DNA of 64,000 bases from the NCBI RefSeq assembly GCF_041261205.1, contig NZ_JBGCCH010000001.1, forward strand, positions 372,001 through 436,000, written 5' to 3'. The first letter of the stretch is position 1, and every line of letters begins with the position of its first letter. A model generated the notes under the pieces. That model had not been told where the DNA came from, ran no database searches, and saw nothing but the letters and a program-made list of their open reading frames with translations. Below, in pieces: positions 1 to 64,000 of the stretch. Position numbers and translations under genes: made by a program. This stretch comes from Catenulispora sp. MAP5-51 (GTDB taxonomy: Bacteria > Actinomycetota > Actinomycetes > Streptomycetales > Catenulisporaceae).

Positions 1-1
1 C

Positions 2-577
2 GGGACCGCGCGCCGCGTCATGGCCCGGACGCTGGAGGCGATGCGCCCGGCGGTGGAGGCGGGGCTGCCGATCGTGGTGCCCGAACCCAGCTGCGCGGCG
101 ACCCTGCGCGAGGAGCTGACCGAGCTGCTGCCCGCGCACCCGCTCGCGGCGAGCGCCGCGGAGCTGGTGACCGGCCCGGCGCAGTTCCTGGCCCGGCACG
201 CGCCGGAGTGGCGCCCGCCGGCGTCGCCCTGGCGCGGGCACAAGGCCCTGATCCAGATCCACTGCCACCAGTACGCCTCCGGCGCGACCGGCGAGGCCGA
301 GGTCGAGCTGCTGGCGCGCGCCGGTGTCGACGCACGCGTCGTGTCCGGGTGCTGCGGACTGGCGGGCGACTTCGGCGTGACCGACGGCCACTACGAGGTG
401 TCGATGGCCGTGGCCGAGCTGAACCTGCTGCCCGCGATCCGCTCGGCCACGAGCGACACCCTCCTCATCGCCGACGGGTTCAGCTGCCGCACGCAGATCG
501 AGCAAGCCGTGGCCGAGCGCCGGGTGTGGCATGTCGCGGAGGTGCTGGCGGCGGGGCTGCCGACGGTTGAGGGGTGA
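2..577 (+). CDS. Cysteine-rich (CCG) domain Fe-S oxidoreductase, C-terminal part
   Basis: The reading frame is open from base 2, so the N-terminal part lies outside the window. The visible 191 residues end at a TGA at 575-577. Motifs HCHQYASG, SGCCGLAGDFG and DGFSCRTQI match the cysteine-rich (CCG) domain of heterodisulfide-reductase/GlpC/GlcF-type proteins, which in actinomycetes is often fused behind an FAD-linked oxidase and an Fe-S domain. The likely role is passing electrons from a 2-hydroxyacid or similar substrate to an Fe-S/quinone partner. The substrate cannot be inferred from this end alone. The next gene is convergent, 9 bases away. Confidence 0.75.
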   Translation, partial: GTARRVMARTLEAMRPAVEAGLPIVVPEPSCAATLREELTELLPAHPLAASAAELVTGPAQFLARHAPEWRPPASPWRGHKALIQIHCHQYASGATGEAEVELLARAGVDARVVSGCCGLAGDFGVTDGHYEVSMAVAELNLLPAIRSATSDTLLIADGFSCRTQIEQAVAERRVWHVAEVLAAGLPTVEG

Positions 578-586
578 GAGGGCGTC

Positions 587-1321
587 TCACTTACTGATCG
601 GCGCGCCCCACCCGTCGTAGTACCCCCCGAGCCGCTCGGCCATCTCGTGCAGCTCCCACACCACCCCGTGGATGTAGTCCAGCTCGACCGCGTCCTCGCG
701 CTCGACGTGCACCATCCACTGCCCGTTCCGCTCCTCCACCTCGCCGGTGAACCCCGCGTTCTGCGCGTCGGCCAGCAGGGTCCGGGCGCGCGCCTCGTCC
801 GGGACGCCCATGTAGTGGTCCACCGGGCGGGGCATGTCGTGCCGGTCTCCGTGTTCGGCCAGTGACTGCACGACACGGCGGTCCATCAGGTACTGCATGC
901 TGCGCACGTCCGGCCACAGGAACTCGTGGTAGTACCGCCACTCCGGGTCTTCCTCGGCGAAGGTCTCCAGCTCGTAGTCGCCCGACTCGCTCTCCACCTT
1001 CGCCACCACGGCGCGGCCGTCGGCGTGCGCGGGCAGGTGGAAGAAGTGCTCGCGGTAGCCGCCGTTGGTCAGGCAGGCCAGGTAGATCGCGCGCGTCTGG
1101 TCGCCGAGGGCCTGGACCAGGGCGTCCTGGAGGGCGTACATCGCCTCGTTCTCGGTGCCGTCGGGCAGGCCGTTCTCGCGCGGGGCGCGCAGGGCGTGGC
1201 GGACGTGCAGGCGCTGGGGGTGGGTGCCGCTGTCGGCGACGTCCTGCAGGTCCAGGTCCAGGCTGATCACCGCCGGCGTGCCGTCGACCCGGCAGGTGTA
1301 GACATCCCAGCCCAGACTCAC
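587..1321 (-). CDS. DUF695/RraB-like protein
   Basis: A 244-aa soluble acidic protein. The N-terminal half (about 1-125) looks like a DUF695 domain and the C-terminal half (about 140-240) resembles RraB-type regulators, with a PVDHYMGVPDEARA segment and a terminal acidic/aromatic stretch. I chose GTG at 1321 because GAGGGGG sits about 6 bases upstream; an ATG at 1375 in the same frame would add an Arg-rich 18-aa tail with no recognisable signal. RraB proteins inhibit RNase E in proteobacteria. A role in RNA metabolism here is only inference by family. Confidence 0.65.
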   Translation of the reverse strand: MSLGWDVYTCRVDGTPAVISLDLDLQDVADSGTHPQRLHVRHALRAPRENGLPDGTENEAMYALQDALVQALGDQTRAIYLACLTNGGYREHFFHLPAHADGRAVVAKVESESGDYELETFAEEDPEWRYYHEFLWPDVRSMQYLMDRRVVQSLAEHGDRHDMPRPVDHYMGVPDEARARTLLADAQNAGFTGEVEERNGQWMVHVEREDAVELDYIHGVVWELHEMAERLGGYYDGWGAPISK

Positions 1322-1416
1322 GAGAACCCCCTCGGCGTGGCCGGCATGATCCCGGCGGCGTGCCGATTTTCGCACGCCGCGGGCGCCGGCGAGGGCCGTT
1401 CTCGCCGATCAGACGA

Positions 1417-2493
1417 TCAGCCCGTCGGGCCGCCGGTCGGGGTGGCGTTGCCCAGGCCGTTGGCCGAGGAGCTCTGCGTCGGCGGGTTCGGGGTGCTCGG
1501 CACGCTCGAAGGGCTCCCGCTGCCGCTCGGCGACGAGGTCGGACCCGAGGGGGAGCTGCTGGACCCGGTCGAGGTGCCCGTCGAGGGCGTGTCCGGCGTG
1601 GTCGGCGCGGAGTCGGAGCTCTGCGGCGTCGAGGGCGTGGTGCCCGGGTCGCTGGAGCCGGACGAGGCCGGGGAGGAGGAGTCCGGCTTCTGCGACGGGG
1701 TCGAGTTCTCGTGCGTGCCGCCGCCGGGGTTCTGCTCGCCGGGCTGGTTGGTGGAGCCACCGCTGTGACCGGGGTCGTTGGTGAACACATTGCTGTGGTA
1801 ACCGGGGAACTCGCCCTTGCGGGCCACTTCCAGCGCCGTCACCGCGCCGGTGCCGATCATGAAGCTCGCGATCGCCGCCGCCAGCAGTGGCTTGCGGCCC
1901 GGGAGGCGGTCCTTCCAGCTGCGCGGAGTGTCCGATATGTCTGAAGTGTCCGAAGGATCCGGAATGACCGTCGGGAGCACCACGGTCTGCGCGTGCGGCC
2001 CCATGGCCGGGTACGGCTTGGCGTCGAGCACGACCGTCTCGTCCAGAGCGCTGTCGGTGAGCGCCCGATCGGCCAGGGACGGCAGAGCCTGCGTCTGGTC
2101 CAGGGCCGTCAGCGCCACCGGCTCGTCGCTGTGGGTCGGCATGAAGCGCGTTTCCGGCGCCTGCGTGCTGTGCACCCGCGCGCTCCGTGCCCGCGACAGG
2201 ATCGCCGTCTCCAGCTGCTCCGGATCCAGCGCCGGCATCGCCTTGCGCGCCGCGGTCGTCCCGCGCTCCAGCGAGTGCCCGATGACCGCGCTGGCCGACG
2301 TGGCCACCGCGCTGGCGACCGCCGCGCCCACGATCGTGCCGGCCACGCCGAGCTTGGAACCCACGGCGGCGGCCAGGGCGGCCGCGCACGCGCCGGCGGC
2401 GATCTTGGTGACGGACAGGTCGATTCTGTGCCGCGTCGCGGGCTCGTGGTCGGCGCGGTCTGGGTCCCGGGTCTCATCCGTCGGCGTAGTCAT
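1417..2493 (-). CDS. Two-pass membrane protein with Ser/Thr/Pro-rich tail, unknown function
   Basis: 358 aa, not recognised. Residues 28-72 are Ala/Gly/Val-rich and hydrophobic (one or two membrane passes). A second segment at about 202-222 follows a basic patch (KDRLPGRK). From about 235 to the end the protein is almost only Ser, Thr, Pro, Gly and Asn, typical of an extracellular linker or wall-spanning tail. The middle (75-190) is soluble and polar. An exposed envelope protein is likely. No catalytic motif is visible. It is transcribed in the same direction as the alpha/beta hydrolase at 2597-3448, 103 bases away. Confidence 0.6.
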   Translation of the reverse strand: MTTPTDETRDPDRADHEPATRHRIDLSVTKIAAGACAAALAAAVGSKLGVAGTIVGAAVASAVATSASAVIGHSLERGTTAARKAMPALDPEQLETAILSRARSARVHSTQAPETRFMPTHSDEPVALTALDQTQALPSLADRALTDSALDETVVLDAKPYPAMGPHAQTVVLPTVIPDPSDTSDISDTPRSWKDRLPGRKPLLAAAIASFMIGTGAVTALEVARKGEFPGYHSNVFTNDPGHSGGSTNQPGEQNPGGGTHENSTPSQKPDSSSPASSGSSDPGTTPSTPQSSDSAPTTPDTPSTGTSTGSSSSPSGPTSSPSGSGSPSSVPSTPNPPTQSSSANGLGNATPTGGPTG

Positions 2494-2596
2494 ACGCTCA
2501 TCAGTTTTCCAAGCCGCACCACGGTTTTTCGAATCAACCCCCGCTTATTGTGACCGGATTCACGTGGCGGCGGGAGTTTGCACCTGAGCCCCGCGC

Positions 2597-3448
2597 CTAG
2601 TTCTCCACAGAGCGCACGCGGTCGGCCACGGCGCGCGCCAACTCCACCGGCGCCTGGTCCGGGATCCAGTGGCTGATGCCGTTCAGCTCGACGAACCGGT
2701 AGGGCCCCTCCACGCACTGCGCGCAGTTCTCCGCGACCGCGCGTCCGATCGCGACGTCCTCGGTGGACCACACGAACGTGGTCGGGATCCGCACGTTCGG
2801 CAGCGCCGCCGACTGCTTCACGTTGATCGCGCGGTACCAGTTCAGCGCCGCGGTCAGCGCCGGGCGCTGCCCGAGCACCGCGTAGTGCGGCAGGATCGCC
2901 GATTCCGGCAGCGGGGAGAACAGGTCGTGCAGCGCGCGGGCGCTGTTGGCCAGCAGCACGTCCTCGGGCTTGTCGTCCATCCGGAACAGCTGCACGTAGG
3001 CCGAGCGCTCCCGCTGGTCCTCGCCCTCCGGGCCGGGGTCGGCCAGCACCTCGTAGAAGCCGCGCAGGTGCGGCACCGAGACGGCCGTCAGGGTCTTGAA
3101 ACGGTCCGGGTGCGCCACCGCGGCGTGCCAGGCGACGATCGCGCCCCAGTCGTGCCCGACCAGGTGCGCGCTGGGCAGGTGCAGCGCGTCCAGCAGGCCG
3201 ACGACGTCCTCGACCAGCCGGTCCACGTGGTAGGCGGAGACCTCCGCGGGCCGGGCGCCGGGGGAGTAGCCGCGCTGGTCCAGCGCGATGGTGCGCATCC
3301 CGTCGGCGGCCAGCAGCCGGCTGGTGGCCTGCCAGCTCGCCGAGGTCTGCGGGAAACCGTGCAGCAGCACCACCGGCGGGCCGCTCTGCGGGCCCTCCTC
3401 GGTGGCGGCGAACTCGTACGCGCCGATGGTCACGTGATACGCGCGCAT
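2597..3448 (-). CDS. Alpha/beta hydrolase, epoxide-hydrolase-like
   Basis: 283 aa. HGFPQTSASW at 30-39 gives the oxyanion-hole HGFP motif, DQRGYSPG lies at 57-64, and GHDWGA at 98-103 contains the nucleophile Asp100. The acid is not pinned down, and the base is probably His260 in SHWIPDQAP. An Asp nucleophile in GHDWG is typical of epoxide hydrolases and haloalkane dehalogenases rather than Ser esterases. ATG 3448 is preferred because GGGGG lies 5-6 bases upstream; an ATG at 3592 would add 48 residues of Arg/Gly-rich non-domain sequence. Substrate unknown. Confidence 0.8.
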   Translation of the reverse strand: MRAYHVTIGAYEFAATEEGPQSGPPVVLLHGFPQTSASWQATSRLLAADGMRTIALDQRGYSPGARPAEVSAYHVDRLVEDVVGLLDALHLPSAHLVGHDWGAIVAWHAAVAHPDRFKTLTAVSVPHLRGFYEVLADPGPEGEDQRERSAYVQLFRMDDKPEDVLLANSARALHDLFSPLPESAILPHYAVLGQRPALTAALNWYRAINVKQSAALPNVRIPTTFVWSTEDVAIGRAVAENCAQCVEGPYRFVELNGISHWIPDQAPVELARAVADRVRSVEN

Positions 3449-3659
3449 GTGCGCCCCCTGCCGTTCGTCCGGCGGCCCGGCGGACCGCCTCGCCTGCCGC
3501 GACGCTACCGAGCCGCCGCCGTGGCGTCCATGGTTCGGACCCGGCCCGGACCGGCCGGCGCCGCGCGTCGTCCATGGGACTGACAAGTCCATGCCTTCTT
3601 GCGGGCGTGCACGCCGGTATTGCGAGCCGACACGGCCAAGACCGGATACCGTCTACCTC

Positions 3660-4319
3660 ATGCCTGAACCGACCGCCCCCACCGCCGCCGACGTCCGCTC
3701 GGCCGCCGACGCCCTCAAAGCCGCGATCGACGCCCACCTGGCCGCGGTGCAGAGCCGGTCGGACGAGAGCGACCCGGCCGTGCGCACCGCCTTCCTGGCC
3801 ATGGCCGCCGCCGCCGAGTCCTACGACGACGCGCTGTACGACGCCTACAACGAGGTCACGCCGTTCGAGATCCCGAGCCAGTACCCCGAGGTGGCCGCGG
3901 ACCCGGACAACCCGGAGGCGATCAGCGTGCTGATCCGCCGCGACTACCAGATCGAGCACCCCGGGCGCCTGCTCGGCGCGGCGCGCGGCCTGGCCGCCGG
4001 CGCGGTGGACCCCGAGGTGGACATCAGCACGGTCTCCGGCTCGCTGGCGGCGCTGTTCGACGTGTTCGACCCGGACGAGATCCACAACCGCTCCGACGAG
4101 CTCGGCCTGCTCCCCGGCGACGGCACCACCTGGGTCCTGGCCACCGACCCCGAGGCGATCGCCGACGAGCAGTGGTTCGAGGACCCGTTCTCCGACACCG
4201 ACCCCGAGCGCATCGTCTGCCGCTTCGACGTGATCGGCGACGAGGAGGACGACGAGTACTTCGACACGTTCGCCGAGGACGGTGCCGAGGACGAGATCGA
4301 CGGGATCGAGGTCGTCTAG
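3660..4319 (+). CDS. Acidic hypothetical protein
   Basis: 219 aa, unrecognised but clearly coding. It is predicted to be soluble and strongly acidic, ending in an Asp/Glu-rich tail (about 185-215). There is no signal peptide or membrane segment. The central region (about 80-150) has conserved-looking motifs such as IRRDYQIEHPGR and DGTTWVLATDPEA. The start is ATG 3660. GATACC at 3645-3650 lies so close to the ATG that transcription could be leaderless. It is transcribed divergently from the alpha/beta hydrolase. Confidence 0.6.
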   Translation: MPEPTAPTAADVRSAADALKAAIDAHLAAVQSRSDESDPAVRTAFLAMAAAAESYDDALYDAYNEVTPFEIPSQYPEVAADPDNPEAISVLIRRDYQIEHPGRLLGAARGLAAGAVDPEVDISTVSGSLAALFDVFDPDEIHNRSDELGLLPGDGTTWVLATDPEAIADEQWFEDPFSDTDPERIVCRFDVIGDEEDDEYFDTFAEDGAEDEIDGIEVV

Positions 4320-4339
4320 GCGGCGACGGTCTTCAAGAA

Positions 4340-4395
4340 GCGACCCCTGACCTGCGAAGACTCCCGCAAGGGAGCGACCGTGGGACAGGGGTCGC
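4340..4395 (+). other. Extended RNA-type hairpin with GCAA tetraloop
   Basis: The arms gcgacccctg (4340-4349) and caggggtcgc (4386-4395) pair perfectly. After one A/A mismatch, six further pairs form (two of them G-U). A 4x4 internal loop follows, then ctccc/gggag closed by the GNRA loop gcaa (4366-4369). It lies 20 bases after the stop of the acidic protein and has no T-tract. It could be the terminator of that gene or a structured leader element of the next one. Confidence 0.5.
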
Positions 4396-4462
4396 GGCGT
4401 GAGGAAAACGGGCGGAAGACCCTCCGGTCTAGGATCAGCGAACTCAAGAGGAAGGGAAGCGC

Positions 4463-4831
4463 ATGAGGGTGGACGGTAGTCGGATCTTCCGCGAGGCATG
4501 GATCGCAGGCGTCCAGAAGTACTACCCGGGCGAGCCCAAGGCGGCATACGTCGCGCCATACGAGGAGACTCCGGAGTGGGAGCGCGCCGCCGCGGCATCA
4601 GTCTTTGAACTCGTGCGATTTTTCATCGAATCGACGGGCGACGGGGTGAAGAAGCTCAGCCGGGAGAACAAGGGCCGCTACGTCGCGCTCTGCTGGACAG
4701 CACAGATCTTCAAGCGCGTCGAGGACCCGAAGCCCGCCTACGTTGCCGGTTGGGAAGACCTGCCGCAGTGGCAGCAGGAAACAGACTCCGACATCTTCGA
4801 GCGGATCGAGGACTGTCTCAACGGCTCATAG
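4463..4831 (+). CDS. Small hypothetical protein with internal duplication
   Basis: 122 aa. Two halves resemble each other: KAAYVAPYEETPEWERA (about 31-47) and KPAYVAGWEDLPQWQQE (about 92-108). Each follows a Trp-containing helix and precedes a helix ending VFELVRFF or IFERIEDC. This W-E-x-x-P-x-W pattern recalls the segment found next to RyR domains in phage and actinobacterial proteins. That is a weak resemblance, not an identification. GGAAGGGAAG lies just upstream of ATG 4463. Function unknown. Confidence 0.55.
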   Translation: MRVDGSRIFREAWIAGVQKYYPGEPKAAYVAPYEETPEWERAAAASVFELVRFFIESTGDGVKKLSRENKGRYVALCWTAQIFKRVEDPKPAYVAGWEDLPQWQQETDSDIFERIEDCLNGS

Positions 4832-4938
4832 CCGCCCGCAGAAGCCCTGTTGCGCCCGTCGCGTCGCCGTACATCCCGGTTTGGTGACGATGTTTAGGCC
4901 CACAAACGCTGTCCGTCCCAAACCCTAGACTTCCGCAC

Positions 4939-6726
4939 ATGACCGGAGGGGACCAGGGCGGATACGTGATCGACGGGCGTTTCGAGTTGCTGGAGCGGCT
5001 CGGCGGCGGCGGTATGGGGTTGGTGTGGAGGGCACGCGACCTGATGTTGCAGCGCGAGGTGGCGCTGAAGGAGGTGCGCTCGCCGGATCCGTCGGTGCAC
5101 GGCAGCGATCCGGCCGAGCAGCGGGTCGTGCGCGAGCGGGTGTTGCGCGAGGCGCAGGCGCTGGCGCGGCTGCAGCATCCGAACGTGGTCACGATCTTCC
5201 ACATCGTCGACTCGCACGAGCTCGCGCATCCCTGGCTGGTGATGGAGCTGGTGACCGGCGGGGCGCTGGACGGGCTGCTCGACGAGCGCGATCTGACCGT
5301 GCCCGAGGCGCTGCGGATCGGGCGGGGCCTGCTCGGGGCACTGCGGGCGGCGCACGCGGCCGGGATCCAGCACCGCGACGTGAAGCCGGGCAATGTGCTG
5401 CTGCGCGGGGACGGCACGCCGGTGCTCACCGACTTCGGCATCGCCGCGCTGGAGGCCTCGCCGGGGCTGACCGCGACCGGGATGCTGATCGGCTCGCCGG
5501 AGTACATGGCGCCCGAGCGCGTCCACGGCGTCGAGGGCGATCCGCGCTCGGACCTGTGGTCGCTGGCGCTGCTGCTGTACGTCGGCCTGGAGGGCCGCAA
5601 CCCGCTCAGCCGCGAGACCACCATCGCGACCATCGCCGCGGTCTCCGAGGGCTACATCCCGCCGCCGGTGCGCAGCGGCCCGCTGAGCCCGATCCTGAGC
5701 GCGGTGCTGGTTCCGGACCCCGCGCGGCGGCCGTCGGCCGAGCAACTGGACGCGATGTTCGCGCATGTCGAGATGGGCGGGAGCCTGGGCGCGTTCCAGC
5801 CCACGATCCCGGCGCCGCGCATGCCGAACAGCAGCGCCGCGCAGGGTTATGACGAGTGGCTGACGCGGCAGTACGCCAACACCGGCCAGAACCCGATGCC
5901 GGTCACCGACCAGCTGCCCGGCGGCTCCGGTCCCCGTCCGCCGATCAACCCGTACGGCAACGGTCCCGGCAGCCCCACCGGCAACCCCGCCTACGTCTAC
6001 AACGGCGGCATGAGCCCGGAAGCCGCCGAGCGCTACCGCTCCAAGGCGTTCCGGCTCACCACGATCTCCACGGTGGCGGTGCTGGGGGTGATGGGCTTCT
6101 CGGTCTGGGCCACGACGCGGGCGGAGAGCCACGCCAACCAGTCGGCGAACAACGCGGCGAACAACATCCCGACGTTCTCCATGCCCGCGGTCTCGGACAC
6201 GCAGGCCGCTGTCGGCTCCACGTCGCAGGCCCCGACGACCGCCGCGGCCACTTCGGCCGCGGCCGGCGGAGACTCCACCGCGACGCAGCACCTGCTCACC
6301 CCCGCCGGGGCCCGGGCCGTCATCAAGCAGATCCTCGCGGTCAGCGGCGGCAGCCGGGTCGTGTCGATGACCATCTACGACGACCACGCGAGCTTCGACG
6401 TGGTCAAGAAGGACGACTCCGGGGTCTACGACACCTACGACTTCGTCAACGGCAAGGCCGGGTTCTCGATGACCGGCGACGCCCTGGACCAGGGCGAGCC
6501 GGCGCTGGACCCGTACACGGTGAACTGGGACGCGCTGCCGGCGCTGCTGAAGGAGGCCGACGCCACGCTCAACGTGAAGAACCCGAAGTACCACTACGTG
6601 GTCGTGGACTCCGACATCATCGACCACACCCTGAGCCTGAAGGTCTACGTCGGCGACGACTACCGCAGCGGGTATCTGTCGGCGGATCTGAAGGGCAAGG
6701 TGCTCGAGAGGTACCCGCAGGAGTAA
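4939..6726 (+). CDS. PknB-type receptor Ser/Thr protein kinase
   Basis: 595 aa membrane kinase. The kinase domain (about 10-275) has the glycine loop GGGGMGLVWRARD (about 21-33), VALKEV with the ATP lysine near 42, HRDVKPGNVLL near 146-156, DFG near 165, and the APE-like MAPER. A Pro/Asn-rich linker leads to one membrane span at about 372-394. A Ser/Thr/Ala-rich stalk and an extracellular domain of about 150 residues follow, without evident PASTA repeats. The kinase acts at the membrane inner face, with a sensor outside. The MurJ-like gene starts 9 bases after its stop, so co-transcription is likely; in mycobacteria PknB controls the MurJ homologue MviN. Confidence 0.9.
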   Translation: MTGGDQGGYVIDGRFELLERLGGGGMGLVWRARDLMLQREVALKEVRSPDPSVHGSDPAEQRVVRERVLREAQALARLQHPNVVTIFHIVDSHELAHPWLVMELVTGGALDGLLDERDLTVPEALRIGRGLLGALRAAHAAGIQHRDVKPGNVLLRGDGTPVLTDFGIAALEASPGLTATGMLIGSPEYMAPERVHGVEGDPRSDLWSLALLLYVGLEGRNPLSRETTIATIAAVSEGYIPPPVRSGPLSPILSAVLVPDPARRPSAEQLDAMFAHVEMGGSLGAFQPTIPAPRMPNSSAAQGYDEWLTRQYANTGQNPMPVTDQLPGGSGPRPPINPYGNGPGSPTGNPAYVYNGGMSPEAAERYRSKAFRLTTISTVAVLGVMGFSVWATTRAESHANQSANNAANNIPTFSMPAVSDTQAAVGSTSQAPTTAAATSAAAGGDSTATQHLLTPAGARAVIKQILAVSGGSRVVSMTIYDDHASFDVVKKDDSGVYDTYDFVNGKAGFSMTGDALDQGEPALDPYTVNWDALPALLKEADATLNVKNPKYHYVVVDSDIIDHTLSLKVYVGDDYRSGYLSADLKGKVLERYPQE

Positions 6727-6735
6727 ACAAGAGCG

Positions 6736-8010
6736 GTGAGCGAACCCGCGATACCCGAGCCAGGCCTGCGTTACGGTACTGATCCGCGCTACTACGCGCA
6801 CGCCGCGACGGTTAGCGCGCGCCGCTACGAAGTCCCAGCGGTCCCGGGCGACTGGGACACCGGGATGCTGCGGATCATCGCCGATCCGGATCTGCTCGCC
6901 GAGTTGATGCCGGCCCGGCGCGGGCCGGTGCAGGGTCCGGGGGCGCAGGATCCGGGGGTGCAGGGCTGGTCGGTGCGCGCAGACGAAGACCTGTGGTGGC
7001 CGGCCGCCGAGGCTCCCGCGCCCGCCGGAGCCCGGGCGACCGCGGCACCGTCGGCCGCCAAGCCCGCCACCAAGTCCGCCGCCAAGTCCGCCGGCAAACC
7101 CACCACCGGCGCGCGCTCCTCCACCGCGATGGCCGCCGCGACCGTGGTCTCCCGCATCGGCGGCATGTTCGGCCAGGGCCTGCAGGCCGCGGCGCTCGGT
7201 TCCTCGGTGCTGGCGACCACCTTCACGGTCGGCAACACCCTGCCGAACATGATCTACTTCCTGGTCATCGGCGGCGCGCTGAACGCGGTGTTCATGCCGC
7301 AGCTCGTCGCGGCCATGCGGCGCGATCCCGATGGCGGCGCCGCCTACGTGAACCGGCTGCTGACGCTGGTGTTCTGCGCACTGCTCGCGGTGACCGTGGT
7401 GGCGACGGCGGCCGCGCCGTGGATCGTCGCGGCCTCGGCCGGCCGGCTGGATCCCGCGCACCGGGCGCTGGCCGTCTCCTTCGCGCGTTACTGCATGCCC
7501 CAGATCTTCTTCTACGGGGTCTTCGCCGTCGTCGGCCAGGTGCTCGGCGCACGCGGACGCTTCGGCCCGGCGGCGTGGGCGCCGGTGCTGAACAACGTCG
7601 TGGTGGTCGCGGTGTTCGCCGGGTTCGTCGCGGTCGGCGGGGGAGCTGGGGGAGGAACGGGTGCGGGAGCCGGCGGCGCCGACGGCCAGGCGGTCCTGAG
7701 CCCGGGGCAGAGCATGTTCATCGGCCTCGGCACCACCGCCGGCGTGGTCGCGCAGGCGGCCGTCGTGCTCTGGTTCCTGGCCGGCTCCGGGGTCCGGTAC
7801 CGGCCGCGCTTCGACTGGCGCGGGGCGGGCCTGGGCCGGGCCGCCGCGCCGACCGCGCGCCCCGGGTCGTTCCTGGCCGCCGCGGCGGGCGGCTCGGCTC
7901 TGGTCGTTGTCTATGTTTTGGCGGCCAAGGCGCTGCGCGTCGCGGAGGTGGACCGGCTGACCGGCCGGGTGCGGGCCCGCATCATGGGGTTGATTCACCC
8001 GATCGGATGA
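6736..8010 (+). CDS. Internally deleted MurJ/MviN-like membrane protein
   Basis: 424 aa, GTG start. Residues 1-120 are a soluble Pro/Ala-rich tail. From about 125, six hydrophobic segments follow the first half of MurJ (VVSRIGGMFGQGLQAAALG, then NTLPNMIYFLVIGGALNAV). After FDWRGAGLGR the sequence jumps to what looks like the last MurJ helix and its tail (ALVVVYVLAAKALRVAEVD). MurJ normally has 14 helices and flips lipid II; here helices of about 7 to 13 are absent. The second conserved Arg of helix 1 (R in SRxxGFxR) is replaced. It is probably not a competent flippase. The reading frame is intact, which argues against simple decay. Confidence 0.7.
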   Translation: MSEPAIPEPGLRYGTDPRYYAHAATVSARRYEVPAVPGDWDTGMLRIIADPDLLAELMPARRGPVQGPGAQDPGVQGWSVRADEDLWWPAAEAPAPAGARATAAPSAAKPATKSAAKSAGKPTTGARSSTAMAAATVVSRIGGMFGQGLQAAALGSSVLATTFTVGNTLPNMIYFLVIGGALNAVFMPQLVAAMRRDPDGGAAYVNRLLTLVFCALLAVTVVATAAAPWIVAASAGRLDPAHRALAVSFARYCMPQIFFYGVFAVVGQVLGARGRFGPAAWAPVLNNVVVVAVFAGFVAVGGGAGGGTGAGAGGADGQAVLSPGQSMFIGLGTTAGVVAQAAVVLWFLAGSGVRYRPRFDWRGAGLGRAAAPTARPGSFLAAAAGGSALVVVYVLAAKALRVAEVDRLTGRVRARIMGLIHPIG

Positions 8011-8046
8011 CGTGATTGGGGTGAAACGTCCTGACCTGCCAACCAA

Positions 8047-8082
8047 GAAGTTACCGGGTCGTCAAAACTCGTTGGTAACTTC
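8047..8082. promoter_or_regulatory. Perfect 9-bp inverted repeat upstream of lipase
   Basis: gaagttacc (8047-8055) and ggtaacttc (8074-8082) are perfect inverted repeats separated by 18 bases, about 75 bases before the lipase start. The spacing suits a regulator site overlapping a promoter. No T-tract follows, so it is not an obvious terminator of the MurJ-like gene. Confidence 0.4.
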
Positions 8083-8157
8083 GTCTTCACAGGGTCCTGA
8101 TGGGGTGCCATTCTCTTCCGCAGCGCACCCCCATCCACCCCCACATGGAGGTTTCCT

Positions 8158-9000
8158 GTGCTCCCTCGTGCCCACAATCGGACGCGGACGCGACGCTCCA
8201 CGCTCAAGCGCGCGCTCCTCGTCCTGGCCTCGGTGACGGCCGCCTTCACGACCGTGATGGCCACCGACGCCTCGGCCGCGAGCGGCGTGAACTACGTCGC
8301 GCTCGGTGACTCGTACTCCTCCGGTGTCGGATCCGGGTCGTACATCTCGTCCTCCGGCAACTGCCTGCGCAGCACGCTGGCGTACTCCCAGCTGTGGGCC
8401 AACGCGCACAGCCCGGCCAGCTACACCTCGGTGGCCTGCTCCGGCGCGACCACCTCCGACGTGCTCAGCAGCCAGATCTCGGCGCTGAGCTCCTCGACCA
8501 ACCTGGTGTCCATCACCATCGGCGGAAACGATGTCGGCTTCGCCTCGGTGATGCAGACCTGCGTGCTGGACTCCGACAGTACCTGCCTGAGCGCCATCAA
8601 CACCGCGGTCGCCCAGGCCAAGTCGGTGCTGCCGGGCAAGCTGGCGAACACCTACTCGGCCATCCGCAGCGCCGCGCCGAGCGCGCGCGTCGTGGTGATG
8701 GGCTACCCCGAGTTCTACGACCTGGGCAACTCCTGGATCTGCCCGGGCCTGTCCACCACGGACCGGACCGCGCTGAACAACGCCGCGGACACGCTGGACG
8801 GCATCATCCAGACCGCGGCGCAGAACGCCGGCGACTCCTACGCCGACGTGAAGAGCCGGTTCTCCGGCCACGAGCTGTGCGACTTCTTCAACGAGTGGCT
8901 GCACTCGGTGAACGTCACCGACGTCACCGAGTCCTACCACCCGACCGCCGACGGCCAGTCCGGCGGCTACCTGCCGGCGATGGACTCGATCACCGGCTGA
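8158..9000 (+). CDS. Secreted SGNH/GDSL-family lipase/esterase
   Basis: 280 aa. GTG 8158 is preceded by GGAGG at proper distance. A twin-basic N-terminus and hydrophobic run (about 19-38) ending TDASAAS form a Sec signal peptide. Block I is GDSYSSG (Ser52), block III GGND (122-125) and block V ESYHPTADGQ with the catalytic His261. Six cysteines in the mature part suggest three disulfides, as in Streptomyces extracellular GDSL lipases. The protein should hydrolyse ester bonds of lipids or short acyl esters outside the cell. A dyad lies upstream and a hairpin terminator follows. Confidence 0.9.
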   Translation: MLPRAHNRTRTRRSTLKRALLVLASVTAAFTTVMATDASAASGVNYVALGDSYSSGVGSGSYISSSGNCLRSTLAYSQLWANAHSPASYTSVACSGATTSDVLSSQISALSSSTNLVSITIGGNDVGFASVMQTCVLDSDSTCLSAINTAVAQAKSVLPGKLANTYSAIRSAAPSARVVVMGYPEFYDLGNSWICPGLSTTDRTALNNAADTLDGIIQTAAQNAGDSYADVKSRFSGHELCDFFNEWLHSVNVTDVTESYHPTADGQSGGYLPAMDSITG

Positions 9001-9044
9001 GCAGCGCACCACCGGGAATCACCGGGAAGCACCCCACAACGCGG

Positions 9045-9080
9045 ACCGCGCCAGCCCCACGGAGGAGGCCGGCGCGGTTT
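9045..9080 (+). terminator. Hairpin terminator after lipase
   Basis: accgcgcc (9045-9052) pairs with ggcgcggt (9071-9078). A mismatch and three further pairs extend the stem, and T-rich sequence (tttgtcgttctc) follows. It lies between the lipase and the convergent RecD2-like gene. Confidence 0.6.
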
Positions 9081-9101
9081 GTCGTTCTCACGCTTGCGCG
9101 C

Positions 9102-10880
9102 TCACAGCTCCCGCAGGACCGCCGGCAGCCGGGTGTGCCGCGGCCGGTCCGGCACGTTCGCCACGGCCTGCGGCAGCGCCGAGCCGGCGCCGTGCACGAT
9201 CGACAGGTGCCGCTCGGCCAGCCCGCACAGGCCGTAGACCAGAGCCCGGGTCAGGCTGCCGGAGGACGGGCCGTCCAGCACCACCACCGCCGCCGGCCAC
9301 GTCCCGCCCAGCGCCTCGCGCGCGGTCAGCGCCCTGACCTGCTCGGTGCCCAGACGCTCGCGCAGCGCCCGGGTGACGGTCTCGGCCCCGGCCTCGCCGC
9401 CGGCCCGGATGGTCACCACCTGGATGTCCTCCGGCGTCATGCCGAAGGTGCGCGGGATCGAGTCGGCGGCCAGCTGCACGGCACGCGCCACCGCCTCCCC
9501 GGCATCCCGCACCGGCACGATGACCAGCCGCTTCTCCGGGTCCTGCTCCGGCGGCGGCAACTCGCCCTCGCGCAGCGAGAAGCGCAGGTCGGTCAGCGGA
9601 TGCGGCTCGGAGTCCGCGGCGCGCACCCGCGGCACCCGGCCGTCGGAGGTGTAGGCCATCAGCGACTCCGAGCGGGTCTCGACCAGGTCGCGGAACGGCT
9701 GGCCGGGGCCGGCCGGACCGGGCTCGGCCGGGTCGCCGGCCAGCAGCACGCGCATGCCCTCCGGGACCGCGTCGAGCAGGGCGGCCAGCGACTCGGCGTC
9801 GATCTGGTGGGCCGCGGAGACCACGACCAGGCCGGGCTGGGGTTCGGCGAATTCGGGCTTTCCGGAATCAGCCGCCGGGGGTTCCGAGGCGGCTTCGGGT
9901 TCTGCTTCGCCTTCTGGCGTCCCAGAGTCCGTGGCTTCGGGGTCGGTGTCCTCTGTGTCCTCCGCGACCGTTTCGGTGACTTCGGCTTCTGGAACATCGC
10001 GTTGTTCTGGAACGGCGGATTCTTTTTCTGCCGCCTCCCCTCGCCCCAGCGAAGCCAGATACTCCTCGACCGACAGCACCGTCAGCTCGGTCCCGCCGAG
10101 CTCCCGGTTCAGCGTCCGCACACTCGCGGCGTTCCCGCCGACTATCGCCACCGGGACCCCGGCCGCCGCCGCGGCCTCGGCGAACCCGGCGATCTGCGCC
10201 GTCTTCGCGATGCCCGGCGCGGTCGCGACCAGCGTCAGGCCGTGGGCCCCGACCGTGTCGCGCAGTTCGCCGTGGATGCGGTCGCCGGAGGTGTCCAGCC
10301 GGTCCCAGCCCTCGCCGAGCGGTTCCGGTGTGGCCAGCAGCCGCTGCACGGCCTCGCCGACGCCCTCCTCGGCGAACGCGTAGCGCTCCCGGCTGATCAT
10401 CAGGCCGGAGGCGCCGCTGGATTCCTCCGAGGCGCCGGAGCCGCCGGAGCCGCTGCCGTCCTCGTCCTCTTCCTCCTCGCTCGCGTTGGAGAACGCGAGC
10501 ATGTCGCCCTCCTCCAGGGCCGCCTGGAGCGCCCCGGCCGGGTCGCCGAAGCCGAGGCTGCCCAGCGCCGAGCACAGCACGTCGGCCGGCTGCGCGGTGT
10601 GCCCGTCCAGGGCCGCGCGGTCCAGCAGCCAGCCCAGCACCGCCCGCGCGCGCCGCGGGTCCTGCGGGCCCGCGGTGCCGCCGAGCAGGCTGCGCGCGAA
10701 CCCGTCGGCGGCCTCGGGGCGCACCCCGGGCACCGCCAGGATCAGCCACGGGTCGGCGGCCAGCCGGGCCGCGGCCTGCTCGCCGAGCGCCGCGGCCACC
10801 CGCGGGGCCAGGTCGCCCGGGGCCCCGGCGGAGGCCAGGAGCTCGTCCAGGGACGGTGCGTCCGGTTCGGTCATCGTCAC
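9102..10880 (-). CDS. RecD2-like helicase homologue with degenerate ATPase motifs
   Basis: 592 aa. The N-terminal part (about 35-105) has a RecD2/TraA-type helix-hairpin-helix signature, DPWLILAVPGVRPEAADGFA. An acidic Ser/Gly linker follows (about 133-160). The ATPase-like domain has the RecD layout but not its key residues: Walker A reads TAPGIAKT instead of GxPGTGKT, motif II reads VVSAAHQID instead of VDEASMVD, and motif III reads AGDPAEP instead of GDPDQLP. A second long acidic linker interrupts the domain (about 265-330). The C-terminus resembles the UvrD-like C domain (GGTWPAAVVVLDG). It is probably a DNA-binding pseudo-helicase. GTG 10880 is preceded by AGGAAA. Confidence 0.7.
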   Translation of the reverse strand: MTMTEPDAPSLDELLASAGAPGDLAPRVAAALGEQAAARLAADPWLILAVPGVRPEAADGFARSLLGGTAGPQDPRRARAVLGWLLDRAALDGHTAQPADVLCSALGSLGFGDPAGALQAALEEGDMLAFSNASEEEEDEDGSGSGGSGASEESSGASGLMISRERYAFAEEGVGEAVQRLLATPEPLGEGWDRLDTSGDRIHGELRDTVGAHGLTLVATAPGIAKTAQIAGFAEAAAAAGVPVAIVGGNAASVRTLNRELGGTELTVLSVEEYLASLGRGEAAEKESAVPEQRDVPEAEVTETVAEDTEDTDPEATDSGTPEGEAEPEAASEPPAADSGKPEFAEPQPGLVVVSAAHQIDAESLAALLDAVPEGMRVLLAGDPAEPGPAGPGQPFRDLVETRSESLMAYTSDGRVPRVRAADSEPHPLTDLRFSLREGELPPPEQDPEKRLVIVPVRDAGEAVARAVQLAADSIPRTFGMTPEDIQVVTIRAGGEAGAETVTRALRERLGTEQVRALTAREALGGTWPAAVVVLDGPSSGSLTRALVYGLCGLAERHLSIVHGAGSALPQAVANVPDRPRHTRLPAVLREL

Positions 10881-10929
10881 TTCTTTTCCTATCCGTCCTG
10901 CGGTGCGGTGGTACTGGATTCAGCTGGAT

Positions 10930-11940
10930 CTACAGGTTCTGCGAGTGCTGGGACACCAGCCGGGGCCGGGCCGGCTGCCAGGTGTGCTCCGGGTACCCGA
11001 TGTCGGGTTCGGAGACGTCGTCGAGCGCCTCGCTGATCTCGCGGGGCAGCGTCAGCTGCTCGGCGCTCAGGCAGCCGCGCAGCTGGGCCACGGTGCGCGG
11101 GCCGACGATCGGGGCGGTGACGCCGGGGCGGTCGCGCACCCAGGCCAGCGCCACCTCCAGCGGGGCCACGCCCAGGCCGTCGGAGGCGATCATGACGGCG
11201 TCGACGATGCCGTCGTAGGGCGCGTCCAGGTAGGGCTCGACGAAGGGGGCGAACATCGCCGAGGCGGCGCGGGAGTCGGCCGGCACCCCGGAGCGGTACT
11301 TGCCGGTCAGCACCCCGCGGCCCAGCGGGGACCAGGGGAGCAGCCCGATGCCCAGGTCCACCGCCGCCGGCTGCACCTCGCGCTCGATGCCGCGCTGCAG
11401 CAGCGAGTACTCCATCTGCGCCGAGGCGATCGGGGCCCGGGCGAAGTCGGCGGCCTGCCAGGTCGCGGCGCGCGCCAGCTGCCAGCCGGGGTAGTTGCAC
11501 ACGCCGACGTAGCGGGCCTTTCCGCTGGTCACGGCGGTGTCCAGCGCGGAGAGCGTCTCCTCCAGCGGGGTGGCGGCATCGTAGGCGTGCAGCTGCCACA
11601 GGTCGATGTAGTCGGTGCCCAGGCGCTTGAGGGAGGCTTCCAGGGCGTTCAGGAGGTGGCGGCGGGAGGCGTCGAAGCGGCGCGGGCCGAACGGGACGCT
11701 CACCGCCTTGGTGGCGATGACCACGTCGGACCGGATGCCCTCGACCATCCGGCCGATGATGTACTCCGCGTCGCCGTCGCCGTAGACGTCGGCGGTGTCG
11801 ATCAGGGTGCCCCCGGCGTCCAGGAACGTCTTGAGCTGGTCGGCGGCCTCGTGCTCATCGGTGTCCCGCCCCCAGGTCATCGTGCCCAGCCCCAGCCGGG
11901 ACACGCGCAGGCCCGTCCGCCCCAGGTGTCGCTGCTCCAT
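10930..11940 (-). CDS. Aldo/keto reductase
   Basis: 336 aa TIM-barrel NADPH oxidoreductase. The catalytic residues are recognisable: Asp in LIDTADVYG with Tyr at its end, Lys in VIATKAV, and His in LWQLHAYD. The C-terminal cofactor segment is APIVGPRTVAQLRG. It belongs to the bacterial AKR group that reduces aldehydes/ketones; the substrate is unknown. ATG 11940 gives the canonical start MEQRHLGRTGLRVSRLGLG. It is divergent from the F420-type oxidoreductase, with an 8-bp inverted repeat (11945-11952/11982-11989) in the shared upstream region. Confidence 0.88.
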   Translation of the reverse strand: MEQRHLGRTGLRVSRLGLGTMTWGRDTDEHEAADQLKTFLDAGGTLIDTADVYGDGDAEYIIGRMVEGIRSDVVIATKAVSVPFGPRRFDASRRHLLNALEASLKRLGTDYIDLWQLHAYDAATPLEETLSALDTAVTSGKARYVGVCNYPGWQLARAATWQAADFARAPIASAQMEYSLLQRGIEREVQPAAVDLGIGLLPWSPLGRGVLTGKYRSGVPADSRAASAMFAPFVEPYLDAPYDGIVDAVMIASDGLGVAPLEVALAWVRDRPGVTAPIVGPRTVAQLRGCLSAEQLTLPREISEALDDVSEPDIGYPEHTWQPARPRLVSQHSQNL

Positions 11941-12059
11941 GACAGGTGACGCTATCGGTTGCCGGGGACACCGCGTGGGCGGCGTCACCATCGCGCCGCT
12001 TCCTACTGGCGAGTAATATCGGCGGCGACCGACAGGATCTCTGCATACAGGAGTGGGCG

Positions 12060-13109
12060 ATGAAGCTCGGCGTGAACATGGGCTACTGGGGTGCGGGCAA
12101 CGACGCGGAGAGCCTGCAGGTGGCCAAGGAGGCCGACAAGCTGGGCTACGCGGTCTGCTGGGCCGCCGAGGCCTACGGCAGCGACGCGGCCACCGTCCTG
12201 ACCTGGATCGCGGCCCACACCGAACACATGGACGTGGGCTCGGCCGTCTTCCAGATCCCGGCCCGCACCCCGGCCATGACCGCGATGACCGCGGCCACCC
12301 TGGACACGCTGTCCGGCGGCCGCTTCCGCCTGGGCCTGGGCGTGTCCGGCCCGCAGGTCTCCGAGGGCTGGCACGGCGTCCCCTTCGCCGCCCCGCTGGG
12401 CCGCACCCGGGAGTACGTGGCCATCGTCCGCAAGGCGCTGACCCGCGAGCGCCTCACCTTCGAGGGCAAGCACTACACGCTCCCGCTGCCCGGCGGCCCC
12501 GGCAAGCCGGTGAAGCTCACGGTCCACCCGGTCCGCGAGACCATCCCGGTCTACCTGGCCGCGATCGGCCCGAAGAACCTGGAGCTCACCGGCGAGATCG
12601 CCGACGGCTGGCTCCCGGTCTTCTTCAGCCCCGAGCACGCCGGCGAGCACCTGGAGCACATCAAGGCCGGGCGCGCCAAGGCGGGCAAGACCGGCCTGGA
12701 CGGCTTCGACATCGCCCCGACCGTCCCCACGGTGATCGGCGACGACGTCCAGCTGTGCGCGGACCTGGTCCGCTGGTACGCGGCGCTGTACATCGGCGGC
12801 ATGGGCAGCAAGGAGCAGAACTTCTACAACCAGCTCGCCTGCCGCATGGGCTACGAGAAGGAAGCCGACGAGGTCCAGCAGAAGTACCTGGCCAGGGACT
12901 ATGCCGGCGCGGCCGCGGCCGTCCCCTTCGAGTTCATCGACCGCACCAGCCTGATCGGCCCGAAGGAGCGCGTCGCCGAGCGCATGGTCGCCTACAAGGA
13001 GGCCGGGGTGACGACGCTGAGCGTCGGCGCGGCCTTCGGCGACCTGGAGTCGCGGATCGGGATCGTGCGCGGGACCGTGGAGGCTGCCGAGATGGCCGGG
13101 ATCGCTTAG
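12060..13109 (+). CDS. LLM-class F420-dependent oxidoreductase
   Basis: 349 aa luciferase-like monooxygenase fold. It begins MKLGVNMGYWG and has the family segments AAHTEHMDVGSAVFQIPAR, LDTLSGGRFRLGLGVSGPQ and PVYLAAIGPKNLELTGEIAD. Actinobacterial members of this subgroup usually bind coenzyme F420; the cofactor is assigned by family, not by a unique residue. CAGGAG precedes ATG 12060. Its 3' end faces the MFS gene 8 bases away. Confidence 0.85.
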   Translation: MKLGVNMGYWGAGNDAESLQVAKEADKLGYAVCWAAEAYGSDAATVLTWIAAHTEHMDVGSAVFQIPARTPAMTAMTAATLDTLSGGRFRLGLGVSGPQVSEGWHGVPFAAPLGRTREYVAIVRKALTRERLTFEGKHYTLPLPGGPGKPVKLTVHPVRETIPVYLAAIGPKNLELTGEIADGWLPVFFSPEHAGEHLEHIKAGRAKAGKTGLDGFDIAPTVPTVIGDDVQLCADLVRWYAALYIGGMGSKEQNFYNQLACRMGYEKEADEVQQKYLARDYAGAAAAVPFEFIDRTSLIGPKERVAERMVAYKEAGVTTLSVGAAFGDLESRIGIVRGTVEAAEMAGIA

Positions 13110-13117
13110 GGCTTGTC

Positions 13118-14398
13118 CTAGTCCCGGTCGGAGGCCAGGGCGGGATCCTCGCCCCACGCGTGGGCGGAAGCCGGACCGGTCTGCGCCGGTTCCGGTTCCG
13201 GTTCCGACGCCGGCTCCGGCACGGTCGCGCCACGCGTGAGCAGGTACAGGGATCCCGCGCCCATCAGCGCGGTCATCGCGGCCAGCAGCAGCCGGAAGTC
13301 CACGACCGCCACCAGCGCCGCGCCGACGGCGATGGCGGTGGTCTGGGGCACCGAGATCATCACGTCCAGGGCGGCGCCGGTGCGGCCCATGAGCTCGGGC
13401 GGGGTGGTGCGCTGGAAGAGCGTCATCAGCCCGGCGATGATCCACGGCAGGCTGACGCCGACCAGCACGACGCCGGCGGCCACCACCGCCACGGACGGCA
13501 CGCAGCAGGCGGCGAAGCCGAGCCCGGCGGCCGCCATCCCCAGGGCCATCAGCCGGCTTTCGCCCGCGCGGCGCATCAGCGGCCCGGCCAGCAGGCCCGC
13601 GACGATCGCGCCGAGGCCCTGGAACGAGTTGATCACCCCGAGGAACGCGGGCTTGCGGTGCAGGCCCGCGTCGACGATGGCGAACAGCACCGACTCGGAG
13701 AGCCCGAACGCCAGCACGCACAGCACGGCAGCCGCCGTCGCCTGGCGCAGGATCAGCGTGCTGAGGATCTGCCGTATCCCGGCGGACATCTCGCTCCTGA
13801 ACCGCTTCTTCTCGGGACGGTCGGCCGGCGGCGGCTCAGGCGTGGCGATGGCTCGCAGGAGCAGCGCCGCGAGGACGAAGGTGGCGATGTCCCCGAAGAC
13901 GAGCGGCGCGATGCCCCACGCGGCGAGCACTCCGGCCCCCAGCAGCGGGGAGACCAGGCGCAGACCCTGAAGGACGGTCTGCAGCAGTCCGTTGGCCTGC
14001 CCGAGCTGCTCGGCGGGGATCAGGGCCTGGGTGTACGCGATCATCGAGGCCCCGGTGATGCTGCTGAGCAGGCCGTACCCGAACATCACCGCGTAGATCA
14101 GCCACACCCCGTCCCGGTCGTGGACCAGGAGCAGGGGCAGCACCACGAGCCCGGAGACCAGGTTCAGCGCCACGATCAGCGGCCGCCGCCGCACCCGGTC
14201 CACGACCACGGCCCCGGCCGGAGCCGCGAGACTGCCGAGGAGGAAGACGAAGAAGGACAGTCCGGCGGCGGAGTTGCTGCCGGTCAGCTGCTTGATCCAG
14301 ATGCCCAGCGCGATCCACATGACGTTGTCGCCGAGCACATCGACGAAACGCGCGAGGACCAACAGGCGAATGTCGCGGTGCCGAAGCAGATCCCTCAT
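13118..14398 (-). CDS. MFS exporter
   Basis: 426 aa with about 12 hydrophobic helices and a charged cytoplasmic loop in the middle (RPEKKRFRSE). The N-terminal DNVMWIALGIWIKQLTGSNS and the half-way WIIAGLMTLFQRTTPPEL match the DHA3/enterobactin-exporter-like group of drug or siderophore exporters. ATG 14398 follows GAGGAGGG. The start is 4 bases after the stop of the ArsR-type regulator, so the two genes form one operon. Confidence 0.85.
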   Translation of the reverse strand: MRDLLRHRDIRLLVLARFVDVLGDNVMWIALGIWIKQLTGSNSAAGLSFFVFLLGSLAAPAGAVVVDRVRRRPLIVALNLVSGLVVLPLLLVHDRDGVWLIYAVMFGYGLLSSITGASMIAYTQALIPAEQLGQANGLLQTVLQGLRLVSPLLGAGVLAAWGIAPLVFGDIATFVLAALLLRAIATPEPPPADRPEKKRFRSEMSAGIRQILSTLILRQATAAAVLCVLAFGLSESVLFAIVDAGLHRKPAFLGVINSFQGLGAIVAGLLAGPLMRRAGESRLMALGMAAAGLGFAACCVPSVAVVAAGVVLVGVSLPWIIAGLMTLFQRTTPPELMGRTGAALDVMISVPQTTAIAVGAALVAVVDFRLLLAAMTALMGAGSLYLLTRGATVPEPASEPEPEPAQTGPASAHAWGEDPALASDRD

Positions 14399-14402
14399 GG
14401 CC

Positions 14403-15104
14403 TCAGCCCTCCTCTGTCTGAGTAGCGTCTGTCGGCATGGCGTCTGTCTGGGTGGCGTCGAAGGGGAACATGAACTGGATGAGCTCGATGGGCACACTGC
14501 CCGCCGGCCGCAGCCCGGGATCCTCCAGCCTCTCGCGGTAACGGAAGAGCACGGCGGCCAGTTCCACCTGGAACGCCTCGGCCTCTTCGGGCGTGAGGTA
14601 GAAGACCGACTCGGAGACCCCGGTTATCCTCCGCCAGTCCTCCGGAAAACTGCCCCGCAACGCGTTGACCCGTGCGAGCTTGGCGAGCCACCGCTCCCAG
14701 AGCACCGAGGTGAGCACCCCCGCCGCGATCCGCGCCTCGGGCTCGTCCATGACGCTCTCGTCGTAGCCGAAGCCGATGTGCGCCCGCTGCCACGGCCTCC
14801 GGCGGCCCGGCCCCCCGCCGGCTTCCTCGACGAAGCCGTACTTCGCCAGCGTGCGCAGGTGGAACGCACAGTTCGTGGGCGACTCGCCGACCATCTCGGA
14901 GACCTCGGTCGCGGTCAGGGGCTCCCGCCGCGAGAGCGCCTCCAGGATGGCCAGCCGGGTCGGATGCGCGATCGCGCGCATGGCCTTGGGATCGGAGAGT
15001 TGGCGGTGGTGCGTCCGCTCGTCGGAGGTCACGTCTCGAAACACTACGCTCGAAACAGTTCTTTCGACAAGGGGGGACGGGTGGGGGGCGAATCCGTCGG
15101 TCAT
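14403..15104 (-). CDS. ArsR-type winged-helix regulator
   Basis: Up to 233 aa. The winged helix spans about 35-105 with DPKAMRAIAHPTRLAILEAL and the recognition helix SPTNCAFHLRTLAKYG. A long helical C-terminal ligand/dimer domain follows. ATG 15104 is the longest start, but the palindrome at 15050-15067 lies within its first 20 codons, which favours GTG 15044 with the operator upstream. Neither start has a good ribosome site, so a leaderless message is possible. It most likely represses itself and the MFS gene downstream. Confidence 0.8.
   Translation of the reverse strand: MTDGFAPHPSPLVERTVSSVVFRDVTSDERTHHRQLSDPKAMRAIAHPTRLAILEALSRREPLTATEVSEMVGESPTNCAFHLRTLAKYGFVEEAGGGPGRRRPWQRAHIGFGYDESVMDEPEARIAAGVLTSVLWERWLAKLARVNALRGSFPEDWRRITGVSESVFYLTPEEAEAFQVELAAVLFRYRERLEDPGLRPAGSVPIELIQFMFPFDATQTDAMPTDATQTEEG
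15036..15067. promoter_or_regulatory. Probable ArsR operator
   Basis: tcgaaa (15050-15055) and tttcga (15062-15067) form a perfect dyad with a 6-base spacer. An extra direct copy, tcgaaaca, lies at 15036-15043. The site sits at the 5' end of the ArsR gene, as expected for autorepression. Confidence 0.5.
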
Positions 15105-15139
15105 CGACGTACTACCGGATCGTCACTAAAATCGCGGTC

Positions 15140-15955
15140 GTGCCGAATGCCAGTTTCCCGGGCGTCGAGTCCGTCATCGACGATATAGCCAAATGTGAAC
15201 TGAGATATCGCGATCGTGCTGAAGAGGGGGTGCTCGCCGAGGAGGAGCTTTTGGAACTTCTTGACAGCTGCCTTCCGCCCCTGATCTACGCGTTCGACAT
15301 CCAAGTCCCTCCACCGCGTGAACGCGGCGGGGCATTGGCTCTCGAGAAGGAGTTCTACGAGTGGCGTGACACGACGAGCGGAGACCCGGAGGCCCGCCGC
15401 GCCGCCGTCATCCGGTCCTATCTGGCCTCTGAGACGGAGCGCCGCGGTCAGTTCCGCCTCAGCCGCTCCCAGAACGGGCGAATAGCCGCCCACTACGACG
15501 CCCTCGGTGGGGAGTTCTCAGCACTCGGCCTCCCCGGCCACGCGGTCCTGACGTTCCAGGTCGCGGCAGACCTCTACGCTTCGGTCCAACAGAAGTCCCG
15601 GCGGCAGCGTTCGCTGTTGAACGGGCGCCGAGCGCAGCACGCGGCGCGGCCGCCCGGCGCGGTGCGTGTCTTGGAGACTCTCCTCGACGCCGCCTGCGGC
15701 TATGGCTATCGCCCATTCCGGATGCTGAGCTGGATGGCGGTGACGCTGGCCGTGTTCAGCGTGGCGGTGTGGTCGGCCGGCTCACCCGGGTATGTGCGGT
15801 CGCTGCACGGGTGCTTGATCAGTTTCCTGAACCCGCTGGCCTTCGGGTCGCTGGATGCCGACTTCGGTCCGGTCGCGCAGGTTCTGCTGATCATCGAGAG
15901 CTACATCGGGTGCGTTTCCATGGCGATCTTCTTCGCGTTCCTGGTCCGGGACTGA
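15140..15955 (+). CDS. Ion-channel-like membrane protein, copy A
   Basis: 271 aa, GTG start without a clear ribosome site. The N-terminal ~185 residues are helical and soluble. Two hydrophobic helices (about 194-212 and 248-269) flank a re-entrant-like segment with NPLAFGS at 231-237. The C-terminal half matches the protein at 21672-22517: both have GYGYRPxRxLxW, a FxNPxxxG pore-like segment, and ES/ETY before the last helix. The layout is that of two-helix potassium-channel pore domains, but this copy lacks the GxGD filter-like tetrapeptide of the other. Function is inferred only. It stands just upstream of cassette A. Confidence 0.55.
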   Translation: MPNASFPGVESVIDDIAKCELRYRDRAEEGVLAEEELLELLDSCLPPLIYAFDIQVPPPRERGGALALEKEFYEWRDTTSGDPEARRAAVIRSYLASETERRGQFRLSRSQNGRIAAHYDALGGEFSALGLPGHAVLTFQVAADLYASVQQKSRRQRSLLNGRRAQHAARPPGAVRVLETLLDAACGYGYRPFRMLSWMAVTLAVFSVAVWSAGSPGYVRSLHGCLISFLNPLAFGSLDADFGPVAQVLLIIESYIGCVSMAIFFAFLVRD

Positions 15956-16411
15956 GCACGGGGGCTCGCGATGTTCGGATGATCCGCCTGGTGGCTGGTG
16001 CGGGGTTTGGGAAGCTATTTGTAGAAGGCTCATAAGGGGTGGCGGACCAGGGGTGCGATGTATCAGGCCTCGTTGTGTAAAACCTCCAAGAAGGTCGACG
16101 ACTGTGCTCTGACTGTGCTCTGACTGTGCTCTGCGATGGCCGGTAAGCGTCAGGGTTCGCCGTCTTCGTCATTCGTCCCTGCTGTGAGTACTCTGACTCC
16201 TCCGAACGTGCGCCCATTCGGTGCACGGTGAGTACTGTCGGCAGCAGCTCCGTCACGTTATGATGCCAGTGGGCGGTCGCGAGGCGGACACTGACAGGGC
16301 GCTTCAAGAGCGTGGCAACCCTGATTAAACGTTCGGTAAGAACACTGATAAACTCTGCCGTCGGCTCCTCATCGACTCGTCTTCCGGGTTCGACATCAAT
16401 AGGCGGCTTTA
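15956..16411. other. Intergenic region upstream of cassette A, rich in short repeats
   Basis: 456 bases with no convincing gene. It contains three tandem gactgtgctct copies (16100-16132), two gtgagtact copies (16184-16192 and 16228-16236), and tgacaggg at 16292-16299. The last also occurs upstream of cassette B on its coding strand. No clear sigma-70 promoter was found. Confidence 0.5.
16100..16132 (+). repeat. Three tandem 11-bp repeats
   Basis: gactgtgctct occurs three times head to tail, at 16100, 16111 and 16122. The period matches about one DNA helical turn, so repeated protein contacts would lie on one face. A fourth ctgtg lies at 16182-16186. Confidence 0.75.
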
Positions 16412-18265
16412 GTGAGAATTCAGCCTCGCAAACAGATTTTGGACATCTGGCGATCCATGCTGGCCGAGTGCTACCGCGACCAACAATGGTCCTGGGGCGG
16501 CCGGGTCGAGTCCAATGCGATTTCCGACGCCGAGCAACTGCTCTGTCTGATGTATCCCATCACCCAGATCGAGACCTTCGCGATTCACGACCCGGACAAG
16601 ACCCAGGAAGACGTGCGCCGAGCGCTGCGGCCGCTGGGACAGGCCACGAACATCCCGCGGGCGCTGGTGGACGTGGCGTTGGAGTACTTCAAGAAACACA
16701 CTGATGAGCGAGGCGAGCCGAACTTCGCCGCCGGCAGTTATCTGCGCGCGATGTCCCCGGAGACTCCTTTGCCGGAGGACGCCGTCCTGCTGCAACTCGA
16801 GACCGTCGACGGCTACTCGATGTCCATCACGCTGTGTCTGTCGCTGATGGTGTTCGTGAATGACCGTACGCCACGGGAAGCCCAGCCCAAACAGCGGGAG
16901 AAACTGGTCGACCTGAAGGAGAAGGCCTCGCGGCGGCTCACCGCGGCGATGGTCGGTCTGCTGCGCAGCTTCGTGGTGAACTCCGTGGGCTCGGACTCCG
17001 ACCAGGGCCGGGCCATCCTGGAGATGCTCCGCCAGGGGGACACCACCGACGCCGAGCTCCAGCAGGGCCTCAGGGACCGTTTCGACCGGCTGCGCAACCA
17101 GCTCAAGACCGACGTGCGCCTGGGTGTCGCCGAGGAGAGCAAGCCGGACGAGGACCAGTTCTTCGAGTGCGGCTGGACCTGGGGCGTCGCCAAGGACGCC
17201 CGGAAGATCGTCGAGTACGCCTCGGACTTCGACATGTCCTCCCGGCCCGGTTACGCCATGGCCCGTCCCTGGCTGTACTTCACCGTGTCCGCCCTCGACG
17301 GTATCGTCGACCTCACGTCCCGCCGTATCAGGGCGCTCAACATCCTCGACAGCGAGCAGCGCTCGCTCTCGGACGCGCTGGGAGTGCGCTGGGACCTCAC
17401 GCAGCGTTACTGGTCTGCGATCGCGCGCTTCGACGACGAGGAATGGCCGCTGGCGGACATCCCCTGGCGTACCAGTGACGGCGAGGAGTCCGACTACTAC
17501 TCCCTGCTGGTCGTCTCGGTGCTGATCCAGGACCTGGTCAACCGCACCGCCAACGACGCCGACCTGGTCAAGGCCGTCGGCATCATCGAGGAACTGGCCC
17601 GGCGCGGACGCATCACCAGCCGGATGACCGAGAACGATCCGGCCGCGGCGATGCACTACCCGGGGGTGCGCCAAGGGCTGAGCGGCAGTGAGGAAGCGGT
17701 GGGCTCGCACTTGGCGCTGTACTCCGCCGACTATTCGCCGCTGATCATCAAGCGGTCCCTGCAGGCCGCGCAGCTGACCGACAACGTCGAAGCCCGTGAG
17801 GCGCTGATGGTGGTCGCCGAGGCGGCCATGGACCATCTGGACGATCGCCGGCTGACCCGCGGCGAGGAGTCGGTCGAGCTGTGGGACGACCTGGGCCACC
17901 TGCCGGGCATGGAGGCGTACACGTTCGAGCGGCCCTCCTGGTACCTCACCGAGCGCGTGGTCGAGGCGCTGGTCGCCGCCGCCAGCGCTTTCGAGCAGGA
18001 ACCGCCGCGCAGTTCCCGGATGTACGACCATCTGCTCCGCCTGCTCAACGAGGCCGACCACGTCTACAACCAGGAGCTGATGCGCTCGAACGTGGACGAT
18101 CGCTCCACGCTGCGCGAACGGCTGGAGGAGATCGGGCAGCTCATCAAACGGGCCCGTGAACTGCGCAACCGCCGCACCAGCACCGCGATCGCCTTGTCCG
18201 AACGGGCTCTGCGCCTGCTGGACGCCCTCGAGGAAGCCGACCTGGACGCCGGGCGGAGTCGCTGA
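16412..18265 (+). CDS. SCO2524-like cassette protein, copy A
   Basis: 617 aa, no known enzyme domain. It begins RIQPRKQILDIWRSM and has WSWGGR, NAISDAEQLLCLMYP and FFECGWTWGVAKDA, all matched in copy B at 25566-27401. The C-terminal ~150 residues are helical, with an Arg/Glu-rich coiled-coil-like end. From memory it corresponds to the family named after S. coelicolor SCO2524; that assignment rests on motif recall. GTG 16412 has aggcgg 5 bases upstream. The stop abuts the next ATG with no gap, indicating translational coupling to the P-loop protein. Confidence 0.7.
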   Translation: MRIQPRKQILDIWRSMLAECYRDQQWSWGGRVESNAISDAEQLLCLMYPITQIETFAIHDPDKTQEDVRRALRPLGQATNIPRALVDVALEYFKKHTDERGEPNFAAGSYLRAMSPETPLPEDAVLLQLETVDGYSMSITLCLSLMVFVNDRTPREAQPKQREKLVDLKEKASRRLTAAMVGLLRSFVVNSVGSDSDQGRAILEMLRQGDTTDAELQQGLRDRFDRLRNQLKTDVRLGVAEESKPDEDQFFECGWTWGVAKDARKIVEYASDFDMSSRPGYAMARPWLYFTVSALDGIVDLTSRRIRALNILDSEQRSLSDALGVRWDLTQRYWSAIARFDDEEWPLADIPWRTSDGEESDYYSLLVVSVLIQDLVNRTANDADLVKAVGIIEELARRGRITSRMTENDPAAAMHYPGVRQGLSGSEEAVGSHLALYSADYSPLIIKRSLQAAQLTDNVEAREALMVVAEAAMDHLDDRRLTRGEESVELWDDLGHLPGMEAYTFERPSWYLTERVVEALVAAASAFEQEPPRSSRMYDHLLRLLNEADHVYNQELMRSNVDDRSTLRERLEEIGQLIKRARELRNRRTSTAIALSERALRLLDALEEADLDAGRSR

Positions 18266-19192
18266 ATGCTGATCTTCTCCTCCTCCGACAAGGGGGGCAC
18301 CGGTCGGTCGGTGACCAGCTGCAACATGGCCTACCGGCTGTCGCTGCTCGGCCGCGACGTGGCCTACCTCGACTTCGACTTCGGCTCGCCCACCGCCGGG
18401 GCGATCTTCGAGATCCCGAAGCTGGAGCGCGGTACCCACGAGGGCGGCCTGCACTCCTTCATCTTGGGCGAGACGACCGTGCCGGCCCGGGTCGACATCC
18501 GGAAGGTCACCGAGCGGCCGGCGCTTCAGGAGCGGCCCTCAGGCTCTGGTAGATTGACGCTTTTCCCCGGGGACGTGGGAGGTGCGGAGTTCCATCTCAC
18601 CGACGACCACATCAAGGCGGCCATCAGGTTGTTCCAGGCGGTCGAGCGGGAATTCGACGTCTGCATCGTGGACCTGAGCGCCGGCCGCTCCTCGGCGCTG
18701 GACATGTCCCTGAACGCGATCTCACCCCGGGTCCGCAAGAAGTCCAAGGACAGCAACGATCGTGTCCGCTGGCTGTTGTTCCACCGCTGGACCACGCAAC
18801 ACGTGATCGCCGCGGGCGGCCTGCTGTTCGAGGAGAACGGCATCCTGCCGTGCGCCATCGAGGCCGGCTTCGACAAGACGGAGTTCATGCGCCTGGTGCG
18901 CACAGTCCGCACCGCCGTCCCGGACTCCTCGGCGTTCGGCCAGAAGACCACCGCGGAGCAGACCCGCTGGGTGGTCCGCAGCGACGACCACCTCAAGGCC
19001 CTGGCCCAGGGCCGGGGACTGGGGCAGGACCTGTTGGCCGGGACCACGCCGCTGGAGCCGATGCTCCTGTGGCGGGAGCAAGTGATCATGGACCTGGACG
19101 TCAATCGCCGGCTGGCCAAGCCCGCGACCACCCAGGCTTTCGACAAGTTGGCCGTCCGGGTCGTCGACGACCATGCCTGGGAGGGTTTCTGA
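18266..19192 (+). CDS. ParA/MinD-like variant P-loop protein (SCO2523-like), copy A
   Basis: 308 aa. The N-terminus has the deviant Walker layout of ParA/MinD proteins, SSDKGGTGRSVTSCN (about 6-20), but Arg14 stands where the second lysine normally is. The Walker A' region AYLDFDFGSPTAG (about 34-46) and FDVCIVDLSAGRSS are also present. ParA/MinD proteins bind ATP and pattern themselves on membranes or DNA; with Arg14 ATP hydrolysis is doubtful while binding may remain. From memory this matches the family called SCO2523 variant P-loop protein. It shares one base (TGATG) with the next gene. Confidence 0.8.
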   Translation: MLIFSSSDKGGTGRSVTSCNMAYRLSLLGRDVAYLDFDFGSPTAGAIFEIPKLERGTHEGGLHSFILGETTVPARVDIRKVTERPALQERPSGSGRLTLFPGDVGGAEFHLTDDHIKAAIRLFQAVEREFDVCIVDLSAGRSSALDMSLNAISPRVRKKSKDSNDRVRWLLFHRWTTQHVIAAGGLLFEENGILPCAIEAGFDKTEFMRLVRTVRTAVPDSSAFGQKTTAEQTRWVVRSDDHLKALAQGRGLGQDLLAGTTPLEPMLLWREQVIMDLDVNRRLAKPATTQAFDKLAVRVVDDHAWEGF

Positions 19193-20205
19193 TGACGGTG
19201 ACGGCGCACGGCGCGCCACAGGCGCCGGTCTTCCGGGAGCGCAGTCAGGGCACCACCGTGCAGAACCTGCCGCTGTCGCACCTTTCGGTCGAGGTCGGCC
19301 ACTTCTACATGGAGGACCTCGAGAACGGCGAGGAGCCGATCAGGGCGCAGTTCGAGCGGGTCAAGCCGTGGCTGGCCGCCGCCGAGGCCTCGGTGCTCTG
19401 CGGGACGGAGAAGCCCCGCGTGAGCACGTGCTTCTTGATCGACGACTACTTCCAGCGCTGGCCGGATGCCGGGAACATAATCGAAAAACTGCTGCGCCTG
19501 TCCAAGGACGCGGGAGTCCGGATCGACTACTTCGCCCGCGAGTCGTCCTGCGCCGTCCGGGCCGACGGGACGCGCGTGGCCGAACTCGTCGCCCGCCGCC
19601 TGCTGCAGGAGCCGGAGCCGGAGGTCACCACCGGTTCCCGTCCGCCGGCGGTGCGGTCCGGCTGGCTGGCCAACGGCAAGCCGGCCCGCGAGGGCAAGGT
19701 GCTCTCCGCCATGCGGGGCCATGCCTGGGAACCCTCGGTCGAGTTCAGCAAGCGGAACCACTCGATCTTCCTGGACGTGGAGCTGTGGCGGGACTTCGCC
19801 GAGCCCGGCGCCGACGAGGACGCGGTCCTCGCCGGGAGGCAGTACTCCTGTCCCTTTCTGGCGGCTGTCTGGCAGTTGATCCGGCTCGGGCTGCTGCGCC
19901 ACGACGGCGCGCCGGCCCTGGCGGTCGCCGAGGCGCCGGCGCGCTGGTCGAACGACTGGGCCGTGTTCCCGGACATCGTGAAGGTCAATCCGGCGGCCAA
20001 GCCCTTCTACGCCTACCGGGCGCTGAGCATCATGCCGCGCGACTTCCTCGGCATCGAGCACGCCGTGCGGACCATCGTCGACCATTTCCTGGTCGATCCC
20101 GGGGTCGACGAGTCGCTGCACCTGCGCGCCGGGGAGAAGGGTGTGCCGCTGCCGGATGCCGTGGCCGACCGGGTGAGCCACCACTTCCTCGACGGCGTCG
20201 ACTGA
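19192..20205 (+). CDS. SCO2522-like cassette protein, copy A
   Basis: 337 aa, soluble, no named domain. Motifs PLSHLSVEVGHFYMEDL (about 25-41), VSTCFLIDDYFQRW and AVWQLIRLGLLR are conserved in copy B (23610-24647). The S-T-C-F-L-[IV]-D-D-Y string is the most striking and could be an active site or metal site, but this is not proven. It is named here after the SCO2522 family from memory. ATG 19192 overlaps the P-loop gene stop and its own stop overlaps the next ATG, so the cassette is translationally coupled. Confidence 0.68.
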   Translation: MTVTAHGAPQAPVFRERSQGTTVQNLPLSHLSVEVGHFYMEDLENGEEPIRAQFERVKPWLAAAEASVLCGTEKPRVSTCFLIDDYFQRWPDAGNIIEKLLRLSKDAGVRIDYFARESSCAVRADGTRVAELVARRLLQEPEPEVTTGSRPPAVRSGWLANGKPAREGKVLSAMRGHAWEPSVEFSKRNHSIFLDVELWRDFAEPGADEDAVLAGRQYSCPFLAAVWQLIRLGLLRHDGAPALAVAEAPARWSNDWAVFPDIVKVNPAAKPFYAYRALSIMPRDFLGIEHAVRTIVDHFLVDPGVDESLHLRAGEKGVPLPDAVADRVSHHFLDGVD

Positions 20206-21176
20206 TGGCGCGCCCCGGCGCGCCTTTGGAAGCCCCTGCCAGGCACTCGCCGGCCGTGGTCCTGGGCGTGGTCGTCACCAACCTGCTGAACACCTCCGAG
20301 CCGTTGCCGCTGGAGGCGGGGCGGCAGGCGCTCAAGCTGCTGCCGGGTGTCGGCGCCGACTGGCGCAGCCACCCGGTGGACCAGGTCGTGTCCCCGGACT
20401 TGTTCTACGGGGTGGACTGCGGCCTGGCCACCAGCCGCACCCAGCCGCGCGTCGTCGGCACGGTCCGCGCCCGCGCCCTGCTCACCGGCGGGCACATGCT
20501 GCAGGGCTCGGCGCGCGTGGACGTGGTCCTGGACGCCTCCACGCGCCGTATGCCGTGGTCGTACTACGCCGCGCGCACCGGCACGGTCGAGGCGGTGAAC
20601 AAGGCCGACCCGGCCGACCTGGTGGCCGGGTTCCTGTCCACCGATCCCGGCGGCGGCCTGCTGGACCTCGCCGGGATCGGGGCCCACGTCATGTCCCGGC
20701 TGGACGAGGTGCCGCAGGTGGACCGCCAGGCGCGGATGCACACCGAGGCCGGTCTGCTCCGCTGGGCGGTGCTGGTGCGCGACGACGGCGAGTTCCAGGC
20801 GGAGGTCGTGGCCGGCCACGACGGCGGCTTCCGGGTGCGCATGACCGCGCCGCTGGCGATGCTGGCGAACATCGTCGAGTTCTGCGAGATCCTGGCGCTG
20901 CACCACTGGCTGCTGGCGGCGCTGAAGAACGCCTTCGACCGCGCCTCACGCTCCCGGCGGCCGATGGACGAGCTGGGCCCGGCCCTGAGCTATCTGGGCC
21001 ACATGTGGAACCCGACGGCCTACCTTCCGGCCGCCACCGCGTGGATCTGGGAGGCACTGGAGCACGAGGCGCAGTTGACATGGGGATGGCAGTCCACTTT
21101 GACCCGGGTACGGGACAAAGTGTCGCTGTTGACACAAAAAGCGATCGAAGAGACCCTGCACAAGGAGTTCGGGTAA
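20205..21176 (+). CDS. SCO2521-like cassette protein, copy A
   Basis: 323 aa, soluble, unrecognised outside its family. VSPDLFYGVDCGL and FCEILALHHWLL align with VSPEQVTGVDCRL and FCEEFALHEWLL in copy B. The C-terminal 100 residues are helical with several Trp. It shares base 20205 with the preceding stop. It is the last gene of the four-gene cassette; an acetyltransferase follows 27 bases later. Named after SCO2521 from memory. Confidence 0.68.
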   Translation: MARPGAPLEAPARHSPAVVLGVVVTNLLNTSEPLPLEAGRQALKLLPGVGADWRSHPVDQVVSPDLFYGVDCGLATSRTQPRVVGTVRARALLTGGHMLQGSARVDVVLDASTRRMPWSYYAARTGTVEAVNKADPADLVAGFLSTDPGGGLLDLAGIGAHVMSRLDEVPQVDRQARMHTEAGLLRWAVLVRDDGEFQAEVVAGHDGGFRVRMTAPLAMLANIVEFCEILALHHWLLAALKNAFDRASRSRRPMDELGPALSYLGHMWNPTAYLPAATAWIWEALEHEAQLTWGWQSTLTRVRDKVSLLTQKAIEETLHKEFG

Positions 21177-21203
21177 GGCTTCGATCGATAGTCAGGGGAC
21201 GGG

Positions 21204-21773
21204 GTGGGGGACCCTCTATCAGTGAGAACGGCGCGCCCGGGAGATCTGTACCGCATCGCAGAACTCGAAAGCCTGCTGTTCGGCTCAACGGGATTCTCGC
21301 TCTCCGCGCTCCTTCAATTGTACGGAACCTCGGGGGAAGCGTGGCTGGTGGCCGAGGATCTTCAGGGCGTCTGGGGCTACGCGCTGACCGCGCGGGGCAT
21401 GGACGATCCACGGGTCGGCTGGATCCTGGCGCTCGGCGTCCACCCCGAGCGCCAGGGTGAGCACATCGGACGGGCGTTGCTCGACGAGTCGATCGTCGAG
21501 CTGCGCAGCCGGGACATGGACACCATCAAGCTCACGGTCGCGCCGGACAACCGGGCGGCCTACGGCTTGTACGAGCAGGCACGGTTCAAGGACACCGGCC
21601 AGTTCAAGGAGGTCGGGGACGGCAAGCCGCGTAAGATCCTCACCCTGCTGCTGCCCACCGCGCCCCTGCCCTCACAACCGGAAGAGCCGGCGGATGAGCA
21701 GCACGAAGAACAGATTCCGGAAGACGTCGCCGGTATACGTTTCGATCTCCAGGACCGGTTTCCATGGGCCTGA
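21204..21773 (+). CDS. GNAT acetyltransferase linked to cassette A
   Basis: 189 aa, GTG 21204 preceded by AGGGGA. A RimI-like core is visible: RTARPGDLYRIAELE at the start, the acetyl-CoA segment LALGVHPERQGEHIGRALLDE, then NRAAYGLYEQARFKDTG. The last ~35 residues are acidic and lie antisense to the end of the channel-like gene, overlapping it by 102 bases. GNATs of this type acetylate protein N-termini or small amines; the target is unknown. Its position 27 bases after the cassette suggests co-transcription. An alternative GTG at 21222 lacks a ribosome site. Confidence 0.75.
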   Translation: MGDPLSVRTARPGDLYRIAELESLLFGSTGFSLSALLQLYGTSGEAWLVAEDLQGVWGYALTARGMDDPRVGWILALGVHPERQGEHIGRALLDESIVELRSRDMDTIKLTVAPDNRAAYGLYEQARFKDTGQFKEVGDGKPRKILTLLLPTAPLPSQPEEPADEQHEEQIPEDVAGIRFDLQDRFPWA

Positions 21774-22517
21774 CAGCAGCCTGACGTCGCCCAGCCCCAT
21801 CGGGTTCACGAAGTTCTGCACGGCGACGTAGAAGGCCTCGGACTCGGTCGCACCCCCGGTGCGGGGCAGAGCGAGCAGCCACACCGTGAACCCCGCGACG
21901 AGGCCGATGATCCACACCAGCAGCCGCAGCGGCCGGTATCCGTACCCGAACAGCACGGCTTGCAGGTCCGCCAGCAGCCGCTTGCCGCTCCAGCGAGGCA
22001 GCGACACCCGGTGCGCCGCGGCCGCGAGGTACTTGCAGTTGTCCTCCGCCGAGGAGTCGTTGAACCTCCGGTACAGCGTCCCGGCGTGGCGGAACGCGTT
22101 CTCGGCGAACAGCGGCAGCCCGGCGGCCAGGAGGGAGGCGCCGGCCGTCTCCAGGGAGCCGCCGATGACGGCGGCGTCGCTCTCGCTGAGCCACTTCTGC
22201 CCGTAGGCCTCCACGTACGCCGCGAGGAGCGCCGCTATCTCCGGCGCCAGCACCTCTTCGAATACGACGTCGGCCTGGTGGAACTCCTCCAAAGCCAGCA
22301 CCACCGACGCGGCCCCGCCGGCCTTGATGAACCGCTGCCGCGCCAGCTTGGACCGCTTGACGTACTCCTCGAGGATTCCCCGCTCGACCTCGGCCAGCCG
22401 GTCCTGGCGGCGAGCCCGCGCCAGTTCCTCGGCGATGGCGTTCGCCGCGGAGATCAGGCTGTCCTTGAACGTGTCGAGCGGCGCCGCGTCCTCCCTGGCG
22501 GGTCCGCCGATCACCAC
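21672..22517 (-). CDS. Ion-channel-like membrane protein, copy B
   Basis: 281 aa, GTG start. About 190 helical soluble residues come first (coiled-coil-like at 25-60). A membrane helix (about 197-217), a pore-like loop with NPMGLGDV (238-245) and a second helix (about 255-277) follow, with a basic end (RRLFRL). GLGD resembles the GYGD selectivity filter of two-helix potassium channels. It shares GYGYRPLRLLVW and ETYTG with copy A at 15140. Channel activity is inference. It follows cassette B on the same strand, 146 bases after the SCO2521-like stop. Confidence 0.58.
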   Translation of the reverse strand: MVIGGPAREDAAPLDTFKDSLISAANAIAEELARARRQDRLAEVERGILEEYVKRSKLARQRFIKAGGAASVVLALEEFHQADVVFEEVLAPEIAALLAAYVEAYGQKWLSESDAAVIGGSLETAGASLLAAGLPLFAENAFRHAGTLYRRFNDSSAEDNCKYLAAAAHRVSLPRWSGKRLLADLQAVLFGYGYRPLRLLVWIIGLVAGFTVWLLALPRTGGATESEAFYVAVQNFVNPMGLGDVRLLSGPWKPVLEIETYTGDVFRNLFFVLLIRRLFRL

Positions 22518-22555
22518 GGTTGTTCCGCCCGGCCCGTCCCGTTCATCGCTTCCCC

Positions 22556-22611
22556 CTGTGACCTGCTGTGACTCCGCTGTGTCGGATCAAAGCAGCATGG
22601 AACATGCTGTG
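22556..22611 (+). repeat. Phased CTGTG motifs beside cassette B
   Basis: ctgtg occurs at 22556, 22566, 22577 and 22607, three of them 10-11 bases apart, between cassette B and its channel-like gene. The same pentamer is repeated at 11-base spacing upstream of cassette A. The motif is short, so chance is not excluded. Confidence 0.4.
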
Positions 22612-22663
22612 ATACCCATTGCCATGAACATTCCTGATATTAGCGGCTCGGTGCGGTGCGGTC

Positions 22664-23629
22664 TCACAAACGTCGCGGTGGTCTGATCTTCACCTGGTCT
22701 CGCAGGTCCCGTATCCGGGCGACCTGGCGTTCGAACAGGCGCGAGTAGTGCGTCCGGCTCTCCATCACCTCCCACAGAACCTTCATGTCCGGGCTGAGGT
22801 GCGTGGGCGGCATCCACAGCGGGACCAGCTCGTTCAGGGCGAACAGCAGGGAGTCCAGGGGATCGCGGTCTCGGGCGATGTCCGTCTCGGCTCGCGGGAC
22901 GATCACGTCCTGCACCGTGGTGAGCAGCCACTCGTGCAGCGCGAACTCCTCGCAGAACCGGATCAGCATCGGAAGATGGTCCGGTGCGCCGCTGAGGCGG
23001 ATGATGTGGACGTTGGGCAGATCGCTCTTGGCGATGCCGACGGTCGGCCCGCTGTCCGGGGCAAGGGTCACGGCCCAGCGGACCACGGCCGTACTGGCCC
23101 GCAGCGCGGTGGTGTGGTCCAATCGGCTGCTCATCTGGACCTCGTCGATGACGCGGTCGCTGATCGAGGCCAGATCCAGGCCGCGGGCCGGCGAGATGTC
23201 CGCCAGGTAGCCGTCCAGGACGTTGTGCGGGTGCGGCGATCCGATCACCTCTACGACGCCAGGGCGCTGTAGGTAGTGCCGCCATTCCCTGCGATCTTTC
23301 GAAGACGCGGGCGTGAGCGTCACGTGCGCGATGCCTTGCAGGATCCGGCCGTTGGTGACGGTCGCGTGGCTGAGGACCGTACCGATCGCCCGGCCCCGGC
23401 CCTCGCGGGCCACCTGCAAGCGGCAGTCCACGCCGGTGACCTGCTCCGGGGAGACGACGCGGCGCACCGGCCGGTCCGCCTTGCTCACCGGGGCGCCGGG
23501 GGTGAGCTGCATCAGGGCGACGCTCGCCGAGGGGGACAGTGTGCCCAGGTTCTGGATCAGGCACGTGCGGACCTCGCCGAAGGCCAGCACCGCCGGCGCG
23601 CCGTCGCGCTCAGTCGTTGTGCGCGACAT
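22664..23629 (-). CDS. SCO2521-like cassette protein, copy B
   Basis: 321 aa from ATG 23629 (ATG 23638 is an alternative; neither has a clear ribosome site). VSPEQVTGVDCRL, the following GRAIGTVLSHATVTNG and FCEEFALHEWLL correspond to segments of copy A at 20205-21176. It is much diverged from copy A, so the two copies are not a recent duplication. It overlaps the upstream SCO2522-like gene by 20 or 29 bases. No enzymatic motif is visible. Confidence 0.65.
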   Translation of the reverse strand: MSRTTTERDGAPAVLAFGEVRTCLIQNLGTLSPSASVALMQLTPGAPVSKADRPVRRVVSPEQVTGVDCRLQVAREGRGRAIGTVLSHATVTNGRILQGIAHVTLTPASSKDRREWRHYLQRPGVVEVIGSPHPHNVLDGYLADISPARGLDLASISDRVIDEVQMSSRLDHTTALRASTAVVRWAVTLAPDSGPTVGIAKSDLPNVHIIRLSGAPDHLPMLIRFCEEFALHEWLLTTVQDVIVPRAETDIARDRDPLDSLLFALNELVPLWMPPTHLSPDMKVLWEVMESRTHYSRLFERQVARIRDLRDQVKIRPPRRL

Positions 23630-24647
23630 GGACGTCATCGAAGAACAGGTGGCTTGTCCGGCCGACGGGATTGTCGGGCAGGACGATCGGGTTCGCTTCG
23701 TCGCGGGCCCGGTCGGCGGTCTGGGCCAGGACCGCCGGATCGAACCGCAGATGGTCGATGATGATTCGCGCGGCATGTTCCGCAGCCTCGTAGTGCTGCG
23801 GGAGCGCGGAGAAGGTCTCGTAGGCTGCGAACGGGGCCGCGTCCTGAGTCAGCTGCGTGATGCTCGGCATCTGCGCCCACAGGTCGGGCAAAGCCTCACC
23901 GGTACCGAACCGGTACGGCTTGGCCACTGCCTTCCCCGCGTTGCGCAGCAGGCCCAGCCGCAGCAGCTGCCACACCGCCGACAGCAGCGAGCACGAGTAC
24001 TGCCGCTCAGCGTGTATCTGAGCGCTGTCCAGGCTCCACAGCTCGATGTCGACGAACACCGAGTGCCGGTACTTGCCGAACTCCTCCGGCGGCTCCCAGT
24101 CCGGGGCGTCCATCGCCACCGCGACGGCCGGCGAGCGCTCGCCGTTGGACAGCCACCCGGTCTGCGCGGTCGGCGGCCGGGAGCCGTTGGCGCCCACCGC
24201 CGCCTCCTCGACGATCAGTCCGGCGACGATGTCGGCCAGCGGGCTCTGGTCGCGCGGGCCGGAGTAGGGGCGCTCGCAGGCCACCACGCAGCCGGCCTCC
24301 CGGGCCAGGTAGTCGAGCCGGAAGCCGGCCTGTTCGGCGGCGGTGGTCACGATGTCCACCACCTCCGCGGGCTTGGGCTGGTCCGGCGCCGAGCCCGAGG
24401 GCGTGTAGTCGTCGACCAGGAAGCAGGTGCTTATGCGGGCGTTGCGGCCGAACCGCTTGCGGATCCGCTTGTTCGCCGCCTCCAGCCACGGCGCGGCATG
24501 CTCCAGCTGGCGGGCGATCTTGCGGTCGCCCTCGGCGAAGTCGTCCAGATACAGGTGACCGGTCTCGACCGAGAGATGGCCCAGCGGCACCGCGTCCACT
24601 CGCGGGGTCTGGGTCACTTCGTCGTAGCTGACGTCCACGGCCGTCAC
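23610..24647 (-). CDS. SCO2522-like cassette protein, copy B
   Basis: 345 aa. The GTG start at 24647 overlaps the P-loop gene stop in a GTGA arrangement, with GGGAAGGG just upstream. PLGHLSVETGHLYLDDF, ISTCFLVDDY and AVWQLLRLGLLR match copy A. The C-terminus ends with a SHLFFDDVHVA segment similar to the SHHFLDGVD end of copy A. Soluble, function unknown. Confidence 0.68.
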   Translation of the reverse strand: MTAVDVSYDEVTQTPRVDAVPLGHLSVETGHLYLDDFAEGDRKIARQLEHAAPWLEAANKRIRKRFGRNARISTCFLVDDYTPSGSAPDQPKPAEVVDIVTTAAEQAGFRLDYLAREAGCVVACERPYSGPRDQSPLADIVAGLIVEEAAVGANGSRPPTAQTGWLSNGERSPAVAVAMDAPDWEPPEEFGKYRHSVFVDIELWSLDSAQIHAERQYSCSLLSAVWQLLRLGLLRNAGKAVAKPYRFGTGEALPDLWAQMPSITQLTQDAAPFAAYETFSALPQHYEAAEHAARIIIDHLRFDPAVLAQTADRARDEANPIVLPDNPVGRTSHLFFDDVHVAHND

Positions 24648-25564
24648 AGCCCTTCCCAGAATCGCTCGTCCGACAGCTTCGCGGCGAGGTCCTCGAAGGC
24701 CTGCACGGTGGCCTGGTTGGCGATTTTCAGTCCGCTGACGTCCGAGTCGTCGATCACTTGCTCGCTCCACTGGAGCATCGGGTCGTAAGGGATCTGCCCG
24801 GCCAGCCGGGCCCGGCCCATGCGCAGCTTGTCCGCCTGTTCCCGCAACTTCCGGTCGTAGGCGCGCAGCCACGCGGCCTGTGCCGGCCGGGTCACCGATT
24901 CCTGGTCCACGCCCAGATCCACGACCGCGGTCCGGACGTAGCGGACGGAGTTGTTCAGCCTCTGGGCGTCGTGGCCGCGGCGCTCGCCCGCTTTGAGCAG
25001 TCCCTTCTCGCCGAACACCAGGCCGTGCGCGGCCACGATGTGCTGCTTGGTCCAGCGGTGGAAGACCAGCCAACGGCTGGTCAGCGCGGCCAGCTCGGGC
25101 CGGGCGGTGGCCTCCAGGACCAGGTCCACGGCATAGGAGCGGCCCGCGGACAGGTCGACGATGCACAGGTCGAATTCGCGGTCCAGCTTCAGGAACAGCT
25201 GCGCGCAGCGGGCCGGCATGTCCGCGCTGATCGAGAACTCCCCGCCGTCCCTGTCGCCGGGCAGCAGGACCAAGCGGCTGGCGCCGGAGATGCGCGGCAG
25301 GTCGCGCAGCGTGTCGCTGTCGGAGTGCAGCGCGGTGTCCAGCTGCTGGGCCTCGGTGTGCTTCGTGAAGTAGGAGTGCAGGCCGCAGGAGTCCACGCCG
25401 CGCTCGGCCTTGGGGACGTCGAAGATCGCGCCCGCGGTCGGTGAACCGAAGTCGAAGTCGAGGTAGGCGACGGCCTCCCCTTGCAGCGCCCGCCGGTAGG
25501 CCATGTTGCAGCCGGTCACCGAGCGCCCCGTGCCTCCCTTGTCGGAGGTGGCGAATATCAGCAC
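24644..25564 (-). CDS. ParA/MinD-like variant P-loop protein (SCO2523-like), copy B
   Basis: 306 aa, GTG start one base after the preceding stop. It has TSDKGGTGRSVTGCNMAYRR (about 7-26), with Arg14 again in place of the Walker lysine, AYLDFDFGSPTAGAIFD, and FDLCIVDLSAGRSYAVD. The middle regions differ strongly from copy A, but the nucleotide-binding segments are almost identical, including the Arg. This argues that Arg14 is selected rather than a chance loss. It is likely a nucleotide-dependent scaffold or switch for the cassette. Confidence 0.8.
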   Translation of the reverse strand: MLIFATSDKGGTGRSVTGCNMAYRRALQGEAVAYLDFDFGSPTAGAIFDVPKAERGVDSCGLHSYFTKHTEAQQLDTALHSDSDTLRDLPRISGASRLVLLPGDRDGGEFSISADMPARCAQLFLKLDREFDLCIVDLSAGRSYAVDLVLEATARPELAALTSRWLVFHRWTKQHIVAAHGLVFGEKGLLKAGERRGHDAQRLNNSVRYVRTAVVDLGVDQESVTRPAQAAWLRAYDRKLREQADKLRMGRARLAGQIPYDPMLQWSEQVIDDSDVSGLKIANQATVQAFEDLAAKLSDERFWEGL

Positions 25565-25565
25565 G

Positions 25566-27401
25566 TCATGCGCTCCTGCTCGCCGCCTGGCGCGCGAAGG
25601 CCAGTTCGTCCAACTCTCTGAGCACCTTGTCGGCCAGCGCCGCGGCGGTCGCGGGCCGCTCGCGGGACAGGGACTCGGCGCGGTTCAGCGACTGTTCGGC
25701 CTCCCGGAGCAGCTTCTGCTCCTGCGAGCCGCCGGCCGTGGGCGTGGTCAGCCGCTCCTGGTCCAGGATGTGCCGGGCCTCGGCGATCTTGGTGTTCGCC
25801 TGGTCGATCTGGCCGGGGTCGGCCACGGGAGGGGCGCTGATCAGGGTCGCGGCGGCGACGAAGACCTCGATGGCACGTTCGGTCATGTCCCAGGACGGGG
25901 TGGCGGGGGACGGCGGGAGGCTGGGGAAGACGTTCGCCGGGTGGTCCCACAACCCGTCGGGCTGCAGACGGCGGTTGAGGAGGTGCTCCACCGAGGCGTC
26001 GGCGATGTCGATGAGCCGGGCGCGGTTGCGCCGGCCGGTGGTGACGCTCGCGATGCGCAGCGCGGTCTTGGCCAGCGTGGCGGCGTAGCCGTTGGAGGAC
26101 CAGGCCAGCATCGGGCCTTCCAGCTCCGAGCCGTGCAGCGTCATCCGGACGCCGGGATCGTGCAGCAGCACGCTGCGGTCGTCCTCGGAGGCGCGCCGGT
26201 TGACCAGACCGCGCTGGGCCAGCTCCTCCACCACGGCCACGGCACGGCCGATGACGCTGCCCGAGGGCAAGCTCTGCTGAGCTATGGCGACGATGGAGAG
26301 CACGAGCTCGGAGAAGTAGGGCGAGCTCTGGCCGTCGGTGGACTGCCAGGGGACGTCCTCCACCGGCCAGCGGCCGGCGCCGAACGTCGCGATCGTGGAC
26401 CAGTACTGCAGCGCCAGGCCCCAGCGCAGGTTCAGCGCCTCGCGCAGGGACTGCTGCTCGGAGGTCAGCAGCCCTTGGCGGGAGGTGCGGGTGGAGAAGA
26501 GGTCGGCCAGACCTTCCAGCGCGGCGACTGTGAAATGCAGCATCGGACGCGGCTCGGCGATCCCGTGCGGCTGCCTCACATGCGCCGCGGCTGGCAGGTC
26601 GATCTCGGTGGCGTCCTGCGCCACCCCCCAAGTCCATCCGCACTCGAAGAAACGCTCCGGATAGTCGCGCAGCGCCTGCTCGTTCTCCGGCGGCAGGCCG
26701 AAGGTGAGCTCCGGCAGTTTGTCGCGCACCGGCTGCAACTGGCCGCGCAGGTCCTGAGTCAGCGTGCGGCCCACGACCCGGCCCTGGCTGACGGTGCGCA
26801 GCAGCACGGCCTCCGCCGGGGTGTCCGGGGTCAGCACGTTCACCACGAACGAGCGCAGCAGGCCGGCCAATGCCGCGGTCAGGCGCTGGCCGATGGCCAG
26901 GACGGTGGCGTCGATCCGGCTCTGCAACTCGCGGCGCTCGACCGTACGCTGGAACTCGCGCAGAAAGCCCTTCGCCGACAGACACAGCGTGACCGAGATC
27001 GAATACGACTCGGTGATGTCGTAATCGGCCTGCTCGGGCTTCACCTCGTTGTCGGCATCCTCGGGCAGCAGGTAGGAACCGCCGGTGAAGGTCGGTGCGC
27101 CTTCGTCGTCGACGTAGCGCGTGAGGTACTGCTCCAGCGCCTCGAGTATCCGCATCGGGACGTCCAGGCCGCTGCCCATCGGCCGCAGCACCGCGAGCAC
27201 GTCGTCCTCGATCGCGTCCGGCCGGTCCAGGCGGAACCCGGGAACCTCGGTCGCGGGATAGAGGAGTACCAGGATCTGCTCGGCGTCGCTGATGCTGTTC
27301 GAACTGTAGCGGCCACCCCAGGTCCACTCTCCGGTGGCGAACGTGGCGCGTGCGAAGCTCCGCCACGTCTCCAGGATGTGTTGTCGCGGATTCGTCCTCA
27401 A
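25566..27401 (-). CDS. SCO2524-like cassette protein, copy B
   Basis: 611 aa. I place the start at TTG 27401 because AGGGGG lies 7 bases upstream and because LRTNPRQHILETWRS then aligns with the start of copy A. An ATG at 27431 would add ten Gly/Arg residues. WTWGGR, NSISDAEQILVLLYP and FFECGWTWGVAQDA are conserved with copy A. The C-terminal 150 residues are helical and charged. First gene of cassette B; a 13-base palindrome lies about 50 bases upstream. Confidence 0.7.
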   Translation of the reverse strand: MRTNPRQHILETWRSFARATFATGEWTWGGRYSSNSISDAEQILVLLYPATEVPGFRLDRPDAIEDDVLAVLRPMGSGLDVPMRILEALEQYLTRYVDDEGAPTFTGGSYLLPEDADNEVKPEQADYDITESYSISVTLCLSAKGFLREFQRTVERRELQSRIDATVLAIGQRLTAALAGLLRSFVVNVLTPDTPAEAVLLRTVSQGRVVGRTLTQDLRGQLQPVRDKLPELTFGLPPENEQALRDYPERFFECGWTWGVAQDATEIDLPAAAHVRQPHGIAEPRPMLHFTVAALEGLADLFSTRTSRQGLLTSEQQSLREALNLRWGLALQYWSTIATFGAGRWPVEDVPWQSTDGQSSPYFSELVLSIVAIAQQSLPSGSVIGRAVAVVEELAQRGLVNRRASEDDRSVLLHDPGVRMTLHGSELEGPMLAWSSNGYAATLAKTALRIASVTTGRRNRARLIDIADASVEHLLNRRLQPDGLWDHPANVFPSLPPSPATPSWDMTERAIEVFVAAATLISAPPVADPGQIDQANTKIAEARHILDQERLTTPTAGGSQEQKLLREAEQSLNRAESLSRERPATAAALADKVLRELDELAFARQAASRSA

Positions 27402-27450
27402 CGCGCCGCCCCCTGATCTGCCCCTGAACACCTCCGTCAGCCACTGCCTA

Positions 27451-27463
27451 CCCTGTCACAGGG
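27451..27463. promoter_or_regulatory. Perfect palindrome upstream of cassette B
   Basis: ccctgtcacaggg is a perfect 13-base dyad around a single central base. On the cassette coding strand it reads with ctgtga inside and ends tgacaggg, an 8-mer also found upstream of cassette A (16292-16299). It is an operator candidate. Confidence 0.45.
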
Positions 27464-27540
27464 CTCTGATGCCTGGGAAGGGAGTGTTGGATGGGGCGTT
27501 TGGTGGCGCCGGGATCCGACCCGGACCAAAGCCTCCCGAC

Positions 27541-28341
27541 TCAGAACCGGTACTCGTAGGGAGTCGTGACGCTCAAAGCCCGAAAGCCCAGCCGCTCCAG
27601 AATCGGCCGGCTCATGTCCGAGGCGTCCACCTGCAAGTACTCGCACCCCAGCTCCACCGCCACCCGCATCCGCCGCGCCACCAGCGCGCGGTAGATCCCG
27701 CGTCCGCGCCAGTCCGGCGCCGTTCCGCCGCCCCACAGGCTCGCGAAGCCGGTGCCCGGGTGCACGAGCATGCGGGCCGCGCTCACCGGCTGGTCGCCGG
27801 CCATCGCGAGCCAGGTCCACACCGTGTCGGGGTCGGCGGCCAGGCGGGCCAGCGCGCGGTCCCGGGAGCGTTCGCCGCCGCTGCCGAAGGCCGCGTCGTG
27901 GGCTTGGCCGACGAGGTCGGCGTCGGCTTCGGTGGTGACCGGGCGGAAGGTGACGCCTTCGGGCAGGGTTTCGGTCAGGCCGGCGGCTGACAGCTGTGTG
28001 ATCTCCGCCACGAACAGGGTCTCCGGGGCGTCGGCTTCGAAGCCGGCGGCGAGCAGGCGGGCGGCGAGGTCCGCGGGTTCGTCGTGGCTGTAGTGCTTCC
28101 ATTCGAAGTCGGCGCCCAGGGTGCGGAAGTAGGCGATCTGCTCCTGGATCGCGGCGTCGGCGGTGGCCGGGTCCAGGTCGGAGTACAGGACGCCGTGCCA
28201 GTCCGAGGGCCGTGCGCCGACGACGCGTACGACGCCGCCGGTGCGCTCGACGCGCTCGCCGGGCTCGTCGGTCTCGGCCTCGGCGCGCATCCGCCGGTCG
28301 AATGCCGCGAGCAGGTTCTTGTCGGTGGTGGGGGAGGTCAT
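27541..28341 (-). CDS. GNAT acetyltransferase, two-domain
   Basis: 266 aa. The C-terminal GNAT fold (about 140-260) has GVTFRPVTTEADADLVGQAH, the acetyl-CoA loop GTAPDWRGRGIYRALVARRM and LGFRALSVTTPYEY. The N-terminal 130 residues form a degenerate second domain, as in several actinobacterial GNATs. Substrate unknown. It is divergent from the riboswitch-gcvP unit. Confidence 0.8.
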   Translation of the reverse strand: MTSPTTDKNLLAAFDRRMRAEAETDEPGERVERTGGVVRVVGARPSDWHGVLYSDLDPATADAAIQEQIAYFRTLGADFEWKHYSHDEPADLAARLLAAGFEADAPETLFVAEITQLSAAGLTETLPEGVTFRPVTTEADADLVGQAHDAAFGSGGERSRDRALARLAADPDTVWTWLAMAGDQPVSAARMLVHPGTGFASLWGGGTAPDWRGRGIYRALVARRMRVAVELGCEYLQVDASDMSRPILERLGFRALSVTTPYEYRF

Positions 28342-28389
28342 CGGGTCAGCCCACCATCGGCATCGGGTTACGGCAAACGGTTAATGGGA

Positions 28390-28418
28390 TTAGAACCGGC
28401 GGTGCTCGCGCTGATACC
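28390..28418 (+). promoter_or_regulatory. Candidate promoter of the gcvP riboswitch transcript
   Basis: ttagaa (28390-28395) and gatacc (28413-28418) are 17 bases apart, placing a start about 20 bases before the first aptamer. The boxes match the consensus only partly. Confidence 0.35.
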
Positions 28419-28440
28419 GTCGTAAGTGCCGTCTACCTCG

Positions 28441-28635
28441 AACGGGAGAGACCCCTCGTGGGCGCCGAAGGAGCAACCCTCCCCGGAAACTCTCAGGCAA
28501 AAGGACCGTTCGGGCAGGCAACTCTGGAAAGTAGGGCTGAGCTGCGGCGAAGCTCTCACCGAAGGTGTAAGCCGCGGGTCCGGTGGACCCCGCCCGCGGT
28601 GAAACTCTCAGGTTCCATGACAGAGGGGGAGGACG
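28441..28635 (+). promoter_or_regulatory. Tandem glycine riboswitch
   Basis: Two consecutive glycine aptamers are readable. The first (about 28443-28530) has gggagag, gcgccgaaggagcaa, aactctcaggcaaaagg and actctgg in order. The second (about 28537-28633) has gctctcaccgaaggtgtaa, gaaactctcaggttc and atgacagaggggg. This is the classic two-aptamer architecture found before glycine-cleavage genes, where glycine binding turns expression on. The decision may act on transcription or on ribosome access: gagagg at 28685-28690 precedes the gcvP GTG by 8 bases. Confidence 0.93.
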
Positions 28636-28698
28636 GATCCGCGGGAGGCGCGAATCCACCACCCGACGTCTAGAGCGTCCGCCTGAGAGGCCACAACA

Positions 28699-31734
<3,036 letters not shown>

Positions 31735-31757
31735 TAGCCGAGTTGGTGCTTCAGGCA

Positions 31758-31793
31758 GCGCCCCGCAGACCGAGTTCGTGGTCTGCGGGGCGC
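31758..31793. terminator. Bidirectional terminator, gcvP / MFS
   Basis: gcgccccgcagacc (31758-31771) and ggtctgcggggcgc (31780-31793) form a perfect 14-bp stem with an 8-base loop, followed by ttcgtcttt on the plus strand. It lies between convergent genes. Confidence 0.85.
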
Positions 31794-31810
31794 TTCGTCT
31801 TTCGCGAGCG

Positions 31811-31846
31811 AGATCCAGCCAGATCCAGCCAGATCCAGCCAGATCC
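31811..31846 (+). repeat. 10-bp tandem repeat
   Basis: agatccagcc is repeated exactly three times (31811-31840) plus a partial copy agatcc (31841-31846). It ends directly at the stop codon of the MFS gene. Likely slippage-prone, function unknown. Confidence 0.8.
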
Positions 31847-33142
31847 CTAGACAGCGACCGCCTCGGGCGCGGTTTCGGTGGCGGGCTGCTCCTGCCGTTG
31901 GCCGGTATGTGTACGGCGCCAAGCCTGCGCGACCCCGGCGCCGAGCAGGACCGGTGCGGCGGCGACCGTGAAGCACCAGCCCAAAGGCAGGCGCGTCAAA
32001 GCCGGGCCCATCGCCGCGTAGCCGCTGGAGGAGCCGGCGTTGAAGGCGTTGTTGACCCACATGCCGGCGCTGGTGCGGGACTGCTCGTCGGCGAGTTCGT
32101 CGGCGACCAGGTAGGCGCAGGTCATCAGGGGTGAGACGAAGACGCCGGAGGCGGTGGTGATGGCGGTCAGGACCCAGATGTTCGGGGCCAGGCCCGCCGT
32201 GGCGATGCTCAGGCCCAGGGCGGCGGTCAGCGGCGGCAGCCGGGTGCGGCTGGGCAGGCGCCAGCTCACCGCGCCGTAGGCGAGGCCGCCGAGGATGCTC
32301 CCGGCCGACATTCCCGCGTCTGCCAAAGCGATCGCGGAGGGCTGGTGGTGGTGGATCGCGAAGGCCACGATCGCCAAGCTCTGCGCGCCCAGGCCGATGC
32401 CCACGCCGGCGGCGGCGGACAGCGGGTCGAGGATGCGGGCCAGGGTGTGTCCCGAGCCCTTTCGGCGTGTCGCCTTGCCGCTGGGAGTGTTCTTGGGTGC
32501 CTTGGACGCCTTGTGTGCCTTGGGTGCATTCTCAGCCCGCGCGGCCGCGACCGTGCCGATCACCGGCGAGGTCATCATCGCCAGCGTGCCGCCCGCGACC
32601 AGGGCCGCGCTGAGCAGCACGCCGAGGGCCGGGTTCGCGACCAGGATCAGCAGGCCGACGAGCAGCGGGCCGCTGATGCCGATGACCTCCTCGGCGACGG
32701 TGTCCAGGCTGAACGCGCGCTGCATCAGCGCCTGGTCCGGCCCGCACATCGCGCGCCACAGGGTGCGCATCGTCGGGCCGAGCGGGGGAGCGGTGGCCCC
32801 GGCGGCCAGCGCCAGGGCCTCCAGCACCCACAGCGGCGCGCCGGGGCGCCAGGTGGCCGCCGCCAGACCGGTCAACGCGGCCGCGTAGGACAGCGCCAGG
32901 GGCAGCAGGACGCGGCGGATGCCGTGGCCGTCGATCAGCCGGGCGCGCACCGGCGCCAGGCCGGCCACCGACAGCGCGAACACCGCGACCACCTCGCCGG
33001 CGCGGCCGACCGAGCCGTGGCCGGAGGCCAGGGCGAGTGTCAGGGACAGGAAGACCGTGCCGTAGGACAGGCGCCCGATGAGAGCCGTGGCGAAGGTGCG
33101 CGCGGCGAAGGGCAGGCGGAATACCGCCATGTACGAAGACAA
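31847..33142 (-). CDS. MFS transporter
   Basis: 431 aa with about 12 hydrophobic helices and a Lys/Ala-rich central loop (KAHKASKAPKNTPSGKATRR). FRLPFAARTFATALIGRLSYG at the start and the absence of catalytic motifs fit a small-molecule exporter. The substrate is unknown. The TTG at 33142 has gagga about 9 bases upstream; ATG 33130 is the alternative. It is divergent from the phosphotransferase gene. Confidence 0.8.
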   Translation of the reverse strand: MSSYMAVFRLPFAARTFATALIGRLSYGTVFLSLTLALASGHGSVGRAGEVVAVFALSVAGLAPVRARLIDGHGIRRVLLPLALSYAAALTGLAAATWRPGAPLWVLEALALAAGATAPPLGPTMRTLWRAMCGPDQALMQRAFSLDTVAEEVIGISGPLLVGLLILVANPALGVLLSAALVAGGTLAMMTSPVIGTVAAARAENAPKAHKASKAPKNTPSGKATRRKGSGHTLARILDPLSAAAGVGIGLGAQSLAIVAFAIHHHQPSAIALADAGMSAGSILGGLAYGAVSWRLPSRTRLPPLTAALGLSIATAGLAPNIWVLTAITTASGVFVSPLMTCAYLVADELADEQSRTSAGMWVNNAFNAGSSSGYAAMGPALTRLPLGWCFTVAAAPVLLGAGVAQAWRRTHTGQRQEQPATETAPEAVAV

Positions 33143-33321
33143 GGGAGTTGTTCCTCACCGTGGGATCACGTGCAGGGGACACCGGAGGACCGCGGCACGG
33201 CCGGTGGCCGAGGCGGTCGACGGAGTCCGTTACGCACGGGAGGTGTGGAACATGGTGGTGATCGTAGCGGAGCCGGATCATGGGGGCCACTCAGTAAACG
33301 AACTTGTGCAACGATCTTGTG

Positions 33322-34068
33322 ATGAGCGACGAGGCGATGGTCGGCGGAGTCAACACGGTCGTGCGGATCGGCGAGCGCGTGCACCGGCCGGCGGGGGAGT
33401 GGACGCCGGCCGTCCACGCGGTGCTGGACCACCTCGCGGCGAAGGGCTTCACCGGTGCGCCGCGGGCCCACGGCTTCGACGCCGAGGGCTGGGAGGTGCT
33501 CGACTTCGTGCCCGGCGACGTCCCCGGATCCGAGATGGTGGTCTCCGACGAGGCCCTGGCCGCCATGGCGGTCCTGCTGCGCGGGCTGCACGACGCGACG
33601 GCCGACTTCGTCCCGCCGGCCGCAGCCGCCTGGTATTTCGAGCCCCGGGAACCGTTCGACGTGGTCTGCCACGGCGACGTCGCGCCGTACAACACGGTCT
33701 TCCGCGACGGCCGTCCGGTGGCCTTGATCGACTTCGACACGGCGCATCCCGGCTCGCGGGTGTGGGACGTGGCGTACGCGGCCTACCGGTTCGTCCAGCT
33801 CGTCGAGGAGGGCGCGCCGGCCGGCGAGCAGGCCCGGCGCCTGGCGCTGTTCGCGGACGCCTACGGGCTCGGCGAGCCGGATCGGGCCGTGCTGATCGAC
33901 ACCGTGGTCGCCCGGCTGGAGCACCTGGTCGGCTTCATGCGGAGTCAGGCCGCGGCCGGTCATCCGGCGTTCTCCCGGCATGTGGCCGAGGGGCATGACA
34001 GCTACTACCTGCGGAACATCGCCTTCGTCGAACGGCATCGCGCGGTTCTCGGGGCGGCGCTGGAGTAG
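33322..34068 (+). CDS. Aminoglycoside phosphotransferase (APH)-family kinase-like protein
   Basis: 248 aa. The phosphotransferase loop VVCHGDVAPYNTVFRDG contains the catalytic Asp and Asn, and ALIDFDTAHPGSRVWDVAY provides the magnesium Asp. The N-lobe is short (EVLDFVPGDVPG hinge). Such APH-family enzymes phosphorylate aminoglycosides, choline, homoserine or other small hydroxylated compounds; nothing here identifies which. ATG 33322 is used; TTG 33304 and GTG 33319 are in frame. No clear ribosome site. Confidence 0.8.
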   Translation: MSDEAMVGGVNTVVRIGERVHRPAGEWTPAVHAVLDHLAAKGFTGAPRAHGFDAEGWEVLDFVPGDVPGSEMVVSDEALAAMAVLLRGLHDATADFVPPAAAAWYFEPREPFDVVCHGDVAPYNTVFRDGRPVALIDFDTAHPGSRVWDVAYAAYRFVQLVEEGAPAGEQARRLALFADAYGLGEPDRAVLIDTVVARLEHLVGFMRSQAAAGHPAFSRHVAEGHDSYYLRNIAFVERHRAVLGAALE

Positions 34069-34220
34069 CGGGACTGCCAAAGAAGATATCTGGTGCTCAA
34101 TCCGGTGCTTTCAAGGGTGCGGCATCTCCGTCGGGGGCTGTGCGGGTCCGGTATGGCCGGACCCGGATGTCACCGATGGTTTGGCGATCTGCCGTGCGTC
34201 CTAAAGCGTTCTGCGGGGCC

Positions 34221-34454
34221 TCAGGCCGCGCTGCGGTCCGTCGGCCGGTGCGGTGCGATCGCCTGGCCGTCGGGCAGGAGCTCGCCGGTGTCGTCGAACA
34301 GCACGATCCCGTTGCACAGCAGCGACCACCCCTGCTCGGGGTGCGCGACCACGACCAGCGCGGCGTCGCGATCGGGTTCGGCCGCGCCCGGGCAGCACGG
34401 GTGGTGGTGGCAGGCGTGCCCGGAGCCGGGTCGGTGGGCGGTCATCGTCGTCAT
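34221..34454 (-). CDS. DUF5999 family small protein
   Basis: 77 aa from ATG 34454. His/Cys-rich start (GHACHHHPCCPG) and the conserved body VVAHPEQGWSLLCNGIVLFD then DTGELLPDG match DUF5999, common in streptomycetes and of unknown function. The Cys/His cluster could bind metal. An upstream in-frame ATG at 34541 would add an Arg-rich tail not seen in the family. Confidence 0.8.
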   Translation of the reverse strand: MTTMTAHRPGSGHACHHHPCCPGAAEPDRDAALVVVAHPEQGWSLLCNGIVLFDDTGELLPDGQAIAPHRPTDRSAA

Positions 34455-34799
34455 GGTCGTACTTCTTCGTTCTCGGGGCGGCCTTTCGGTCGGGTCGCCG
34501 TTGCGTGGTCTGAACCAGTGCTCCCTAGTGTCGCGCGTCACACGCCACTGCGCAGGGAAATCGGGTCACGTGACTCGGGCATTCGGGGAATGTAGTGCTC
34601 TGGTGTGGCGTCCCGAGCCGGTCACGTAGTCACTACTGACTAGACGTGACCAGGCTGTCAACGGTTCGTCGCGCTGAGCTCTCTTTGAGCTTTCCGGGTG
34701 TACTTGTTTGCTCTTAGGGACGGCTTCCCTAAGGGGGATCTCGGGGTGATCGGCCGGCCACGCGCAGTGGCCGGCCGTATCACCGGTCGGACTATCGGC
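34455..34799. other. Intergenic region with several inverted repeats
   Basis: 345 bases without a convincing gene. It holds the palindrome gtcacgtgac (34565-34574), a gtcacgt...acgtgac dyad (34621-34627/34644-34650), a hairpin cttaggga/tccctaag (34712-34719/34725-34732), and a GC-rich hairpin next to the VWA gene. Confidence 0.6.
34751..34777 (-). terminator. Hairpin downstream of the VWA protein gene
   Basis: cggccggccac (34751-34761) and gtggccggccg (34767-34777) form a perfect 11-bp stem with a 5-base loop, 23 bases after the stop of the minus-strand gene. No T-tract follows. Confidence 0.6.
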
Positions 34800-36686
34800 T
34801 CACTGGTCGGACAGCCGGCCCGCGAAGCCGGCGATCACCGCGGAGCCGATGTCGGCGGGGGTGTCGGCGTGCAGGGCCTGGCCGTTGGCGGCGGCGGTGA
34901 TCTTCGACAGGGTCGTGAGGTCCACACCGCTGCCCAGGGCCACGATCATGACCCGGACCGGGTGGTTCGGGTTGGCGGCCTTGAGCGCGTTCAGCTTGCC
35001 GATGAGCTGGTCGGCGCTCATCGAGTTCAGGCCGTCGTCCTTGCCGTCGGTGAAGACCACGATCGCGTTGGACTCGTTCGGCGCCCAGCCGTTCAGCACC
35101 GTCCGGTAGGCGTCCAGGATGGTGTCGTACAGGCCGTTGCGGCTGCCCGGCTGGATGCTGAGCTGCTGCAGCGCGTTGTTGAGCGCCTGGCGCCGGCTCG
35201 AGGAAGTGCCCACCGGGGCCGACAGCGGGCCCATCGGGACCACCTCGTTGTGCACGGTGCCGCCGCCGTCGGCGGTGCTCTTGGTGGTGAACGTCCACAG
35301 GCCCAGCTGGGAGCTGTCGCCGAACAGCGGCAGCCCGGCCACGCACGCGGCCGCGGTGATCTGCAGCCGGGTCAGCGGGGCGTGCGTGGTCGGGTCGAAC
35401 TGCCCGTCCACGGTCAGGCCCATCGAGCCGGAGACGTCCATGACCACCAGGCCGCGGGTCTGCTCGCTGGTCACGTTCCACACCGACAGCGCGCCGCTGG
35501 CGGCGGTGTGCGTGCTGTCGGTCGGGGCCAGCGCCGGCACGGCCGGGTTGACGCCGTCGGCGGCGGTGAGGATCCCGGCCGCGGCGCCCTTGGGGTCGCG
35601 GAACCCGGCCTTCTGCAGGGTGTTGATGGCAGAAGGGCCGTGCAGCAGGGTCTGGAAGTCGGCCGCGGCCTTGGCGTGCGCGGCGTCCAGGCTGGTGCTG
35701 ATCGTGTACGGGTAGTCCATCATCATCGTGCCCATATCCGAGGGATACAGCGCGACGAGCGGGGTGGCCGGGCTGGCCGTGTTGTACGCGGCGATCTTCT
35801 GCTCGGTGGCGGGGAAGGCCGAGACGCCGCCGGAGCCGGGGGCGGTCGCGCCGTCGGTCGGCAGGCTGGTCAGCAGGGCGCTCATGGAACTGGAGACACT
35901 GGTGCTCATGACCCGGTAGACCAGCGTGAGGTTCTGCAGCGCCGCGCTCTGCTTGGCCTTGTCGGTCCCGGCCGGGCCCAGCACGGCCGCGCGCAGCATG
36001 GTGATCGCGGCCAGACCCGGCCCCGAGGTGGTCGGGTCCGGCACCGCGGTCTGCAGCTTGTTGCTCTTGACGTTGGCCAGCAGGTCGGCCCAGCCGAAGG
36101 GCTTGCCGGGCCAGCCGTTGGCCGCGGCGACCGGCTTGGGCATGCCGATCACCAGCGGGCTGGTCGCGATCGGCGCGGGGTTGGCGGCCAGCGACTTCAC
36201 GCCACCGGCGTGCGCCACGTCGATCCACATGCTGCTGTCCGGGATCCACACGTCCGGGGCGCTGGTGACGTCGCCGCCCTTGGCGGTGCCGGCCAGGAAC
36301 GCCTCCACGGCCGAGGCCTCGGCGCTGGTGACGTTGACGTGCACACACGGGTCCGTCATGCCGTCGGCGACGGCCTTGACCGCGGTGTAGACGTCGGGGT
36401 TGGCGTCGACGTTCAGCGTGGTGGGCGCCGCGCAGGAGCTGTTCGCCGCGGGCGTGTGGGAGGCCGCCGCGCTGCCGGTGCTGTCGTGCTTCTTCGTGTA
36501 GTACACGTACCCGCCGCCGGCGGCCAGCACCAGGACGGCGCCGATCGCGACCAGCCCGGTCGGGAACGACGAACCGCCGGAGTTGCCGCCCCGGCCGCCG
36601 GAGTTGCCACCTCGGCCGCCGTAATCGCCGTTGCGGCCGCGGGTGTAGTTGTCGGGGCCCTCATGGGACCGATGCCTGCCTGCCAA
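34800..36686 (-). CDS. Membrane-anchored substrate-binding / VWA domain protein
   Basis: 628 aa. It has a Gly/Arg-rich cytoplasmic tail (1-40), one membrane helix (about 42-64), and a periplasmic-binding-like region (about 80-370) with SAPDVWIPDSSMWID and SPLVIGMPKP. A von Willebrand A domain (about 410-625) follows, with the MIDAS string VMDVSGSMG near 416 and the later VVFTDGKDD. Such SBP-VWA proteins are exported actinobacterial receptors of unknown ligand. It was probably built by fusion of an extracellular solute-binding protein and an adhesion-type module. Confidence 0.82.
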   Translation of the reverse strand: MAGRHRSHEGPDNYTRGRNGDYGGRGGNSGGRGGNSGGSSFPTGLVAIGAVLVLAAGGGYVYYTKKHDSTGSAAASHTPAANSSCAAPTTLNVDANPDVYTAVKAVADGMTDPCVHVNVTSAEASAVEAFLAGTAKGGDVTSAPDVWIPDSSMWIDVAHAGGVKSLAANPAPIATSPLVIGMPKPVAAANGWPGKPFGWADLLANVKSNKLQTAVPDPTTSGPGLAAITMLRAAVLGPAGTDKAKQSAALQNLTLVYRVMSTSVSSSMSALLTSLPTDGATAPGSGGVSAFPATEQKIAAYNTASPATPLVALYPSDMGTMMMDYPYTISTSLDAAHAKAAADFQTLLHGPSAINTLQKAGFRDPKGAAAGILTAADGVNPAVPALAPTDSTHTAASGALSVWNVTSEQTRGLVVMDVSGSMGLTVDGQFDPTTHAPLTRLQITAAACVAGLPLFGDSSQLGLWTFTTKSTADGGGTVHNEVVPMGPLSAPVGTSSSRRQALNNALQQLSIQPGSRNGLYDTILDAYRTVLNGWAPNESNAIVVFTDGKDDGLNSMSADQLIGKLNALKAANPNHPVRVMIVALGSGVDLTTLSKITAAANGQALHADTPADIGSAVIAGFAGRLSDQ

Positions 36687-36809
36687 GGGTGGTCACGATC
36701 CCTTTCGTTGGAGAATGTCCGACAGTAATCTGAGGTCGAGTGTCGGCCGCGTTGGTGCGTCCCGCGCGGGCGCGGGCAGAGAAAACAGAGACAACAAGGG
36801 GGCGCGCCT

Positions 36810-38297
36810 GTGGGCGAGCGTGTGGTCGCGACCGAGTTCACCGGGGCCGATCGGACGCGATTCCGGGAGCGGCTGCGTGCCGGTTTCGAGGTGTTCCGCC
36901 GCATGCTCGCCGAGGACCGGTTCGAGCGCGGCCGCACCCTGATGGGCGTGGAGCTGGAACTGGACCTGGTCGACCCGGCCGGCCGGCCGATCATGGTGAA
37001 CCAGGACGTGCTCTCGCGCATCGCCAGTCCCGACTTCCAGACCGAGCTGGGGCAGTTCAACCTGGAGGTGAACATCGCCCCGCACAAGCTGGTGGGCACG
37101 GTGTTCTCCGAGCTGGCCGAGGAGCTGCGCACCTCGATGGCCTACGCCGACCGCCAGGCGCGCGCCGCCGGCGCCAGGATCCTGATGATCGGCATCCTGC
37201 CGACCCTGGACGAGGCGCACATGGTGGTCGAGAACTTCTCGGCCGAGGACCGCTACTTCCTGCTCAACGACGAGATCGCGCAGGTGCGCGGCGAGGACTT
37301 CCTGGTCCAGATCGACGGCGTGGAGCGGCTGCGCACCACGTTCGCCTCGATCATGCCCGAGGCCTGCAACACCTCGGTGCAGTTCCACCTGCAGGTCTCG
37401 CCGGAGACGTTCGCGCCGGCCTGGAACGCGGCGCAGGCCCTGGCCGGGGTGCAGGTGGCGCTCGGGGCGAACTCGCCGTTCCTGTTCGGCCGCGAGCTGT
37501 GGGCCGAGACCCGCATCCCGCTGTTCGAGCAGGCCACCGACTTCCGGGTGGAGGAGCTGGCGGCGCAGGGTGTGCGCCCGCGGGTGTGGTTCGGGGAGCG
37601 CTGGATCTCCTCGCCGCTGGACCTGTTCGAGGAGAACCTGCGGTATTTCACGGCGCTGCTGCCGGTGTCCTCCGAGGAGGACCCGGAGAAGGTCCTGGCC
37701 GAGGGCGGCATCCCGCACCTGCCGGAGCTTCGGCTGCACAACGGCACCGTGTACCGCTGGAACCGGCCGGTGTACGACGTGGCCCGCGGCAAGCCGCACC
37801 TGCGGGTGGAGAACCGGGTGCTGCCGGCCGGCCCGACGGTCGTCGACGTGCTGGCCAACGCAGCGTTCTACTACGGCTGCGTGAAGGCGATGATGGAGGA
37901 CCCCGATCCGGTGTGGGGCCACCTGGACTTCGCCGACGCCGCGCGCAACCTGCACGACGCGGCCCGCTCCGGCCTGGCCGCACAGCTGCGCTGGCGCGAG
38001 GACCGCTACAGCGACCCGGTCCCGGTGCGCGAGCTGGTCGCGGCCGAACTGCTGCCGGCGGCGCGCCGCGGACTGGACGCCCTGGGCATCGACCCGCACG
38101 ACCGGGACGAGTTCCTGGGGATCATCGAGGGCCGCTGCGCGACCGGCCGCAACGGCTCGACCTGGCTGTCCGGCCGGTTCCACCAGCTGGTCGGCGGCCA
38201 GGGCCTGGAGCGCGCCGCGGCGCTGGAGCGGCTCACGGTCGAGTACGCGGACCTGATGATCACCGGAGCGCCCGCGCACACCTGGCCGCTGGGCTAG
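36810..38297 (+). CDS. Glutamate-cysteine ligase family (GCS2) protein
   Basis: 495 aa, GTG 36810 with AAGGGGG upstream. MGVELELDLVDPAGRPIM carries the paired acidic residues that bind Mg-ATP/glutamate. QFNLEVNIAPHKL, NTSVQFHLQVSP and LGANSPFLFGR follow in the GCS2 order. The enzyme class joins glutamate to an amine such as cysteine. Actinomycetes use mycothiol, so the real product may be a different gamma-glutamyl compound. Single gene, next to a 360-base spacer. Confidence 0.85.
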   Translation: MGERVVATEFTGADRTRFRERLRAGFEVFRRMLAEDRFERGRTLMGVELELDLVDPAGRPIMVNQDVLSRIASPDFQTELGQFNLEVNIAPHKLVGTVFSELAEELRTSMAYADRQARAAGARILMIGILPTLDEAHMVVENFSAEDRYFLLNDEIAQVRGEDFLVQIDGVERLRTTFASIMPEACNTSVQFHLQVSPETFAPAWNAAQALAGVQVALGANSPFLFGRELWAETRIPLFEQATDFRVEELAAQGVRPRVWFGERWISSPLDLFEENLRYFTALLPVSSEEDPEKVLAEGGIPHLPELRLHNGTVYRWNRPVYDVARGKPHLRVENRVLPAGPTVVDVLANAAFYYGCVKAMMEDPDPVWGHLDFADAARNLHDAARSGLAAQLRWREDRYSDPVPVRELVAAELLPAARRGLDALGIDPHDRDEFLGIIEGRCATGRNGSTWLSGRFHQLVGGQGLERAAALERLTVEYADLMITGAPAHTWPLG

Positions 38298-38660
38298 GCC
38301 CGCGCCCCCGGTGCTGGCACGCCGGTTCATCTGACGTCCGCCTTTCGTCGTTTGCCGTGGTCAAAGGGTGTGCGTGCGGTATTTGTCCCGCTGGTGCGGA
38401 ACAGTAGTTCGGCGGTGAACCTCCGGACAAGAGAGCACCGGGGTTTCGGCGTGACCGCGCCCACTTTGTTACCCGAAGGTAACCGTGGGTCCGGGGCCGG
38501 TGACGCCGGGTCCACCGTGCACGCCGTCAGCCCGTTCAGCGCTTCGGCTGCGATGATGCGTTAGGTCAGAGCCGGATGCCCAGGGATGCCCAGGGGCGTT
38601 CGGGCGGTGGTCGGTGCGGGCTGTGGGTGCGCGGGCCGACGGCGAGGGTGAGGAGCCGGC
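38298..38660. other. Intergenic region
   Basis: 363 bases with no supported gene. The only structure seen is the dyad gttacc-cgaa-ggtaac at 38468-38483. Confidence 0.55.
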
Positions 38661-39470
38661 GTGGCGGTGGTGGACGAGGGCCTGGCGCCCTCGGGGGGCG
38701 GGCCGATGCCGGAGGCCCGGTGGCGGATGCTGCTCCGGTTCGAGGTGCTGGTGGTGCTGGCGCTGTCCTTCGGCCAGTCCGCGGTGTACTCGTTCGTGTC
38801 GATCATCGCCAAGCTGACCGCCAAGCAGGCGCTGAACCAGCAGGCGGCCGGGCTGAACGGCTCGCAGTCCCCGCGGCCCTGGCTGGACTTCACCTACCAG
38901 GTGCTCGATCTCGGGTTCAGCGTGGTGATCGTGGCGCTGGTGGCGTACCTGCTGATGCGGGAGAACGCCTCGCTGCGCACCATCGGGTTCGACCTGGCCG
39001 GGGGCTGGCGGGACTGGGCCCGCGGCGCGGTGGTGGCGGCCGGGATCGGTTCGGCCGGACTGGGGCTGTACGTGGTCGCGCACGCCCTGAACCTCAACGC
39101 CACGGTGATCCCGACCACGCTGCCGGACGTGTGGTGGCGGGTGCCGATCCTGGTGCTGGACGCGTTCCGCAACGGCGTCACCGAGGAGGTCGTGGTCCTG
39201 GGGTATCTGCTGCGGCGGTTCGAGCAGCTGGGGTTCTCCCGGAACAAGTCCGAGGTGATGTCCTCACTGGTGCGCGGTTCCTACCACCTCTACCAGGGGT
39301 TCGGCGGGTTCGTCGGGAACTTCGTCATGGGGATGGTCTTCTGCCGGGCCTATCGGCGCTGGGGCCGGGTAATGCCGTTGGTGGTGGCGCACGGGCTGAT
39401 CGACACGGTGACCTTCGTCGGGTGGCTCTACCTTGCGCACTACCTCGGTATTCCGGGGGCTCCGAAATGA
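38661..39470 (+). CDS. CPBP-family intramembrane protease-like protein
   Basis: 269 aa, GTG with GAGGAG upstream. About eight hydrophobic helices. TEEVVVLGYLLRR supplies the paired Glu of CPBP (CAAX-protease/bacteriocin-processing) proteins, though the usual Arg of EExxxR is Leu. The second motif is RGSYHLYQGF and the third HGLIDTV. Probably a membrane glutamic endopeptidase; substrate unknown. Confidence 0.8.
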   Translation: MAVVDEGLAPSGGGPMPEARWRMLLRFEVLVVLALSFGQSAVYSFVSIIAKLTAKQALNQQAAGLNGSQSPRPWLDFTYQVLDLGFSVVIVALVAYLLMRENASLRTIGFDLAGGWRDWARGAVVAAGIGSAGLGLYVVAHALNLNATVIPTTLPDVWWRVPILVLDAFRNGVTEEVVVLGYLLRRFEQLGFSRNKSEVMSSLVRGSYHLYQGFGGFVGNFVMGMVFCRAYRRWGRVMPLVVAHGLIDTVTFVGWLYLAHYLGIPGAPK

Positions 39471-39503
39471 CGCTAATCTGACGCCAATCTGACGCATCGT
39501 CAG
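39468..39503. promoter_or_regulatory. Repeated TGACGC half-sites and dyad before the VOC gene
   Basis: tgacgctaatc, tgacgccaatc and tgacgcatcg repeat at 11-base spacing. The last forms the perfect dyad ctgacg-cat-cgtcag (39489-39503), just before the ribosome site. It looks like a repressor site. Confidence 0.4.
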
Positions 39504-39519
39504 AGGAGGGGAGGTGGCG

Positions 39520-39891
39520 ATGACCGACGACAAGGCACCGGCCGACGACACGGCACTGAGCTTGGCCTCGGTGTTCCCGGCCGCGCGGCTGGCGGACGGC
39601 GTGAAGTTCCTGTCCGCCGTGCTGGGGATCGAGCCGACGTTCGTGGACGGTGAGCGCTGGGCCCAGTTCGACCTGGGCGGCGCGCGGATCTCACTGGCCT
39701 CGGGGGCCGAATCCTCGGGCGCGGCGCAGGCGATGGTGAAGGTCGCGGACGCCGCCGCCGTCGCCGAGCGGCTGGCCGGGTGCGGCTATGACGTCGCCGG
39801 CCCGGTCGCCGGTCCGCATGAGGTGCGGTTCTCGGTGACCGGGCCGGATGGGTGGTCGGTGGTGGTGTACGAGCCTGTGCGTCGTATGTGA
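39520..39891 (+). CDS. VOC (glyoxalase-fold) protein
   Basis: 123 aa, one vicinal-oxygen-chelate module. The start segment is LSLASVFPAARLADGVKFLS, followed by WAQFDLGGARISLAS and VRFSVTGPDGWSVVVYEP. The usual metal His is not obvious, so it may be a binding or resistance protein rather than an enzyme. ATG 39520 is preferred because GGGGAGG lies just upstream; GTG 39514 is too close to it. Confidence 0.75.
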   Translation: MTDDKAPADDTALSLASVFPAARLADGVKFLSAVLGIEPTFVDGERWAQFDLGGARISLASGAESSGAAQAMVKVADAAAVAERLAGCGYDVAGPVAGPHEVRFSVTGPDGWSVVVYEPVRRM

Positions 39892-39952
39892 CGTCTGTGT
39901 CGTATACGAACGTCTGTGAGGCTCGCCGGTGTTGGTGCTGTGCTGTCGAGCG

Positions 39953-40798
39953 TTAAGCCGCCGGAATGGCTGGCGCTTGTACTACCGGGGCCACCGGGGC
40001 GGTCTCGATGGTGGTGTCCAGCGGAAGCGGCTCGACCAGGTGCGGCTCGACGTTCATGACGGCCGCCGAGGGCTCCACCGGCTCCAGGGCCGCGGTGGTG
40101 GCGCGGTCCAGGTAGCGCTGCAGGCGGGCCTCCAGGTTGGCCTTGGCGGCCGGCCACTCGGCGCGGACGATGGAGAACAGGGCGCTGTCGCGCACGCCTC
40201 CGTCGGCGGCCGGGAAGTGCGCCCGCTTGATGCCCTCGAACTGCGCGCCCAGGGCACTGATCGCGGCCCGGCTGCGGGTGTTGCGCACGTCGGTCTTGAG
40301 ACTGACGCGGTGCACGTCCCAGGTCTCGAAGGCGTAGGCGAGCATCATCAGCTTGGCCTCGGTGTTGATGCCGGTGCGCTGGGCCGACGGGTGCAGCCAG
40401 GTGGAGCCGATCTCGGCGGCGTCCGGCCGGCCGTCGGGGTTGACGTGGCCGTGGCGCGGCGGCCACACGCCGGCCCGCCAGTACTCGAGTTCGCGCAGGC
40501 GGGAGGTGCCCACGATGCGTTCCTCGCCGGTCAGCGGATCGATCGCGATGGTGGTGAAGGGGACGGCGACACCGGCGGCGAAGTCCGAGGTCGCCAGGGC
40601 GACGTACCGGGCGACTGCGTCGTGGTCGCGGGGCACGTAGGTGAAGTCGTAGGTGGACCGGTCGGCGGTGGCCGCGAACAGCAAACCGTCGATGTGGTCC
40701 GGTCGCATGAGCTCCAGGCGGCACAGGTTGCCGTGGAGCGTGACGGGGGAACGCATGCGCATATCATCCACGACCTGAGGGTCTTCGTCGCGCGACAC
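39953..40798 (-). CDS. GNAT acetyltransferase, RimJ/RimL-like
   Basis: 281 aa. The GNAT core (about 15-190) begins TLHGNLCRLELMRPDHIDG. EIGSTWLHPSAQRTGINTEA and VHRVSLKTDVRNTRSRAAIS are the acetyl-CoA and C-terminal motifs of the RimJ/RimL type. The last ~60 residues (Pro/Val/Ala-rich) are an added tail. GTG 40798 has GAGGG upstream; ATG 40762 is the alternative. Confidence 0.78.
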   Translation of the reverse strand: MSRDEDPQVVDDMRMRSPVTLHGNLCRLELMRPDHIDGLLFAATADRSTYDFTYVPRDHDAVARYVALATSDFAAGVAVPFTTIAIDPLTGEERIVGTSRLRELEYWRAGVWPPRHGHVNPDGRPDAAEIGSTWLHPSAQRTGINTEAKLMMLAYAFETWDVHRVSLKTDVRNTRSRAAISALGAQFEGIKRAHFPAADGGVRDSALFSIVRAEWPAAKANLEARLQRYLDRATTAALEPVEPSAAVMNVEPHLVEPLPLDTTIETAPVAPVVQAPAIPAA

Positions 40799-41219
40799 TC
40801 CAGACTTGCCCTCTTGCGGGGTAACGGTGCAGGTCAGAGGGTTGGTTCGAGGGTGGCTCGGGAGCGGTTCGGGGGCGGTTCGGGGAGCGCGGACGATCTT
40901 CGGCGGGCCCGGAGGCCCCGCGGGTCCGGCCGGGTCGTGTCCGCCGGGTTTCGTTCAAGCCTCGCGCTGATGTCCGAGGCGTGACTCGGCAGCGTTCGGG
41001 CCTTGGCGAACAGAGCCGCGGGGGTCCTGGTGGGGCGCGTGCCGGCCGTCGCCGCACCCCTCCCGCCGATCCGATCCGGTGTGGTGACTGGCGTGCGGCG
41101 GGGGTAGTGCCGGATACTCCCGTTGTCGTCCGGTTGTCGGCCGGTGTGATTTTCTTTGGTGGTTCCTCGGCGAGGGTCGCCGGGTGGGGATAGTGGCTCA
41201 AGTTTTGGGAGAGGCTAGC
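40799..41219. other. Intergenic region
   Basis: 421 bases lying between two divergent genes. GC-rich ggttcggggg-type repeats at about 40840-40890. No gene, hairpin or promoter that I can support. Confidence 0.5.
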
Positions 41220-42371
41220 GTGGCCGAGGTAGAGCAGCAGTTCGGCGGCGGGGCGGAAGAAGCCGACGGGCTCCAGGTCGGTGGCGCCGATGCGGTGACG
41301 GAGCTGGAGACGCAGGCGCCGGCGGCGGCTTTCGACGCCGACCCGGTGGTCGCGGCGGGGTTCGTGGCGTTCGAGCAGGGTGACCTGGAGTCGGCCGAGA
41401 AGGTCTTCGCGCCGGCCGCGGCGGAGAACAGCCGGGCCGCGATGTTCGGCCTGGGCCTGGTGTATCAGGCCCGTGACGACTTCGACCAGGCGGTGCGCTG
41501 GTACGCCGCGGCGGCGGAGCTCGGCGAGGCCGAGGCGGCGAACAACCTGGGCACGTTGCTGGCGGTGCGCGGCGAGAACGACGCCGCGGTGGCCTGGCTC
41601 AGCCAGGCCGTCGCCCTCGGTTCGTCCGAGGCCGCGGTGAACCTGGGCCGCATGAACCACTGGGACAACCCGGCCGAGGCCGAGTTCTGGTACCGCCGCG
41701 GCGCCGAGGCCGAGGTCGGCTCGGCCATGGCGAACATCGGCGTCCTGGCCCAGCGCCGCGGCGACCTGGCCCAGGCCGCCGAGTGGTACCGCAAGGCGGT
41801 CCAGGCCGGCGAGGTCCGCGCGGTGAACAACCTGGGCAACGTCCTGCTGATGCAGGGCGAGGTCGAGGAGGCCATGGACTGCTTCAAGCGCGGCGCCGCC
41901 GACGGCGACGGCCACGCCCAGGTGAACTTCGCCCTGCTGTCCCTGGCCCGCGGCGAGGTCCAGGAGGCCCTGTCCGCGGCCGAGCGCGGCCGCGAATCCG
42001 ACGCCCCCGGCGCCGAAGTCGTCTACGGCCAGGTCCTGCTGGCCACCGGCGACCAGCAGGGCGCCGCCGAGGCCTTCCAGCGCGCGATGAACGCCGGCGA
42101 CCCCTCCGGCGCCTACGCCCTCGGCGTGGTGGCGGCCCAGACCGGCGCCCTGATCGACGCCGAGCGCCTCTTCCTGGCCGCCGCCAACGCCGGCCACGTC
42201 CCGGCCATGTGGAACTCCGCCGTCCTGCTCCAGCAGAGCGGCAAGCCCGAGCTGGCGCTGCCGTGGTTCGAGGCGGCCGCCGCCGCCGGGCACCCGGAGG
42301 CGCAGGCGGTGCTGTCGGGCGCGATCACGGTGCAGCCGGGCGGGGACAACGGGGGCGTGGCCACCGCCTGA
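41220..42371 (+). CDS. Sel1/TPR-like repeat protein
   Basis: 383 aa from GTG 41220, which follows TTTTGGGAGAGG (GTG 41184 is an alternative). From about 45 to 360 the protein consists of about nine helix-turn-helix repeats of 34-36 residues with Sel1/TPR spacing, for example AVRWYAAAAELGEAEAANNL and AAEWYRKAVQAGEVRAVNNL. Such repeats mediate protein-protein contacts. Soluble, no enzymatic domain. A strong terminator follows. Confidence 0.85.
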   Translation: MAEVEQQFGGGAEEADGLQVGGADAVTELETQAPAAAFDADPVVAAGFVAFEQGDLESAEKVFAPAAAENSRAAMFGLGLVYQARDDFDQAVRWYAAAAELGEAEAANNLGTLLAVRGENDAAVAWLSQAVALGSSEAAVNLGRMNHWDNPAEAEFWYRRGAEAEVGSAMANIGVLAQRRGDLAQAAEWYRKAVQAGEVRAVNNLGNVLLMQGEVEEAMDCFKRGAADGDGHAQVNFALLSLARGEVQEALSAAERGRESDAPGAEVVYGQVLLATGDQQGAAEAFQRAMNAGDPSGAYALGVVAAQTGALIDAERLFLAAANAGHVPAMWNSAVLLQQSGKPELALPWFEAAAAAGHPEAQAVLSGAITVQPGGDNGGVATA

Positions 42372-42391
42372 TGTAGGGGTTTGAGGTAGAT

Positions 42392-42434
42392 CAGAGGCCG
42401 GTGCCGCGCGGGATTCGCGCGGCACCGGCCTCTG
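42392..42434 (+). terminator. Strong hairpin terminator
   Basis: cagaggccggtgccgcgcg (42392-42410) and its exact complement (42416-42434) form a perfect 19-bp stem with a 5-base loop, 21 bases after the Sel1 gene stop. Confidence 0.85.
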
Positions 42435-42594
42435 GCGTGTTCCGACTGCGGACGCGCCGATACGACACGAAATCTATACCTATGTGGGGTACGCATAATT
42501 TGCGCATAATGACGGCCTTTGATCGCTAGGCTCTTCCCCGATTGGTGGCCGAACAGGTCACCTACTGACCTGATCTTCAGAGAGGAAGTTCCGT

Positions 42595-43122
42595 ATGGTG
42601 GTGGAGAAGCGGCTCGTTGCGGCCGTCGTCGCGGCGTGCGCGTTCGCCGGCGCGGTGGCGACGACGGCCAGTGCGACGACGGCCACGAAGGTGGTGTCCG
42701 CGGCGGACGCCAAGGCCGACCAGGTGCTCTCGTTCTACAACCAGGCGTTGGACGAGACGGTCGACGCGTGCTACCCCGGCCCGCCGGTGACGACGACCCC
42801 GCAAGTGAACGACGGATGCCAGCACTGGGTGCCCGTCCCGGCCAGTCAGGGGTACCTGATCGAGAGCGCCTATCCCAGCGTGCCGACACTGTGCATCAAG
42901 GCGCCCAGCCAGGTCGGGCAGCTGGCCACGATGGCGCCCTGCAACGCCGCCGACCCGAGCCAGCAGTGGAACTTCCCCCGTATCGGAAGCAATCAGGTCT
43001 TCATCGCCCTGGCGGGTGACAACACCCAGGTTCTCGGCAGCACCACCCCCGGCTACCAGCTCGAACTCGAGGAGTTGACGGGGGCTGCGAATCAGCGCTG
43101 GACCCAGACTCCGCCGGTCTGA
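42595..43122 (+). CDS. Secreted ricin-B-like protein
   Basis: 175 aa. Signal peptide at about 1-26 (VEKRLVAAVVAACAFAG, cleaved near ASA). The mature part has two Q-x-W motifs (SQQWNFPRI and NQRWTQTPP) and paired Cys, typical of a short beta-trefoil/ricin-B lectin. It is shorter than a full trefoil (about 120-130 aa), so one lobe may be diverged. Probably binds sugar outside the cell. ATG 42595 has GAGAGGAAG upstream. Confidence 0.65.
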   Translation: MVVEKRLVAAVVAACAFAGAVATTASATTATKVVSAADAKADQVLSFYNQALDETVDACYPGPPVTTTPQVNDGCQHWVPVPASQGYLIESAYPSVPTLCIKAPSQVGQLATMAPCNAADPSQQWNFPRIGSNQVFIALAGDNTQVLGSTTPGYQLELEELTGAANQRWTQTPPV

Positions 43123-43181
43123 TCGGCCTCCGCCGGCTTCAGTGACCTGAGGCCTCGGCGAGGGCGGATCTGAGGGAGAAA

Positions 43182-43214
43182 CGGGAGAAACCGTCGGAAG
43201 CACGGTTTCTCCCG
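43182..43214. terminator. Bidirectional hairpin terminator
   Basis: cgggagaaaccgt (43182-43194) and acggtttctcccg (43202-43214) form a perfect 13-bp stem with a 7-base loop between the convergent secreted-protein and plsC genes. Confidence 0.8.
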
Positions 43215-43248
43215 GCCTCCAGGTCGGCGCTGCCCACGTCGAGCTGCC

Positions 43249-43938
43249 TCAGGCAGCCGCCTTCCCTTCCTTCACATCCGAGGCGTAAACCGGCCGGTAC
43301 TCCTGCCCCGAAAGCTTCTGGATCTCCTCGATCACCTCGTCGGTGATCGCCCGCCGCACCAGCGCGGGCTTGCTCAGCGCCTTGGCCTCGGCCAGGTCCA
43401 GCGGGGCGCCGATGCGGATGGTGACCCGGCTCAGGCGCGGGATCTTCTTCCCGGGCGGCTGGACGCGGTCGGTGCCGACGATGCCGATCGGGATGATCGG
43501 CGCTCCCGAGCGCAGGGCGATCTCCGCGATGCCGGTGCGTCCCCGGTACAGCTTTCCGTCGGGGGAGCGTGTGCCCTCCGGGTAGATGCCGAACAGGCCG
43601 CCGCCTTCGAGCACCGCCACGGCTCCCTCCAGGGCCGCCGTGGTGGCGTTGCGGGTGCCGGAGCGGTCGATGGGGACCGCGCCGGCGAAGCGGGAGTAGA
43701 AGTACTTGTTCCACATGCCCTTCAGGCCGCGGGTGTTGAAGTACTCCGCCTTGGCGATGAAGGTGACGTGGCGGGGGACCACCACCGGGATGAAGAAGGA
43801 GTCTGAGAACGACAGGTGGTTCGCGGCCAGGATCGCCGAGCCGGTGGCGGGGATGTGCTCCAGGCCCTCGACCCGCGGCCGGTAGACGAGCTTCACGAGG
43901 GGCTCGACGAAGAACTTCGCCGCCTGGTACACGGACAT
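43249..43938 (-). CDS. 1-acyl-sn-glycerol-3-phosphate acyltransferase (PlsC family)
   Basis: 229 aa. The catalytic NHLSFSD motif has His41 and Asp46, and the PEGTRSPDG motif is at 120-128. Both are diagnostic for the PlsC/LPLAT fold, which transfers a fatty acyl group to lysophosphatidate (or another lipid hydroxyl) at the membrane. An N-terminal amphipathic/hydrophobic segment anchors it. Actinomycetes carry several paralogues, so the exact acceptor is uncertain. Confidence 0.9.
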   Translation of the reverse strand: MSVYQAAKFFVEPLVKLVYRPRVEGLEHIPATGSAILAANHLSFSDSFFIPVVVPRHVTFIAKAEYFNTRGLKGMWNKYFYSRFAGAVPIDRSGTRNATTAALEGAVAVLEGGGLFGIYPEGTRSPDGKLYRGRTGIAEIALRSGAPIIPIGIVGTDRVQPPGKKIPRLSRVTIRIGAPLDLAEAKALSKPALVRRAITDEVIEEIQKLSGQEYRPVYASDVKEGKAAA

Positions 43939-44072
43939 CTGCGCGCTGACCTCATTCTTTTGGGGCGGCGGGTCGGTGGGACGCCGTCGAGACTAGCGGA
44001 TCGGCCTGGGTGGTCGGTGCCGGCCGCGCACGGCCGGATGCGGGCTGTTTCGGCGTTATGCGGAGGCGCTTG

Positions 44073-44906
44073 TCACGGCGCCGGATTGACCCGCAGCAGC
44101 CCCTCCTGCACGACCGTGGCCACCAGCGTCCCCTCCCGCGTGAACAGCCGGCCGGTGGCCAGCCCGCGGGCCCCCGAGGCCGAGGGCGAGGCCTGGTCGT
44201 ACAGCAGCCACTCGTCGGCGCGCGCCGGGCGGTGGAACCAGATGGCGTGGTCCAGCGAGGCGATCTGCACTTCCTTGTGCGGCAGCAGCTTGTGCCGGAT
44301 CAGCGTGGTGGACAGCAGCGTCAGGTCCGAGACGTACGCCAGCACCGCGGTGTGCAGGTGCGGGTCGTCCGGCAGCGGTGCGGACGTGCGCAGCCACACC
44401 TGCCGGCGCTCCGGCCCGGTGTCCGGCACCCGGCGGATGTCGAAGGCTGTCCAGCGCCGGTACAGGATGTTCCACAGCGCGTCCTCGCCGTCGTCGGCGG
44501 GGCTCGGCGGGATGGCCGGGAGCGACTCCGGGTCCGGGGCGTCCGGCCGGGGGTCGGCGTGGTCCAGGCCCGGCTCGGGGATCTGGTAGGAGGCCGACAT
44601 GACGAAGATGTTCCGGCCGTGCTGGCGCGCCACGACCCGCCGGGTGGAGAACGACCGGCCGGTACGCGAGCGGTCGACCTCGTACACGATCGGGGCCGCC
44701 GGGTCGCCGGGGAGCAGGAAGTAGCCGTGCAGGGAGTGCACGTTGCGGTCCGGCTCCACGGTCGCGGTGGCGGCGGACAGCGCCTGCCCCAGGACCTGTC
44801 CGCCGAAGACGCGCTGCACGTCGGTGTCCGGCGAGGCGCCGCGGAACAGGTCGTCCTCGATCCGCTCCAGCTCGAGCAGGTCCATGAGGGACTCGAAGGT
44901 GGCCAA
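44073..44906 (-). CDS. tesB: Acyl-CoA thioesterase II
   Basis: 277 aa with the double hot-dog layout. VFGGQVLGQALSAATATV and HSLHGYFLLPGDP lie in the first half, and SLDHAIWFHRP and GLATGRLFTREGTLVATVVQEG in the second. TesB hydrolyses medium and long acyl-CoA to free acid and CoA. Near-complete family length and the order of motifs are as expected. It ends 135 bases before plsC on the same strand. Confidence 0.92.
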   Translation of the reverse strand: MATFESLMDLLELERIEDDLFRGASPDTDVQRVFGGQVLGQALSAATATVEPDRNVHSLHGYFLLPGDPAAPIVYEVDRSRTGRSFSTRRVVARQHGRNIFVMSASYQIPEPGLDHADPRPDAPDPESLPAIPPSPADDGEDALWNILYRRWTAFDIRRVPDTGPERRQVWLRTSAPLPDDPHLHTAVLAYVSDLTLLSTTLIRHKLLPHKEVQIASLDHAIWFHRPARADEWLLYDQASPSASGARGLATGRLFTREGTLVATVVQEGLLRVNPAP

Positions 44907-44993
44907 GGGGCGACTCCCGGGGGCGGATTTTTCTCACCTGGCGGTGGCGTGCGGATTGAGTTTAGGCGCCGCGCGGGGCGCTCGTGCCGGTGG

Positions 44994-45677
44994 CTACTCG
45001 GTGAGGTCGGTCACGGGCGGCCCGAACACCGGCAGCAGGTCCACGACCGGCCCGGGGTCCCCGGTCCAGCCGGCGGCCAGCATCTGCGCCCGCGAGCGCC
45101 GGCCGACCAGGATCCGGGAGAGTTCGAAGTCGGAGGTGCTCAGCGCGGCGACCGGCTCGGCGTCCGGCGCTCCGAGGTGCCAGGACCCGGCGTCGGCGGC
45201 CAGCTCGATCGGCGGATGCCCGGCCTCGGCCCAGCCGCCGCGCTTGAACTTGGTCATCAGGGTGGCCACGAAGGCCGCCTCGGGCGTGTCGCGCGCCTCG
45301 CGCCGGCCGAGCGCGCCGCGGATGTCGTGGCTGTGGTGGAAGACGTCGAACACGGCGAACACCGCGCGCCGCCCGGCCGGATCGTCCAGGATCTGCTCGG
45401 CGGCCGCGCTGTTGGCGGTCCATTCGGCGCAGACCTCGGCCAGCGAGCGCTCACGCCGGGTGTCCACGTGCCCGGCGGTCCAGGCCGGGTCGTGCGGATC
45501 GCCGGGCGTGCCGGCGACGATGTCGGCGCTGACCCCGGCCAGATGGGCGAACGTGTCCTGCACGCTCCAGCCCGGCAGCGCCGGCACCGGCGTTGCGGCC
45601 TGCTCCGGCGACAGCTCCGAGGCCAGGCCGGTCAGCTGGGTACGGATGACGCGATAGTGCTCTCCGGCGGTGGTCAT
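44994..45677 (-). CDS. DinB-like mycothiol-dependent/maleylpyruvate isomerase-family protein
   Basis: 227 aa from ATG 45677 (AAAGGCGG upstream). LPGWSVQDTFAHLAGVSADI carries the DinB-type His, and VFDVFHHSHDIRGALGRRE supplies the paired His of the metal site. The C-terminal half has the MDMPI-C-like VAALSTSDFELSRILVGRRS. Members use mycothiol or bind divalent metal; the reaction here is unknown. Fits an actinomycete host. Confidence 0.78.
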   Translation of the reverse strand: MTTAGEHYRVIRTQLTGLASELSPEQAATPVPALPGWSVQDTFAHLAGVSADIVAGTPGDPHDPAWTAGHVDTRRERSLAEVCAEWTANSAAAEQILDDPAGRRAVFAVFDVFHHSHDIRGALGRREARDTPEAAFVATLMTKFKRGGWAEAGHPPIELAADAGSWHLGAPDAEPVAALSTSDFELSRILVGRRSRAQMLAAGWTGDPGPVVDLLPVFGPPVTDLTE

Positions 45678-45763
45678 GGCAGCCGGCCGCCTTTCTGTCT
45701 GTAGGGTTGAGGGTCGCACGATCCATCAATAGTCGACGATGAGGTTGGACGGGAGTGGTGTGC

Positions 45764-46303
45764 GTGTCGTCGCCCTATGACACCTCCGAGAAGGTGCCGT
45801 CATTGACGGTGGCCTCCTCCGAATTCCAGGCCGGGCAGCGCCTGGCCCCCGAGCACGGCTCGGCGATCTTCGAGGTCCCCGGGGGCCGCGAGGTCTCCCC
45901 GCAGCTGTCCTGGGGCCCGGTGCCGGAGGGCACCAAGAGCATCTCGGTGACGATGTTCGACCCCGACGCCCCGATCCCCTCCGGGTTCTGGCACTGGGGC
46001 CTGGCCGACCTGCCGGCCGACACCACCGAGCTCCCGGCCGGCGCCGGGGCCGGCGACGACTCGCTGCCGGGACAGGCGTTCCACGTCCCCAACGAGATCG
46101 GCATGCGCCAGTACGTCGGCTTCGGCCCGCCGCCGGGCACCGGCCGGCACCGCTACTACTTCGCGGTGCACGCGCTGGACGTGGACTCCGTCCGCGACCT
46201 CGGCGTCACCCCGGAGACCACGCCGGCGGTGCTGCACTTCATGATGCGCGGCCACGAGCTGGCGCGCGGGATTCTGCAGGGCTGGGCCAGCGCCGACGAG
46301 TAG
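45764..46303 (+). CDS. YbhB/YbcL (PEBP/Raf-kinase-inhibitor-like) protein
   Basis: 179 aa from GTG 45764, 8 bases after GGGAG (GTG 45755 and 45758 are alternatives). PQLSWGPVPEGTKSISVTMF and the ligand loop DPDAPIPSGFWHWGLADLP are the PEBP signature, with VGFGPPPGTGRHRYYFAVHA downstream. Bacterial members bind anionic ligands; cellular role unclear. Confidence 0.88.
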   Translation: MSSPYDTSEKVPSLTVASSEFQAGQRLAPEHGSAIFEVPGGREVSPQLSWGPVPEGTKSISVTMFDPDAPIPSGFWHWGLADLPADTTELPAGAGAGDDSLPGQAFHVPNEIGMRQYVGFGPPPGTGRHRYYFAVHALDVDSVRDLGVTPETTPAVLHFMMRGHELARGILQGWASADE

Positions 46304-46356
46304 CGGGTGCGGGTGTAGGTGTAGGCGCAGGCCTGAGCCCAAGGGTTCTGCGGCGG

Positions 46357-46393
46357 CGGCCGGTCGGAGCGGCGACAGTGCTCCGGCCGGCCG
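46357..46393 (+). terminator. Hairpin terminator after YbhB gene
   Basis: cggccggtcggagc (46357-46370) and gctccggccggccg (46380-46393) pair over 14 positions with one G-U, loop 9. It lies between two convergent genes. Confidence 0.7.
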
Positions 46394-46420
46394 TTCGCGT
46401 GCCATGGCAGGGCCCTTCCC

Positions 46421-47671
46421 TCAGCGCCGCGCGCCCGCGCCTGCGCCCGCGACCGGTCCGGGGCAGCGGGCCGGCGGCCCGGACAGCGTCCGGAACGTGA
46501 TCCCGGCCCGCGTCAGCCGCGCGATCAGCGCGTCGCCCATCGCCGTGGCGGTGGTGAGCTGCCCGGCGGTGGCCGGCAGCTCGTCGAAGGCCAGGCACAG
46601 CGCCGACTCGGCGAGCATCTTCGCGGTCTCGCCGTAGCCGGGGTCGCCCCCGGAGACCTCGGTGATCAGCGTGCGCCCGCCGGCCTCGGCCCGGAACCGC
46701 AGCGTGAACCAGCTGGCGGCCCGGCGGCGCTCGTCAGGGCCCTCACCGGGCTTCACGGCCTTGCCCACGGCCTCGCGCAGGGGCTTGATCTGCGAGGCGA
46801 CCGCCAGCCCCGCGACGCCGGCCAGCCCGGCGAGCGCGATCGGCAGGCGGCGGACCGCGGCGAAGTGGCCGTAGCGGAAGTCGGGCCCGTACTCCGGCAG
46901 CGCGGCCGCGCTGCGCAGCGCCACCTGGTTGTCGATCACCGGCAGCGGGGCGATCCAGGCGCGCGCGGTCTTGTCGTGCCGCGGCGGCCCGGCCAGCACG
47001 CCGAACCGGCGGCCCGGGGTCTTGGGCTCGGCGGCGCGCCGGGCCTTGGCGGTGCGGGCCATCGCCTTGGCCCGGGACATCGCCAGCGTCGCCGAGGCCA
47101 GCGTCCCGCCGGAGAACGTGCCCTTGGCCCGGATGAACCCCGACACCCGCACCGGCCCGGTCTGCGGCCCCAGCTCGCGCATCGTGTACAGCAGGCCGAG
47201 GTCGGTCGGGATGCTGTCGAAACCGCAGCAGTGCACCAGCCGCGCCCCGGTCTCCACGGCGCGCGCGTGGTACTTCAGGTACATGGCGTCGACGAACTCC
47301 GGCTCGCCGGTCAGGTCGACGTAGTCGCACCCGGCCTCGGCGCACGCCGCGACCAGCGGCTCGCCGTGGTGCAGGTACGGCCCGACGGTGCTGATCACGA
47401 CCCGGGTCTGTTCGGCCAGGATCCGCAGCGACTCCGGATCGCCGGCGTCGGCGATGATCAGCGGCAGCGTCGTCAGCTCCGGCCGGCTCGCGGCCAGCCG
47501 CTCGCGCACCGCCATCAGCCGCGCGGTCGAGCGCCCGGCCAGTGCCCAGCGCACCGCCTCCGGCGCGTTGGCGGCGAGGTACTCGGCGACCAGGGACCCG
47601 GTGAAGCCGGTGGCGCCGAACAGCACCAGGTCAAAGCTGGTCCGGGGGGCTTCCTCGGTCGTGTCGGGCAT
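46421..47671 (-). CDS. Saccharopine-dehydrogenase-like / trans-acting enoyl reductase-like protein
   Basis: 416 aa from ATG 47671. The Rossmann start DLVLFGATGFTGSLVAEYLA, VISTVGPYLHHGEPLVAACA, YVDLTGEPEFVDAMY and HCCGFDSIPTDLGLLYTM match the actinobacterial family that includes mycobacterial trans-acting enoyl reductase. NADPH binding is expected; the physiological substrate is probably lipid or polyketide. The same frame stays open far upstream, to 49378, but that part has no similarity and overlaps other genes. A TetR-like site lies upstream. Confidence 0.85.
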   Translation of the reverse strand: MPDTTEEAPRTSFDLVLFGATGFTGSLVAEYLAANAPEAVRWALAGRSTARLMAVRERLAASRPELTTLPLIIADAGDPESLRILAEQTRVVISTVGPYLHHGEPLVAACAEAGCDYVDLTGEPEFVDAMYLKYHARAVETGARLVHCCGFDSIPTDLGLLYTMRELGPQTGPVRVSGFIRAKGTFSGGTLASATLAMSRAKAMARTAKARRAAEPKTPGRRFGVLAGPPRHDKTARAWIAPLPVIDNQVALRSAAALPEYGPDFRYGHFAAVRRLPIALAGLAGVAGLAVASQIKPLREAVGKAVKPGEGPDERRRAASWFTLRFRAEAGGRTLITEVSGGDPGYGETAKMLAESALCLAFDELPATAGQLTTATAMGDALIARLTRAGITFRTLSGPPARCPGPVAGAGAGARR

Positions 47672-47685
47672 TGCCGCCGCCTTTC

Positions 47686-47703
47686 TTACTACCGGTCGGT
47701 AAC
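47686..47703. promoter_or_regulatory. TetR-type operator candidate
   Basis: ttactaccggtcggtaac is an imperfect palindrome (ttac...gtaa around accggt) 15-32 bases upstream of the enoyl-reductase-like start. This position and base composition are typical of TetR-family operators. No TetR gene is in the window. Confidence 0.4.
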
Positions 47704-47718
47704 CTTGTGGGGTACACC

Positions 47719-48636
47719 TTAGGCCGCGCGCCTGCGCGCGACCAGCATCTGACCGGTGACCAGCGCGCCGAGTGCGACGGCGAACCCGGCGGCCTGCGGC
47801 GCGGTCAGCGACTGGTGCAGCACCACGAACCCGGCGACCGTGGCCACCATCGGGTTGGCCAGGCTCAGCAGCGACAGGGACGTCGGGGCCAGGCGCTCGA
47901 TGCCGCGGAACCACAAGGTGTAGGCCACCGCGGTGCCGACGACGCCGATGTACGCGAACCCGGCGAGGTTCCGCGCGGTCAGCGTGTCCGGCAGGCCCTC
48001 GGAGACCAGCGTCATCGGCGCCAGCACCAGGCCGCCGAACACCAGCTGCCAGGTCGCCAGCACCATCGGCGTGGCGCCCTCGGGCCGGCCCCACTTGCGG
48101 CCCAGCACCACGGCCAGCGCCATCAGCGCGGTGGCGACCAGCATCGCCGCCACGCCGAGCGCGTCCAGCCGGGCCTTGGCGGTCAGCGTCATCAGCGCCA
48201 CGCCGCCGGTGCCGACGACCGCGGCGCCGAAGACCGCGGCGTGCGGGCGCTGCCGCAGGATCAGGATGCTGAACCCGGCGACCAGCAGCGGCTGCACCGA
48301 GCCCAGGGTCGAGGCCACGCCGCCGGGCAGCCGGTAGGCGGCGAAGAACAGCAGAGGGAAGAAGGCCCCGAAGTTCAGCGTGCCCAGCACCGCGGTCTTC
48401 CACCACCAGCTGCCCTTGGGCAGGCGGCGCACGAACGCCAGCAGGATCAGCCCGGCCGGCAGCGCCCGCATCGTCGCGGCCAGCATCGGCCGGTGGTCGG
48501 GGAGGAACTCGGAGGTGACGACGTAGGTGGTGCCCCAGCTCGCCGGGGCGAGGGCGGACAGCAGCAGGTCGCGGGCGGTGCCGGCGGTGGCGGAGGACTG
48601 CGCTGCGCTGGGTGCGGCGGTCGTTGCGGTGGTCAT
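47719..48636 (-). CDS. EamA/DMT-family transporter
   Basis: 305 aa with ten hydrophobic helices in two EamA repeats. The first contains APASWGTTYVVTSEFLP and AAYRLPGGVASTLGSVQPLL, the second YIGVVGTAVAYTLWFRGIER. A drug/metabolite exporter, substrate unknown. It is divergent from the MarR regulator, and the two probable operators lie between them, so MarR control is likely. Confidence 0.86.
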   Translation of the reverse strand: MTTATTAAPSAAQSSATAGTARDLLLSALAPASWGTTYVVTSEFLPDHRPMLAATMRALPAGLILLAFVRRLPKGSWWWKTAVLGTLNFGAFFPLLFFAAYRLPGGVASTLGSVQPLLVAGFSILILRQRPHAAVFGAAVVGTGGVALMTLTAKARLDALGVAAMLVATALMALAVVLGRKWGRPEGATPMVLATWQLVFGGLVLAPMTLVSEGLPDTLTARNLAGFAYIGVVGTAVAYTLWFRGIERLAPTSLSLLSLANPMVATVAGFVVLHQSLTAPQAAGFAVALGALVTGQMLVARRRAA

Positions 48637-48669
48637 GTGAAGCTCTCCCCTTGGTCTTCCACGCCAACT

Positions 48670-48698
48670 CTCTTAACGTTGAGAGTGTTAACGTTGAG
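48670..48698. promoter_or_regulatory. MarR operator, two sites
   Basis: ctcttaacgttgagag (48670-48685) is palindromic with one mismatched pair around aacgtt. A second copy, ttaacgttgag, lies at 48688-48698, 15 bases from the first (48673-48683). Both lie between the divergent EamA and MarR genes. Confidence 0.7.
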
Positions 48699-48751
48699 GG
48701 GAAGCTAACACATTCCCTCGCAGTGCTGGAAACACTGGAAAGGAGCGCCCG

Positions 48752-49252
48752 ATGGCCGACGCGGTGGACGCGATCATCGCGATGTGGGCCCGGGAGAAGC
48801 CGGAGCTCGACGCCGCCCCCATGGGCATCGTCGGGCGCATCAGCCGCCTGTCGCGGCTGCTGGACAAGGAGCTGAAGGACTTCTTCGCCGGCCACGGCCT
48901 GGAGTTCTGGGAGTTCGACGTCCTGGCGACCCTGCGCCGCTCCGGCGAGCCCTACGAGCTCTCCGCCGGCGCGCTGCTGAAGACGGCGATGGTCACCTCC
49001 GGCGCCATCACCAACCGTGTGGACCGCATGGAGACCAAGGGTCTGGTTCAGCGCGTGCCCGACCCCGGCGACCGCCGAGGCGTCCGCATCCGGCTCACCC
49101 CGGCCGGTCTGGAGCTCATCGACAAGCTGATGCCGCTGCACGTCGCCAACGAGCGGCGCCTGCTCGCCGCGCTCGGCGACGACGAGCGCGGCGCCCTGGC
49201 TGACCTGCTGCGCGCTCTGGCGTCGGGGTTGGGCGATACCTCGCTGGGATAA
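48752..49252 (+). CDS. MarR-family transcriptional regulator
   Basis: 166 aa, ATG 48752 with AAAGGAG upstream. The winged helix spans about 45-130: EFWEFDVLATLRRSGEPYEL, recognition helix TAMVTSGAITNRVDRMETKG, and wing VPDPGDRRGVRIRLTPAG. It probably represses its own gene and the divergent EamA transporter, and responds to a small ligand. Confidence 0.9.
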   Translation: MADAVDAIIAMWAREKPELDAAPMGIVGRISRLSRLLDKELKDFFAGHGLEFWEFDVLATLRRSGEPYELSAGALLKTAMVTSGAITNRVDRMETKGLVQRVPDPGDRRGVRIRLTPAGLELIDKLMPLHVANERRLLAALGDDERGALADLLRALASGLGDTSLG

Positions 49253-49280
49253 GCCCGTAACCCTTTTGCGATAATGGAAT

Positions 49281-49691
49281 ATGAGCACCTGGCAAGAGCG
49301 ATTCGCATCCAGCATCGACAAGCAGGTCAGCGACGCCGAGAAGGCCGGAGCCTTCGGCGACAACCCCCTGGTGGGCAAGCCGCTGCCCGGCGACGGCCAG
49401 CCCTACCGCGAAGACTGGTGGATCACGCAGAAGGTCGCGCAGGAGCGGGTCGGAGTGCATGCGCTGCCGCTTCCGCTCGCGCTGCGGCGGGAGGCGCAGG
49501 ATCTGCGCAAAGGGCTGATCGAGGACCGTCCGGCCGCCTCCGAGGCGGTGCTGCGGGCCGCGATCGCCGACTACGACGAACGCTCCGAGACCGCGCGGCG
49601 CACGCCGCAGCCCGGGCCCTCGGTGGTGATCCCGCGCGTCGACACCGAGGAAGCCGTCCTGGCGTGGCGGCAGGCCACAATGAAGCCGTGA
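49281..49691 (+). CDS. DUF1992 (DnaJC28-like) protein
   Basis: 136 aa. MSTWQERFASSIDKQVSDAE and GAFGDNPLVGKPLPGDGQ are the conserved N-terminal core of DUF1992, found in human DNAJC28 and many bacteria, here without a J domain. WWITQKVAQERVG follows. Function unknown. Its stop overlaps the recombinase start by 3 bases. Confidence 0.8.
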   Translation: MSTWQERFASSIDKQVSDAEKAGAFGDNPLVGKPLPGDGQPYREDWWITQKVAQERVGVHALPLPLALRREAQDLRKGLIEDRPAASEAVLRAAIADYDERSETARRTPQPGPSVVIPRVDTEEAVLAWRQATMKP

Positions 49692-50692
49692 GCAATTCCC
49701 TGAGTCCCGGGGCCGGGCCCGCCGAGCTGGGCTCGGCCGTGGTCGTCTCCGTGGTGCCCGGCGCCTTGGCCGCTGCCGCTACTCCCCAGGCTGAACAGGT
49801 CGCGGCCTTGTTCCTGCTCACCTACAAGCCCACGACGGCGTCGGCCTACGCTGTCGACCTGAAGCAGTGGTTCGCCTGGTGCGCGTTGTTCGACGTCGAG
49901 CCCTTCGACGCCGTGCGGGCCCATGTCGACGCCTGGTCGGTGCATCTGGCCGACGACGGCAAGGCCCGGCCGGCCACGCTCGCGCGCAAGATCAGTGCCG
50001 TGCGGAACTTCTACGCCTACGCCGTGGACTCCGGGTACGCCTCGACGAGCCCGGTGCCGGCCAAGGACAAGGCCCTGCACTTGCCGCGGGTCTCCCGCAA
50101 GTCGCAGACGCTGGGCCCGGACCGCGAGGAGTCGGCGGCGATGCTCGCCGAGGCGGCCAAGCGCGGGGTGCGGGACGAGGCGGTGGTCGCCATGCTGCTG
50201 TACCAGGGGCTGCGGGTGTCGGAGCTGTGCGGGATCGACGTGGAGGACCTGTCCAGCCAGCGCGGGCACCGGGTCGTGCGGCTGCGGCGCAAGGGCGGCG
50301 AGGAGCAGGACCAGGCGATCGCGCCGCCGGCGGCCGGATGCCTGGATGCCTGGCTGGCCGAGCGCGGCGGGGCTTCGGCCTCCGACGGCGCTCCGGCCCC
50401 GGCATCCGGGCCGGTGTTCGTCGGCCCCGAGGGCGCGCGCCTGACCCGGTACCAGGTGGAGTGGATCGTCGAGTCCTGCGCCCGGGCCGCCGGGATCGAG
50501 AAGAAGATCAGCCCGCACTCCCTGCGCCACGCCTGCACCACGATGCTGCTGGACGCCGGGGTGCCGCTGCGCGACATCCAGGTCTACATGGGGCACGCGA
50601 ATTCGGCCACCACGGAGCGGTACGACCTCGGGCGTCAACATCTTGACAAGTCGCCCGCCTATGCATTGTCCGGCGTGTTTGCGCGAGACTGA
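49688..50692 (+). CDS. Tyrosine recombinase (XerC/D-like)
   Basis: 334 aa, GTG start overlapping the DUF1992 gene. The full catalytic set is present: Arg176 in GLRVSEL, Lys202 in RRKGGEEQ, His277 and Arg280 in HSLRH, His303 in GHANSATTERYD, and Tyr312. The N-terminal SAM-like domain (about 35-120) starts after an Ala/Val-rich leader. Expected to cut and rejoin specific DNA sites. It lies in a housekeeping-like operon, with no tRNA, phage or att repeat nearby, so an ordinary integrase is unlikely; the target is unknown. Confidence 0.85.
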   Translation: MSNSLSPGAGPAELGSAVVVSVVPGALAAAATPQAEQVAALFLLTYKPTTASAYAVDLKQWFAWCALFDVEPFDAVRAHVDAWSVHLADDGKARPATLARKISAVRNFYAYAVDSGYASTSPVPAKDKALHLPRVSRKSQTLGPDREESAAMLAEAAKRGVRDEAVVAMLLYQGLRVSELCGIDVEDLSSQRGHRVVRLRRKGGEEQDQAIAPPAAGCLDAWLAERGGASASDGAPAPASGPVFVGPEGARLTRYQVEWIVESCARAAGIEKKISPHSLRHACTTMLLDAGVPLRDIQVYMGHANSATTERYDLGRQHLDKSPAYALSGVFARD

Positions 50693-50696
50693 GAAC

Positions 50697-51497
50697 GTGA
50701 TCATGGATGAGGACGTCGTGGCCAGGCTGCGCGCCGCCGGATGTGTGTTCGCCGAGGACGAGGCGGAGGTGCTGCTGCAGGCGGTCAAGGAGGACGTCGA
50801 GCCCTCCCGGCGGCTGGCGGAGCTGGTCGGGCGGCGCTGCGCCGGCGAGCCGTTGGAGCACGTCGTGGGCTGGGCCGGGTTCTGCGGGCTGCGGATCGGA
50901 GTCGGGCCGGGGGTGTTCGTGCCGCGGCGGCGCTCGGAGTTCCTGGTCGAGCTCGCCGTCGACCTCGGGCGGCAGGGCCGGGTGATCGTGGACCTGTGCT
51001 GCGGGTCCGCGCCGTTCGCGACGGTGCTGGCCACGCGGCTGGCCCAGGCCGAGGTCCACGCCGCGGACATCGACGCGGCGCAGCTCGTGCACGCGCAGGG
51101 CAACCTGGCGCCGTTCGGACGCCGCGCGCGGGTCCACGAAGGGGATCTGTTCGACGCGCTGCCGGAGCGGTTGCGGGGCACCGTGGACCTGCTGGTGGTG
51201 AACGCGCCGTATGTGCCGAGCGACGCCATCGACACGTTGCCGGCCGAGGCGCGGGCCTACGAGCCGCTGGCGAGTCTGGACGGCGGGGCCGACGGCCTGG
51301 CGGTGCACCGGCGGGTCGCCGAAGGGGCGCCGCAGTGGCTGGCGCCCCGGGGGCACCTGCTGATCGAGACCACCGAGGCGCAGGCCGAGCTGATGCTGGA
51401 GGTGTTCGGGGAGGCCGGGTTGAAGGCGTGGATAGCGCAGGACCAGGAACTGGAGGCGACCGTGGTCATCGGGCGGCAGCCGGGGGAGGCGTCGTGA
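50697..51497 (+). CDS. HemK/PrmC-like N5-glutamine methyltransferase homologue
   Basis: 266 aa, GTG 50697, 5 bases after the recombinase stop (ATG 50703 alternative). SAM motif VIVDLCCGSAPFATVLA. The catalytic NPPY of PrmC is NAPY (169-172). CAGEPLEHVVGWAGFCGLRI is the typical HemK N-terminal motif. The Pro-to-Ala change leaves N5-glutamine methylation of release factors uncertain. It overlaps the SDR gene by 4 bases. Confidence 0.78.
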   Translation: MIMDEDVVARLRAAGCVFAEDEAEVLLQAVKEDVEPSRRLAELVGRRCAGEPLEHVVGWAGFCGLRIGVGPGVFVPRRRSEFLVELAVDLGRQGRVIVDLCCGSAPFATVLATRLAQAEVHAADIDAAQLVHAQGNLAPFGRRARVHEGDLFDALPERLRGTVDLLVVNAPYVPSDAIDTLPAEARAYEPLASLDGGADGLAVHRRVAEGAPQWLAPRGHLLIETTEAQAELMLEVFGEAGLKAWIAQDQELEATVVIGRQPGEAS

Positions 51498-52177
51498 TCG
51501 CCCTGGTCACCGGGGCCAACCGGGGTCTGGGCCGGGAGACCGCGCGGCAGTTGCTGGCCGGCGGGCACACCGTGTTGGTCGCGGCGCGGCAGGAGGACGC
51601 CGCCCGCGACACCGCCGCGCAGCTCGGGGAGGGTGCGTATCCGCTGCGGCTGGACGTCACCGGCACCGCCGACATCGCGGCCGCCGCCGAGCAGGTGCGC
51701 GAGCGCTTCGGGCACCTGGACGTGCTGGTCAACAACGCGGCCATCCACTACGACACGTGGCAGCACGCGGTCGGGGCCGACCTGGCGGTGGTCCGGGAGG
51801 CGGCGGAGACGAACGTCTTCGGGCCCTGGCAGCTGGTGCAGGCACTGCTGCCGCTGCTGCGGGCCGGGAGCCACCAGCGGATCGTGAACGTCTCCAGCGG
51901 GGCGGGCTCGCTGACCGAGATGACCACCGGCTCGACCCCCGCCTACTCCCTCACCAAGGCCGCGCTCAACGCCCTGACCCGCATGCTCGCCGCCGACCTG
52001 CGCGGCGACGGGATCCTGGTCAACGCGGTGTGTCCGGGGTGGGTCGCGACCGACATGGGAGGCCCCGGCGGGCGGCCGGTGAGCGAGGGAGCGGCCGGCA
52101 TCGTCTGGGCCGCCACGCTGCCCGACGGCGGGCCGACCGGCGGGTTCTTCCGGGACCGGCTGCCGATCGCCTGGTGA
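51494..52177 (+). CDS. Short-chain dehydrogenase/reductase
   Basis: 227 aa, GTG start overlapping the HemK-like stop. TGANRGLGRE binds the NAD(P) and NNAA is conserved. The catalytic Ser of VNVSSGAG and the YSLTK motif give the Ser-Tyr-Lys triad. Classical SDR; substrate unknown. Last gene of the operon. Confidence 0.9.
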   Translation: MIALVTGANRGLGRETARQLLAGGHTVLVAARQEDAARDTAAQLGEGAYPLRLDVTGTADIAAAAEQVRERFGHLDVLVNNAAIHYDTWQHAVGADLAVVREAAETNVFGPWQLVQALLPLLRAGSHQRIVNVSSGAGSLTEMTTGSTPAYSLTKAALNALTRMLAADLRGDGILVNAVCPGWVATDMGGPGGRPVSEGAAGIVWAATLPDGGPTGGFFRDRLPIAW

Positions 52178-52244
52178 GCACGGCAGGCACAGTAGGCACA
52201 AATGCCGCCCTGGCGGCGCGCACCGCTCGGCTACTTTGCTGGCC

Positions 52245-52952
52245 ATGCACCCGGACACGGCCACGGTTCTCTCCGCGGATCTCTTGACGGACACGGCTGT
52301 CGTGTCGAGCACAGCTGTCATGTCGAACGCAGATTTCCTGCCAAATACAGATTCCTTGATGGATACAGACCCGGCCGAGGCGCTCCTGCGTCTCCTGGAA
52401 GCCGAGCCGGACGTCGCCCGGACCCTGGACCTGGTCGCCGACTTCGACATCACCCGCCGCGACCCCCGCGCCCGCCTCGCGATCCCGTCCGGCCTGCCCC
52501 TGATCCCGATCGCCGCCGACGGCGCGGGCGGCACGTACTACCTGGTCGGCGGCCCGCAGGAGCCCCGCCGCCCGGTCCTCTACGCCGACCGCCAGGGCTG
52601 CGCCACCCTGATCGCCGAGGACCTGGCCGAAGCACTGGCCATCTTCATCGCCCTCGGCTTCTGGCACGAGGCCGGCCACGGCTTCCCCCTGGCGACCACC
52701 GAGCAGAACCTGCGCGACTCCGAACCCGACATCGACACAACCCGCGCCGCCCTGTACGCCGCCACCGGCATCGACCCACTGACGGCCGAGCAGGCGCGCG
52801 ACCGCCTGCTGTCGGCGGCGGCGCGGACCGCGCCGGACTACGTGGCGATGGCCGAGGGCCCCGGCGCGCGGCCGTACCAGCTGCTGTTCGGGCCGCCGCG
52901 GGGGATCGCGGGCGCCGCGTGGCGGCCGGTCGGGGCGTCGGGGCTGCGCTGA
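52245..52952 (+). CDS. SMI1/KNR4-like (SUKH) hypothetical protein
   Basis: 235 aa from ATG 52245 (TTG 52236 also in frame). The central GGTYYLVGGPQEPRRPVLYA and CATLIAEDLAEALAIFIALG resemble the middle of SUKH-type immunity proteins, which often have G-G-T-[YF] and an acidic helix at this point. The N-terminus is rich in Ser, Thr and Asp with repeated-looking segments. SUKH proteins are commonly toxin immunities, but no toxin gene is next to it. Assignment is tentative. Confidence 0.5.
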   Translation: MHPDTATVLSADLLTDTAVVSSTAVMSNADFLPNTDSLMDTDPAEALLRLLEAEPDVARTLDLVADFDITRRDPRARLAIPSGLPLIPIAADGAGGTYYLVGGPQEPRRPVLYADRQGCATLIAEDLAEALAIFIALGFWHEAGHGFPLATTEQNLRDSEPDIDTTRAALYAATGIDPLTAEQARDRLLSAAARTAPDYVAMAEGPGARPYQLLFGPPRGIAGAAWRPVGASGLR

Positions 52953-53011
52953 GGGCGAGGCTGTATTGAGGGCGGGTCTGTACTTTGGGTGGGGCTCGGC
53001 GTCGTTCGGGC

Positions 53012-53866
53012 TCACGCCGCCGGGCGCCACACCCACCGCAGCGCGTCGGGCAGCAGCACCCCGCCGTGGTTGGCACTGTGGGCGCCGTCGCCGAGGACGA
53101 GCCGGAAGTCGTAGCCGGCCTCGGCCAGCGCCGCGGCAGTGCGCAGATTCTCCGCCAGCCAGTTGCCCTCGGACCGGTCCCAACCGAGGTCCCGATGCCC
53201 GGCTTGCAGGAAGACCCGCAGGGGCTTGCGCCCGACCGCCGGGATCAGCGCCGGGTAGGGGTTCCCGCCGGGCATCTGCGCGAAGCTCGACAGGAAGCAC
53301 ACAGCCCGCCGGAACCGGTCGGGGCGCAGCCACGCGGCGGTGAAGGCACCGTCGCCGCCGGAGCTGCCGCCGCAGATGCCGCAGCGGTCGGGGTCGTCGG
53401 TGATCGAGTAGCGTGCCGCGACGTGCGGGATGATCTCGTCGATCAGGAAGGTCGCGAGGCGGTCGTCGAAGGCGTCGTACTCGACGTTGCGGTTCTTCGG
53501 CTGCTCGGCGCCTTCGACGACGCCGACGCCGACGCCGGGGTCCACGAACACCGCGACGGTCATGGGGATCTGCCCGGCGTGCACGAGGTTGTCCAGGACG
53601 ATCGCGCCACGCACGTCGCCGGCCGGATCCAGGTACCACCAGCCGTCCAGGAACACCATCAGGTTCGCCGGCCGGCCCGGGTCGTATCCGGCCGGCAGGT
53701 GGACCCAGAACTTCCGCGCGGTCCCGGGGTAGACGGTGCTCTCGCGCCACTCGAACTCGACCGTGGTGCCAGGGGGAGTCCCCGGTCGCGGGCTCGAATC
53801 GGGGCCGTGCGCATAGCTGACCGGTTGGTCGATCGGCAGCGGCGCATAGGGGATCTGCGAAGCCAT
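53012..53866 (-). CDS. Esterase, enterochelin-esterase/EstA-like alpha/beta hydrolase
   Basis: 284 aa from ATG 53866. The nucleophile Ser is in CGICGGSSGGDGA, the catalytic His probably in GAHSANHGG. ARKFWVHLPAGYDPGRPANL and MVFLDGWWY are hallmarks of the putative-esterase (Fes/antigen-85) fold. Substrate could be a siderophore or other ester. No signal peptide is evident, so it is probably cytoplasmic. Confidence 0.82.
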   Translation of the reverse strand: MASQIPYAPLPIDQPVSYAHGPDSSPRPGTPPGTTVEFEWRESTVYPGTARKFWVHLPAGYDPGRPANLMVFLDGWWYLDPAGDVRGAIVLDNLVHAGQIPMTVAVFVDPGVGVGVVEGAEQPKNRNVEYDAFDDRLATFLIDEIIPHVAARYSITDDPDRCGICGGSSGGDGAFTAAWLRPDRFRRAVCFLSSFAQMPGGNPYPALIPAVGRKPLRVFLQAGHRDLGWDRSEGNWLAENLRTAAALAEAGYDFRLVLGDGAHSANHGGVLLPDALRWVWRPAA

Positions 53867-53921
53867 GCCGCGCACCCTAGAGCCGGGTCAGTGGCCGAGC
53901 GACACCTTTTCCCCGCACACG

Positions 53922-53956
53922 CCAGTGGGGCCGCCCACATCGGGCGGCCCCACTGG
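53922..53956 (-). terminator. Terminator of the 42-aa protein gene
   Basis: ccagtggggccgccc (53922-53936) and gggcggccccactgg (53942-53956) make a perfect 15-bp stem with a 5-base loop, 20 bases after the stop of the small minus-strand gene. Confidence 0.8.
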
Positions 53957-53975
53957 ATGTCGTTGTCGTTCGAGC

Positions 53976-54104
53976 TCACGCGGCCTTGCTGCTGCGGCGG
54001 CTCTTCTTCGCCAGGCGCGCCAGGCGGGCCTCGGCGGCCTGCTTGTGGAGCTCGGCCAGGCGGGTGTGGGCGGCGGCGAGTTCGTAGGTCGAGGCGAAGT
54101 TCAT
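53976..54104 (-). CDS. Small basic helical protein, 42 aa
   Basis: 42 aa from ATG 54104, with AAGGAG 7 bases upstream, which is a strong ribosome site. The sequence is one amphipathic helix (STYELAAAHTRLAELHKQAA) followed by a basic end (KKSRRSSKA). A 15-bp terminator follows. No similarity recognised. Independent signals make a real gene likely. Confidence 0.65.
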   Translation of the reverse strand: MNFASTYELAAAHTRLAELHKQAAEARLARLAKKSRRSSKAA

Positions 54105-54288
54105 CGTTGACTCCTTGGATCTTTGTGATCGCATCGGCGGTATGCCTTTGATTATAAGGGAGATGGCGCGTGGAGTCCAATCGATTGAAGGCGAAAATCG
54201 GTTGCGCACCTGCGGATTACATGTCTGGCGTGAAAGTCGGGCGACCGGTGGGGGAACTACGGTGGGAAACCGGGCGAAAGGCGGGGCT

Positions 54289-54777
54289 GTGAGGGGCGCT
54301 GGAGCCGATGGCGGCTTACCTCGGGATGGCGGGCCGGCCAACATCCGGCTGCGGCCGGTCGGGGTGGCCGACGTGCCGCTCTTCTTCGAGTACCAGCGGG
54401 ATCCGCTGGCCGCGCGGATGGCCGCGGCGACGCCGGTCTCGCGCCGTGACCATGACGCGCTGTGGCGTGCCGCCCTGACCGACCCGGCGATCCTGGCGCG
54501 CACCGTTGTCGTCGACGGCGAGGTGGCCGGCTCGCTGACCTCCTGGACCCAATGGGAACAGCGCCAGCTCGGCTACTGGCTCGGCCGCGACCACTGGGGC
54601 CGCGGCGTCGCCACCACCGCGCTGGCGCTGTTCCTGTGCGAGCTGACCGTGCGGCCGGTGCACGCCTACGTCGCCGGGCACAACATCGCCTCGCGGCGGG
54701 TGCTGGAGAAGTGCGGCTTCCGGCCGGACGGGCTCGACGGGGACGCGAGTCTGCTCGGCTACGTGCTCGAACTCTGA
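54289..54777 (+). CDS. GNAT acetyltransferase
   Basis: 162 aa from GTG 54289 (AAAGGCGG upstream; GTG 54262 is another possibility). ANIRLRPVGVADVPLFFEYQ and LGYWLGRDHWGRGVATTALA form the GNAT core, and NIASRRVLEKCGFRPDG is the last motif. RimJ/L-like; target unknown. Confidence 0.82.
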   Translation: MRGAGADGGLPRDGGPANIRLRPVGVADVPLFFEYQRDPLAARMAAATPVSRRDHDALWRAALTDPAILARTVVVDGEVAGSLTSWTQWEQRQLGYWLGRDHWGRGVATTALALFLCELTVRPVHAYVAGHNIASRRVLEKCGFRPDGLDGDASLLGYVLEL

Positions 54778-54805
54778 CCGTGCGTCTGGAGCGCCGAGTG
54801 CCGAA

Positions 54806-55768
54806 CTACCCGGCCTCGGCCAGCGCCTTGGCCTCTTCCTCCGCGGTGAACCCGAACGGCAGCGGCGGCAGCCCGCGCTCCCGGTCCCACGCCAGCACGT
54901 CGGCGACCGTCGTCGCGAACGGCGTCTGCGGCATCCCGGCCGCCACGGCGCGCGCCGGGTCGCGCTGCATGCGGTGCCAGTCCTCCGGGTCCCGGATCAG
55001 CGGGAAGAACGAGCCCTGCGCGTCCTGCTCGGGGACCGGCACGATCTCCACCTCGGTCCCGGCCGCCCGCGCGCAGAGCTGGATCACGTCGGCCATGGTG
55101 AGCGTCTCGGCCGGGCCGACGGCGTTGAACGCGCCGCCGCGGCCGTCCTCGATCAGCCGCACCATCAGGCGCGCGGCGTCGCGGGAGTCGATGAGCTGCA
55201 CCGGCTGCTCGGGCCGGCCCGGCAGTGCGAGGCGGCCGCCGGCGGCGGCGCGGCGCACGTAGTAGGTCAGGCCGTTCTGCGGATCGTGCGGGCCGGCGAC
55301 CTTGCCCAAACGCACGATGCTCGCGCGCTCGCCGAAGCGGGCCTGGACGTCGTCCTCGCACGCGACCTTCAGCGGACCGTAGGTCTCCTCGAAGAGCTCC
55401 TCGGTGTCGCGGACCGGCGTGCGCCGCGGGGTGTCCTCGGTCGAGCCGGGCCCGACGCCGCTGCGCTCGTAGACCGCGTGGCTGGAGACGAAGACGTAGC
55501 GGCCGACACGGTCGCCGAGGGCGTCCATGGCGTTGTTGACGTGGCGGGGCACGTACCCGGAGGAGTCGACCACCGCGTCCCAGCTGCCGGCGGCCAAGGC
55601 GGAGTAGTCATCGGTCTCCCGGTCGCCGACGAGGCGCGGAACCTGGGGGAACAAGGCGGCGCCGGAGCGACCGCGGCTGAAGATGGTCACGTCGTGACCA
55701 CGGGAAAGGGCGTCCTCGACCACGGCCCGGCCGACGAAGCCGGTGCCGCCCAACATCAGAATGCGCAT
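54806..55768 (-). CDS. NAD-dependent epimerase/dehydratase-like protein
   Basis: 320 aa from ATG 55768. MRILMLGGTGFVGRAVVEDA is the glycine-rich NAD motif of the extended SDR fold. DAVVDSSGYVPRHVNNAMDA and the substrate segments PVQLIDSRDAARLMVRLIED and FNAVGPAETLTMAD follow. The catalytic Tyr/Lys pair is not clear: ELFEETYGPLKVACEDD may supply Tyr and Lys. Possibly a nucleotide-sugar enzyme or an NAD-binding regulator. Confidence 0.78.
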   Translation of the reverse strand: MRILMLGGTGFVGRAVVEDALSRGHDVTIFSRGRSGAALFPQVPRLVGDRETDDYSALAAGSWDAVVDSSGYVPRHVNNAMDALGDRVGRYVFVSSHAVYERSGVGPGSTEDTPRRTPVRDTEELFEETYGPLKVACEDDVQARFGERASIVRLGKVAGPHDPQNGLTYYVRRAAAGGRLALPGRPEQPVQLIDSRDAARLMVRLIEDGRGGAFNAVGPAETLTMADVIQLCARAAGTEVEIVPVPEQDAQGSFFPLIRDPEDWHRMQRDPARAVAAGMPQTPFATTVADVLAWDRERGLPPLPFGFTAEEEAKALAEAG

Positions 55769-55827
55769 TCGGCCCAGCTTACCGAGGGTGTCACCGAGCG
55801 CCATCGGATTAACGGTTGACGATCGAA

Positions 55828-55851
55828 GATGTGAAGCAATACTTTCACATC
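55828..55851. promoter_or_regulatory. Probable ArsR operator
   Basis: gatgtgaa (55828-55835) and ttcacatc (55844-55851) form a perfect 8-bp inverted repeat with an 8-base spacer. It ends directly at the ATG at 55852, so the repressor would block its own transcription or a leaderless start. Confidence 0.65.
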
Positions 55852-56484
55852 ATGGTGGGGGAGCGTGAAGAGCGCGGAAAATTCGGCGACCTGGTCATCG
55901 ACGACCCGAGGATGATGAGGGCCCTGGCCCACCCCGCGCGCCTGGCGATCATGGACATCCTGCGCCGCGAGGGCCCGGCCAGCGCGACGGAACTGGCTCC
56001 GCGCGTGGGCATCAGCCCCTCGGCGGCGAGCTGGCACCTGCGGCACCTGGCCGGCTTCGGCCTGGTGCGCGACGGCGAACCGCACCCGGACGGCCGGGCC
56101 CGCCGCTGGGAGGCGGCGGTGAGGGGCTTCCGCTTCGACACACCCGCCGACACCGACGACGCCGAAGGCGTCACCGCCGCGCGCACCCTGATGCGGGAGA
56201 TGATGGCGCACGCGCTGGCCTTCCCCGGACACTGGCTGGCCGACATCGAGCCCGGCCTGGAAGCCGAATGGAGCCGGGCTGCGGGGATGTCGGACACGCG
56301 GGTCGTGGTGGACGCCGCGGAGCTGGCGGCGATCTGGGACGCGATCGAGGAGGTGCTGGCCCCGTATGTGAACCGCGATGCGGGGGAGCGGCCGGCGGGG
56401 AGCCGGGGCGTGCGGCTGATGCGGTTCGGGCTGCCGGAGGGGGCGGATCGCGAAGGCGTGGGCGGCGCAGGCGGCGAGGAATGA
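55852..56484 (+). CDS. ArsR-type winged-helix regulator
   Basis: 210 aa from ATG 55852; TTG 55816 and GTG 55831 are in frame but overlap the palindrome at 55828-55851, which looks like its operator. DPRMMRALAHPARLAIMDIL and the recognition helix SPSAASWHLRHLAGFG match the ArsR winged helix. The C-terminal part is an alpha-helical ligand domain. Its stop overlaps the MFS start (ATGA), so the two form one operon, as with the first ArsR/MFS pair at 13118-15104. Confidence 0.85.
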   Translation: MVGEREERGKFGDLVIDDPRMMRALAHPARLAIMDILRREGPASATELAPRVGISPSAASWHLRHLAGFGLVRDGEPHPDGRARRWEAAVRGFRFDTPADTDDAEGVTAARTLMREMMAHALAFPGHWLADIEPGLEAEWSRAAGMSDTRVVVDAAELAAIWDAIEEVLAPYVNRDAGERPAGSRGVRLMRFGLPEGADREGVGGAGGEE

Positions 56485-57794
56485 AGGGCGCCGAGTCGGC
56501 TACGGAAGATGAGCTGCTCGCCCAAGCCGAAGCTTCCGCCGACCGCGAGCCGGCCGCCACCCCCGCCCCCGCCACCCTCTTCCGCCGCTTCTGGCTCGGC
56601 GACACCGTCTCCCAGTTCGGCGACCGCGTCACCGAACTCGCCCTGCCCCTCATCGCCGAGTTCACCCTGCACGCCGACGCCGCCGAGGTCTCCGTCCTGG
56701 CGGCCGTGGCCTGGACCCCGAACCTGCTCGGCGTCTTCCTCGGCGCGTGGGTCGACCGGCGGCCGCGCAAGCGGCGCCTGATGATCGCCGCCGACCTGAC
56801 CCGGGCCGGCGTCCTGCTCAGCCTGCCGGTCGCCGCCGCGTTCCACGCCGTGACCCTCGGCCAGCTCTACCTCGTCGCGTTGCTCTGCGGCGCCGCGGCC
56901 GTGCTGTTCAACACCTCCTATCCGCCCTTCTTCGCGCACCTCGTGCCGCGCTCGGAGTACGTGTCGGCCAACAGCAAGCTCTCGGCCACCCGCTCCGCGT
57001 CGTTCATGGGCGGTCCGGCGGTCGGCGGCGCGCTGATCGCGGCGACGTCCGCGTCCTTCGCCGTCGTGGCCGACTCGGTGTCGTTCCTCTTCTCGGCGCT
57101 GACGATCCGCCGCGTGCCGGTCGCCGAGCCGCCGCCGGATGCGGACGCGGCCGAGGTCTCGGTGGCGCGCCGGGCCAAGGAGGGCATCGTGTATATCGCC
57201 CGCCAGCCGATCCTGCGGGCCACCCTGGCGTGTGCCAGCACGGTCAACTTCTTCACCTTCGTCGCCAACACCAACCTGCTGATCCTGTTCGCGACCCGGG
57301 CGCTGCACCTGTCCAGCGGGGCCGTCGGGCTGGCGCTGGGGCTCGGGGCGAGCGGCGCGCTGGTCGGCGCCGTCCTCGCACCGAAGGTCGTGCGGGCCGT
57401 GGGCGTCGGACGCGGTATCGCCGTCGGGGCCGTGCTGTTCCCGGCGCCGGTCGCCATCGTCGCCGCGGCGCACGGATCGGTGTGGCTGTGCGCGGCGGCC
57501 CTGGCGCTCGCCGAGTTCCTGGGCGGGATGGGCGTGATGATGTTCGACATCCCCCTCAACTCCCTGCAGACCGCCGTCATCCACGACGACGTCCGTAGCC
57601 GCGTCTCCGGTGCCTACGCCACCGTCAACTACGGCATCCGGCCGCTCGGCGCGCTCGTCGGCGGCGCCTTGGCCGGCACGATCGGCGTGCGGCCGACGCT
57701 GCTCATCGGCGCCGTCGGCGGCGCGATGTCAGTGCTCTGGCTGCTGGCCTCGCCGGTACTGCGGATCCGGTCCCTGGACGACTCGGTGCGGTAG
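56481..57794 (+). CDS. MFS exporter
   Basis: 437 aa with about 12 helices. The start overlaps the ArsR stop by 4 bases. FRRFWLGDTVSQFGDRVTEL and AWTPNLLGVFLGAWVDRRPR place it in the DHA3/EntS-like exporter group, as does IPLNSLQTAVIHDDVRSRVS. The substrate is unknown. Regulation by the ArsR protein through the 55828 dyad is likely. Confidence 0.86.
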   Translation: MKGAESATEDELLAQAEASADREPAATPAPATLFRRFWLGDTVSQFGDRVTELALPLIAEFTLHADAAEVSVLAAVAWTPNLLGVFLGAWVDRRPRKRRLMIAADLTRAGVLLSLPVAAAFHAVTLGQLYLVALLCGAAAVLFNTSYPPFFAHLVPRSEYVSANSKLSATRSASFMGGPAVGGALIAATSASFAVVADSVSFLFSALTIRRVPVAEPPPDADAAEVSVARRAKEGIVYIARQPILRATLACASTVNFFTFVANTNLLILFATRALHLSSGAVGLALGLGASGALVGAVLAPKVVRAVGVGRGIAVGAVLFPAPVAIVAAAHGSVWLCAAALALAEFLGGMGVMMFDIPLNSLQTAVIHDDVRSRVSGAYATVNYGIRPLGALVGGALAGTIGVRPTLLIGAVGGAMSVLWLLASPVLRIRSLDDSVR

Positions 57795-57804
57795 CCACCC
57801 GCCG

Positions 57805-57834
57805 TTGCGCGAGGCCCCGACCGACGGTGACAAT
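57805..57834 (+). promoter_or_regulatory. Candidate promoter upstream of leader peptide
   Basis: ttgcgc (57805-57810) and gacaat (57829-57834) are 18 bases apart. Transcription would begin around 57841, shortly before the leader ORF. Confidence 0.4.
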
Positions 57835-57884
57835 GCCCGGAGGTGCCGGGTGGTCATCCCGGCGAAGTGTTGGAGGCGCTGCTT

Positions 57885-57959
57885 GTGAACGCCGCATCTC
57901 TGCGGTGCGCCTCGGTGTGCGCGCCGGACGCTGAACGCTTCGCTGCGCCCACCGGCTGA
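57885..57959 (+). CDS. Candidate leader peptide (24 aa) before MFS gene
   Basis: A 24-codon ORF starting GTG 57885, with GGAGG 8 bases upstream, translating to MNAASLRCASVCAPDAERFA then APTG and TGA. It lies in the 5' leader of the MFS gene at 58003 and its end overlaps the left arm of the hairpin at 57945-57982. It resembles attenuator leader peptides. It has not been seen in any family by me. Confidence 0.45.
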   Translation: MNAASLRCASVCAPDAERFAAPTG

Positions 57960-57982
57960 CCTGCTTCGTACGCGGTGGGCGC
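57945..57982 (+). terminator. Leader hairpin, possible attenuator
   Basis: gcgcccaccg (57945-57954) and cggtgggcgc (57973-57982) are a perfect 10-bp stem with an 18-base loop. ttccccc follows. The stop codon of the small ORF is in the loop, so a ribosome on the ORF would cover the left arm. Confidence 0.5.
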
Positions 57983-58002
57983 TTCCCCCATGGGAGACCA
58001 CC

Positions 58003-59247
58003 GTGCCGTCCGAAGAATCCTTGCCCCACAACCGTCGTCCACTGACAACCGTCCTCGTCGCCAACGTCGTCTCGATCACCGGGAACTGCCTCACGAGCAT
58101 GGGCGTGCCCTGGTTCGTCCTGCAGAGCACGGGCAGCGCCGCCAAGGCCGGGATCGTCGCGTTCTGCACGCTGCTGCCGACGGTGCTCGCCGCGTCGGCC
58201 GGCGGTCCGCTCATCGACCGGACCGGGCGAAGACGGGTGAGCGTCACGTCGGACCTCGCCTGCGGCGCGGCAGTGCTCGCACTCCCGGTCCTGCAATCCG
58301 CAGGGGTGCTGCGGTTCTGGACGATGTGTGCGCTGATGGCCGCTGCCGGGTTGTTCCACGCCCCGGGCGAGACGGCCCGTGACGTGCTACTGCCCTCGCT
58401 GGCCGAGTATGCGGGGGTGCCGCTGGCCCGGGCCGCAGGGCTCTACGACGGCGCCTCGCGGTGTGCGGGACTGATCGGCTCGGCTCTGGGCGGCGTCCTG
58501 ATCGGCGTCGTCGGAGCCGCGAACGTCTTCCTGCTGGACGCCGTGACCTTCGCGGCGTCCGCGCTCATCGTCCTGGCCGGGCTGCGCGGCATCCCCGAGG
58601 CCGGCGCCCGCCCGCGCAGCGCGCCGACGTCGCTGCGTACGTATCGTCGCGAGCTGGGCGAGGGGTATCGATTCGTGGCTGGTGCGCCGCTGCTCCTGGG
58701 CATCTGCCTGACGACGCTGGTCACCAGGGGACTCGACCAGGGGTGGAGCGCCGTGCTCCTGCCCGTATACGCCCGCGATGTACTCGGGGGTTCCGTCGAT
58801 CTCGGCCTGTTGGAAGCGGCGTTCGGCGTCTGCGCGCTCACGGGGGCGATCGTCTATGGGGCGGTGGGCAGCCGCTTTCCGCGCTGGCCGGTGTTCACGG
58901 TGGCCTTTCTCATCGTCGGCCTGCCCCGCTTCGTAGTGGCGGGTTGCACCGGCACCTTCTCGCCGCTCGCGGTGACGATGGCGGTCGAGGGCCTGGCCTG
59001 CGGTGTGCTCAATCCCATCATGGCCACGGTGATGTATGAGACGGTGCCGGAGGATCTGCGCGCCCGGGTGCTCAGTGCGACGACAGCTTCGTACCAGCTG
59101 GTGACTCCGCTGGGAGCGCTGGCAGCGGGTTGCCTCGTGGATTCGCTCGGCCTGCCCGCCTCGCTGTCGGCGGTCGGCGGCGTGTATCTCCTCGCCACGC
59201 TGTGTCCGGTGATCTTCCCGGTCTGGAAGCAGATGGACGGTGCCTAG
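58003..59247 (+). CDS. MFS drug-exporter-like transporter
   Basis: 414 aa, GTG 58003 with GGGAG upstream. About 12 helices. [20 protein letters not shown] and [20 protein letters not shown] fit the DHA3 macrolide-type exporters (MefA/CmlA-like). [20 protein letters not shown] follows. Likely a drug or metabolite exporter; the leader ORF and hairpin upstream fit translation-dependent control. It overlaps the xylulokinase gene 3' end by 4 bases. Confidence 0.84.
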
Positions 59248-60755
59248 GCGTCCCGGTACTCGTGATACCGCTCCCGCAGCCACGGCACCGGCTCCGCCTC
59301 CGAGCGCTCCGCCTCGTACTCGCCCCACGCCGGCGGCGCCGCCGCCCCGCTCAGCGCCCACGCCGCCTGCATGGCCGCGCCGTCGGCGACGTAGTCGGCG
59401 GCGCGCGGCACCAGCACCGTGCGGCCGAGCACCGCCGGCGCCATCGCCCGGACCGCCTCGGAGCGGGCCGCGCCGCCGACCAGCAGGATGCGCTCCACCG
59501 GGACGCCAGCCGCGGTCAGGGCGTCCAGGCCGTCGGCCAGGCCGCACAGCATGCCCTCGATGTAGGCGCGCGCCAGGTGGGCCGGGGTGGAGTTGGTCAG
59601 GCGCAGGCCGTGCAGGGTGCCGGTGGCGTCCGGGCGGTTCGGGGTGCGTTCGCCCTCCAGGTACGGGATAAGTGTCAGGCCGTCGGCGCCGGCCGGGGCG
59701 GACAGGGCCAGGCGGGACAGCTCGCCGAGGCTGACGCCCAGCAGCGCGGCGGCGGCGTCCAGGACCCGGGCCGCGTTCAGCGTGCAGACCAGCGGCAGGT
59801 GGCGGCCGGTGGCGTCGGCGAAGCCGGCGACCGCGCCGGTCGGGTCGGCGGTCGGGGCGCCGGAGCAGGCGAACACCGTGCCGGAGGTGCCTATGGACAC
59901 CACCACGTCTCCGGGTCCCGCGCCCAGGCCCAGCGCCGCCGCCGCGTTGTCGCCGGCGCCCGCGGCGACCAGCAGCGGGTTCAGTTCGGCCGCGCCCAGG
60001 CGCATGCGCGGCGAGTCGGCCGGCGCGAAGCCGGACGAGGGCTGCAGGACGTGCGCGGTCTCGGCCGGGCCCAGCACCCTCGGCACCAGCGGCTGCCGGC
60101 CGAAGGCCAGCTCGAGCAGGTCCGGGCGGTAGGCGCCGGCGGCGGGGGAGTAGTAGCCGGTCCCGGAGGCGTCGCTGCGGTCCGTGGTCAGGGTCGTGAC
60201 GTCGCGGCCGCCGGTGAGGCGCCAGGTCAGCCAGTCGTGCGGCAGGCAGACGGCCGCGGTGCTCTTGGCGCGCGCCGGTTCGTGCTCGGCCAGCCAGCGC
60301 AGCTTGGCCACGGTCAGGGCGGCGACCGGGACGGTGCCGACCGCGTCCGCCCACGCCGCCGCGCCGCTGATCCCGCCGTTCGGCTCGCCGCTGTTCTCGC
60401 CGTTCAGCGTGCCGTTCAGCTCGGCACCCAGTTCGGCGACGAGGTCGGCCGCGGCCCGGGCCGAGCGCGTGTCGTTCCACAGCAGCGCCGGGCGCACCAC
60501 CGCGCCCTCGTCGTCCAGGCAGACCATGCCGTGCTGCTGCCCGGCGACCGAGACGGCGGCGGCGTCCTCCAGCCCGCCGGCCGCGGCGACCGCCTGCCCG
60601 AGGGCCTCCCACCAGGCCGAGGGGTGGACCTCGGTGCCGCCCGGGTGCGCCGCCGTGCCCCGGCGGACCTGCTCGCCGGTGACGGCGTCGCGGATCACGA
60701 CGGTGCAGGCGCGCGTCGAGGAGTCGACGCCCGCGACCAGGGCATTACGGGTCAT
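59244..60755 (-). CDS. xylB: Xylulokinase
   Basis: 503 aa of the FGGY kinase family. [19 protein letters not shown] is the N-terminal phosphate loop, and [19 protein letters not shown] and [14 protein letters not shown] define the sugar pocket; [18 protein letters not shown] is the FGGY-C signature and [20 protein letters not shown] closes the ATP site. It phosphorylates D-xylulose to D-xylulose 5-phosphate. No xylose isomerase gene is nearby, so the pathway context is missing. Confidence 0.9.
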
Positions 60756-60893
60756 TCTCAGGCACTCCCGGCGCGACGCGGCGAATCATTCGACACGTGA
60801 ACTTAGCATCGGGCGGCGCCGCCGTGCCGGGACCGTGGCGGCCCTCCGTCGGCCTTCCGCCGGTCTTCCGCCCCCGGACCAGGTATCAGCCCT

Positions 60894-60905
60894 CGATGAT
60901 CATCG
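60894..60905. promoter_or_regulatory. Palindrome upstream of the methyltransferase gene
   Basis: cgatgatcatcg is a perfect 12-base palindrome, with ggtatc at 60882-60887 and gatacc at 60906-60911 around it. It lies between the divergent xylulokinase and DUF574 genes. Confidence 0.4.
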
Positions 60906-60963
60906 GATACCCTGATCCACACGCGGGACGCCCACCGCGCCACTTGCCACCGGGAGGGTCGAG

Positions 60964-61806
60964 ATGACCGACGAGTCGATCAGCGAGGACGGCAGCGCAG
61001 AGCTGCCGGACTGGACGCCCCCGGAGATAGACCGCACCAAGGCCCACCCCGCACGTATTTATGACTACCTGCTCGGCGGCAAGGACAACTTCGACGTCGA
61101 CCGCGAGGCCGCCGAGGTCGCGCTGGGCCTGATGCCCGAGCTGCGCGGCATGGCCCGCGTGAACCGCGCCTTCCTGGGACGCGCCGTGCGCCACCTGGCC
61201 GAGGCCGGCATCACCCAGTTCCTGGACATCGGCACCGGCATCCCCGGCCCCGGCAACACCGGCGAGGTCGCCCGCCTCGTCCAGCCCGAGGCCCGGGTGG
61301 TGTACGTCGACTACGACCCGATCGTCTCGGCGCACTCCCGCGCCCTGCTCTCCGGCGCCGACCCGGCCCTGACCGCGATCGTCCAGGCCGACGTCCGCGA
61401 GCCGAAGACCATCCTGGACAACGGCACCGTCCGCGCGATCCTGGACTTCGACAAGCCGATCGCGGTCCTGATGGTGGCCCTGCTGCACTTCGTCTCCGAC
61501 GCCGAGGACGCCCACGGCATCGCCGCGCACTTCCTCGACGCCCTGGCCCCCGGCAGCGCCCTGGTGGTCTCGCACGCCTCCGAGGGGCACGAGCCCGGCA
61601 AGTTCGGCGCCGCGCGCTCGGGCTGGAACAACGCCACCTCGCAGCTGGTGCTGCGCGACCGCGAGGAGATCGCGCGGTTCTTCGAGGGCACCGAGCTGCT
61701 GGAGCCCGGCGTGGTGATCATCCCGGGCTGGCGGCCGGACGGCGAGCTCACCGACGAGGAGCGGTCGCTGGACTACGGGCACGCGGCCGTCGGGATCAAG
61801 CGGTAG
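60964..61806 (+). CDS. DUF574 SAM-dependent methyltransferase-like protein
   Basis: 280 aa. The family signature RIYDYLLGGKDNFDVDRE is present near residue 29. The SAM region is FLDIGTGIPGPGNTGEVARL followed by VVYVDYDPIVSAHSRALL. DUF574 proteins are abundant in actinomycetes; some are suspected to methylate small molecules or regulators. The reaction is not known. Confidence 0.93.
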   Translation: MTDESISEDGSAELPDWTPPEIDRTKAHPARIYDYLLGGKDNFDVDREAAEVALGLMPELRGMARVNRAFLGRAVRHLAEAGITQFLDIGTGIPGPGNTGEVARLVQPEARVVYVDYDPIVSAHSRALLSGADPALTAIVQADVREPKTILDNGTVRAILDFDKPIAVLMVALLHFVSDAEDAHGIAAHFLDALAPGSALVVSHASEGHEPGKFGAARSGWNNATSQLVLRDREEIARFFEGTELLEPGVVIIPGWRPDGELTDEERSLDYGHAAVGIKR

Positions 61807-61821
61807 ATGTAAGACGAAGAC

Positions 61822-61849
61822 GCGCCCACGGATTCAGATCCGTGGGCGC
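61822..61849. terminator. Bidirectional hairpin terminator
   Basis: gcgcccacggat (61822-61833) and atccgtgggcgc (61838-61849) form a perfect 12-bp stem with the loop tcag, between convergent genes. Confidence 0.8.
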
Positions 61850-61868
61850 ATCGCTGTGTCGGCGCGAA

Positions 61869-63137
61869 TCAGCTGTGGAAGGCGCCGGTGCCGTTGGGGG
61901 TGCCCAGCCCGGTCGGGCCGTCATAGCCCTTCTGCGCCGTGCAAAGGTAGGACGGGCTGCAACTGCCGTCGTTCCCGCTGGTCACGTCGTTCAGCGCGCC
62001 GGGGTTCGCGTAGGGGAAGGAAGCCGGGTTCGACCCGGACGGCGGCGTCCCGGCGTCCGCGTAGACCCCGGCGATGACCGGCGTGGCCGCGCTGGTGCCG
62101 CCGTACACGCCCCAGCCCTTCTCCTGGTAGCTGTCGTAGACCGCCACCCCGTGACCGGGGTCGGCCACGGCGGCGACGTCGGCCTCGGTGCGCTTGGCGC
62201 AGCCGGAGTCCTTCTGCCAGGAGGGCTTGGACTCGTACGCCGAGCAGCCCGACCCGGTGCCCTCGCCGGCCTTGGTGTTCCACACGGTCTCGGTCCACCC
62301 CCGCGAGTTCGAGGCCTTGACCAGCGAGGTGCCGCCGACGGAGGTCGCATAGGGGGAGCTCGACGGATAGCCGACGCCCCACGAGTAGTCCCAGTCGCCG
62401 CTGCCGGCCGCCATCACGACGCCGGGATGGTCGTAGTAGTCCTTGTCGTAGGTCGGGTCCGAGGAGCTCTCCTTCCAGATGTAGCTGTTGGAGACGAACT
62501 TCGCGCCGAGCTTGACCGCCTCGTTCACGGCCGGGCCCATGTTCGACACGCCGCCGCCGGACGCCTCGACCAGGATGATGTGGGCGTCCGGGGCGACGGC
62601 CGAGACCATGTCCAGGTCGAGTGAGTCCTCCGCACCCTGATTGGCGCTCGCTTTGGGCGGCAGGCTGGTGCTGCTGCCGCTGGAGCTGACCTTCTTGAAG
62701 CAGCCGTTGGACGTCGTGCACGCCGGCAGCCCGTACTGCTGCCGATAGGTGTTCAGGTCGCCGGCCGCGTTCGGGTCGTCGTCGGCGTCGATGACGGCGA
62801 TGGTCTGGCCCGAACCGCCGTTGGCGGGCAGGTCGTACGCGCTGATCAGGTCGGCCGGGCCGTAGCCGGAGGGGGCGGCGTTCGCCGTGACGCCGAACGC
62901 GGCGACCGGCTCGGCCGCGTCGTCGACCTGCAGCACGTCGCAGGACGCCTGGTCGGTCCCGGGCGCGGCGCACAACTGGTGCCACTGATGCCACCGGTGC
63001 CATGTCCGGGCAGCGTGGGCCGCGGCGGCGTGTGCCGGAGCGGCCTCGGCGGTGACGCTGAAGGCCGTGGCAGCCACCGTGCCGGCGCCCACGACGGCCC
63101 ACAGAGCCCGCCCGCGTATGAGGGGTTTGATATCCAT
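61869..63137 (-). CDS. Secreted S53 (sedolisin/kumamolisin) peptidase
   Basis: 422 aa. Signal peptide at about 1-37 (basic MDIKPLIRGRALW, hydrophobic, then AHA). The catalytic Glu and Asp are probably in AEDSLDLDM, the oxyanion Asp in GSGDWDY, and the Ser in GGTSAATP. The calcium-site end GYDGPTGLGTPNG is intact. The usual ~180-residue activation prodomain is missing; only about 60 residues separate the signal peptide from the catalytic domain. It should be an extracellular acid-type serine peptidase. Confidence 0.86.
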   Translation of the reverse strand: MDIKPLIRGRALWAVVGAGTVAATAFSVTAEAAPAHAAAAHAARTWHRWHQWHQLCAAPGTDQASCDVLQVDDAAEPVAAFGVTANAAPSGYGPADLISAYDLPANGGSGQTIAVIDADDDPNAAGDLNTYRQQYGLPACTTSNGCFKKVSSSGSSTSLPPKASANQGAEDSLDLDMVSAVAPDAHIILVEASGGGVSNMGPAVNEAVKLGAKFVSNSYIWKESSSDPTYDKDYYDHPGVVMAAGSGDWDYSWGVGYPSSSPYATSVGGTSLVKASNSRGWTETVWNTKAGEGTGSGCSAYESKPSWQKDSGCAKRTEADVAAVADPGHGVAVYDSYQEKGWGVYGGTSAATPVIAGVYADAGTPPSGSNPASFPYANPGALNDVTSGNDGSCSPSYLCTAQKGYDGPTGLGTPNGTGAFHS

Positions 63138-63275
63138 GGGGGAGATGTAACTGCGGAGCTTAAGCGCAGGTCAAGGCCCTGATGAGGGCCCTGCGACTCC
63201 CTTGGCGGGGCGGGGAAAAGCAGCCTGTCCGGCCCGCTTCGGCGCACCGCCATTCTGGTCATTCAGTCACGAGCC

Positions 63276-63306
63276 TTGACAGCCTTCGGCGACCGCGGGC
63301 TATCAT
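63276..63306 (+). promoter_or_regulatory. Candidate sigma-70 promoter
   Basis: ttgaca (63276-63281) and tatcat (63301-63306) match both promoter boxes well, with a long 19-base spacer. It precedes the HTH gene start at 63340. Confidence 0.5.
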
Positions 63307-63339
63307 CTGGCCCCCGTTGTCAGAGAGCGAGCATGTCCC

Positions 63340-64000
63340 ATGCCGCACGATCGACCGCCACACGATCGACCGCCGCACCAACGTCCGCCGCACCAACGAT
63401 CGGCCCAGAACACGGCCACGGAGGCCCTGCGCACCGGACCGTTCGGCGAGGCCCTGCGGACCGCCATCGAGAGCAGCGGCCTGAGCCTGAGCCGGGTCAG
63501 CAGCAGACTCGCCGAACGCGGCGTCACCCTGAGCCCGGCGGCGCTGAGCTACTGGCAGCGCGGCAGCAACCGCCCGGAACGCACGGAGTCACTGCGGGCG
63601 GTGACGGCGCTGGAGGAGATCCTCAGGCTGCCGCCGAACAGTCTGATGTCCCTGCTGGGACCGCGCCGCTCGCGCGGCCGCTGGACCGCCGCCGCGATCG
63701 AGCCGGCGCCGACCAGCGCGCTGTGGCGGGAGACCGACCGGTTGCACCACACGCTCACCGCGTTGCAGGAAGACGCACGGCGGCTGCTGTGGGCGGTGTC
63801 CGTCGTCTACAAGCACGTCCGCGTGCAGGCCACCGAGCAACGCGCGCTGTCCCGGACCTCGGTCCGCACGGTGGTACGGGCCGAGGAGGACGGCGTCGAC
63901 CGGATCATCGCGGTGATGCGCACCGACAACGCCCCGCAACGGTTCGAGGCGTTGCACGCGGTCCGGCTCGGCCGGATCCGCTCGGACCCGCAGTCTGGTT
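63340..64000 (+). CDS. HTH-domain regulator, N-terminal part (cut by window end)
   Basis: The frame is open from ATG 63340 to the end of the window (at least 220 aa), so no stop is seen. The first ~20 residues are His/Arg/Pro repeats (PHDRPPHDRPPHQRPPHQ). An XRE-like helix-turn-helix follows at about 37-85: ALRTAIESSGLSLSRVSSRL and LSPAALSYWQRGSNRPER. The remaining part has no recognised domain. Probably a transcriptional regulator; target unknown. Confidence 0.7.
   Translation, partial: MPHDRPPHDRPPHQRPPHQRSAQNTATEALRTGPFGEALRTAIESSGLSLSRVSSRLAERGVTLSPAALSYWQRGSNRPERTESLRAVTALEEILRLPPNSLMSLLGPRRSRGRWTAAAIEPAPTSALWRETDRLHHTLTALQEDARRLLWAVSVVYKHVRVQATEQRALSRTSVRTVVRAEEDGVDRIIAVMRTDNAPQRFEALHAVRLGRIRSDPQSG

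What the first reader, a model, noticed from the sequence alone, without database searches (positions are those of the whole stretch)
15140..27401. Two divergent copies of a variant P-loop cassette facing each other
Genes at 16412-21176 (plus) and 22664-27401 (minus) encode the same ordered set: a 610-620 aa protein, a ParA/MinD-like variant P-loop protein, and two proteins of about 320-345 aa. In both copies the genes abut or overlap. The copies are strongly diverged apart from core motifs, so this is not a recent duplication. A pair of ion-channel-like membrane proteins and an acetyltransferase sit with them. I recall the S. coelicolor SCO2521-SCO2524 families, whose role is unknown. Two paralogous sets side by side suggest two versions of one machine, perhaps with different partners or signals.
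Basis: partly seen in the sequence, partly recalled or inferred. Interest (0 to 1): 0.85.

Follow-up and report, generated by a model that had tools for sequence, protein, structure and literature searches.

The report
Two ancient SCO2521-2524 cassettes, swappable partners
Two old, separately evolved copies of an uncharacterised four-protein actinomycete machine sit side by side; in relatives the same core keeps company with different membrane or cell-death-type proteins, which suggests an alarm or defence-like device rather than a recent duplication.

Summary
Both cassettes encode SCO2524-2523-2522-2521 in order, tightly packed; all eight proteins pass the NCBIfam cut-offs. The genus is Catenulispora. 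Each of the 10 genus genomes sampled carries an A and a B cassette. A and B are not sister clades (AU p 1.1e-67).

New here: a tree of 112 cassettes splits in two. In one clade of 30 (A and B included), 27 have a channel-like membrane protein nearby and 3 the SCO2525-type methyltransferase. Of the other 82, 67 have a DUF6879 protein and 67 the methyltransferase. None has both partners. In one sub-clade a DUF4062-NACHT-HEAT protein takes the partner's place; DUF4062 is reported in a 2026 preprint as an antiphage NADase. Single variants adjoin caspase-VMAP/AAA/CHAT or AAA-WD40 genes.

Predicted folds: SCO2522 like class I aminoacyl-tRNA synthetase catalytic domains (no sequence support), SCO2524 an (alpha/alpha)6 barrel, SCO2523 ParA/MinD without the P-loop lysine.

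Best reading (0.45): a signal-transducing core driving exchangeable effectors, conflict or cell-fate type. No function was tested.

The parts
16412..18265 (+). Cassette A SCO2524-family protein (617 aa), predicted (alpha/alpha)6 barrel
   Evidence: NF040567 E 9.6e-212; model mafd82586a7f5, VIA-align Z 20.9 to 5x32
18266..19192 (+). Cassette A SCO2523-family ParA/MinD-like protein, P-loop DKGGTGRS (Arg for the P-loop Lys)
   Evidence: NF040564 E 7e-125; ParA fold Z 24.0; motif count
19192..20205 (+). Cassette A SCO2522-family protein, predicted class I aminoacyl-tRNA-synthetase-like catalytic fold
   Evidence: NF040566 E 2e-111; fold seen on a Frankia relative, model mad6659bfcb2b, Z 12.0 to 2zue
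20205..21176 (+). Cassette A SCO2521-family protein, fold not identified
   Evidence: NF040565 E 7.7e-88
15140..15955 (+). Channel-like membrane protein CHAN1 (271 aa), 456 bp upstream of cassette A
   Evidence: two hydrophobic segments; homologues near 27 of 30 cassettes of the same clade
21204..21773 (+). GNAT acetyltransferase (RimI-like), 27 bp after cassette A
   Evidence: PF00583 E 3e-12; GNAT homologue near 25 of 30 cassettes of the clade
21672..22517 (-). Channel-like membrane protein CHAN2 (281 aa), 146 bp after B-2521 on the same strand
   Evidence: alignment with the CHAN family; one clear C-terminal-half hydrophobic segment
22664..23638 (-). Cassette B SCO2521-family protein
   Evidence: NF040565 E 2.7e-83
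23610..24647 (-). Cassette B SCO2522-family protein
   Evidence: NF040566 E 8.5e-107
24644..25564 (-). Cassette B SCO2523-family ParA/MinD-like protein
   Evidence: NF040564 E 4.6e-133
25566..27431 (-). Cassette B SCO2524-family protein (start uncertain)
   Evidence: NF040567 E 2.5e-204
27541..28341 (-). GNAT-like protein next to cassette B, found at 10 loci of the genus set (role in the system unsure)
   Evidence: PF00583 E 4.8e-07; cluster c8 in 10 of 39 loci

Best explanation
Each cassette encodes a cytosolic four-protein signalling core of a conflict or cell-fate type system. SCO2523, a ParA/MinD-fold protein whose P-loop lysine is arginine, would be the nucleotide-dependent switch. SCO2522 (class I aaRS-like fold) and SCO2524 ((alpha/alpha)6 barrel) would sense or make the trigger. 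SCO2521 would hand the signal to the partner. The partner is the effector and can be exchanged: a channel-like membrane protein (window type), a mostly membrane-anchored DUF6879 protein, or a DUF4062-NACHT-HEAT protein that would deplete NAD+. Shown: families, gene order, age of A and B, exchange of partners, 2521-partner linkage, predicted folds. Inferred: complex formation, switching, direction of signalling, effector action. A and B would be two separately inherited channels of the same subtype.
For: Partner exchange on one core: C7 (DUF6879)/CHAN changes once on a 112-cassette tree; CHAN 27 of 30 and C7 0 of 30 in one clade, C7 67 of 82 and CHAN 0 of 82 in the other. C7 lies directly after 2521 on the same strand in 61 of the 68 loci (redundant set) with both genes, and in 21 of these the 2521-C7 pair is inverted as a block relative to 2523. 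Homologues of a DUF4062-NACHT-HEAT protein at 10 of 119 loci by blastp (Pfam-scanned in 3 of the 10); in 6 of the 10 it lies between 2522 and 2521, where many related Micromonosporaceae have C7; in 4 of 8 such genomes it is the only DUF4062 match at E <= 1e-6. DUF4062 is reported as an antiphage TIR-like NADase (PMC13174449, preprint: abstract and passages). One variant (L117) puts 2523+2521 in one tight run with CHAT, AAA_5-type and caspase-VMAP-C genes. MinD/ParA-like domains predicted inactive are described in such systems (PMC7159879, passages).
Against: No function was tested. The window itself carries no known effector domain; the channel nature of CHAN rests on a non-significant profile match (P 0.07-0.08), and the hydropathy scan finds two segments in only 17 of 33 CHAN proteins and none in 9 of 78 C7 proteins. 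The CHAN clade is recovered in the 2523 and 2522 single-gene trees but not in the 2524 tree. PADLOC gives only weak P-loop similarity for the core. No match for 2523 on plasmids or viral contigs; shared flanking genes in several Streptomyces-type loci and presence in every genus member sampled look more like a housekeeping or developmental system than a mobile defence system. L117 is one genome: nothing nearer than 50% identity in 394 class genomes. The DUF4062 association is essentially one clade. SCO2525 is reported to be needed for normal growth (citing a paper not held).
Confidence: 0.45

Rival explanations
1. A small-molecule biosynthesis pathway: SCO2522 activates a substrate as class I aaRS-like ligases do, SCO2524 is an epimerase- or cyclase-like barrel enzyme, SCO2525 methylates and the GNAT acetylates the product, SCO2523 is a chaperone or loader, and the membrane protein exports or senses the product. 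The product would act in growth and development.
For: Folds of SCO2522 (ArgRS/MetRS/CysRS/MshC-like, Z up to 12.0) and SCO2524 (AGE-like, Z 20.9); SCO2525-family proteins match NNMT/PNMT/TEMT methyltransferases (2 scanned); GNAT homologues near 61 of 112 cassettes; SCO2525 described as a putative methyltransferase needed for normal growth, operon sco2521-sco2526 in the HupS regulon (PMC11472566, passage).
Against: SCO2525 is missing from 10 of 10 Catenulispora genomes that keep two cores, so the methyltransferase is dispensable to the core. A NACHT-HEAT protein, or CHAT/caspase/AAA neighbours, are odd in a biosynthetic operon. No sequence support for the aaRS relation.
Confidence: 0.27
2. A spatial-organisation system: SCO2523 is a ParA/MinD-type positioning protein for a hyphal or septal complex, anchored by the membrane partner.
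For: ParA/MinD/FlhG/McdA are among the best structural matches; most named carriers belong to mycelial genera (list; their habit is recalled); growth link of SCO2525.
Against: The P-loop lysine is replaced in 119 of 119 distinct SCO2523 proteins (117 R, 1 Q, 1 T), and positioning ParA/MinD need ATP cycling (recalled). Only 63 of 245 sampled genomes of the order carry it, so it is dispensable for hyphal growth.
Confidence: 0.13
3. A and B are a recent within-genus duplication that diverged fast.
For: They lie side by side and share the same partner kinds.
Against: Held-together tree rejected (p-AU 1.1e-67); A and B each monophyletic across the genus, and A+B not, in each of three single-gene trees.
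Confidence: 0.02

Closest known systems
SCO2521-SCO2524 families (NCBIfam NF040564-NF040567) and the S. coelicolor operon sco2521-sco2526
   Same: All four families, order and packing; eight proteins over the curated cut-offs.
   Different: The window has no SCO2525 methyltransferase and no DUF6879 partner; it has channel-like membrane proteins, GNAT genes and two cassettes.
NTP-dependent ternary conflict systems (vWA-MoxR-VMAP; Kaur et al. 2020, PMC7159879, passages seen)
   Same: Multi-component, P-loop NTPases, exchangeable effectors, actinomycetes among the carriers, MinD/ParA-like domains predicted inactive; one Catenulispora variant (L117) joins 2523+2521 to an AAA_5-type and a caspase-VMAP-C gene.
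   Different: No MoxR, vWA or VMAP matched among the 12 window proteins scanned; SCO2522 and SCO2524 were not in the passages seen (the whole paper was not read).
DUF4062/Swarozyc TIR-like NADases (PMC13174449, preprint, abstract and passages)
   Same: A DUF4062-NACHT-HEAT homologue stands at 10 of 119 loci.
   Different: None in the window's genome at E <= 1e-6; an association with this core was not among the passages seen.
ParA/MinD ATPases
   Same: Fold (Z 24.0); signature lysine kept in 117 of 119.
   Different: P-loop lysine replaced in 119 of 119.
Class I aminoacyl-tRNA synthetases and MshC
   Same: Catalytic-domain fold of SCO2522: the first 36 of the 50 rows listed by VIA-align are of this kind.
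   Different: No detectable sequence similarity; too short for an added anticodon-binding domain (inference); HIGH/KMSKS not established.

Membership tests
SCO2521-SCO2524 cassette | Each protein over its NCBIfam cut-off | tested here: met
   8 of 8 proteins
SCO2521-SCO2524 cassette | Order 2524-2523-2522-2521, tightly packed | tested here: met
   window; elsewhere 2524-2523 gap <=20 bp in 126 of 127 gene pairs measured
S. coelicolor-type operon with SCO2525 | SCO2525 methyltransferase present | tested here: not met
   0 of 10 Catenulispora genomes at E <= 1e-10
vWA-MoxR-VMAP ternary system | MoxR, vWA and VMAP genes with the core | tested here: not met
   none of the 12 window proteins scanned matches them (10; GNAT and c8); the rest of the window was not scanned. 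Variant L117 elsewhere has an AAA_5-type and a VMAP-C gene, no vWA seen
ParA/MinD ATPase | ParA/MinD fold | tested here: met
   Foldseek E 3.4e-7, VIA Z 24.0
ParA/MinD ATPase | P-loop lysine (KGGxGK[ST]) | tested here: not met
   R in 117, Q in 1, T in 1 of 119
Class I aaRS superfamily (SCO2522) | HUP/class I catalytic fold | tested here: met
   Z 12.0, rmsd 3.2, 202 aligned to 2zue, on the model of a Frankia relative; Foldseek itself gave no match under E 1e-3
Class I aaRS superfamily (SCO2522) | Sequence homology and HIGH/KMSKS motifs | tested here: inconclusive
   no PDB sequence hit; hhalign to MshC, CysRS and ArgRS best P 0.066, over other parts of the proteins; an ExGH string at A residues 34-37 is only a lead
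AGE-type (alpha/alpha)6 barrels (SCO2524) | Fold over the barrel | tested here: met
   5x32 Z 20.9, rmsd 4.0, 338 residues aligned of 380
AGE-type (alpha/alpha)6 barrels (SCO2524) | Catalytic residues | not tested
   no residue-level superposition was available
2TM potassium-channel family (CHAN) | Pore/selectivity-filter homology | tested here: inconclusive
   no channel family among the Pfam answers for 6 CHAN proteins; hhalign to Ion_trans_2 proteins P 0.07-0.08, setting NPLGxGD against TTVGYGD
Swarozyc-type DUF4062 system | DUF4062 protein in the genome | tested here: not met
   0 matches at E <= 1e-6 in G000

The most novel reading that the evidence does not exclude
An undescribed class of bacterial signalling or immune system in which a class I aaRS-like enzyme and an (alpha/alpha)6-barrel protein make or read a chemical signal, a lysine-less ParA-like switch gates it, and SCO2521 plugs in one of several effectors (membrane pore, DUF6879, DUF4062-NACHT NADase), as in CBASS or Thoeris but with unrelated parts; Catenulispora keeps two separately inherited copies as parallel channels.
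Probability: 0.25. Interest if true: 0.87.

Novelty: new variant of a known kind. Interest (0 to 1): 0.6.

Why it matters
Four NCBIfam families present in many actinomycetes have no assigned role that these searches could find. This work links them to a specific architecture (pseudo-ParA switch, aaRS-like fold, alpha/alpha barrel), shows two old subtypes that differ in partner, and finds an NADase-type STAND protein in the partner's place in one lineage. That gives direct tests (phage challenge, NAD+ loss, pull-down of 2521 with its partner) in strains that are easy to handle, and may help explain why a methyltransferase gene of the S. coelicolor operon was tied to growth and development.

Tried and rejected
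Recent duplication: rejected. Known defence system by PADLOC: only weak P-loop or repeat matches for the core and the partners scanned, plus a caspase model match for an L117 neighbour. Mobile element or phage origin: no match for 2523 on plasmids or viral contigs (two short patterns); the phage-record collection was not searched. Solved relatives by sequence for 2521, 2522, C7, CHAN: none, apart from one E 0.57 hit for CHAN. Sequence link of SCO2522 to MshC, CysRS or ArgRS: none. The first attempt was faulty because loci of the genome search are not turned to the match strand, so wrong frames were read; still held some wrong frames for these sets; one search is the corrected run (12 MshC, 11 CysRS, 14 ArgRS rows). 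SCO2521 fold: no convincing match (CorA-like helices, Z 6.1 at best; viral library no match under E 1e-3). More L117-type loci: none nearer than 50% identity in 394 genomes. Literature: SCO2521-2524 by name gave one paper; KGGVGR, 'variant P-loop', 'SCO2523 family' gave nothing relevant; SCO2525 three papers (passages seen); one search gave nothing on this cassette in its listing. Gehring et al. 2004 is not held; its content is known here only through PMC11472566 and recall. PMC8195603 (passages) and the BldB paper PMC10294661 (passages) were opened for a link to inactive NTPases and to DUF6879/AbaA; no link to this cassette was established.
Full report
OBSERVATION. The window lies in a 10.9-Mb genome. 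Its genus is Catenulispora: contigs of 'same genus' genomes have the same lengths as named Catenulispora contigs (G397 C670, 37,140 b = C. pinisilvae; G398 C246, 65,667 b = C. pinistramenti). Two convergent cassettes encode SCO2524, SCO2523, SCO2522 and SCO2521 in this order, all over NCBIfam cut-offs. A and B share 32-49% identity. Around them are two channel-like membrane proteins, one RimI-like GNAT and one further GNAT-like protein.

DISTRIBUTION. With NF040564 (SCO2523) over its cut-off: 10 of 10 genus genomes, 14 of 14 family genomes, 63 of 245 order genomes, 37 of 394 class genomes, 7 of 396 phylum genomes (each count includes the window's own genome; the last three samples were drawn evenly from larger groups and share members). 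The 10 genus genomes have two copies over the cut-off, G396 three. By best match each of the 10 has one A and one B, on one contig in 9; in G401 they are on two contigs. An alignment scan of genome contigs found 455 relatives, of which the best 80, with named records, were kept.

AGE OF THE PAIR. FastTree on concatenated 2524-2523-2522 of 112 distinct cassettes (from 133 found; 7 incomplete ones and exact repeats were dropped) puts A with Frankia-group, Pseudonocardiales-type and f4 genomes, and B with Actinospica. IQ-TREE on a chosen 30 rows (6 A, 6 B, 10 others of the clade, 8 outgroup) agrees, and the AU test rejects A+B as one clade (p 1.1e-67). Three single-gene trees each give A and B as separate clades and no A+B clade; 2521 was not treed. 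The stem of A is long (0.85), so its exact sister is less sure (support 81 for A with f4). Orientation of A and B differs within the genus (convergent in the window, divergent in L119, L120, L132, L133), but both are kept.

PARTNERS. Of 119 loci (a redundant set), 69 have a DUF6879-type gene (C7), 28 the channel-like gene (CHAN), none both, 22 neither (homologues found by blastp at E <= 1e-5 with seeds from a few loci, so 'neither' can hide remote relatives). On the 112-row tree the C7/CHAN state changes once (67 C7, 27 CHAN, 18 not counted). The CHAN clade (30 rows) has CHAN 27, C7 0, SCO2525-type methyltransferase 3, GNAT 25; the rest (82 rows) C7 67, CHAN 0, methyltransferase 67, GNAT 36. 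The three CHAN-clade rows without CHAN are L119_A, L119_B and L154_A. Taken gene by gene, the CHAN clade is recovered by 2523 (0.78) and 2522 (1.00) but not by 2524. Among the 15 rows without a partner in the larger group, nine carry a DUF4062-protein homologue (L174, L177, L183, L188, L196, L200, L205, L217, L226; a tenth, L230, is not in the tree); Pfam shows DUF4062-NACHT-HEAT in the three scanned. These nine rows and L184, which lacks it, form one clade. In L200 the frame is broken. The other five (L125, L141, L147, L207, L227) show no recognised partner. C7 follows 2521 directly on the same strand in 61 of 68 loci with both genes; in 21 of the 61 the 2521-C7 pair is inverted against 2523 as a block. 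This ties 2521 to the partner more than to the rest of the core.

MEMBRANE CHARACTER. A plain hydropathy scan finds two segments in 17, one in 15 and three in 1 of 33 CHAN proteins, and one in 39, two in 27, three in 3 and none in 9 of 78 C7 proteins; it also finds one or two such segments in 70 of 130 SCO2524 proteins, so it is crude. In the CHAN alignment an NPLGxGD stretch lies between the two C-terminal segments.

RARE VARIANTS. L117 (G396, third copy) has 2523+2521 only, preceded on the same strand by a protein with a partial CHAT match (1223 aa), an AAA_5-type protein (MoxR-like by my inference) and a caspase-VMAP-C protein; ends overlap except for 31 bp between the last two. L129 (Actinospica genus, G408) has 2524-2523-2524 next to a convergent AAA_16-WD40 protein. 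L168 has a CHAT-TPR protein some 3.7 kb downstream on the other strand. These are single cases.

FOLDS. The chain 2524+2523 of cassette A was predicted at mean pLDDT 93.5; 2522+2521 of a Frankia-group locus (L149) at 88.3. Because the genes were read as one chain, contacts between them must not be read as evidence for a complex, and none were examined. SCO2523: ParA/MinD fold. SCO2524, about residues 1-534: (alpha/alpha)6 barrel, closest among listed chains to mannose isomerase and cellobiose 2-epimerases (Z about 20). SCO2522: class I aaRS-type domains, MshC and CysRS included, fill the first 36 of 50 rows (Z 12.0 down to 7.7); Foldseek alone gave nothing under E 1e-3, and sequence comparison gives no support. 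SCO2521: not identified. A profile alignment sets NPLGxGD of CHAN against TTVGYGD of channels, not significantly (P 0.07-0.08).

P-LOOP. Of 119 distinct SCO2523 proteins, 117 have R, one Q and one T where ParA/MinD have the P-loop lysine; the signature lysine is kept in 117. Kaur et al. 2020 (PMC7159879, passages) describe MinD/ParA-like domains predicted to be inactive in conflict systems, some of them in actinobacteria.

MECHANISM. The pattern (constant core, partner exchanged at few nodes of the core tree, partner next to one core gene, partners that include membrane proteins and an NADase-type STAND protein) is that of a sensor-transducer with replaceable effectors. DUF4062 proteins were reported as TIR-like NADases giving abortive infection (PMC13174449, preprint; abstract and passages). 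The motif S-I-T-E-x-E-Y, which I take to hold the catalytic Glu (inference), is present in 10 of 10 DUF4062 loci. Against a pure defence role: retention in every Catenulispora sampled, shared flanks in several loci of the Streptomyces-type group, and the growth link of SCO2525 (citing Gehring 2004, not read). I therefore hold 'conflict or cell-fate signalling' at 0.45 and a biosynthetic reading at 0.27.

STANDING. The families are known and of unknown role; searches by name found no description of the system. The subtype split, the DUF4062-NACHT partner, and the SCO2522 and SCO2524 fold assignments are, as far as these searches show, new.

Noticed in passing
L117:8638-18639 (G396, third copy): 2523+2521 without 2522/2524 sit in a tight run with CHAT, AAA_5-type and caspase-VMAP-C genes; the P-loop reads GKGGAGQT.
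   Followed up: partly
L129:3602-12535 (G408): Arrangement 2524-2523-2524 with a degenerate P-loop (AQGGVGTT), convergent with a 1432-aa AAA_16-WD40 protein; 2522 and 2521 not found in the 20 kb.
   Followed up: partly
window 15956-16411: 456-bp intergenic stretch before cassette A with 58% G+C against 71% for the window; a possible regulatory region.
   Followed up: no
G000:C4:129070-129183 and homologues in the genus: Open frames of 1327-1462 aa with a KGG-type P-loop stretch match the SCO2523 profile weakly in each of the 10 genus genomes; perhaps a larger protein with the same variant domain.
   Followed up: no
L119, L120, L132, L133 against the window: Orientation of A and B flips between convergent and divergent within the genus, with GNAT and membrane-protein genes relocated and GNATs multiplied.
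   Followed up: partly
L231 (record titled Candidatus Melainabacteria): A 3.2-kb contig with 2524-2523-2522 at actinomycete-like identity, probably mis-binned.
   Followed up: no
L200:12968-14988 and L184: The DUF4062 protein's frame is broken in L200, and in the related L184 it is gone with the methyltransferase directly next to 2521: decay of the partner.
   Followed up: partly
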